The position numbers and the translations under genes were made by a program. A DNA stretch of 25,662 nucleotides from a virus: positions 1 to 25,662 of the IMG/VR virus record IMGVR_UViG_3300022842_000056, one strand, 5' to 3'. This document shows, in pieces, positions 1-25,662 of this stretch (position 1 is its first letter; each line of letters starts with the position of its first letter). Below the pieces are notes generated by a model, which saw nothing but the letters and a program-made list of their open reading frames with translations, had not been told where the DNA came from and did no database searches.

Positions 1-193
1 AAGGGTCTTTCATCCAAGGTGCAATATTACCTTGATCATAGGAATTTTGTTCCCAAAGAATATTTATTTTAGTAGAAGATAAGGGTATTTTTTCAGGGAT
101 AGAAGTAGTGATCTGAACTTTATCTAATAGATCATTATCTACATGCTTATACAACTGAGCATATTGAAGCTCTGTTCCGCCTAAAGGCTTCAT
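1..193 (-). CDS. Glycosyltransferase-like protein, N-terminal part only
   Basis: The gene starts with ATG at 193 and runs off the low end of the window, so only about 64 residues are visible and nothing can be said of its active site. The N-terminus has a GGTELQYA motif at residues 5-12, then a Lys/Asp-rich helix and a short segment ending ILWEQNSYDQ. This resembles the start of family 1/4 (GT-B) glycosyltransferases common in marine phages, where a glycine-rich GGTE segment lies at the start of the acceptor domain. That assignment is from memory of the family. It follows the 64-residue gene with only 3 bases between. If correct, it could decorate a glycan, a virion protein or DNA. Confidence 0.55.
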   Translation of the reverse strand, partial: MKPLGGTELQYAQLYKHVDNDLLDKVQITTSIPEKIPLSSTKINILWEQNSYDQGNIAPWMKDP

Positions 194-196
194 AAA

Positions 197-391
197 TTAA
201 TTTGCTGCTGGTTTAGTAGTTAGTGAAGCAACAGTAATTTGTAGATCTTGTTGAAAATCTTCTGCTGTAGTATCGGTAGAAGGGTTAGCTACATCAGCAT
301 CAAACTCAGCCTTGTCGGTATAGACAATTCCAGTTCTTTTGTTTTTAACAATTTCTTTTGCTTGTGCGGGTATTTTTATTATTTCAGTCAT
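197..391 (-). CDS. Small hypothetical phage protein (64 aa)
   Basis: The protein is 64 residues and rather acidic, with a central YTDKAEFDADV segment and a Thr/Ala-rich C-terminus. No domain, membrane segment or signal peptide is visible. Small proteins of this kind occur near tail genes in uncultured marine phages, but the function is unknown. It starts with ATG at 391 and has no clear Shine-Dalgarno sequence; the upstream 38 bases are AT-rich. It lies between the 36-residue basic protein and the glycosyltransferase-like gene, on the same strand and probably in the same transcript. Confidence 0.7.
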   Translation of the reverse strand: MTEIIKIPAQAKEIVKNKRTGIVYTDKAEFDADVANPSTDTTAEDFQQDLQITVASLTTKPAAN

Positions 392-429
392 AGTAATTAT
401 ATAATAGTTTTAACTTAATTTGTCTACCT

Positions 430-540
430 CTAGGAAGGTCTACCCTGATTAGTCTTTCTTCTTTTTTGCCATTTAGCATGTCTTCCAGGTCTTTTTCTAC
501 GTTTACCTGCTATATGAACTTCGTTAATCTTGTTGGCCAC
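430..540 (-). CDS. Arg/Lys-rich micro-protein with GTG start (36 aa)
   Basis: This short frame starts with GTG at 540 and stops with TAG at 432-430. Its start overlaps the stop of the upstream 114-residue gene (TAGTG, sharing one G), which is how most neighbours here are joined. The product is strongly basic, with a KRRKRPGRH run at about residues 13-21 and KRRK near the end, so binding to nucleic acid or packing against DNA is possible. No domain is recognised. Support comes from the open frame, the stop/start coupling and the fit into the gap between two genes. It is too short for certainty. Confidence 0.55.
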   Translation of the reverse strand: MANKINEVHIAGKRRKRPGRHAKWQKRRKTNQGRPS

Positions 541-884
541 TATATATCTTCTCTGTTAATTTCTAATAAGGATGCTGTAATATGTAATCTGTTTGCGTCT
601 GCAGCGACTACTTCCAATACTTCATTTTCTTGCATAATTAAAGGTTGAGTTATTAATTGCTCTGTTGCATTACCCGCTATAACTTTACTTTTAAATAGAA
701 CAATTCCACCCCCTGAAGCAGGAGCTCCTGGATATAAAGTGACTGTTATACTACTGCCATTATTAGTGTCATCACAAACTAAAATAGATTTTACAATAGC
801 TCTAGAATTAGAAGGAACAGTATACAAAGTAGTATCCGTAGCTGCCGTTAAATCAAGTTTTGCGTTTTTATATATATTAGCCAT
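540..884 (-). CDS. Beta-rich phage virion-type protein (114 aa)
   Basis: The product is 114 residues, rich in Thr, Val and Ile in an alternating pattern that predicts mostly beta strands. It opens MANIYKNAKLDLTA and has a SRAIVKSILVCDD strand near residues 27-39. It resembles small beta-sandwich proteins encoded near tail or head genes in uncultured marine phages, and the 108-residue protein at 15997-16323 has a similar look (RLKGIIVANDG). A virion accessory role is inferred, not shown. It starts 1 base after the stop of the 54-residue gene and its stop overlaps the start of the 36-residue gene. Confidence 0.7.
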   Translation of the reverse strand: MANIYKNAKLDLTAATDTTLYTVPSNSRAIVKSILVCDDTNNGSSITVTLYPGAPASGGGIVLFKSKVIAGNATEQLITQPLIMQENEVLEVVAADANRLHITASLLEINREDI

Positions 885-1049
885 TTAATTTACAAACCAA
901 GTGTACCTTTCTACTTCTTGTCTTAAATCTTCTTGAAAAGAATTATTTAATTGATTCTTCATTGTTTCTAATGATTGAAGAACTTGTTGTTGATTATCCA
1001 TACTGTACTCTGGAGTAGGTTCTGGAATGTAATTAGTTATTTTAGCCAT
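885..1049 (-). CDS. Small helical hypothetical protein (54 aa)
   Basis: A 54-residue frame starts with ATG at 1049 and ends with TAA at 887-885. The start overlaps the stop of the large tail hub gene as TAATG. The sequence begins MAKITNYIPEPTPEYS and continues with a Gln/Glu/Leu-rich stretch that would form one amphipathic helix, ending YTWFVN. No family is recognised. The exact fit between two genes, the coupled start and the coding-like composition support it as real. It may be a tail-associated chaperone or adaptor, but that is a guess from position only. Confidence 0.6.
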   Translation of the reverse strand: MAKITNYIPEPTPEYSMDNQQQVLQSLETMKNQLNNSFQEDLRQEVERYTWFVN

Positions 1050-3196
1050 TATCTTCTACCATCAGGTTGTATGTCTGCTCTAAAAGTACCATATCTCCAA
1101 GTTACTCCGCTAGATAAATTAGATATCTTCAAACTAGCAGATCTTCCTCTAGCACGTGTATCTATTTTCTGAGTACTTGATGTTACAGAAAAAGGTCCTA
1201 AAGAAGAACTAACAGACGTATCAGAAGGATAGTCTTTTAATAAAATAGTAACCGTTGCAGTTCCATCTAATCTTTGAAAATCAGGTATAAATCTTCTTAC
1301 TTTCGTAAAGTATTCTCCGTCACCTTCTAAATGAAGCATGAACTCTCCAGATTCTATAAAAGAAGTAATAGCAGTAGTTACTCCATCCTCTAATTGATCT
1401 ATTCCCGTTTCGTGTTCCCAAAAAGTAGAGGAACCAGAAGTATTAGTTACTCCCTGTATAACTGGAAAAGTAGGTACTCCTGTTTCATAAAAAGAAGTAG
1501 CATAAGGTTTATCATATAAATGTGCGTCATAGTAAGTGGTACGAGATAAAGAACTGGTATACCAAACTTTATCTTGATAGTTATAAGTAACGCATCTATC
1601 TATTTCAGTAGCTGAACTAGAAGCATAAAACCAATGTAATTCATTAAACAAAGAATTGTGACTAGCGTAAGTTAATTTTCCAGCATCATAGTTAAAACCT
1701 AGGTCTCCTGGATTAGCGGTATTAAATACAAAATCTTCTACACTACAAGGAAGTTTAACAACGGTTCCGTTATATCCGTTAAAAGAACCTGAGTCGTCCA
1801 TCCAGTAAACAATACCATCTACAAACACAATGGACTTAGAACTCATTGCTCCACAGTTAGATCCTACTTTTCTAATACTAAAAGTGAAAGGAGCTCCTAC
1901 ATACTGCATCGTATACGCAGCGGTATCGGTTAATACTAAAATGTAATCTTTTGCTCTTATGGCACCTACAATATGAGTTCCGTCATCTATCCTAAAAGTA
2001 CCTGCTGTATTAATAGAAGTTGGTTGGTAGTCATTAAAGTCTTCTTGGTCAGAAAATCTTATTAACATTGGATCAAAAGTTGAAGTATCTCCAATAGTTT
2101 CCTCTGTTCCTAAATGTATAAAGTGTCTATCTGTATCTGATACGATGGAAATAGCGGTTTTAGTTGGAGCACCTGTCATAATAGTTGCTCTAGTTTCTAA
2201 AGCATTGTTATTATTTTGTATAGGTTGCCATGTGAACGTTCTTCCATTTAATACAGTAGCAGTTAATATTTGACCAAAATTATCTAAACTCCAACTAGCT
2301 GGATCTAGTTGAACCGTAGAAGATAAGGAAGCTGAACCCCATGCAGTGTAATACTCTACCCCTGCTAAAGTAGAATGAGCGGATCGTGTTCCAGCTACTG
2401 CTCTCGTAATTCCTGTAAGATCATTAGTTGAAATACCTGTATAGGAAATAAATTCTGCTCCAACTTTAATTACTCCCGATGTTGGAAACCCTGTTGTTGA
2501 GGTAAGTGTAATAGAAGTTCCAGATCCTCCAGTACCTGCAGTGTCATCTAATAAAGCACCATCTAAAGTAGTAGTAAGTCCAGATGCTCCTCCGTAAGCA
2601 CCTGTTCCAAATCCAAAGCCGAATGTCTGTCCAATAGGACCTACTTTAACATATCTGTTTATAGTACATGCTCCTGACCCTGCAACAGTAACTCCCGCAT
2701 TCGTTGCCATCGTTATGGTAAATGTATTAATCGTTGCACTAGTTACTTCAAAAGTTTGATCAGTAAAATTCGCTGCAGTATACCCCGCTCCAACTGGAGG
2801 AGTTACGCTAGTAAAAGTAAAGTAGTCCCCTGCAATCATGTTGTGACCCACTAAGTTAATGGTGACCGTTGGTGAGGTATTGGTAGTATCAAACGTTCCT
2901 CCCGTTTGCGCTGTCTCTAAAGGAGTAATATCGTAATACGCTCCTCCATAATAAATGTATAATCCTCGTTGAGTACCAATTACTACATATCTATTGCCAT
3001 CTAAATCCGACCACTGGTGCTGTGCTCTGGTAGCACCTGCTAAAGTATTGGTAGTAATTTTAGACCAACCGCCTACTTTTTCAGGGAAGCCATAACGAAA
3101 ACGTACAAAATCACCGTCCACATACTGTCCTTCAGCTGCGGTATCGGTTATCTGTTTATTAAAGCCTGGTCTTATATTAATTAAATTTAAAGGCAT
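1049..3196 (-). CDS. Tail hub/nozzle-type virion protein (715 aa)
   Basis: This is the second-longest gene. The N-terminus (MPLNLINIRPGFNKQITD) and the segments FRYGFPEKVGGW (33-44) and a repeated dGNRYVVIGTQRGLYIY pattern look like P22 gp10-type tail hub or 'nozzle' proteins of short-tailed phages, which use a beta-propeller-like body below the portal ring. Residues about 100-200 are a Thr/Gly-rich beta insertion. Residues about 225-285 carry a GFPTSGVIKVGAEFISYTGI motif seen in many phage tail proteins. The C-terminus from about residue 610 is another beta domain. Its place after the island, with the connector proteins encoded upstream, fits a late tail component. A TATAAT lies only 5 bases before the ATG, and AAGG lies 11 bases before it. 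The family match is from memory. Confidence 0.72.
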   Translation of the reverse strand: MPLNLINIRPGFNKQITDTAAEGQYVDGDFVRFRYGFPEKVGGWSKITTNTLAGATRAQHQWSDLDGNRYVVIGTQRGLYIYYGGAYYDITPLETAQTGGTFDTTNTSPTVTINLVGHNMIAGDYFTFTSVTPPVGAGYTAANFTDQTFEVTSATINTFTITMATNAGVTVAGSGACTINRYVKVGPIGQTFGFGFGTGAYGGASGLTTTLDGALLDDTAGTGGSGTSITLTSTTGFPTSGVIKVGAEFISYTGISTNDLTGITRAVAGTRSAHSTLAGVEYYTAWGSASLSSTVQLDPASWSLDNFGQILTATVLNGRTFTWQPIQNNNNALETRATIMTGAPTKTAISIVSDTDRHFIHLGTEETIGDTSTFDPMLIRFSDQEDFNDYQPTSINTAGTFRIDDGTHIVGAIRAKDYILVLTDTAAYTMQYVGAPFTFSIRKVGSNCGAMSSKSIVFVDGIVYWMDDSGSFNGYNGTVVKLPCSVEDFVFNTANPGDLGFNYDAGKLTYASHNSLFNELHWFYASSSATEIDRCVTYNYQDKVWYTSSLSRTTYYDAHLYDKPYATSFYETGVPTFPVIQGVTNTSGSSTFWEHETGIDQLEDGVTTAITSFIESGEFMLHLEGDGEYFTKVRRFIPDFQRLDGTATVTILLKDYPSDTSVSSSLGPFSVTSSTQKIDTRARGRSASLKISNLSSGVTWRYGTFRADIQPDGRR

Positions 3197-3201
3197 GGTT
3201 T

Positions 3202-3229
3202 ATTATACCTTACCTAACCTATATGTTAA
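3202..3229 (-). promoter_or_regulatory. Candidate promoter before the tail hub gene
   Basis: On the minus strand TTAACA (3229-3224), a 16-base spacer and TATAAT (3207-3202) match 5/6 and 6/6 of the sigma-70 consensus. The start site would fall at or next to the ATG at 3196, giving a leaderless or nearly leaderless message. AT-rich DNA gives such matches by chance, so confidence is limited. Confidence 0.3.
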
Positions 3230-3240
3230 ATAGTCCCTTT

Positions 3241-4833
3241 TTAACTTTTAATTAGTAGTTTATTAAAATCTGCAAAGTAGACATATTTTAAACTTGAAGA
3301 CCTAACTGTATTCATAATATCGTCTAAACTATCTACAATAGGGTATCCTGCTAAATTAAAAGAGGTGTTCATAAGAACAGGAATAGGAAACATTTTAAGT
3401 ATTTTATATAAATTATTATTATCGTTTCTATTAACTGTTTGTATCCTACATGTATTGTCTACATGAACTAACGAACTTATAGAATGTTGAGCTAAAGGTC
3501 TCGCTTGAGGAGCATGCATCATAAAGGGGGTGCTTTTTATCCCTGCCATATCAAAATAAGTATCTGCTTTTTCTTCTAGTATAGAACAAGCAAAGGGTCT
3601 AAAATGTTCTCTTTTTTTAATATCGTTCATTATATCTTTAGCATTCTTTAATGTAGGATCTAGTAATAAACTCCTGTTTCCTAAAGCTCTAGGTCCTGCT
3701 TCTGCTTTTCCCTGTATTAATCCTACAACATTACCTTGAGTTAATAACTCTACTACTTCGTTTAAACTTACCTCTTTTAAATATTCATTGTCTTTAAAGG
3801 AATAATCTAAACTATTAATTCTGTTACCGATGTAAATATTTTCTAAAGGATGTATTTTTTGTTTCGCTAAAACATTTATGGCATACACTATACCGATTGA
3901 ATTACCTCCGTCTCCACATAAAGGATCAAACCACAAATTACATTCAGGGAATGCTTTATGTAATTTATAGTTGTTAACCACATTAAGTGCAGTGCCTCCT
4001 GTAAAAACCATATTAGGGTGTTTGTATTTATGTACTAAATTTTTATATTTTTGCTCAAATAATTCTTGGCATGAAGATGCTTGATCTTTAGATTGTGTAT
4101 CTAAACTTAATACTTCTTTTCCTGTAAATTCTTCTGGTATCGGCTCAGAGGTACCATACGATTGAAACCCCATAAATTTACCTTCCTCATTTTCAAAACC
4201 GTAATGTTGTGAAACTTTTGAATAAAAAAGACCTAAATCTAAATAATGACTTACATCAAAAACAGTTTCGTCTGTAATGGTAAGCGGTTGTTTAACGACA
4301 TGTCCTTTGTTTGTATCAGGGTGATACGTGAGGTCGGGTGCATATTTTTCATTATGTATATCATGTGTATATAATTTTTTATAAATACATTTTGAATCTT
4401 CATAACTTAAATCGTATACAGAACAAGTCTCATGGGTAGATGCTTTATTTTCTAAAAACCAATCACTACCTCTATTATCTACTACAAATACTCTAGCACT
4501 TTTAAACTTAGAATCTACAAATGATTTAAAAGCATGAGTTAAATGATGAGAGGCATGCAAAGAATGAGGTTCATTTATTACTTTGATATTTAGATGTTTT
4601 AAATAACTTTTTAAAAATTGAAGTTCTTCTTTAACAAAATTATAAGAAGACAAAAAACAAAAATCTAATTCTTTATTAAAATAGTTCAAGGAGTTAAGTA
4701 AAGAGTTAAAAGGAAAAAAATTATAGTGTTTCTCTTGGATAACTTTTCTTTCCTCGTTGTAAAAAATAAGTTTTCCATTATCAAATAAAGAAACAGAAGG
4801 GTCGTGCCCTGTTTGTATACCTAATATTTTCAC
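3241..4833 (-). CDS. Carbamoyltransferase, NodU/TobZ family (530 aa)
   Basis: A full-length two-domain carbamoyltransferase. Known members make carbamoyl-adenylate from carbamoyl phosphate and ATP, then pass the carbamoyl group to a hydroxyl of a small molecule, sugar, antibiotic or modified base. The N-terminal Kae1-like domain shows LGIQTGHDPSVSL (4-16), the metal-binding HHLTHA (96-101), VVDNRGSDW (117-125), TGGTALN and the CGDGGNSIG phosphate loop. The C-terminal YrdC-like domain shows EAGPRALGNRSLLLDP, HFRPFACSI, HVDNTCRIQTV and MNTSFNLAGYPI. All the usual blocks are present, so it should be active. It starts with GTG at 4833, with no Shine-Dalgarno sequence, 7 bases after the dioxygenase gene. 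It is last in the island. The substrate is unknown; nearby hydroxylases may supply its acceptor. Confidence 0.93.
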   Translation of the reverse strand: MKILGIQTGHDPSVSLFDNGKLIFYNEERKVIQEKHYNFFPFNSLLNSLNYFNKELDFCFLSSYNFVKEELQFLKSYLKHLNIKVINEPHSLHASHHLTHAFKSFVDSKFKSARVFVVDNRGSDWFLENKASTHETCSVYDLSYEDSKCIYKKLYTHDIHNEKYAPDLTYHPDTNKGHVVKQPLTITDETVFDVSHYLDLGLFYSKVSQHYGFENEEGKFMGFQSYGTSEPIPEEFTGKEVLSLDTQSKDQASSCQELFEQKYKNLVHKYKHPNMVFTGGTALNVVNNYKLHKAFPECNLWFDPLCGDGGNSIGIVYAINVLAKQKIHPLENIYIGNRINSLDYSFKDNEYLKEVSLNEVVELLTQGNVVGLIQGKAEAGPRALGNRSLLLDPTLKNAKDIMNDIKKREHFRPFACSILEEKADTYFDMAGIKSTPFMMHAPQARPLAQHSISSLVHVDNTCRIQTVNRNDNNNLYKILKMFPIPVLMNTSFNLAGYPIVDSLDDIMNTVRSSSLKYVYFADFNKLLIKS

Positions 4834-4840
4834 GTGACTA

Positions 4841-5359
4841 TTAATTGTACCAAAGAGGAATAGTGTATCTAAACCCTGATTTTATTATATCCACCGCATG
4901 TTCATTTTTATAACCACTATCAAACATAACAAAATCTAATGCTTTTGGTTTGTATCGTTCTCCATCTTTAAATACTAACTCTCCTCCTTCGTAGTCATCA
5001 TTAAGATACAAGATACTGGAGTAGTTCATTAAATCTTTTCTTCCATCAGAAACATCTTTTTTTTGGTCTATGTGAAAGCTCATATGATGACCCTCTTTCC
5101 ACCTACATAAAATAGGATCTTGAAAAGGATAACATTTTGTATTAAAAAAATGATCTACGAAAAAACAACCTTTTGAAGTTATATATTTTAATATTTCTTT
5201 TATTTGAGGATTGCTTATATCCATTATATGTAAACTTCTTTCTGCATGTCCAGGGGAAAAATCAGTGCACAATCTTTGATTCTTATCCCAGTATTTCATA
5301 AGTATCTCGGCTTCATAAGGTTTGATAAAGTTATGAATTTGTATTCTTACATCATCCAT
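4841..5359 (-). CDS. 2OG-Fe(II) dioxygenase, prolyl-4-hydroxylase-like (172 aa)
   Basis: The double-stranded beta-helix core is easy to see. The HxD metal pair is H96-I-D98, preceded by the approach strand CRWKEGHHMSF. Then come the LYLNDDYEGGELVF strand pair (117-130), the KPKALDFVMFDS turn, the distal metal ligand H154 and the 2-oxoglutarate-binding R164 in FRYTIPLW. These are all the catalytic residues of the P4H/PhyH-like superfamily, which hydroxylates proline, lysine, nucleobases or small molecules with O2 and 2-oxoglutarate. At 172 residues it is a minimal single domain. It overlaps the upstream dioxygenase gene by 8 bases and lies 7 bases before the carbamoyltransferase, suggesting coordinated expression. 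The substrate cannot be read from the sequence. Confidence 0.88.
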   Translation of the reverse strand: MDDVRIQIHNFIKPYEAEILMKYWDKNQRLCTDFSPGHAERSLHIMDISNPQIKEILKYITSKGCFFVDHFFNTKCYPFQDPILCRWKEGHHMSFHIDQKKDVSDGRKDLMNYSSILYLNDDYEGGELVFKDGERYKPKALDFVMFDSGYKNEHAVDIIKSGFRYTIPLWYN

Positions 5360-5945
5360 TTGGCATAACTTCTAAATTAAAAGAAAGAGAGACCCTAGGT
5401 TCATCACTCATACTTTGACTAACTGCATGTTTTAAATAAGAAGGAAATATAATTATATCATTTACTTTAGGTGTCACTATGTGAACAGAATGAAAATCGG
5501 AGCTACCTGATATATAAGAGCTATAGTGAGGGGACATTAAATTAACAGGTGAATTTTCATTATAAAATTCTAACTTCCCAGAATTAACAGGTGTCTTTAA
5601 ATAAAAAACTCCTGAAAAACTACTTCCTGCATGAGTATGAATGGTATTAGAAGAGTGTTGGTAATTTTCATTAATCCAACAATTACCTAATCTAATGTTT
5701 ACAGGTTTTAATTGAGTGTCTTGAATAATAGACAAGTAGTTGGATAAATGGGTCACTACCAGTTGAGAAGTTTCTTCCAAAACTTTTTTATTTTTAATGT
5801 CGGGTGTTTGGAAACCTCCTACATTGCTTTTAACAACTCCCTTTTGTTGTTTGCATACCTCTAACTCTTCTAAGATAAGTTTATTATAAGTAGGATTGTA
5901 ATTACTAGACCTATAAATAGAAATAGTAAAAATATCTTTCTTCAT
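5352..5945 (-). CDS. Putative 2OG-Fe(II) oxygenase, TIGR02466-like (197 aa)
   Basis: The pattern matches the TIGR02466 group: an N-terminal helical part, then NCWINENYQHSSNTIHTHAG (88-107), SGVFYLKTP (111-119), a beta stretch and a late NDIIIFPSYLKHAV segment. Likely metal ligands are H103 and/or H105 and H173; R184 in EPRVSLSF fits the 2-oxoglutarate-binding arginine. This group occurs in cyanophages, pelagiphages and marine bacteria, and no substrate is established that I know of. The gene starts with ATG at 5945 with only an A-rich leader (no Shine-Dalgarno sequence), 2 bases after its upstream neighbour, and overlaps the next dioxygenase gene by 8 bases. Confidence 0.82.
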   Translation of the reverse strand: MKKDIFTISIYRSSNYNPTYNKLILEELEVCKQQKGVVKSNVGGFQTPDIKNKKVLEETSQLVVTHLSNYLSIIQDTQLKPVNIRLGNCWINENYQHSSNTIHTHAGSSFSGVFYLKTPVNSGKLEFYNENSPVNLMSPHYSSYISGSSDFHSVHIVTPKVNDIIIFPSYLKHAVSQSMSDEPRVSLSFNLEVMPNG

Positions 5946-5947
5946 TT

Positions 5948-6169
5948 TTATTTTTCTTTGTAAAAATCAGATACTTTAGTAGGCTTGTTTCTCAAATCAG
6001 GTCTAAAGTTTATATTAAATTTTCCTAAAGCATGAGCAAAAATATTGGTAAAATTTTTAAATGCTTCAGCACTAAAGTGTATTCTTCCATAGCACAAAAC
6101 AATAAATCTTTCTCTAAAGGAAAATTTTATGTCAGCGGATCCGTCTTTCTTAGATTGTATAATATTCAT
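5948..6169 (-). CDS. Small hypothetical protein (73 aa)
   Basis: A 73-residue basic protein with a hydrophobic, aromatic central part (FRERFIVLCYGRIHFSAEAF, residues 18-37) and a polar, positively charged tail. The central segment is too broken by charges for a clear membrane helix. I do not recognise a domain. It lies within the dioxygenase island, with 24 bases upstream and 2 bases downstream to the neighbouring genes, and has no Shine-Dalgarno motif. The composition is coding-like and it fills its gap exactly, so it is probably real. Confidence 0.6.
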   Translation of the reverse strand: MNIIQSKKDGSADIKFSFRERFIVLCYGRIHFSAEAFKNFTNIFAHALGKFNINFRPDLRNKPTKVSDFYKEK

Positions 6170-6193
6170 GAGAGATCGATACCATAATTAAAT

Positions 6194-6691
6194 TTAATAG
6201 TCAATTATCCAACACACAACATTAGACAATGTATCAGAAGTATTCTCAAGGAAAGAATAATTTAGACAAGAATCATATATTATATATCGTCCTTTTTTTT
6301 CTGGTATTAGCTTTCCAAAATCATTAAAATAAACGCCATCAAAGTCTTGATTATCTAAAAATAATAAACCAATTAGTTGATTGATGTACTTATTATGTTT
6401 TTTCTTAAAAGGATAATCTTTATTAATTTGATGTACACTCACTGATTTAATAACTATACCGCCATTAACAATTTGTTGTGTATCGTTATTAATACTTGTT
6501 ATAAATGTTTGAAAAATTTTATTGTTTTGAAAAAAATTATCTTTAGATGTTTTTACACCTGTATCGTTGACCCATTGATTTTTTTTAAAATTACAAATTT
6601 GTTCTTTTAATTCGTCACATAAACTAGTGTTAGGTAAATCATTAGTAAAAAGGGTAGTATTAATTTTTACTTCATTTTGAGCATAAAACAT
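6194..6691 (-). CDS. Degenerate dioxygenase-like beta-helix protein (165 aa)
   Basis: The C-terminal half follows the layout of a 2OG-Fe(II) dioxygenase. GLLFLDNQDFDGVYFNDFGK (108-127) matches the usual 'LYLN-D-EGGEL-F' strand pair, then LIPEKKGRYIIYDS (128-141) matches the turn before the distal histidine, and VVCWIID matches the last strand. The catalytic residues are missing: there is no HxD in the expected place, the distal histidine position reads LNYSF, and the final Arg is replaced near TLSNVV. It may be a non-catalytic partner or a decayed enzyme. This is inference from pattern matching. The gene is intact and very AT-rich, 1 base after the upstream dioxygenase stop, with an A-rich leader. 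Confidence 0.55.
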   Translation of the reverse strand: MFYAQNEVKINTTLFTNDLPNTSLCDELKEQICNFKKNQWVNDTGVKTSKDNFFQNNKIFQTFITSINNDTQQIVNGGIVIKSVSVHQINKDYPFKKKHNKYINQLIGLLFLDNQDFDGVYFNDFGKLIPEKKGRYIIYDSCLNYSFLENTSDTLSNVVCWIIDY

Positions 6692-6692
6692 T

Positions 6693-7268
6693 TCATTTTT
6701 TTTTATTTCTTATTACAGCAGGAGCTCCTAAACAATAACGTTTGTCCAACATCCATTCTTTATTAGAACCCTCTTTATCTACGTAATGCATAAAAACTTG
6801 AGAGCACCAATCTCCTTTAAATTCTTCTCTCCAATGCTTGAGTTCACATCCTAAATAAACTACCGCATCCCCTGCCTCTAACTCACAAGGAGTTCCTTCT
6901 ACAAAAATAGGCCACTTAATAACATCTGACCCTAAATTAACTGTAACGCTAATTTCACATGATGGTCTGTCTTTATGTGGAGGAAGTTCCGCATATTGAG
7001 TGTACATCCTCCAGAGAGTATAAGTAGGAAGTAATTGTTTACCTGTTATTTCTTCCATATGTTTTTTCTTCATCATCATAGCAGTCTCCATTACAGGATC
7101 TCCATAAAAAGAAGTATCTAAAGTAGTTAAGTGTGTATTAACGATAGGGTCCATAGATTGTTCTAAAGAATGTTTTATTTTAGTATGCCCACATAACAAT
7201 TCTGCTACTTCTGGACTTAAAAAGTTTTTTATTACTTTGTATTTAAAATCTTTTCCTATAATGCCCAT
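6693..7268 (-). CDS. 2OG-Fe(II) dioxygenase family protein (191 aa)
   Basis: The core shows LWRMYTQYAELPPHKDRPSC, with H98-x-D100 as the metal pair, then ISVTVNLGSD, KWPIFVEG, a LEAGDAVVYLGCELKHW turn with the distal H145, and QVFMHYVD as the final strand. This arrangement (HxDRPSCE and GCELxHWRE) is a compact marine phage and bacterial subgroup I recognise from memory, distinct from the classic prolyl hydroxylases next to it. The usual terminal Arg is not obvious; R147 lies just after the distal His. The enzyme is likely active but its substrate is unknown. It overlaps the preceding dioxygenase gene by 13 bases and precedes the degenerate relative. Confidence 0.82.
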   Translation of the reverse strand: MGIIGKDFKYKVIKNFLSPEVAELLCGHTKIKHSLEQSMDPIVNTHLTTLDTSFYGDPVMETAMMMKKKHMEEITGKQLLPTYTLWRMYTQYAELPPHKDRPSCEISVTVNLGSDVIKWPIFVEGTPCELEAGDAVVYLGCELKHWREEFKGDWCSQVFMHYVDKEGSNKEWMLDKRYCLGAPAVIRNKKK

Positions 7269-7834
7269 GATACTACCGAATACCTTGTTCCTTTTGTTAC
7301 TGATTCTACTGTGTGAGGGTACATAAAATTACTTGGCCAAATAATTAATTTATTTCTTTTTGTTTTTATATTAATTTTTTGTTCTTCTTTAGGTAGATGA
7401 AAACAAAGATCTCCTCCTTCATAATCATCATTGACTAAAAAAATCATAGAATACGTTCTTGGTGTAGTTGTACCATGATCTACATGAGGTTTGTAAAAAC
7501 CTGCATCTTCATATTTTAAAACTGAAATATTTTCTAAATGATATCCTTTCCAACTGATATCAAATCGGTTTAAGTAATCAGTTAAATGGTACTTAAATAT
7601 AGCTATAAATCTATTGCACCAATGAATATCTGTAAGTAACTTATTGTTTTGATGTGAGATATTATAAATCCATGTTCTTCTTATATTAAAATCTACCAGT
7701 CCTTGTTCCTCACTTGAATCTCCTGCAATGCCTGCTTGAGCAAATTTTCTAGAATCTAAAACTCTTCTAAAAACATCTAAAGATGTCTCTGGTAGTACAT
7801 CATCATAGGCTACTATAAATTTTGCTATATCCAT
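7256..7834 (-). CDS. 2OG-Fe(II) dioxygenase, prolyl-4-hydroxylase-like (192 aa)
   Basis: Numbering from the ATG at 7834, the catalytic set is complete: H117-V-D119 in FYKPHVDHG, MIFLVNDDYEGGDLCF as the central strands, NKLIIWPSNFMYPHTV with the distal H174, and R184 in GTRYSVVSW. It is a typical single-domain P4H-like enzyme. A longer reading from a TTG at 7849 is possible, but the ATG has GGAAAAAGAAAAC just upstream and gives a normal N-terminus (MDIAKFIVAYDDVLP), so I prefer it. The gene overlaps the end of the upstream 240-residue gene by 10 bases and the next dioxygenase by 13, so translation is probably coupled. The substrate is unknown. Confidence 0.87.
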   Translation of the reverse strand: MDIAKFIVAYDDVLPETSLDVFRRVLDSRKFAQAGIAGDSSEEQGLVDFNIRRTWIYNISHQNNKLLTDIHWCNRFIAIFKYHLTDYLNRFDISWKGYHLENISVLKYEDAGFYKPHVDHGTTTPRTYSMIFLVNDDYEGGDLCFHLPKEEQKINIKTKRNKLIIWPSNFMYPHTVESVTKGTRYSVVSWAL

Positions 7835-8547
7835 GTTTTCTTTTTCCAAAACCCTGTTTTATAATTCATAAATAAACGAAATCCATAAACAATTTTATCT
7901 AACAACTGTTTTTTATCATTAATAGTTTCTATTTTCATTTTCCAAGATTCTCTTTTAAAAGGAATTACTTGTACATAATTTGTACCCTTTTTAACTAAAC
8001 TTTTCAAGGTATCGTATTTATCTCCGTTTAAAATAAAAGGGAAATTTACTCTATTATGAAAGGTATCTGTATCCACGATTCCAGGCATAATAGAAAACCT
8101 ATCATCGGTATTATTTAAGGGAGGAACAAATAAACAAGAATACCCTGGTGGCGTTTTTATAATCCAAGGATTTAATATTTTAAATATTGAGGAAGCTTTA
8201 TTTTTATGTACTAAAGGAGAACTTTTACCTAGTTGAGTGTAAGGATGAACGTCTGTATTTGTACCTTTATTAAGATTAAAAGAATCGTATACTTCGTTAC
8301 TAGTATTTGCAAAGGTAATATTTGCTTCTCCTGTTTTTTTAAAATAAATTTCAAAGTCTTGAGGAACCTCTAAAACATATCCAGAGGTTAAAGTGTCTAA
8401 AAAGGGAAGGCACCCTTTTATAGTTTTATTATCAAACGAATGATTAAGTTTTTTAAACCATTCGGGTATATTATACTTTATGGGTTTTGGGTAATGTTCT
8501 TTTAAATCTACGTATTCTTTAGTAGCTATAAACTCTATGTTATTCAT
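7825..8547 (-). CDS. Marine-phage protein of unknown function, DUF6065-like (240 aa)
   Basis: Conserved-looking blocks include IPEWFK (27-32), TIKGCLPFLDTLTSGYVLE (42-60), NPWIIKTPPGYSCLFVPPLN (126-145), PGIVDTDTFHNRVNFPF (155-171) and VQVIPFKRESWKM (192-204). I recall this pattern from cyanophage and pelagiphage proteins, possibly the DUF6065 family; the family name is uncertain. The DTDTFH cluster (159-164) could bind metal, and the predicted fold is beta-rich, so a cupin-like enzyme is conceivable but unproven. It is the first gene of the island and may have its own promoter. Its stop lies inside the first dioxygenase gene. Confidence 0.7.
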   Translation of the reverse strand: MNNIEFIATKEYVDLKEHYPKPIKYNIPEWFKKLNHSFDNKTIKGCLPFLDTLTSGYVLEVPQDFEIYFKKTGEANITFANTSNEVYDSFNLNKGTNTDVHPYTQLGKSSPLVHKNKASSIFKILNPWIIKTPPGYSCLFVPPLNNTDDRFSIMPGIVDTDTFHNRVNFPFILNGDKYDTLKSLVKKGTNYVQVIPFKRESWKMKIETINDKKQLLDKIVYGFRLFMNYKTGFWKKKTWI

Positions 8548-8557
8548 TTAACATTAG

Positions 8558-8585
8558 TTTATACCCAAATATAAAATAAATGCAA
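8558..8585 (-). promoter_or_regulatory. Candidate promoter at the head of the cargo island
   Basis: On the minus strand TTGCAT (8585-8580), a 16-base spacer and TATAAA (8563-8558) match the sigma-70 consensus at 4/6 and 5/6. The predicted start lies a few bases before the ATG at 8547, leaving almost no leader, and no Shine-Dalgarno sequence is present. It lies in the 40-base gap that separates structural genes from cargo. Chance matches are common in AT-rich DNA. Confidence 0.3.
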
Positions 8586-8587
8586 TA

Positions 8588-9046
8588 CTAAATCAGTTCT
8601 AATAAGCTATAGTAAGGCTGAGACGAGTCCTCTAATAGTTGAGGTACTGTTTTTGCCAATGGATAGGTTTTTGAAGAAGCATCAATATTGGATATGTTGG
8701 TCTTAAAAGTGTTCCATAGATTAAAATCAACATGGTCTTTATTTTTTCTTAACCAAATATTTAAAGTATTAATCATTTGTTTTTTTTCTTCGTTTAAACC
8801 AGCTTCATCAATGAAACTGAAAGTAGATGAAATATCATCGTATAGAACATTATCTGAATCATCATACCTTATATTTACATATAATAGTTTTTGAACATTA
8901 TTAAATACATTGTCTGTTACAGTTATAACTTTGTATAAATCTTGGTTGATATGTAAATTTGATAAAGAATTATCGGATGCTGCTATACGAACTATAGTCC
9001 CTACAACGTTTGCACAATCTTTATTAAAAATAAAATGTTTAGCCAT
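8588..9046 (-). CDS. Hypothetical protein after the tail fibre (152 aa)
   Basis: A 152-residue acidic protein that starts with ATG at 9046, overlapping the tail fibre stop as TAATG, with GGAG 12 bases upstream. The N-terminal half has beta-strand character (MAKHFIFNKD, LYKVITVTDNV); the C-terminal half is helical with a LNEEKKQMINTLNIWLRKNK stretch. I recognise no domain. Its tight coupling to the fibre gene suggests a fibre-assembly chaperone or fibre-tip partner, as small genes after fibre genes often are. That is inference from position. Confidence 0.65.
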   Translation of the reverse strand: MAKHFIFNKDCANVVGTIVRIAASDNSLSNLHINQDLYKVITVTDNVFNNVQKLLYVNIRYDDSDNVLYDDISSTFSFIDEAGLNEEKKQMINTLNIWLRKNKDHVDFNLWNTFKTNISNIDASSKTYPLAKTVPQLLEDSSQPYYSLLELI

Positions 9047-10257
9047 TAACTTTCTTCTCCAAATACAAGTAAATGACCATTACCACCTACAAGTCCTGGA
9101 ACAATTTGTAGTCTACCATCAGCGGCATGACTTGAAAATGTATTTCCTACAAATCCTCCATTAAAACCTAAGGGTAAAGTATTTAGAGGTGCTGGACCAG
9201 ATGAATTTCCTGGATTCCCACTACTACCAGTGCTATTCGGACTTGCTGCTCCGCCACCGTTGCCTCCGTTTACTGTTGCAAAGTTTGCAATAGAGGTTGC
9301 TCCGCCAGCTCCACCAGATCCTCCTGGAAAATTACCTAAATTACCACCAGCACCAATTGAATAAGGTTGAGAGAATGGAGCCGCAACTGATCCTGTAGCA
9401 AGCACTGTTAGACCTTCTCCTCCGCCGCCGCCTGTGTTACTAGGACCACCTCCGCCACTTCCTCCGCCACCTGAAGACATGATAGCTGTAAGACTATCTG
9501 TTCCAGCGGGTGGAGTAAATGTCCCTGAAGCAGGTCCATCTCCGATTAGTAAAGCAGCTACTCCAGCTCCTCCTGCTGCACCTGAAGATGCAGATGTAAT
9601 TCTTCCTTGAGCATCTACAGTCAAAGCAGTAGCTGTGTAGTCACCTGCAGTTACTGCAGTGTTTGCTAATTTATCAGCGGTGACTGCATCGTCTGCAATT
9701 TTAGCTGTCGTGATTTGTAAATCAGAAACTTTCGCTGTCGTAATTTGATTGTCTGAAATTTTAGCTGTTGTAATTTGATTGTCTGAAATTTTAGCTGTTG
9801 TAATTGCGTTGTCTGCAATTTGTGCTGTTGCAATAGTTCCACCTAAAGTGTTTAATGCAATTTCATTTAAATTAGTTCCATCAGAATAAGCTGCTACAAT
9901 AGCCGCTTCTCCTGCTGTAAAACCTGTACCAGAAACTGTTTTAATAGTTAAGTTAGTAACTCCTACTACAGCACTTAAATCAATAATATAAAATTTTTCT
10001 AAAGCGTCTGGGATAGTTACTGTAGAAGCTGATGTAAGAGTTCCAGTGAACTTTAAAATCATATTTCTTGCGTTGGATACGGCTCCATCCGTCAATGCAA
10101 GAGTAACTGTTCCTCCATCGCTTAAAGCAATTGATTCGTAACCAGCGGCTACTTGATTAATTAAATTTAAATTTGTATTTGTTTTATCTCCCCATGTACC
10201 AGCGTTTTCGCCAGTGACCATAAGCTCTAAACCGAGATCTGAATAACTTGATGCCAT
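9046..10257 (-). CDS. Tail fibre-like protein with glycine-rich tip (403 aa)
   Basis: Three regions are visible. Residues 1-140 form a virion-anchoring domain beginning MASSYSDLGLELMVTGENAG, with GTWGDKTNTNLNLI (20-33), typical of marine phage tail fibres. Residues about 143-195 are five 10-residue repeats of the form ITTAKISDNQ, probably a trimeric shaft. From about residue 228 the C-terminus is a glycine-rich domain (GGGGSGGGGP, GGNGGG, GGSGGAGG), like the polyglycine receptor-binding tips of some phage adhesins. The role is likely host recognition. An AGGAG lies 13 bases upstream of the ATG. It is followed by a TAATG-coupled small gene and then the cargo island. Confidence 0.85.
   Translation of the reverse strand: MASSYSDLGLELMVTGENAGTWGDKTNTNLNLINQVAAGYESIALSDGGTVTLALTDGAVSNARNMILKFTGTLTSASTVTIPDALEKFYIIDLSAVVGVTNLTIKTVSGTGFTAGEAAIVAAYSDGTNLNEIALNTLGGTIATAQIADNAITTAKISDNQITTAKISDNQITTAKVSDLQITTAKIADDAVTADKLANTAVTAGDYTATALTVDAQGRITSASSGAAGGAGVAALLIGDGPASGTFTPPAGTDSLTAIMSSGGGGSGGGGPSNTGGGGGEGLTVLATGSVAAPFSQPYSIGAGGNLGNFPGGSGGAGGATSIANFATVNGGNGGGAASPNSTGSSGNPGNSSGPAPLNTLPLGFNGGFVGNTFSSHAADGRLQIVPGLVGGNGHLLVFGEES
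9691..9840 (-). repeat. Five tandem 30-base repeats in the tail fibre gene
   Basis: Five head-to-tail units of 30 bases start at 9691, 9721, 9751, 9781 and 9811. The units at 9751 and 9781 differ only at three bases near the end, and the outer ones are more diverged. Each encodes ten residues of the fibre shaft. Loss or gain of units would keep the frame and change shaft length. Confidence 0.85.
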
Positions 10258-10299
10258 AAAATTTTATGCTCCTGTTTTTATATTAATATTTTACTATAG

Positions 10300-11265
10300 T
10301 TAAGCTGCAAGATCAACTGGCGACCAGGTTACTTCTGTCCCTACGTCTACTTCAGCCCATGCGATTACATTAACCCCCCCTGTAGAAGCTGTCAATCCTA
10401 CGCCTGTAGGAACCACAGTGGATCCTCCTATAACTACTACATTTCCAGGGGTTGAAAAAGTAGCGGAAATTCCAGATACATCGTATCCAGAAACTGGAAC
10501 ACTATCTCCAATAGCAAAAGTAGACTCTATGCCAGTAAGTGAAACGTTTGCATCTCCTGTTATCTCTTCTGAATTACCTAAAGTCATTTGAAGAGAAGTT
10601 CCTGTTACAGGGACGTCTGTTTTTAACCCTGCTTCAGCGGCACCTATAGTAGTAGATAGCGCTATTCCTGTTAATTCAACTAACCCTGAACCTACGATAG
10701 AGACATCCTCTAAAGTAGTTTGAATTAAGAAGCTGTGTGCAATTTCGTTATCAGAAGTACCTGAGGTTCCTACGGGAGTAATGTCTGCAGATAATTCAAT
10801 TCCTGATACTGCTACCACCACATCGGTAAAGGCATCTTCATTACCTATAACTACTGATAAGGATATACCTTGTAGTTGAACAGAATAATTATCTCCCCAT
10901 GCAAAACTTCCCCAAGTTTCTCTACCCCATCCTGCACCGATTAAATATTGATCATCGATAGTAACTCCAGTGATATTTGTAGACACAGGACTACCTGTTA
11001 CAGGGACACCAATTCCAATACCCTCATTACCTGTAACAATGTTAAACCCAATACCTGTTACAGATACATCAGCAGAAGCTCCTGCTACTACTCCTTGAAG
11101 AGTGAATGTTGCGGATAAAGTGGTAGGTTCAACATCTGCATTTGCTTCAGTGGTTACTGAAGATATAGATGTTTGTGCGACAATGGATGAGGCAACTACG
11201 GTTTCACCAGATAGGTCTCCCCATTCCGATGCCCCCCAAGTTTTATTGCCCCATCCAGTTGCCAT
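10300..11265 (-). CDS. Repeat-rich virion protein with Trp-Gly motifs (321 aa)
   Basis: The protein carries two WG-rich segments: GWGNKTWGASEWGD at residues 4-17 and GAGWGRETWGSFAWGD near 111-126. Between and after them are repeats of about 35-45 residues with a V-x-G-I-x-L-S-x-x-I-G pattern (for example VSGIELSADI, LTGIALSTTIG, LTGIESTFAIG). It is almost free of Lys and Cys and would be nearly all beta. Such WG-repeat proteins occur in marine phages near tail genes and are probably virion surface or tail components; the exact role is unknown. It lies between the 147-residue structural protein and the fibre, with 19 bases upstream and 42 downstream. Confidence 0.72.
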   Translation of the reverse strand: MATGWGNKTWGASEWGDLSGETVVASSIVAQTSISSVTTEANADVEPTTLSATFTLQGVVAGASADVSVTGIGFNIVTGNEGIGIGVPVTGSPVSTNITGVTIDDQYLIGAGWGRETWGSFAWGDNYSVQLQGISLSVVIGNEDAFTDVVVAVSGIELSADITPVGTSGTSDNEIAHSFLIQTTLEDVSIVGSGLVELTGIALSTTIGAAEAGLKTDVPVTGTSLQMTLGNSEEITGDANVSLTGIESTFAIGDSVPVSGYDVSGISATFSTPGNVVVIGGSTVVPTGVGLTASTGGVNVIAWAEVDVGTEVTWSPVDLAA

Positions 11266-11284
11266 TATTCATGTTATTTCTCTA

Positions 11285-11728
11285 TTACGCTATTCTTATA
11301 ATCGCTTGCGTATCGTTTGCGTTCGGGAACTGAATCGTAAATGTTCCAGCTGTTGCAGTTTTATCTCCGCCAAAATCTAGAACACATACAGACGGATCGC
11401 CTGCTTCAGTGTCATTATAAATTAAAGCTCCTCTTGCTGTTAAAGTAACTCCCGTAAAAGATAGATCATCAAAATCAACGAAAGCAGTTGCTCCGTTTAC
11501 AGATACTAAAGCAGTAACTAATGCTCCGCCACCTGCTGCGTATTCACCAGAGTCTGGAACTTGTCCTCCGATACCTACTACATAAGAAGTAGTATCTGCT
11601 CCGATAGTTGCAGCACTTGTGTATAGTGCTAATTTAAAAGTATCTCCGCCTGCTGCTACGAAAGTTTGTGATCCTTGTAACAAATCTTCTTTAAAAGAAT
11701 TTGTGATTGCGTTTGTTGTTATTGCCAT
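11285..11728 (-). CDS. Virion structural protein (147 aa)
   Basis: A 147-residue beta-rich protein beginning MAITTNAITNSFKEDLLQGS, with FKLALYTSAATIG (31-43), then a Gly/Ala-rich turn, DFDDLSFTGVTLTARGALIYN and a FGGDKTATAGTFTIQFP C-terminal part. This pattern is common in phages as a small conserved structural protein encoded near tail genes; the precise place in the virion is not known to me. A strong AAGGAG lies about 9 bases before the ATG at 11728. It lies between the adaptor protein and the WG-repeat protein. Confidence 0.75.
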   Translation of the reverse strand: MAITTNAITNSFKEDLLQGSQTFVAAGGDTFKLALYTSAATIGADTTSYVVGIGGQVPDSGEYAAGGGALVTALVSVNGATAFVDFDDLSFTGVTLTARGALIYNDTEAGDPSVCVLDFGGDKTATAGTFTIQFPNANDTQAIIRIA

Positions 11729-11749
11729 ATTTTTTCTCCTTGTTTAATT

Positions 11750-12409
11750 TTATGGTGATGGAGAGGACACTTTAACTCGTGGCACTCCATCGGTATATTC
11801 GTCTCTTCTTCGTCTGCCCATTTGTTGTAGAGCAAATTGTTGCACCTGTTCATTATACTTGTCAGAATACAGTTTGTACATATCAGCGGGTCCTTTTAAA
11901 TAAGCAAAAGACTCAACTAAAACTCCGTACAATAGTAATGATTGCTGGTAGGTAGATAAGTAAGTAGTGTTAGAACTCGTAAAATGAGGGGGATATTTAA
12001 TATAATTAATTTGAACTTGTCCAGCTGCTGCCGTGGCATCTGGTGTTGGGGCTACTAAAAAATTATTTTCATCCCAATTTGCATAATATAAAGGAGAGCC
12101 TGTAGCTCCATCATTATTATATTCAGAGATAAAACTAGTGTCTCTTTTTTCTAAAAAAGTTCTAGTATTTGATATAATAGTCTGTACGGATCTTAAAACA
12201 AGTATATCAGAAGGTAAAGATATATATCTTTGACCAGATATAAAACTAGCAATTGAGTATTTTCTTAAATCATCATAATCTACTTTTCCTGCAACGTCTA
12301 ATTCAACATTAGTAATAAATTGATCTAGTAAAGTATCCGTTAATACATTAGAATCTACTTCTGTATAACTTCTTATTTGAGCTAAAAAATCTGTGTAACT
12401 AATTGCCAT
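11750..12409 (-). CDS. Head-tail adaptor-like protein (219 aa)
   Basis: The N-terminal helical part (YTDFLAQIRSYTEVDSNVLTDTLLDQFITNVELD) is followed by a beta domain with YISLPSDILVLRSVQ and a C-terminal helical part (SLLLYGVLVESFAYL, MYKLYSDKYNEQVQQFALQQ) ending in an RRRR-containing tail. This helical-beta-helical plan matches adaptor or tail-completion proteins of short-tailed phages that sit under the portal. The match is by pattern, not by search. It starts with ATG at 12409, overlapping the preceding stop as TAATG, so translation is coupled to the 120-residue protein. Confidence 0.68.
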   Translation of the reverse strand: MAISYTDFLAQIRSYTEVDSNVLTDTLLDQFITNVELDVAGKVDYDDLRKYSIASFISGQRYISLPSDILVLRSVQTIISNTRTFLEKRDTSFISEYNNDGATGSPLYYANWDENNFLVAPTPDATAAAGQVQINYIKYPPHFTSSNTTYLSTYQQSLLLYGVLVESFAYLKGPADMYKLYSDKYNEQVQQFALQQMGRRRRDEYTDGVPRVKVSSPSP

Positions 12410-12771
12410 TATGATATCCCTATAGTTACTTGCCCTACTTGAGGCAATAATTGTCTATTTCTGTTTTCTTGTGCTCCGTTGTCAGGTTGCATTCCATTAG
12501 AACTAAAAGAAAATACTCCAGGTAAAGTTAAATCTACTGTAGTAAAACGAGCTCCTCCAGAATTAAAAGTAAAATCTTGAGGTCTTGAATTCTGTATAGC
12601 TATTCTATCAGCGGAAATAGTTTTTCTTCTTATCTGAGGTTGTTTTGACTCATATTCTGAAATGTGAACTAAAGAACCATTCCATTCCCTAACCATTTCA
12701 TTATAAGGAAAGGCTAATCCAGATCTATCCGATATGGATTTAGAAAACCTACCTGTAGCCCATCCTGCCAT
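12409..12771 (-). CDS. Small structural protein, zinc-motif relative without Cys (120 aa)
   Basis: The N-terminus reads ISDRSGLAFPYNEMVREWNG and is followed by YESKQPQIRRK and AIQNSRPQDF. From memory, related phage proteins carry CDRCG and CxxC pairs here, forming a zinc ribbon, followed by ExxHPQD and a DPRP segment. In this protein the Cys positions are Ser or other residues, so zinc binding appears lost. The C-terminal part (residues 70-120) is polar with a FTFNSGGARFTTVDLTLPG beta segment. A connector or head-completion role is inferred from its place between two adaptor genes, coupled to both by TAATG. Confidence 0.65.
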   Translation of the reverse strand: MAGWATGRFSKSISDRSGLAFPYNEMVREWNGSLVHISEYESKQPQIRRKTISADRIAIQNSRPQDFTFNSGGARFTTVDLTLPGVFSFSSNGMQPDNGAQENRNRQLLPQVGQVTIGIS

Positions 12772-13466
12772 TATACGCCATCTCCAAAATAACTTTGAGG
12801 AGAAATATATAAAGAAGTTCTTCCTCCATCTTGATCTAAAGCTCTTAATAATTCGTCTTCATAAACTTGTTTTAGAATTGCTATTTTGTTAGGATCATAA
12901 TTAAAAGACAGATAGTATGCCAAGCCAGAAATCATTGCTGGAATAAATCTAAATACAACATCTGCTGTATTGGTGTAGGATCCAACATCCTCAATTCTAT
13001 TAATAGAATAATATTTTAAATAAGTGTAAGTAATAGTATCTGGAGCTTGGTATAAATAAATAGCAGGAACAGTTAATCTATCCACATAATACATAGAAGG
13101 TTGTCCAGTGCTTAATTTATTAGGTAAAGCTGCGTAAGCAGATCTGTCTATTTTAGTGATAGATACGTCTTGAGTATTAATGTTATCGCCTCCTCCTCCA
13201 GTAGTAGAAACATAGGCTTCTAAAACATCACTAACATCTGTAGGTGTGGTATAACTAGCTTGACCAGAGACAAGAGCAATTTCATTAAGAGCAACTTTCC
13301 ACATATGCACTCCTCTATTACCCCAGTCTGAAAAAAGTATATTCAAGTTTCTTCTAGCACGTTTCATGTCATTACCAGAATTAGGTCTTATACCATTTCT
13401 ATTGAAAGCTTCATCAATAATGTCATCTATGCTTAAATTAAAAGAAGTAGTTCCAGAAGTAGCCAT
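12771..13466 (-). CDS. Head-tail connector, P22 gp4-like (231 aa)
   Basis: The protein starts with a helical domain: SIDDIIDEAFNRNGIRP (12-28), then MKRARRNLNILFSDWGNRG (34-52). A beta domain follows with ASYTTPTDVSDVLEAYV and YYVDRLTVPAIYLYQAP, and a C-terminal helical part with FIPAMISGLAYYLSFNY and QVYEDELLRAL. This is the pattern of P22 gp4-like packaged-DNA stabilisation/connector proteins and T7 gp11-like gatekeepers that bind below the portal. The match is from memory. It is coupled by TAATG to the upstream Cys-rich micro-gene and to the downstream 120-residue gene. Confidence 0.75.
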   Translation of the reverse strand: MATSGTTSFNLSIDDIIDEAFNRNGIRPNSGNDMKRARRNLNILFSDWGNRGVHMWKVALNEIALVSGQASYTTPTDVSDVLEAYVSTTGGGGDNINTQDVSITKIDRSAYAALPNKLSTGQPSMYYVDRLTVPAIYLYQAPDTITYTYLKYYSINRIEDVGSYTNTADVVFRFIPAMISGLAYYLSFNYDPNKIAILKQVYEDELLRALDQDGGRTSLYISPQSYFGDGV

Positions 13467-13564
13467 TATTTTTTAAATTCTTTCTTACAGGCGCATTCAT
13501 GCGAACACGAACACGGGACAATGCATAAAATTTTACAGATAAGCTTTTTTATATACTTAATCAT
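13466..13564 (-). CDS. Cys-rich micro-protein (32 aa)
   Basis: A 32-residue frame starts with ATG at 13564 and stops with TAA at 13468-13466, overlapping the connector start as TAATG. A strong GAGGAG lies 6 bases before the ATG. The N-terminus is hydrophobic and basic (MIKYIKKLICKILCIV), and the C-terminal half holds CSCSHECAC. In total there are six Cys (10, 14, 18, 20, 24, 26) and one His (22), enough to bind one or two metal ions or form disulfides. No family is confirmed. The ribosome site and coupling make it very likely to be translated. Confidence 0.7.
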   Translation of the reverse strand: MIKYIKKLICKILCIVPCSCSHECACKKEFKK

Positions 13565-13717
13565 TTATATCTCCTCTATAGTGGCCACTTTAAGAGTGTT
13601 TAGTTTCTCTTCTTTGCGGTTGTACAACTTTTTAGATTGTACCACTTGAGGTCGGTAAGTTCTAGACCTTACTTTTTTTGCTACTGGGTTTGATTTGTTC
13701 TTTATAAATGGTTCCAT
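13565..13717 (-). CDS. Small basic conserved phage protein (50 aa)
   Basis: Starting from the ATG at 13717, the product is 50 residues and highly basic. It contains NPVAKKVRSRTYRPQVVQSK (residues 10-29) and KKLYNRKEEK. The pattern NPVAK..R...RPKVV.SKK.Y.RK occurs, as I recall, in a very common tiny phage protein of unknown function, possibly DNA-binding. An upstream in-frame TTG at 13765 would add 16 residues but has no better ribosome site. The gene overlaps the end of the 49-residue gene in another frame by 56 bases. Its TAA stop directly abuts the ATG of the Cys-rich gene. Confidence 0.65.
   Translation of the reverse strand: MEPFIKNKSNPVAKKVRSRTYRPQVVQSKKLYNRKEEKLNTLKVATIEEI
13571..13576 (-). 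promoter_or_regulatory. Shine-Dalgarno site for the Cys-rich micro-gene
   Basis: GAGGAG on the minus strand, 6 bases before the ATG at 13564. It lies inside the last codons of the 50-residue gene and fixes the start of the otherwise easily missed 32-residue gene. Confidence 0.75.
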
Positions 13718-13811
13718 GCGTCTTTTTAATAACTTTTTTATATTCTTTTGAATCTTTAGAACCAAGCCCTGGTTCTAATTGTCTAGATATCTGTCCTCTT
13801 GATATTACCAT
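13662..13811 (-). CDS. Small basic hypothetical protein (49 aa)
   Basis: This frame starts with ATG at 13811, inside the last codons of the M15 peptidase gene (ATGGTAA), and ends with TAG at 13664-13662. The product begins MVISRGQISRQLEPGLGSK and continues with a Lys-rich stretch. A start of the form M-x-ISRGQ-x-RQLEPGL is familiar from small phage genes, and the capsid protein here begins with a similar MAISRSQLVKELEPGLN, which may be chance. No function is known. Coupling to the peptidase gene supports it. Its end overlaps the next gene by 56 bases in a different frame. Confidence 0.55.
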   Translation of the reverse strand: MVISRGQISRQLEPGLGSKDSKEYKKVIKKTHGTIYKEQIKPSSKKSKV

Positions 13812-14260
13812 GGTTTGTATATTACCTTATCTTCTTCTCTGGAAGCTTTTAACACACTGTTTCTATTTTTTTCTCCATTCCAAGAAACGTGTATCCACCC
13901 TGAGTTAGGCTCATCTTTTTTATAAAACTCAAGTATTAATTGATCAAATTCTAGATTATCTCTAATCCATTGAGCTAGTTCTTTATTATCTACACTGGTT
14001 ATTTCTAGGTCAGCCGCTTTTCCTTCGGCATGTTGACTGCTTATTTTAGATCCAATGGCAATACACAATTCTTGAGATCGATATCCTGATGAAATTAATA
14101 CTGGAGAATCAAATTGAGAGCGTATGGGCTGTAGTATATTCACGCACAATGCCTTTAAATTATCTATATGAGATGGAGACGGATTGTTAGGTATTCCTTT
14201 TCTCTCCGCTACTTGAGACTTAACAAGTTCACTTAATTGAAAATTAGCAGAAAGTTTCAT
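13805..14260 (-). CDS. Endolysin-type M15 peptidase (D-Ala-D-Ala carboxypeptidase fold, 151 aa)
   Basis: The peptidase M15_3 motifs are complete. SSQHAEGKAADLEI gives the zinc ligands H77 and D84, DQLILEF gives the catalytic E111, and GWIHVSW gives the third ligand H124. The preceding SSGYRSQEL (58-65) is also typical. No signal peptide is present, so release to the cell wall would need a holin. At 151 residues it is the usual size of a single-domain phage peptidase that cuts peptidoglycan stem peptides at the end of infection. Start and stop are coupled to neighbours: TAATG with the 213-residue gene, and ATGGTAA with the 49-residue gene. Confidence 0.9.
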   Translation of the reverse strand: MKLSANFQLSELVKSQVAERKGIPNNPSPSHIDNLKALCVNILQPIRSQFDSPVLISSGYRSQELCIAIGSKISSQHAEGKAADLEITSVDNKELAQWIRDNLEFDQLILEFYKKDEPNSGWIHVSWNGEKNRNSVLKASREEDKVIYKPW

Positions 14261-14901
14261 TATTTTTTTTCTTTAATTTCATAGAACATATCATCGCTGT
14301 CGTCTGTTTTCCAGTCTTTGTTTTCTACGTTCCACGTGGTAGTTTGGACTTTATAGTCTGGCTTAGCGTCACTAGTAGTAAAACTAGGAATGTTCCACAG
14401 AATACGATTATTAGGCTGAGCTGCATAATTACCGTTATCAAGAGCCAATATATGTGCACACTTATGTTCATGAGAAATTTCAGAATGGTCCGTATCCAAC
14501 ACATTAGGTTCTGGGTGAGCCCAATCAATAGTAAATAAATATTCTCCGTGATACATTTTTTTATCTTTGCCAAAAAATTTACCACGTTGTCCATCTAAAA
14601 AAGAATAATTAGTAACAGCAGGATGATAACTAAAACAGTTCCACAACTGTAACTCGTCAACTTGCATATCGGGCACTTTGGTTCTTTGAAGATGTTTTTG
14701 AAAAAAAGCTGAGATAGGCAATCGATAGTAGACCGCACCATTCGGTAGTAAGGCGTGAAACAAGATGGCTCGGGTGGTGATTGATGCAAACCCGAAGACC
14801 ACACACTCCTCACTTTCTCCATGATGACTTTTAAGATCATAAAGATACTCTTTCCTAACGGAACAATACAGTGGTGGTATATTTGAATTAAGATATGCCA
14901 T
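14260..14901 (-). CDS. Conserved marine-phage hypothetical protein (213 aa)
   Basis: The N-terminus MAYLNSNIPPLYCSVRKEYL with YDLKSHHGESEECVVFGFAS (21-40) is a pattern I recognise from many uncultured marine phages, always without a function. Other blocks are LFHALLPNGAVYYRLPISAF, ELQLWNCFSYHPAVTNYSFL, YLFTIDWAHPEPNVLDTDHS and HILALDNGNYAAQPNNRILW. It looks like a compact globular cytoplasmic or virion protein. It lies directly upstream of the endolysin gene and is coupled to it by TAATG, so a role late in infection is possible. Frames within it on the same strand are shadows. Confidence 0.8.
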   Translation of the reverse strand: MAYLNSNIPPLYCSVRKEYLYDLKSHHGESEECVVFGFASITTRAILFHALLPNGAVYYRLPISAFFQKHLQRTKVPDMQVDELQLWNCFSYHPAVTNYSFLDGQRGKFFGKDKKMYHGEYLFTIDWAHPEPNVLDTDHSEISHEHKCAHILALDNGNYAAQPNNRILWNIPSFTTSDAKPDYKVQTTTWNVENKDWKTDDSDDMFYEIKEKK

Positions 14902-14930
14902 AATTTCATAGAGTGTATTAACTTACCACA

Positions 14931-15143
14931 TTAAGTACTAGATGTGAATAAACAATTAAATTTAAAAAATATTTTTTCTTGATTAACTAAAGATTCTTCT
15001 AAAATATTAATAGCTTCAATAGATAATTCATAACCAGCTAAAGCACACTCTTTATGAGTATTATATAATTCAGGGCTTTGTACCCTTTCACCACAAGCAC
15101 CATAAACAACGGAGCAGGCATAAATAACTAACATAAATTTCAT
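14931..15143 (-). CDS. Small secreted or membrane-anchored protein (70 aa)
   Basis: The N-terminus MKFMLVIYACSVVYGACG looks like a short signal sequence. A Cys at 17 after YGA could serve as an imperfect lipobox or a mature Cys. The rest is acidic with Cys at 33 and 64, which could form a disulfide in the periplasm. Similar small exported proteins precede the endolysin in marine phages, and a spanin-like or superinfection-exclusion role is possible but not shown. It overlaps the preceding membrane protein gene by 4 bases (ATGA), and the 213-residue gene begins 29 bases further on. Confidence 0.65.
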   Translation of the reverse strand: MKFMLVIYACSVVYGACGERVQSPELYNTHKECALAGYELSIEAINILEESLVNQEKIFFKFNCLFTSST

Positions 15144-15328
15144 CTATCTGCCAATCTATCCATATGAGAATATATACGACCTATTACCTTGTCCAGAGAC
15201 ATTAACTCTTGTTGCATCATAGCAACGATAGTCTGTAGTTCAATTAAAGTAATAAGCACCCACGTACTTAGGCTCATTAATATAGTGCCCAATAATCCAA
15301 TTAGAATCGTGTTAGTTTTCCTGCTCAT
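15140..15328 (-). CDS. Small membrane protein, holin-like candidate (62 aa)
   Basis: One hydrophobic helix (ILIGLLGTILMSLSTWVLITLI, about residues 8-29) is followed by a helical, coiled-coil-like tail (LQTIVAMMQQELMSLDKVIG) and a polar end. The N-terminus is basic (MSRKTN). This is the plan of single-span small phage membrane proteins, including some pinholins, and it lies three genes before the endolysin. Whether it is the holin cannot be told, since another holin-like protein is encoded at 20574-20960. The start overlaps the stop of the 34-residue gene (TAATG), and its stop overlaps the next start (ATGA). Confidence 0.65.
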   Translation of the reverse strand: MSRKTNTILIGLLGTILMSLSTWVLITLIELQTIVAMMQQELMSLDKVIGRIYSHMDRLADR

Positions 15329-15432
15329 TATTTTTTTTCCTTTTTTTTATTACAAACGTACAACTCTTTCCAAATTTTGTTCTCCATTCTACCAAAAAAA
15401 GTCAAAAGTTTTCTTAAAACCCAGTTTTTCAT
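15328..15432 (-). CDS. Small basic membrane-proximal protein (34 aa)
   Basis: A 34-residue frame starts with ATG at 15432 and stops at 15330-15328, overlapping the start of the 62-residue membrane protein as TAATG. A strong GGGAGGG lies 5 bases upstream. The sequence begins MKNWVLRKLLTFFGRMENKI, an amphipathic, aromatic helix, and ends in a Lys-rich tail. No family is confirmed; similar tiny proteins occur beside membrane proteins in marine phages. The ribosome site and coupling strongly suggest it is translated. Confidence 0.68.
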   Translation of the reverse strand: MKNWVLRKLLTFFGRMENKIWKELYVCNKKKEKK

Positions 15433-15437
15433 AATAA

Positions 15438-15444
15438 CCCTCCC
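15438..15444 (-). promoter_or_regulatory. Strong Shine-Dalgarno site for the 34-residue gene
   Basis: GGGAGGG on the minus strand, 5 bases before the ATG at 15432. It follows an AT-rich gap of about 70 bases (15445-15511) in which I see no convincing promoter or terminator. Confidence 0.7.
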
Positions 15445-15511
15445 TATAAAATATAAGGTAAGTTTAACTCTGTTTTTTGGCTTTATCTACTGGAAGGTAA
15501 TAATAATTAAA

Positions 15512-15994
15512 CTAACATTTCCAACGTTTACGAGCTTGTCTTAATCTTGAGTTGGGGTCTTTTGCTGCTTTGGGAAATTGTTTCATTTGTCCTGCTGATC
15601 TTGCACAATAGGACTTTCGTCTTTTTGAAGCTTTACTTCCCTTTTTAACCTTACCTGTAACTGCTGTTTTTAATTTAGATCCAGGATTTTTTCTTCTATA
15701 AGACATAACACCTGCTTGGGTCATACCTGCACCAGATTTAGTAGATCTAAAATTTTTTTTATTTCTAGAAGGCATCCCTCCTTCTTTTAAAGAAGTGGTC
15801 TTCTTTTCTTTTTTTATTTCTTTATAAACTGGTATGTTTACTTTTTTTTTAGAAACAGGAACACCTTGTTGAAATTGCCTAGCCTGAATAGATAAAGGAC
15901 TGTTTTGAAGCATAGGACCAGCTAAAGCCATTACCCCAGTAGCAGCTTTTAAGACAGCTTTACCTATGCCTCTTTTTTGACAACCGTATTTCAT
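15512..15994 (-). CDS. Highly basic DUF6321-like protein (160 aa)
   Basis: The C-terminal 75 residues carry the blocks AGMTQAGVMSYRRKNPGSKL, KTAVTGKVKKGSKASKRRKS and YCARSAGQMKQFPKAAKDPN, ending RQARKRWKC. This fits the phage DUF6321 domain as I recall it, a short basic module with conserved Cys and Arg/Lys that suggests nucleic-acid binding. The N-terminal part has a Gly/Ala-rich helix (GKAVLKAATGVMALAGPML) that could touch a membrane, and then a Lys-rich linker. The domain occurs alone or fused in phage genomes; its function is unknown. It starts 2 bases after the stop of the 108-residue gene. Confidence 0.75.
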   Translation of the reverse strand: MKYGCQKRGIGKAVLKAATGVMALAGPMLQNSPLSIQARQFQQGVPVSKKKVNIPVYKEIKKEKKTTSLKEGGMPSRNKKNFRSTKSGAGMTQAGVMSYRRKNPGSKLKTAVTGKVKKGSKASKRRKSYCARSAGQMKQFPKAAKDPNSRLRQARKRWKC

Positions 15995-15996
15995 AC

Positions 15997-16323
15997 TTAC
16001 CCGTTAGTAGAAGTAAGATTAGGTCCTGAAAATTTGTCTGTTAATAATGTGTAAGCTTCAATATTTGTTTTTGTTTTAACAAAAATTCCTTTTGGAAATA
16101 AGATACCATCATCTGGAAAAGAAAAATTAATTACATCGCCACTAGGACAGTCTGCAATAAATAAAGTATCTCCAGTATTTGAAGTAGTAGTTAATTCTAA
16201 AAGACCAGCTCCAACACCATCGTTAGCAACAATAATTCCTTTTAGCCTTATTGGCTGTGCAATTACAGCTGTTCCTGTGTTACCTGCCGTAGATCTCGTT
16301 GCTTGTATATCGCCTTTAAACAT
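15997..16323 (-). CDS. Small beta-rich virion-type protein (108 aa)
   Basis: The product is 108 residues with alternating hydrophobic strands: VIAQPIRLKGIIVANDG (20-36), LLELTTTSNTGDTLFIADCP and GILFPKGIFVKTKTNIEAYT. It resembles small beta-sandwich proteins found near capsid genes in marine phages and also the 114-residue protein at 540-884. A decoration or tail accessory role is inferred. A strong AAAGGAG lies 7 bases before the ATG at 16323, and a stable hairpin lies just upstream of that. Confidence 0.72.
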   Translation of the reverse strand: MFKGDIQATRSTAGNTGTAVIAQPIRLKGIIVANDGVGAGLLELTTTSNTGDTLFIADCPSGDVINFSFPDDGILFPKGIFVKTKTNIEAYTLLTDKFSGPNLTSTNG

Positions 16324-16338
16324 AAGTCTCCTTTAGTT

Positions 16339-16358
16339 GTGGCTCCCGAAGGAGCCAC
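16339..16358 (-). other. RNA hairpin with UUCG tetraloop between two virion genes
   Basis: On the minus strand GTGGCTCC-TTCG-GGAGCCAC forms a perfect 8-base-pair stem closed by C(UUCG)G, the most stable RNA tetraloop type. No T-run follows on the minus strand, so it is unlikely to be an intrinsic terminator in that direction. It ends about 15 bases before the ATG at 16323, just before the AAAGGAG ribosome site. It may protect the 3' end of the upstream message or act as a processing barrier. Confidence 0.7.
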
Positions 16359-16371
16359 TAATTTATTATTA

Positions 16372-16650
16372 TTATGATGCTGATATGTTAGCTAATGTGT
16401 CTAATCTTTTCCAGTTTGTACCATCTGAAAAAGCGTATACTGCAGCACCTGCTGCACCATTATCAACATAGATTAAAACAGCGGTGTTACCAACTGCTTC
16501 TAATGAACTAGTTCCATCTGAAACAGTGTTTGCATCAACAACTGTCCAAGTGTTAGTTCCACCTTGTTGAGTGTCGCCTGCATTAGGGTTAGGTCCACCA
16601 ATAAAACCATTTAGTGAAGTTACTGGACCTGTAAAAGTCGTGTTTGCCAT
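16372..16650 (-). CDS. Small virion-associated protein after the capsid gene (92 aa)
   Basis: A 92-residue protein beginning MANTTFTGPVTSLNGFIG. It has a GNTAVLIYVDNGAAGAAVYA strand region and ends with FSDGTNWKRLDTLANISAS. The FSDGTNWxR motif and the TGPVxSxNGF start are common in small phage proteins encoded next to the major capsid gene, probably decoration or head-surface proteins. It is the first gene after the capsid terminator and is probably expressed from the promoter at 16742-16770. An AGGAG lies 10 bases before the ATG. Confidence 0.75.
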   Translation of the reverse strand: MANTTFTGPVTSLNGFIGGPNPNAGDTQQGGTNTWTVVDANTVSDGTSSLEAVGNTAVLIYVDNGAAGAAVYAFSDGTNWKRLDTLANISAS

Positions 16651-16741
16651 TATTATATTCTCCTAGTTTATTTAATACAGTCTCTAGGTCGTCTGCTGAA
16701 CTCAGTCTGTATCAAATATTAAATTTATGTTCAGTGAAAGT

Positions 16742-16770
16742 ATTATACATAAAAAAAGGGGCGATGTGAA
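16742..16770 (-). promoter_or_regulatory. Sigma-70-type promoter overlapping the capsid terminator
   Basis: On the minus strand TTCACA (16770-16765), a 17-base spacer and a perfect TATAAT (16747-16742) give 5/6 and 6/6 matches at optimal spacing. The -35 lies in the loop and 3' stem start of the terminator, and the T-run lies in the spacer. The start site would be near 16735, giving a leader of about 85 bases before the 92-residue gene. It should drive the connector and tail genes after capsid transcription is stopped. Confidence 0.7.
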
Positions 16771-16780
16771 CACCGCCCCT
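16751..16780 (-). terminator. Rho-independent terminator after the major capsid gene
   Basis: On the minus strand a 10-base-pair stem (AGGGGCGGTG / CATCGCCCCT, one G-U pair) with a TTCA loop is followed directly by seven T. It begins 25 bases after the capsid stop. The high GC of the stem against the AT-rich surroundings makes it the clearest terminator in the window. Confidence 0.92.
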
Positions 16781-16804
16781 AATTTGTTATCAATCTAACT
16801 TAGA

Positions 16805-17722
16805 TTAGCTAGTTGGTAAGTTTCCGTTACCAAAGATAGCTCTAGGATCAGACCAGCCGAAGCTGTATCTTTCTCTAGCTTTAAATCTAACGTTACCTGT
16901 ATCGAAGTCACCTTCCATAGCAGTTTTGATTGGACTTCTAACAAAATGCTTCATTCCATTAGGAACATCCGTTAAAATAAAGAAAGAATCAGTATCTGTT
17001 AAGAAGTGATTAATTCTGTATCCTTCAGGGACCATTCCCATAGAAGCTAAAGCATTGATGTCATTGTCAGCTGTTCCTGTTCTTAGAGGAGATTTCATCA
17101 ATCTCTCAGCAGTAAATTGTAATTCTTTTGGAATTATCATTTTTCTGCCTGAAAGAGCAATTTTTAATCCTCTTTCATCTACAAAACCAGCGATATCAAT
17201 CAATGATTGCTCTAGTGATGTTTCATTCAAGTCAGCTGCAGTTGCAAGAACGTTTGAGAAAGTACCACCTGTTGCTAATGGGTGAGCGTTTCCGATTAGG
17301 GATTCGCCGTCTCCACCTGTAACAGTAGTAATTTGCGCATTGTTCAAAACAGAAGCCGCTGTGACTTGTTTTGAGTGTGACATAGATCTTGCTAAAGCTT
17401 TTGTGTATCTTCCTGCAAGTTTGTCATACAAGTTGTCTTCAATCGCTTCTTCAGTTATAGAGAAAGCAAGAGCAACAGTGTTGTGTGTGTATCTAGCAGT
17501 GAAAGTTTCATTTGCTTGATCGAACACAACGCCCGCACCTTCTTGTTTAACTGGAGCACCAGCGAAACCTGATAGCATAACTTCTTCTTCAAACGCTCTG
17601 TCTGAAGATTCTGCCATGAAGATTTCTGTATGCTCATTGTCGTAACGATTGTATTCCAGGCCGAATAGTGCATTCAATCCTGGCTCTAGTTCTTTAACTA
17701 GCTGTGATCGTGATATAGCCAT
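16805..17722 (-). CDS. Major capsid protein, HK97-type fold (305 aa)
   Basis: The sequence matches major head proteins of the Mu gpT-like/HK97-fold group: an N-terminal arm (MAISRSQLVKELEPGLNALF), EEVMLSGFAGAP (46-57), ARYTHNTVALAFSITEEAIE (76-95), DKLAGRYTKALARSMSHSKQ, GNAHPLATGG, GLKIALSGRKMIIPKELQFTAE and a C-terminal FKARERYSFGWSDPRAIFGN. Hundreds of copies would form the head shell, guided by the scaffold-like protein encoded upstream. No protease domain is seen. Strong AGGAG upstream of the ATG, relatively GC-rich codons and a downstream terminator fit high expression. Frames on either strand within it are shadows. Confidence 0.92.
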   Translation of the reverse strand: MAISRSQLVKELEPGLNALFGLEYNRYDNEHTEIFMAESSDRAFEEEVMLSGFAGAPVKQEGAGVVFDQANETFTARYTHNTVALAFSITEEAIEDNLYDKLAGRYTKALARSMSHSKQVTAASVLNNAQITTVTGGDGESLIGNAHPLATGGTFSNVLATAADLNETSLEQSLIDIAGFVDERGLKIALSGRKMIIPKELQFTAERLMKSPLRTGTADNDINALASMGMVPEGYRINHFLTDTDSFFILTDVPNGMKHFVRSPIKTAMEGDFDTGNVRFKARERYSFGWSDPRAIFGNGNLPTS

Positions 17723-17737
17723 TATTTATTTCTCCTA

Positions 17738-18313
17738 TTATAAGCCTGTACCACTTCTATAGAAGTGATTGTTGATTCTAACAAGAATATTAGCGTTAGC
17801 AGAAGCAACGTCTGAGTTTGCTGGATCTTGCGAAATATCAATTGCTTGCACAACAAATGTTCCGTTAGTTCCAGAAACGCTAACGTCAAGTTGCACTTCC
17901 GATATTCCTGTTTTTGTGTTTCCAGTACCAGTGGTTACTGAGTAGTTTTGAAACAGATCCGCTCTTGCGAAAGTCGCATCAGCATCCATCAAAAAAACTG
18001 CATCTGGGTCATCAACAACAAACGCTGTAATATCGTTTGTTGCGACTCCGCCAGGATAGTAGTTTTTCCAAGTCGGCTTTTGAGTTGTAGGATCTGAGTA
18101 AAATACTCCGTTGAATACACCTACTACAGCAGTACTAGTATTAGCAGTTGCTCTTTCAATGTTTCCCCCAGTTACAGGTACAACCAAGTCACCTTGGTAA
18201 ATTGCTGTAGCATAATTGCTAGCAATCGTGTATCTGTTCTGAGCTCCAACCAATGGGGTACCGTCTAGTTTTCTGTACGGTCTTAAACCGAACTTTTCAC
18301 TTACGTTTGCCAT
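17738..18313 (-). CDS. Head-associated structural protein (191 aa)
   Basis: The protein begins MANVSEKFGLRPYRKLDGTP and has YTIASNYATAIYQGDLVVPV (28-47), a central VVGVFNGVFYSDPTTQKPTW block, a DDPDAVFLMDADATF segment and a C-terminal SANANILVRINNHFYRSGTG. I recognise this as a frequent structural protein encoded directly before the capsid gene in podovirus-like phages; it is beta-rich and probably a head decoration or minor head protein. An AGGAG lies 12 bases before the ATG. It has 15 bases to the capsid gene and is likely on the same message. Confidence 0.78.
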   Translation of the reverse strand: MANVSEKFGLRPYRKLDGTPLVGAQNRYTIASNYATAIYQGDLVVPVTGGNIERATANTSTAVVGVFNGVFYSDPTTQKPTWKNYYPGGVATNDITAFVVDDPDAVFLMDADATFARADLFQNYSVTTGTGNTKTGISEVQLDVSVSGTNGTFVVQAIDISQDPANSDVASANANILVRINNHFYRSGTGL

Positions 18314-18383
18314 TTTATTTTTACTCCTATTTTATTGTTAAGTTAAAGCCGACCTTACGTTGGTAGATATAGCCAAAAAAATT

Positions 18384-18854
18384 TTAGCGTTTACGTCCAC
18401 CACCAAAGGTCACTCTGGTCTGCCTATCAATATTGATCGGCATACCTGGGTGCTGTTCCTTCATGAGATCATTTTGTACAGCTGTCATTTGGTCCTGAGT
18501 AATTTTTGAAAAATACTCATTACGCTGTTTTAAAATCTCTTCGGGTATCCTTGCCAGCACAAGGCCTCCAATCCCGATGAACCCCTGATATTGTCCTGTA
18601 GCAATAATAGGGTACTTCATTATTTCAACTGAATCTTTATATTCATCAGCTCTAACAAATTCATAACCTTCTCTTAGTTTCTTTGATACATTTCCTGCAT
18701 CTTGGAAACCAGCTACTTCGGTTCTTATCCATCTATGAATATAACCGTGTGGTGCAGGTGGTGCATCCAAACTCGATGGTAAAGTCCAACTTTTTTTTCT
18801 AGTAGTCTCAATTCTAGAATCGGACTTGCGTGAAGACTTGTCTAGTGTAGTCAT
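18384..18854 (-). CDS. Conserved phage protein before head genes (156 aa)
   Basis: Conserved-looking blocks are HRWIRTEVAGFQDAGNVSKK (40-59), LREGYEFVRADEY, GFIGIGGLVLARIPEEILKQRN, DQMTAVQNDLMKEQHPGMPI and RQTRVTFGGG at the end. This pattern is common in phages between the scaffold and capsid genes. Its function is not established; it may take part in head assembly or scaffold handling. A very strong GAAGGAGG lies upstream of the ATG at 18854, and it begins 1 base after the scaffold-like gene stop. Confidence 0.76.
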   Translation of the reverse strand: MTTLDKSSRKSDSRIETTRKKSWTLPSSLDAPPAPHGYIHRWIRTEVAGFQDAGNVSKKLREGYEFVRADEYKDSVEIMKYPIIATGQYQGFIGIGGLVLARIPEEILKQRNEYFSKITQDQMTAVQNDLMKEQHPGMPINIDRQTRVTFGGGRKR

Positions 18855-18855
18855 A

Positions 18856-19902
18856 TTATCTTTCCTCCTTCACGAATTTAGCATATTCCTCTAGTGGCAC
18901 CCCTAATTTTTTAGCAATAGCCACCTGTGACTTGGTGAGAGTCACGGTTCTGCGTCCACCTTGCCTTCTAGAAACTCCAGCAACAGATTGGACGGGCTTC
19001 TTGTTGCTACTTTCCTCACGGACAGTTTCTTTGGCATTAGCAAACTTAGAAGGAAAATATTCCTTCATTCGTTTATTAATTTCATTATAGTAGTCATCAC
19101 TCTCTGCGTCAAACCCTTGACCTAAAAGCTCATCATGCAGACCCATAGCAGCAGAGGTCAATACTCTATCTTGACCAAACCAACTATTGTCTTGAGCCCA
19201 AGTTCTTGCTCTAGGGCTTATAGGAGCAGTATTTTGAGTGATTGCTTGCTCTGTAGATACTTGTTCTTTAGGTTGAGACTCTATTTCTTTTTGTCTTTTT
19301 TCTTTTTCCGATAAAGAAATTCTTACTTTTTCTTTTTCTACAGCTAATCTAGTTAAACTATCGTTAGCCTCCATTACTTGATCGGTATCCTGAACATCTA
19401 ACGCATCTTTTAACTGTCTTCTTACTTTATCTCTCTCAGCGTCAATTCTAGCGTCATACTGTTTTAAGTATTCCGTATCGCTAGTCTCATACTTCTCAGA
19501 AACATCAGAATATTTTTTTTGAAGACCTTTAGCATACTCAAGTGCAGCTTTTTCTCTTCTTTCTGACTCTCTGTATTTAAAAGTTAATTCTTTAATTCTT
19601 TTTTGAGCATTCTCAGAAACTTTAGAAAGATTATCCTTAGACTCTTCTTTTTTAGTTTCCGTTTCTTGAATAAAATCAACTTCAGGTTGTTCTTTTTTAT
19701 TTTCTTGCTCTATCTCTTTTTTGTCTTCTGTTTTTTCTTTAGATAGAGTAGAAATATCTGTATATCCTAAATCTACATCTTCCTTTTTAATCTCAGAAGC
19801 ATGTTTTTCTTTGTCTGTATCGGTAGTCTCAAAGTTAATGCTTGTTTCTTGAGCATCATCTGTATCAAGATCTACTTCGTTATTATTTGTTTGTTCTTGC
19901 AT
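18856..19902 (-). CDS. Scaffolding-like coiled-coil protein (348 aa)
   Basis: Residues 1-90 are very acidic and disordered. Residues about 90-215 are a long Lys/Glu-rich helix (ENAQKRIKELTFKYRESERR and following heptads). A WAQDNSWFGQDRVLTSAAMG block near 238-257 leads into a DDYYNEINKRMKEYFPSKF helix. The C-terminus is a small basic helical end (TLTKSQVAIAKKLGVPLEEY), which fits the capsid-binding tail of a scaffold protein. The charge pattern, coiled coil and place between co-chaperonin and head genes support scaffolding. An AGGAG lies 6 bases before the ATG. It begins 8 bases after the GroES-like gene. Confidence 0.8.
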   Translation of the reverse strand: MQEQTNNNEVDLDTDDAQETSINFETTDTDKEKHASEIKKEDVDLGYTDISTLSKEKTEDKKEIEQENKKEQPEVDFIQETETKKEESKDNLSKVSENAQKRIKELTFKYRESERREKAALEYAKGLQKKYSDVSEKYETSDTEYLKQYDARIDAERDKVRRQLKDALDVQDTDQVMEANDSLTRLAVEKEKVRISLSEKEKRQKEIESQPKEQVSTEQAITQNTAPISPRARTWAQDNSWFGQDRVLTSAAMGLHDELLGQGFDAESDDYYNEINKRMKEYFPSKFANAKETVREESSNKKPVQSVAGVSRRQGGRRTVTLTKSQVAIAKKLGVPLEEYAKFVKEER

Positions 19903-19910
19903 AGTTTCTC

Positions 19911-20348
19911 CTAGTAGTTATGAATGATATTTTGTGGATCACTGACCGTGCCGATAATTTCATCGTCATTAAGAATCCTTACTTCTCCAAGATCTGTTTT
20001 AAATCTAGATCCAGCGTATCTTCCAAAGATTACCCACTGTCCTTCTTTACACCAAGCTCCTGTGGGAAATTTAGTTTCGTCTTGATAACAAAGAGGTCCC
20101 ATTTTTATTACGAGAGCACATACAGTTGCTATAGACATTCTTTCTTGAGCTTCATCCGATATATGAATTCCACCTTTTGTTTTGGAAGGCGGCATGTAGG
20201 GACGTACTAAAATTCTCCAGCCAGTAGGCTCTGGAACTTTACTAAGCATTTCTGATATGTCATTTGGATCGGTAGGTATAGTTGAATCTTTTTCTTTTTT
20301 AAGACTCGAAACTATCGCTGACCCGTCTGGTTTCACTAAGGTCGTCAT
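19911..20348 (-). CDS. GroES-like co-chaperonin (145 aa)
   Basis: The GroES beta-barrel is visible from residue 43: GWRILVRPY (43-51), a mobile loop about 52-72 with KTKGGIHISDEAQE, TVCALVIKMGP, a PTGAWCKEGQWVIFGRYAGS strand pair (96-114) and VRILNDDEIIGTV (123-135). Residues 1-40 are an extra N-terminal extension. Phage co-chaperonins such as T4 gp31 replace host GroES so that GroEL can fold the large capsid protein; the scaffold and capsid genes follow at once, so the same role is likely. The gene overlaps the upstream 78-residue gene by 50 bases. A shorter start at M34 would keep the barrel. Confidence 0.86.
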   Translation of the reverse strand: MTTLVKPDGSAIVSSLKKEKDSTIPTDPNDISEMLSKVPEPTGWRILVRPYMPPSKTKGGIHISDEAQERMSIATVCALVIKMGPLCYQDETKFPTGAWCKEGQWVIFGRYAGSRFKTDLGEVRILNDDEIIGTVSDPQNIIHNY

Positions 20349-20535
20349 CTTCTATATCCTCATTTTTCAGCAGGTATTGAATCACCTGAAGCAGTTCTTC
20401 TAAAGAACTGAGTTGACCCCTAGAATACTGAAGCTTCTCTATAGTGTCAACACCATGCACGATGTGTTCGGATTTGACCTTAATTAAATTTTTTATTTCG
20501 GATCGTAAACGGTTAACTGTATCTATATCCATCAT
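20299..20535 (-). CDS. Small acidic helical hypothetical protein (78 aa)
   Basis: A 78-residue protein that is nearly all helix: TVNRLRSEIKNLIKVKSEHI (6-25), then GVDTIEKLQYSRGQLSSLEE and LLQVIQYLLKNEDI, ending in an acidic stretch. It could form a short coiled coil. No family is recognised; small proteins like this often precede the co-chaperonin gene in marine phages. The last 50 bases overlap the start of the GroES-like gene in another frame. It starts 38 bases after the holin-like gene. Confidence 0.6.
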   Translation of the reverse strand: MMDIDTVNRLRSEIKNLIKVKSEHIVHGVDTIEKLQYSRGQLSSLEELLQVIQYLLKNEDIEDDDLSETRRVSDSFES

Positions 20536-20573
20536 AGGAAAGTACTAACAAATATCAAAAGTAAAAGATATAG

Positions 20574-20960
20574 TTATTTTTTCTTAGTATTAATAATATC
20601 CGTTGCTTTTATGCCATATACAGCCGCTACCACTGAAATCCAAAGTCCAGTAATCCACCATGGCATAGCCTGTAATTTTTCAAAATAAATATCTAATTTT
20701 TCACCTATCTTCTCGTCTTCTGCAAAGACTGAATAGGCTAATAAAAACAAAGGTGAAGATAAAACTAAAAGTATAAATTCATCTTTCCAGTCTCCTTTTT
20801 GAGACTCAGATACTTGATGCTTGAGCTCTATTTCTCCTCGAGACATTTTCTCTGCGTGCAGTAATCTTGCCTGTGAGATAGCTTGTTTTTCTTTTTGTTT
20901 GTTTTCGTATACCGTGGTCGCCGTTTTGAACGCTGACCCTAAAAGATTCAACCATATCAT
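20574..20960 (-). CDS. Holin-like membrane protein (128 aa)
   Basis: Two clear membrane helices are present: EFILLVLSSPLFLLAYSVFA (about 60-79) and PWWITGLWISVVAAVYGIKA (about 99-118). They are preceded by a basic, helical N-terminal part (MIWLNLLGSAFKTATTVYEN, possibly a third weak membrane segment) and end with a Lys-rich tail. The WWITGLW motif and layout resemble GTA-type three-segment holins, which let an endolysin reach the wall. Its role is inferred, since the endolysin lies 6 kb away. The ATG at 20960 lies inside the end of the homing endonuclease frame, with AAGGA about 13 bases upstream. Confidence 0.72.
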   Translation of the reverse strand: MIWLNLLGSAFKTATTVYENKQKEKQAISQARLLHAEKMSRGEIELKHQVSESQKGDWKDEFILLVLSSPLFLLAYSVFAEDEKIGEKLDIYFEKLQAMPWWITGLWISVVAAVYGIKATDIINTKKK

Positions 20961-21267
20961 AATATTTTTTCGTCCTTCTTTTGCCTAAAAAGGGTATCAT
21001 CTGTTCTAAGACCTGTAAAGCATGTAGTCCACTTACTGACCATGCCCAAGCTTGTTTGTGGTAATCTCTTAATTTTATTTTTCTAAAACTACCAGCATTA
21101 AAAAAAACTTGAAATCTTTCTATAATATCTAAATCGGTCATAGATACAGAAAGTTCTATTCGTTTTCGATTAGATCCACTTTTCCAATATCCAAAGCTAC
21201 CTTCTCCTTCAAATACTCCAGCAAGAAATGATAATTTTTGTTTTTTACTCCAAAGAGAAAAATTCAC
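20806..21267 (-). CDS. LAGLIDADG homing endonuclease (single motif, 153 aa)
   Basis: Residues 15-26 read LAGVFEGEGSFG, a clear LAGLIDADG motif with E22 as the expected catalytic acid. Typical strand blocks follow (RKRIELSVSMTDLDIIERF, then AWAWSVSGLHALQVLEQMIP), ending LGKRRTKKYY near residue 103. One motif implies a homodimer. Such enzymes cut a long target and copy their gene into it. GTG at 21267 is chosen as the start, 1 base after the preceding stop; a GTG at 21321 would overlap the upstream gene by 53 bases. The C-terminal 50 residues lie inside the holin-like gene in another frame and look unlike the family, suggesting insertion just before that gene. Confidence 0.82.
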   Translation of the reverse strand: MNFSLWSKKQKLSFLAGVFEGEGSFGYWKSGSNRKRIELSVSMTDLDIIERFQVFFNAGSFRKIKLRDYHKQAWAWSVSGLHALQVLEQMIPFLGKRRTKKYYDMVESFRVSVQNGDHGIRKQTKRKTSYLTGKITARRENVSRRNRAQASSI

Positions 21268-21268
21268 T

Positions 21269-21904
21269 TTAATAAAGTTTAATTTTTTTATGACCTTGAA
21301 CTTGAATAGATTTAGTACCACGAGTAGAAACGGAAGTTCCTGTTTTCGCTCGTATAAAATTGATTCTTTTAAAAGTAGATGGCTTATCTATAGATAGAGA
21401 AGATAAAGAATTAATTTTAGGTAAAGAAGAATCTGAACCATCTGAAGTCTGAGTAGAGGTAGGGGTAGTTTTATTTTTCATACCCATAGCTTTTCTTCCT
21501 TTAGAAGTGTCACTTAACGTTTTGATACCAGTATACACACCAGCACCAGGCACTACCATGGCTGGTCCCATTGCACTAACATTAGCTGAAAAATTATCTC
21601 CGAAAGAAGTTATACTTCCTTTAGGAGCATACGCTTGCGTCTCGTAATCAAAATCACCATCATTTCCATAACTACTATCTTGGCTAGTATCTACACCTGC
21701 TGCATTTGCTTCTGCTTCGGAATATCCACCACCGCCAGTATCTTCAGCGTCAAGGAAACTAGGTATACCGTTTATCTTTTTTCCAGAGCCACCTAATTTT
21801 TTTAAAAGCTTAGCTTCTTTTTTGTTAATGTAAGCAAGGAACTCACCTTTAGGAGCTTTGTCCTCTAAAGTCTTCTTAGCTGATTTTATTTTTCTTTTTA
21901 CCAT
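21269..21904 (-). CDS. Hypothetical virion-type protein (211 aa)
   Basis: The N-terminal part is basic (MVKRKIKSAKKTLEDKAPKG), then EFLAYINKKEAKLLKKLGGS (21-40) and a short GIPSFLD. The rest is Gly/Ser/Thr-rich and likely disordered, with a small hydrophobic stretch AMGPAMVVPGAGVYTGIKTL. The 'APxGEFLAYINxxEAxLLKxxGG...GIPSF' block is familiar from podovirus-like marine phages, where it heads internal-virion-type proteins; that recollection is the only hint to function. It overlaps the upstream 51-residue gene by 29 bases in another frame. Confidence 0.7.
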   Translation of the reverse strand: MVKRKIKSAKKTLEDKAPKGEFLAYINKKEAKLLKKLGGSGKKINGIPSFLDAEDTGGGGYSEAEANAAGVDTSQDSSYGNDGDFDYETQAYAPKGSITSFGDNFSANVSAMGPAMVVPGAGVYTGIKTLSDTSKGRKAMGMKNKTTPTSTQTSDGSDSSLPKINSLSSLSIDKPSTFKRINFIRAKTGTSVSTRGTKSIQVQGHKKIKLY

Positions 21905-22031
21905 TGTTTAAGTATAACACCTTTCGTAAAGGTACGTTAATACCTTGAGGGTTAGGTCCTCTTTTGGGAGGAACTCCAAATCGTACTCCTCCACTGAGTC
22001 CTTTTCTATGATTTTGTGAATTTACACTCAT
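21876..22031 (-). CDS. Micro-gene, basic Pro/Gly-rich protein (51 aa)
   Basis: A 51-residue frame starts with ATG at 22031, overlapping the preceding stop as TAATG, and ends at 21878-21876 inside the 211-residue gene. The centre reads GGVRFGVPPKRGPNPQGINV (14-33), a pattern shared, as I recall, by small phage proteins next to the portal gene. The last third is Lys-rich. It may be disordered and bind DNA or protein. The coupling and the fit of three micro-genes in one gap support it. Confidence 0.6.
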   Translation of the reverse strand: MSVNSQNHRKGLSGGVRFGVPPKRGPNPQGINVPLRKVLYLNNGKKKNKIS

Positions 22032-22138
22032 TATTTTTTCATTTTTTTAATATGTTTTTTAACTAGCTTAGCTTGTTTGGCATGTGTCTTTGATGCTTTT
22101 TTTAATCCTTTTAATACTTTTTTTAATTCTTTTACCAT
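22031..22138 (-). CDS. Lysine-rich micro-protein (35 aa)
   Basis: A 35-residue frame from ATG at 22138 to TAA at 22033-22031. About 46 percent of residues are Lys (KELKKVLKGLKKASKTHAKQ and on), with leucines spaced to form one amphipathic cationic helix. No Cys and almost no acidic residues are present. It may bind DNA or membranes; the function is unknown. Its stop overlaps the next start as TAATG. The leader before the ATG is AT-rich with only a weak ribosome site. Confidence 0.58.
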   Translation of the reverse strand: MVKELKKVLKGLKKASKTHAKQAKLVKKHIKKMKK

Positions 22139-22178
22139 TATTTTTTCCTCACAATTGTTTTAGCATTTAAGTCCTTCT

Positions 22179-22358
22179 CTATGCTTTTGATTTTTTTGTC
22201 TTAGGTTTTTTAGCAGTCTTAGCTGCTTGAGCAAATTGAGCTGACGTAGGTCTTCCTTTGGATCCCTTTTTTCTCATTGTTTCACCACTGCCTTCTTTAA
22301 TTCTTTTTTTCTTAGCGAGTATGTTTGCGTATAGTCCTGGTTTAGTAGTAGTAGCCAT
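22179..22358 (-). CDS. Small basic phage protein after the portal gene (59 aa)
   Basis: Begins MATTTKPGLYANILAKKKRI and continues EGSGETMRKKGSKGRPTSAQ, ending in a Lys-rich tail. The 'KPGLYANI-KKRI--GSGE-MRK-G-KG-PT---F' pattern is a very common small phage protein (DUF5872-like in my recollection), without a known role. Residues 7-33 may fold around a small basic core. It starts with ATG at 22358, overlapping the portal stop as TAATG, so it is translationally coupled to the portal. The name of the family is uncertain. Confidence 0.72.
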   Translation of the reverse strand: MATTTKPGLYANILAKKKRIKEGSGETMRKKGSKGRPTSAQFAQAAKTAKKPKTKKSKA

Positions 22359-24736
22359 TATTGTCCTTTTGTTTGGTTTAATTTTTGTGCTTGTAGATTT
22401 AATTTTTCTTTAGCAATACCTAATCGATCTTGTTGTGAATCTTCTTGAGATTTTAACTTCTCCATACCTAAAGCTAGATCCGCTTCCTGTCTATCCATCT
22501 GTCCTTGCTCTTTCATTTGAGATTCTTGAGATTTACGTTGTAAGTCTAGAGCTCTCAGATCTATTTCTTGCTGCTTCAATTGAATTAAAGGATCTTGTTG
22601 AGCATTATTAGCTTGAGCCTCCATCTGTTGTAAGCTAGACGTAATCTCTACTATCTTTTTAGCGATCAGCATATCTACTTGTGCTTGCATGGCTTCTGGA
22701 TTTTGTTGAGCCATTTGCATCATTCTAGGATCTTGTTGAACCATTGCTGTAACTTCAGCGGTAGCTTTTAAACTAATGTGCTCTGAGATGTGAGACTGTA
22801 GTAAAGCATACACCTGAGGATTAATTTGAACCATTCTAGATTGCATAAAGATAGAATGAGCTTGAATATGTGCCTCATGGTCTTGTTGAGGGAATGCTTG
22901 TAACAACTGTACCTTTAAAGATTCTGCATTTTCTCTCGCAGGGTCTATAGGAGCTGGTTGTTTCGGTGGAACTAGGATCATATCAATATTTTTAGTTCCT
23001 AAACTCTCATATACACGTCTATAGGCTTCATATACGTTATGTAAATTAGGTGCAGACTGAGCAATTTGTAATTGTGTCTGTGCTAACGTCACTCTTTGTG
23101 TCATGGACCATAAATTAGGGTCTGCCATCGGCAAAACATCAATACGATCATCGAAATCTGCTGATTTAATGTTTCTTTCTGCTCCATATACATCATAAGG
23201 ATACTCTTCAGGTAGAGATTCATTACAAATTCTAGCTAAAATTTTAAATTCTTGTTTCATTGCGTAGTAACAACGCTTATGAATAGCGCTCATCACTCTA
23301 GAACCACGTTCCATAAGAGCAACGGTAGTACCCACAGCTGCTTGTTGATTACCATCTCCTACTTGAATGTCTGCAATAGCCGCAAATCTCTGACCAGCAG
23401 TCACAACAAAGTTTAATAAAGCAAATAAAGTTTGGGAAGGTTCTTTGAAAGGCAACATTTGGAACTGATCTTTGATATTTCCTCCTGGTGCATCCACATC
23501 TCTAAACTCTCCTGGTTGAATAGGTTGGTCATCGTCTCGTACTTTCATTCCTCTAGACTTAAATCCAGCAGGAAGATTGGACAACGTACCAGCGTCCAGT
23601 AATTGTCTTAATGCTTCGGTGGCCGTTCTAGTTAAACCACCAATCATGTGTAGTAAACCAAAGCCATAGAAACCTAATCCTGGTAAAAACTTAAAGTGAA
23701 CAAAGTATTCAATACGCTTGTACTTAGCGTCATCGGCTCGGTAGTTTCTATAGATAGATAAAATTTGTCCTGTGTTCTCTACTACCGTTACAATGTAAGG
23801 AACTTTAATATTCGTTTCTTTGTTCATTTCTTGGGAAGTATATTCTTCTAAATCTAAGTCCACATGAACTTCTAATACATTATACAGTAGTTCATTGTAG
23901 GTAGGAGTAATTCCTTCAATCTTATTGATTTTTTCTTGAGTAGAATTTTGCTCCATGGTAGGTTCTTGTAGATCTATTTTAGAGTACACACCAATTTCCA
24001 TTTTTTTAAGAATATCATTCTCTGTCATTTTCATAACTTGAGAAATTCTTTCGCACTCGGCTAAACTAGTAGCATAATAAGGAACCACTAAATCTCTTGG
24101 ATGAATATATTTAGAAACAGGTCGTTCTAATAATTCATCATAATATACTTTTTTAAACGTGGATCCTGTTAGAGGTAAGTAATACAACATTTGATCTACA
24201 TCGGTGGTATATTCTTCCATCTTATCCATGATTAAATAATTCATGTAATCTTTAACACGGGTAGACTGTAATTCTTTCTCTGCGTTCGGAGAGCCTACAA
24301 TCTGAGTACGAACAGGACCATCTGCGGGTAATAATTCTTTATAAGCTTGTGCTTGAAACTGAACGCATGCTTCATTAAGCATAGGATGAGTAACACCGCT
24401 CGCACCTTTAAATGGTCTGTTCAATGGATTGTATTGTATGCCGAGTAAATCTAAACCTTTGGTGATGGTGTCTTCCCATTCTTTCCTTGACCCTAAATCA
24501 TTTTTGTAGTCGTCTATTAAATCGTTAGCTAAGTTTTTTAATTCTCTTTCATCTAAACGATCTGCAATGTTTTCTGCGAAGTTGAATTCTGGTTCAGGTT
24601 CCTGATCCGTGGTCTCTGCTCCTTCTTCCACGATATCTATTTCTTCCATCACGGCCGAGGGATCAACGTCAGGTGAATCCTGTTGCTGTACTAATTCTTC
24701 TACGGACAACTCTTGATTGTCTTTTTCAATTGCCAT
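22358..24736 (-). CDS. Portal protein, P22-like (792 aa)
   Basis: The longest gene. The N-terminal 55 residues are acidic. The portal body has GASGVTHPMLNEACVQFQAQ (111-130), a DQMLYYLPLTGSTFKKVYYD block (181-200), YIHPRDLVVPYYA, a GFYGFGLLHMIGGLTRTATE block and LPAGFKSRGMKV. These follow the P22/phi29-like large portal family, which forms the 12-mer ring for DNA entry and exit. The last 110 residues are a Gln-rich coiled coil (QQDPLIQLKQQEIDLRALDL and on), longer than usual, fitting the barrel helix seen in P22. The large terminase is expected beyond the high end of the window. An AGGG lies 9 bases before the ATG. Confidence 0.9.
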   Translation of the reverse strand: MAIEKDNQELSVEELVQQQDSPDVDPSAVMEEIDIVEEGAETTDQEPEPEFNFAENIADRLDERELKNLANDLIDDYKNDLGSRKEWEDTITKGLDLLGIQYNPLNRPFKGASGVTHPMLNEACVQFQAQAYKELLPADGPVRTQIVGSPNAEKELQSTRVKDYMNYLIMDKMEEYTTDVDQMLYYLPLTGSTFKKVYYDELLERPVSKYIHPRDLVVPYYATSLAECERISQVMKMTENDILKKMEIGVYSKIDLQEPTMEQNSTQEKINKIEGITPTYNELLYNVLEVHVDLDLEEYTSQEMNKETNIKVPYIVTVVENTGQILSIYRNYRADDAKYKRIEYFVHFKFLPGLGFYGFGLLHMIGGLTRTATEALRQLLDAGTLSNLPAGFKSRGMKVRDDDQPIQPGEFRDVDAPGGNIKDQFQMLPFKEPSQTLFALLNFVVTAGQRFAAIADIQVGDGNQQAAVGTTVALMERGSRVMSAIHKRCYYAMKQEFKILARICNESLPEEYPYDVYGAERNIKSADFDDRIDVLPMADPNLWSMTQRVTLAQTQLQIAQSAPNLHNVYEAYRRVYESLGTKNIDMILVPPKQPAPIDPARENAESLKVQLLQAFPQQDHEAHIQAHSIFMQSRMVQINPQVYALLQSHISEHISLKATAEVTAMVQQDPRMMQMAQQNPEAMQAQVDMLIAKKIVEITSSLQQMEAQANNAQQDPLIQLKQQEIDLRALDLQRKSQESQMKEQGQMDRQEADLALGMEKLKSQEDSQQDRLGIAKEKLNLQAQKLNQTKGQ

Positions 24737-24772
24737 TATAATTCCCTATCAAAAGTACTACAATTTGCAAGC

Positions 24773-25171
24773 TTAACAAATTTTAGTTTTTTTGTTTCTT
24801 CCTAATTTGGTCTTAACAGTAATGTAAGAACCTGACTTGTACTTGTTTACCGAACCACCCATCATGGATCCCATATGCTTAGGCTTTCGTCCTTTTTTTA
24901 AATCCTTTTTATCTTCTTCGTAATCAGGGTACATATCAGGAGAGCCTTCGTAACCTTCGCCTGGATCATTAATAACTGGAGCGTTAAGAAAGTGGCCTGG
25001 AGTCATAGGGGGCATTTTTCTTTTAAAGTTTTTAAAATCAGATTCATCTATCCCTTCATCTAAAACAGGTTTTTTTCCTACTTTAGAAATTTTTTTCCTT
25101 GCTAAATCTCTCAATGCTTTCCTTTCTTCTGGAGAAAGCCTTTCAGGTCTATCTTTTATTCCTCTAGGCAT
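24773..25171 (-). CDS. Small basic hypothetical protein before the portal gene (132 aa)
   Basis: The N-terminus is helical and charged (RPERLSPEERKALRDLARKK, 8-27). The middle is acidic, with Pro/Gly (GEGYEGSPDMYPDYEEDKKD). The end has a basic glycine segment and NKYKSGSYITVKTKLGRNKK, with a terminal Cys. The closing SGxYxTVKTKLGRxKKTKIC is familiar from small proteins encoded between terminase and portal genes in marine phages. The function is unknown; packaging or head-vertex assembly is a guess from position. It starts 2 bases after the repeat protein. Confidence 0.62.
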   Translation of the reverse strand: MPRGIKDRPERLSPEERKALRDLARKKISKVGKKPVLDEGIDESDFKNFKRKMPPMTPGHFLNAPVINDPGEGYEGSPDMYPDYEEDKKDLKKGRKPKHMGSMMGGSVNKYKSGSYITVKTKLGRNKKTKIC

Positions 25172-25173
25172 AA

Positions 25174-25662
25174 TTAAAATATTCCTTTGAAGTTAGTTCC
25201 TCTGACAGCTATTCCTGTACCTCTAACTTTGTTAGTAGGACCTTCTGAAGATATCATAGAACCTTTTGAAGCTTTCATCATTTTGCCGTACTTAGCTTTC
25301 TTGATTGCTCCGCCTTTAGATTTATTTAAACCTCTGATGAAATTTAATTCCTTTTCAGATACTGCACCTTTTAATTTACCTAGATCTTTAGGATATATGC
25401 CATCTTGAAGATCTTTTAATTCCTTTTCAGATAAAGCACCTTTTAATTGACCTAGATCTTTCATGACTTTTTTACCTGCAAATTTTTCTAACGTTTTAGA
25501 TGTCTTAATGCTTTTACCGTCTTTGGCTTTTGTCATTGCTCCGCCTTTAGATTTTTTTTCAGCTAAATTTTGCAGGCGAGATAATTCCTTTTCAGATACT
25601 GCACCTTTTAATTTACTTAAATCTTTAGGATATATGCCATCTTGAAGATCTTTTCTTGCCCT
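25174..25662 (-). CDS. Repeat-containing hypothetical protein, 5' end cut by window
   Basis: The frame stays open to the high end of the window, so the true start lies outside; an ATG at 25536 is internal. At least 162 residues are visible. A 13-residue unit of the type DLxxLKGAxSEKEL occurs three times, twice with LQDGIYPKDL beside it, separated by Lys-rich KGGA segments. The C-terminus ends VRGTGIAVRGTNFKGIF. The units look like short helix-turn-helix repeats and the protein is basic. It is near the portal, so a packaging-related role is possible, but no family is recognised. Confidence 0.65.
   Translation of the reverse strand, partial: RARKDLQDGIYPKDLSKLKGAVSEKELSRLQNLAEKKSKGGAMTKAKDGKSIKTSKTLEKFAGKKVMKDLGQLKGALSEKELKDLQDGIYPKDLGKLKGAVSEKELNFIRGLNKSKGGAIKKAKYGKMMKASKGSMISSEGPTNKVRGTGIAVRGTNFKGIF
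25345..25417 (-). repeat. Direct repeat copy A (73 bases) in the repeat protein gene
   Basis: This 73-base stretch is nearly identical to 25582-25654 (two differences seen, at the CCTAG versus CTTAA position), 237 bases away and in the same reading frame. A shorter third copy follows at about 25419-25461. It encodes the LQDGIYPKDL/LKGAVSEKEL unit. Confidence 0.8.
25582..25654 (-). repeat. Direct repeat copy B (73 bases) in the repeat protein gene
   Basis: The partner of 25345-25417, in the same frame. The near identity at DNA level, including third codon positions, points to recent duplication rather than old divergence. Confidence 0.8.

Follow-up and report, generated by a model that had tools for sequence, protein, structure and literature searches.

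Gene organization of the locus

The window analyzed in this study is a 25,662-nucleotide stretch of viral DNA, which was assigned as a fragment of a relative of the HTVC023P-type pelagiphages (marine podophages; SAR11-type phages). At positions 3241–8547 it contains a block of genes, all on the minus strand and mostly touching or overlapping, with a tail fibre gene upstream (9046–10257) and a gene that we refer to as the hub gene on the other side (1049–3196). An initial annotation, made from the sequence alone, had described such a block beside a tail fibre; domain, motif and homologue searches confirm the genes, their coordinates and their placement. Two conserved genes of the block, C73 (5948–6169) and G240 (7825–8547), were absent from that annotation. 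The same gene order was found in dozens of contigs in a survey of relatives, and because the order recurs in this way the block is not a chance arrangement. The features are:

9748–10257, minus strand: fibre N-terminal part, residues 1–170, of virion-backbone type (PHROG 31104 over 1–170)
9046–9615, minus strand: fibre C-terminal part, residues 215–403, with a glycine-rich end (Gly_rich_2, 1e-4, just below the Pfam cut-off); putative receptor-binding tip
8588–9046, minus strand: H152, small protein adjoining the fibre, of a family kept in most relatives
7825–8547, minus strand: G240, DUF6065-like, PHROG 7084, with a predicted dUTPase-type fold (AlphaFold model)
7256–7849, minus strand: F, core 2OG-Fe(II) dioxygenase, prolyl-4-hydroxylase/PKHD type (PF13640, 2e-17)
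6693–7268, minus strand: E191 (E), core 2OG-Fe(II) dioxygenase by ligands and predicted fold, usually labelled ferrochelatase (a misnomer)
6194–6691, minus strand: D165, ligand-less dioxygenase relative and conserved pseudoenzyme, judged from its homologue in locus L124 and its dN/dS
5948–6169, minus strand: C73, small conserved core protein (88 homologues; co-varies with the fibre C-terminus)
5352–5945, minus strand: B197 (B), dioxygenase of the TIGR02466/2OG-FeII_Oxy_5 type by Pfam and TIGR02466 matches, variable cargo
4841–5359, minus strand: A172, 2OG-FeII_Oxy_3 dioxygenase (Pfam, 2e-12), variable cargo
3241–4833, minus strand: CT, NodU/TobZ-type O-carbamoyltransferase of 530 amino acids by Pfam domains, motifs and PDB relatives, sporadic variable cargo
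1049–3196, minus strand: hub, phage stabilization protein homologue (57% identical to HTVC023P gp72), downstream module boundary

The gene that flanks the block downstream had been called a tail hub gene; it is real, but the homologues of its product carry the annotation phage stabilization protein, and we take it to be P22 gp10-like.

Dioxygenases and a pseudoenzyme

Four proteins (E191, F, A172 and B197) have the complete metal ligands of 2OG-Fe(II) dioxygenases, as originally proposed, and the original assignment to prolyl-hydroxylase and TIGR02466 types rather than TET/JBP types is supported. A Tet_JBP domain was not matched at an E-value of 0.1 in Pfam searches of any of the ten block proteins.

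For F, a 2OG-FeII_Oxy_3 protein, the residues H122, D124, H179 and R189 are present in 88/88 homologues. Compared with PDB chains, its profile finds mostly prolyl hydroxylases and PKHD-type enzymes; PiuC, P3H1, EGLN1 and P4H are among 51 PDB sequences, with no TET or AlkB among those listed. Judged from these matches F belongs with the prolyl-4-hydroxylase/PKHD family, and proline hydroxylation by F or E is a prediction. Likeness to the known enzymes of that family (EGLN1/PHD2, P3H1, PiuC and bacterial P4H) is by profile for F and by fold for E.

E191 has no Pfam match, and its profile searches against PDB sequences returned no matches. Its ligands H98, D100 and H145 are invariant (44/44 homologues), and its AlphaFold model (pLDDT 92.6) has a dioxygenase fold that compares with PHD2/P4H at a Z of about 14.9 and with SnoN, a natural-product epimerase, at 15.3, identity to these fold matches being only about 10–15%. 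We reject the label of ferrochelatase, because the high-confidence model has a dioxygenase fold and no ferrochelatase Pfam match occurs in 40 members. According to the model E191 is a dioxygenase, which corrects a widespread annotation error. The PHROG 3531 family consists of E+F fusions, in which the N-terminal half matches E and the C-terminus matches F. In cyanophages a long protein containing E is located among glycosyltransferases, and HTVC023P has homologues of E, F and B.

A172 has the ligands H96, D98 and H154 together with R164, and its nearest solved relatives are PKHD-type PiuC and prolyl 3-hydroxylase 1. B197 matches 2OG-FeII_Oxy_5 in Pfam (2e-22) and TIGR02466 (1e-24), and its H103, H105 and H173 are invariant in 57/57 homologues. 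By sequence, the enzymes of the block retain their catalytic residues.

The initial annotation also listed one decayed dioxygenase relative. D165 is indeed a dioxygenase relative without ligands, the HxH and the third His being missing both in the window and in locus L088, and a homologue at the same place in L124 (E-value 7e-7) retains HxH...H. It is not decayed, however: its dN/dS is 0.17, compared with 0.15 for E and F, whose ligands are intact, and this sign of purifying selection led us to reject a decaying gene. These sequence comparisons identify D165 as a probable conserved pseudoenzyme.

Other proteins of the block

For G240 there are weak DUF6065 matches in 12/35 members, and profile searches of it against PDB sequences found no matches. 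Its AlphaFold model (pLDDT 85) is predicted to have a dUTPase-type fold: dUTPases fill the list of fold matches (Z 10.6, rmsd 2.6, 121 residues), and in an alignment by eye GIVDTDTF resembles dUTPase motif III, with no PRSG motif II. The idea of G240 as an additional dioxygenase is unsupported, given this predicted fold. One alignment for structure prediction had four rows left out. A scan of genome contigs with G240 gave just six loci, including two phage contigs and one probable prophage, and no bacterial operon with these enzymes was among the six. H152, with 84 homologues of 130 amino acids or more, is possibly a fibre chaperone or tip protein.

The carbamoyltransferase was described as full-length, and this is upheld, its N- and C-terminal domains scoring above the Pfam cut-offs (Carbam_trans_N, 2e-15; Carbam_trans_C, 5e-50) and PHROG 1601 covering residues 1–522. 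Alignment to solved relatives finds the motifs HHLTHA (96), GPRALGNRS (380) and NTSFN (489) intact, and the PDB relatives are O-carbamoyltransferases, including decarbamoylnovobiocin carbamoyltransferase, GdmN and TobZ. CT is accordingly classed by sequence as a NodU/TobZ-type O-carbamoyltransferase, for which carbamoyl transfer to a hydroxyl is predicted. A tree does not separate the fibre-linked from the sugar-linked cyanophage CTs as the closer relatives of the window's CT, the sugar-linked ones being found among nucleotide-sugar and heptose genes.

A conserved core with variable cargo

The order kept in relatives is fibre C-terminus, H152, G240, F, E, C73. When fibre–hub intervals were fetched with the hub protein, 39/41 contained dioxygenases, whereas CT is present in just 8/50 related records; the CTs of relatives are of two very divergent types and lie mostly beyond the hub gene, on its far side. 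Dioxygenases are therefore nearly universal in relatives and CT is sporadic. The initial annotation had proposed that the hydroxylases and CT could act as a joint pathway and suggested a survey for co-occurrence; the dioxygenases do co-occur in a fixed order by the fibre, but CT is rarely included, so that the pathway as proposed is unsupported and hydroxylases plus CT are rejected as a conserved unit. In cyanomyoviruses CT directly adjoins the F–E pair near the fibre gene, an observation that speaks against discarding a joint pathway altogether.

The core may be followed by optional genes for further dioxygenases, halogenase-like proteins, cupin/JmjC proteins, sulfotransferases or CT, and in other phages the cargo domains include Trp_halogenase, JmjC/cupin, sulfotransferase and epimerase. 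From these comparisons the slot after C73 accepts further tailoring enzymes, which in the window are two more dioxygenases and CT. Outside the podophages, the T4-like cyanomyoviruses P-RSM4, S-SSM5 and S-CAM8 have homologues of CT, F, E and B close to the fibre gene, and the pelagimyophage Mosig has a run of dioxygenases after its tail fibre genes.

The core varies with the fibre tip

Distance correlations between genes resolve two blocks. The backbone block, consisting of T219, T147, T321, the fibre N-terminus and the hub, has mutual correlations of 0.30–0.91, with each gene correlating with the hub at 0.55–0.85 (fibre N-terminus, 0.55). The cassette block, consisting of the fibre C-terminus, H152, G240, F, E and C73, has mutual correlations of 0.29–0.67, the fibre C-terminus correlating with H152 at 0.49 and with C73 at 0.60. 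Between the hub and the members of the cassette block the correlation is about 0 (−0.09 to 0.08), as it is between the fibre N-terminus and the dioxygenases. The result holds in a stricter set of 23 loci with hub distance partialled out. These patterns make it very probable that the six cassette members recombine between phages as one host-recognition module against the virion backbone, and they put the module's apparent breakpoints inside the fibre gene and ahead of the hub gene.

Possible functions of the module

Exchange of the fibre tip together with a fixed oxygenase set suggests that these phages, a common marine group, may chemically modify their own host-recognition proteins. The cassette products would be made late, at the same time as virion proteins. 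The prolyl hydroxylase-like F and E would hydroxylate amino-acid side chains, either in the variable fibre tip or in its small neighbour protein; cargo enzymes (other dioxygenases, halogenase-like proteins, sulfotransferase, CT) would extend or cap the hydroxylated groups, with CT moving a carbamoyl group onto a hydroxyl. In this way adhesins would become chemically diverse and differ according to receptor type. In favour of this explanation are the two-block structure, the fixed order, the fibre-side homologues in cyanomyoviruses and Mosig, the E+F fusion, the profile of F and the types of cargo. On the other hand, physical linkage alone could give co-inheritance, PKHD/2OG enzymes act on small molecules too (SnoN scores as high against E), and we know of no phage adhesin with hydroxylated or carbamoylated residues. 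In addition, locus L169 has the G240–F–E set beside a fibre of another kind, and the substrate there would have to differ. Taken whole, an exchangeable module whose enzymes modify the phage's own adhesin is the explanation we favour, tentatively and at somewhat less than an even chance. The broader idea that marine phages carry adhesin-modification cassettes, with tips hydroxylated and then, through cargo, carbamoylated, halogenated or sulfated, is more doubtful; if true, host range evolves through chemistry as well as sequence.

A second scenario, which we consider unlikely, has the enzymes acting on a glycan of the host surface or on a precursor of it, for instance blocking superinfection or changing the receptor after entry, with CT carbamoylating a sugar in the manner of NodU/TobZ. 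The sugar-gene neighbourhoods of CT and E in cyanophages favour it and weigh against adhesin modification, HTVC023P-type phages have a glycosyltransferase gene after the hub, and group-1 glycosyltransferases flank the CTs of unmodified contigs in MetaGPA (PMC8670742). The core cassette, however, contains no genes for sugars and varies with the fibre tip, and its position in a structural block suggests late expression, which would be less useful for a superinfection block.

It is similarly improbable that the dioxygenases serve auxiliary metabolism, with metabolites such as free amino acids as their substrates, or altering 2-oxoglutarate or iron status, with the fibre side as a tolerant insertion site. 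Metabolic roles have been suggested in cyanophages (PMC3037559) and, through a link to iron, for HTVC027P gp73 (PMC12753301), and the slot does tolerate many different genes; but a neutral insertion site leaves unexplained the fixed core order, the invariant ligands, the purifying selection and the fact that these genes recur near the fibre genes of a second phage family.

DNA base modification, in which a dioxygenase would make hydroxymethyl bases for CT to cap, is very unlikely. A 5-hydroxymethylcytosine carbamoyltransferase has been proven in MetaGPA (PMC8670742), phage-borne and of the same Pfam family as the window's CT; genes for thymidine hypermodification occur in some clades of the HTVC023P type (PMC9599517); and G240 has its dUTPase-type fold. 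The MetaGPA enzyme, however, co-occurs with thymidylate synthase homologues, whereas a thymidylate synthase or dCMP hydroxymethylase homologue was found in 0/50 related records, CT-bearing ones included (controls positive, 9/14), which makes DNA modification less likely. The co-variation of the cassette with the fibre tip and the lack of Tet_JBP matches in the block also argue against it; elsewhere in the related records Tet_JBP genes number 0/50, the control genomes being likewise without a match. A target other than DNA, which the initial annotation had allowed for, is likely.

Still less probable is that the proteins are not enzymes but iron-carrying parts of the virion, as in the 'Ferrojan horse' idea (PMC12753301). 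The iron-binding triads of proteins whose genes lie next to tail genes would fit, but Arg189 of F, in 88/88 homologues, is as expected for 2OG binding, and CT, halogenase and sulfotransferase cargo has no role in carrying iron.

Relation to described systems

The initial annotation was not aware of any described system of this exact composition. For the HTVC023P-type group, clustered dioxygenases are in fact already published (PMC9599517), and cyanophage gene sets have been listed (PMC3037559), yet neither paper treats these genes and the fibre as a single system. Wittmers et al. (2022) found that in HTVC023P-type pelagiphages every 'ferrochelatase' has an adjacent 2OG oxygenase (PMC9599517), the same phage group and E–F adjacency as in the window. 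They read the gene as haem-related, in contrast to the dioxygenase set moving with the fibre tip described here, and a term search of the main text finds no mention of carbamoyltransferase or tail fiber. The 'metaviromic islands' of marine phages are likewise variable regions for host recognition in which tail fibre and oxygenase genes are abundant, with Fe(II)-dependent oxygenases counted under host recognition among the island genes; unlike the present analysis, the passages on these islands give no oxygenase mechanism or linkage structure (PMC3909814). Our literature searches found no report of the fibre-tip linkage, the 'ferrochelatase' correction or the dUTPase-type fold, and among titles and abstracts on oxygenase, tail fiber and hydroxylation there was no paper on fibre hydroxylation.

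Explanations of marine phage dioxygenases have centred on host metabolism since at least 2010, and a core pair that moves with the fibre's receptor-binding end makes their function specifically testable. In T4-like cyanophages, Sullivan et al. (2010) listed 2OG oxygenases, the T4-GC 615 'ferrochelatase', a carbamoyltransferase and a prnA halogenase, and read the oxygenases in terms of 2OG/nitrogen metabolism or DNA repair rather than as a unit (PMC3037559). Homologues of E, F, B and CT near the fibre gene are common to these phages and the window; the cyanophages differ in being myoviruses and in having CT on the opposite strand.

Gene order and the fibre–hub interval

The window is a 25,662-base IMG/VR virus fragment in which head genes are followed by capsid, tail and fibre genes and then by the hub gene, whose product is 57% identical to gp72 of Pelagibacter phage HTVC023P. 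Nine mostly overlapping or abutting genes separate fibre from hub:

9046-10257, fibre
between fibre and hub, all on the minus strand: H152, G240, F, E191 (E), D165, C73, B197, A172, CT
1049-3196, hub
20806-21321, LAGLIDADG homing endonuclease ORF (PF00961), located in the head gene region and overlapping its neighbour on either side

The gene set described in the initial annotation was confirmed: 2OG-Fe(II) dioxygenases (F, E, B197, A172), a ligand-less relative (D165) and a carbamoyltransferase (CT) beside the fibre. The block is real, and its organization is greater than was visible there.

Elsewhere in the window, the head gene block contains a GroES-like co-chaperonin (Cpn10, E 5e-10) at 19911-20348; the ferredoxin label of 14260-14901 (PHROG 3704, E 8e-82) is doubtful, there being no Pfam match; and the contig end (25174-25662) encodes a protein with repeated segments (LGQLKGALSEKELKDLQDGIYPKD...).

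Distribution in related phages

Relatives of the hub protein were gathered irrespective of enzyme content, relatives of E were gathered separately, and their genes were classed by profiles made from the window proteins. Within the window's own clade the commonest order is fibre-H152-G240-F-E-C73, then a variable slot, then hub. Cargo of this slot and of the post-hub stretch differs by phage, and includes further dioxygenases, Trp_halogenase, JmjC/cupin, sulfotransferase, epimerase and other genes. Tryptophan-halogenase family members occupy the same slot in three loci, two of them being short (376-382 aa):

L008:4618-6153
L018:8753-9901
L026:4916-6046

In one locus (L015) the run B-C73-E-F-G240 has the opposite orientation to fibre and hub, and in another (L169) G240-F-E adjoins a fibre of a different kind. 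Distant hub relatives (28-37% identity) have none of these gene families in the stretch covered.

It had been proposed that the dioxygenases and CT could act in sequence, with co-occurrence in related contigs as a check. At least one dioxygenase-family gene is present in 39 of 41 fibre-hub intervals gathered via the hub. CT occurs in just 8 of 50 records, and two of these (L008 and L009) had been gathered via CT itself. In the window and L008, CT is of one type (530 aa) and precedes the hub; a few lineages have a second type (500 aa), very divergent from the first, following the hub. A joint hydroxylation-carbamoylation pathway is possible, but is not supported as the conserved function. A full-length CT match in S-SCSM2R (L163, 9001-10593) is deposited as '2OG-Fe(II) oxygenase', a name that is likely wrong.

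A two-block module

Protein distances were compared gene by gene across a non-redundant set of 65 loci, each gene pair being represented in 10-65 of them. Mutual correlations are 0.30-0.91 among three virion-backbone genes (T219, T147, T321), the fibre N-terminus and the hub (0.55-0.85 for each with the hub), and 0.29-0.67 among the fibre C-terminus, H152, G240, F, E and C73. F and E correlate with the fibre C-terminus at 0.52 and 0.36 (p 0.002 for both). Correlation is about zero between the hub and F, E, C73 or the fibre C-terminus, and also between the fibre N-terminus and F or E, despite the two fibre ends sharing one gene. The picture was unchanged in a 23-locus run with hub distance partialled out. 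These correlations place breakpoints inside the fibre gene as well as between C73 and hub, and indicate that the fibre tip and its enzymes are exchanged as a single unit. Such co-transfer could be accounted for by physical linkage alone, and does not in itself prove an action of the enzymes on the tip.

Possible targets of the enzymes

Among solved proteins, F is closest in profile searches to PKHD-type PiuC, collagen prolyl 3-hydroxylase, HIF prolyl hydroxylase and bacterial P4H. The matches of A172 are PiuC and prolyl 3-hydroxylase 1, and those of B197 two uncharacterized solved proteins. Taken together with the two-block structure, this makes a protein of the fibre tip the most likely target. 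In CT-bearing members alone, hydroxylation would come first and carbamoylation second.

Another scenario is DNA base modification by the dioxygenases and CT, and a phage-type carbamoyltransferase is proven to act on hydroxymethylcytosine (PMC8670742). This is unlikely here, because the block's proteins include no Tet_JBP domain and a thymidylate synthase homologue was found in 0 of 50 records (controls responded in 9 of 14). A survey of related records for Tet_JBP, in which no control responded, carries no weight here.

Other phages carry related genes. P-RSM4, S-SSM5 and S-CAM8, T4-like phages of three genera, have CT a few genes beyond the long fibre gene, and then F, E, a pair of small genes and several additional dioxygenase-family genes; profile scores are 126-130 (E) and 335-359 (CT). 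Pelagimyophage Mosig has a run of dioxygenases following its tail fibre genes and CT at a separate site, and in PHROG 3531 E-like and F-like domains are fused in one protein. In S-SCSM2R a 427-aa protein containing E lies amid glycosyltransferases, and in P-SSM5 and S-SCSM2R CT adjoins heptose or nucleotide-sugar genes. The gene set therefore recurs in settings that are not uniform, and a glycan role is conceivable.

Individual proteins and previous reports

The family of E191 (191 aa) is labelled 'ferrochelatase' in phage records and PHROGs; a ferrochelatase domain was found in 0 of 40 members, and this identity was rejected. In the predicted structure (pLDDT 92.6) the fold is that of a 2OG dioxygenase, matching SnoN (Z 15.3) and PHD2 and Pseudomonas P4H (Z about 14.9), and H98/D100/H145 are invariant. 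D165, previously thought decayed, is not in decay: comparison of the window with relative L088 gives it a dN/dS of 0.17, similar to 0.15 for E and F. Judged by its sequence, it is a conserved, ligand-less pseudoenzyme.

For HTVC023P-type phages, previous work described 2OG oxygenases that are co-located and have 'ferrochelatases' next to them (PMC9599517). Cyanophage genes listed earlier include those for 2OG oxygenase, 'ferrochelatase', carbamoyltransferase and halogenase (PMC3037559). PHROG 61, the family of F, is widespread in marine phages, with a predicted structure like human prolyl hydroxylase EGLN3 (PMC12774648). Fe(II)-dependent oxygenases of marine phage variable islands have been counted under host recognition (PMC3909814). 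In open-licence literature we found no report of the two-block structure linking the two dioxygenases with the fibre tip, of 'ferrochelatase' being a dioxygenase, of the conserved pseudoenzyme, or of a dUTPase-type fold in the DUF6065-like protein; as the literature covered was open-licence papers, this is weak evidence of novelty.

That dUTPase-type fold is predicted for G240 and other DUF6065-like proteins:

window 7825-8547 (G240)
L173:5959-6684
L170:5980-6705

Among bacterial relatives of these proteins, one is encoded immediately behind a fibre-like gene on a Devosia contig, a probable prophage.
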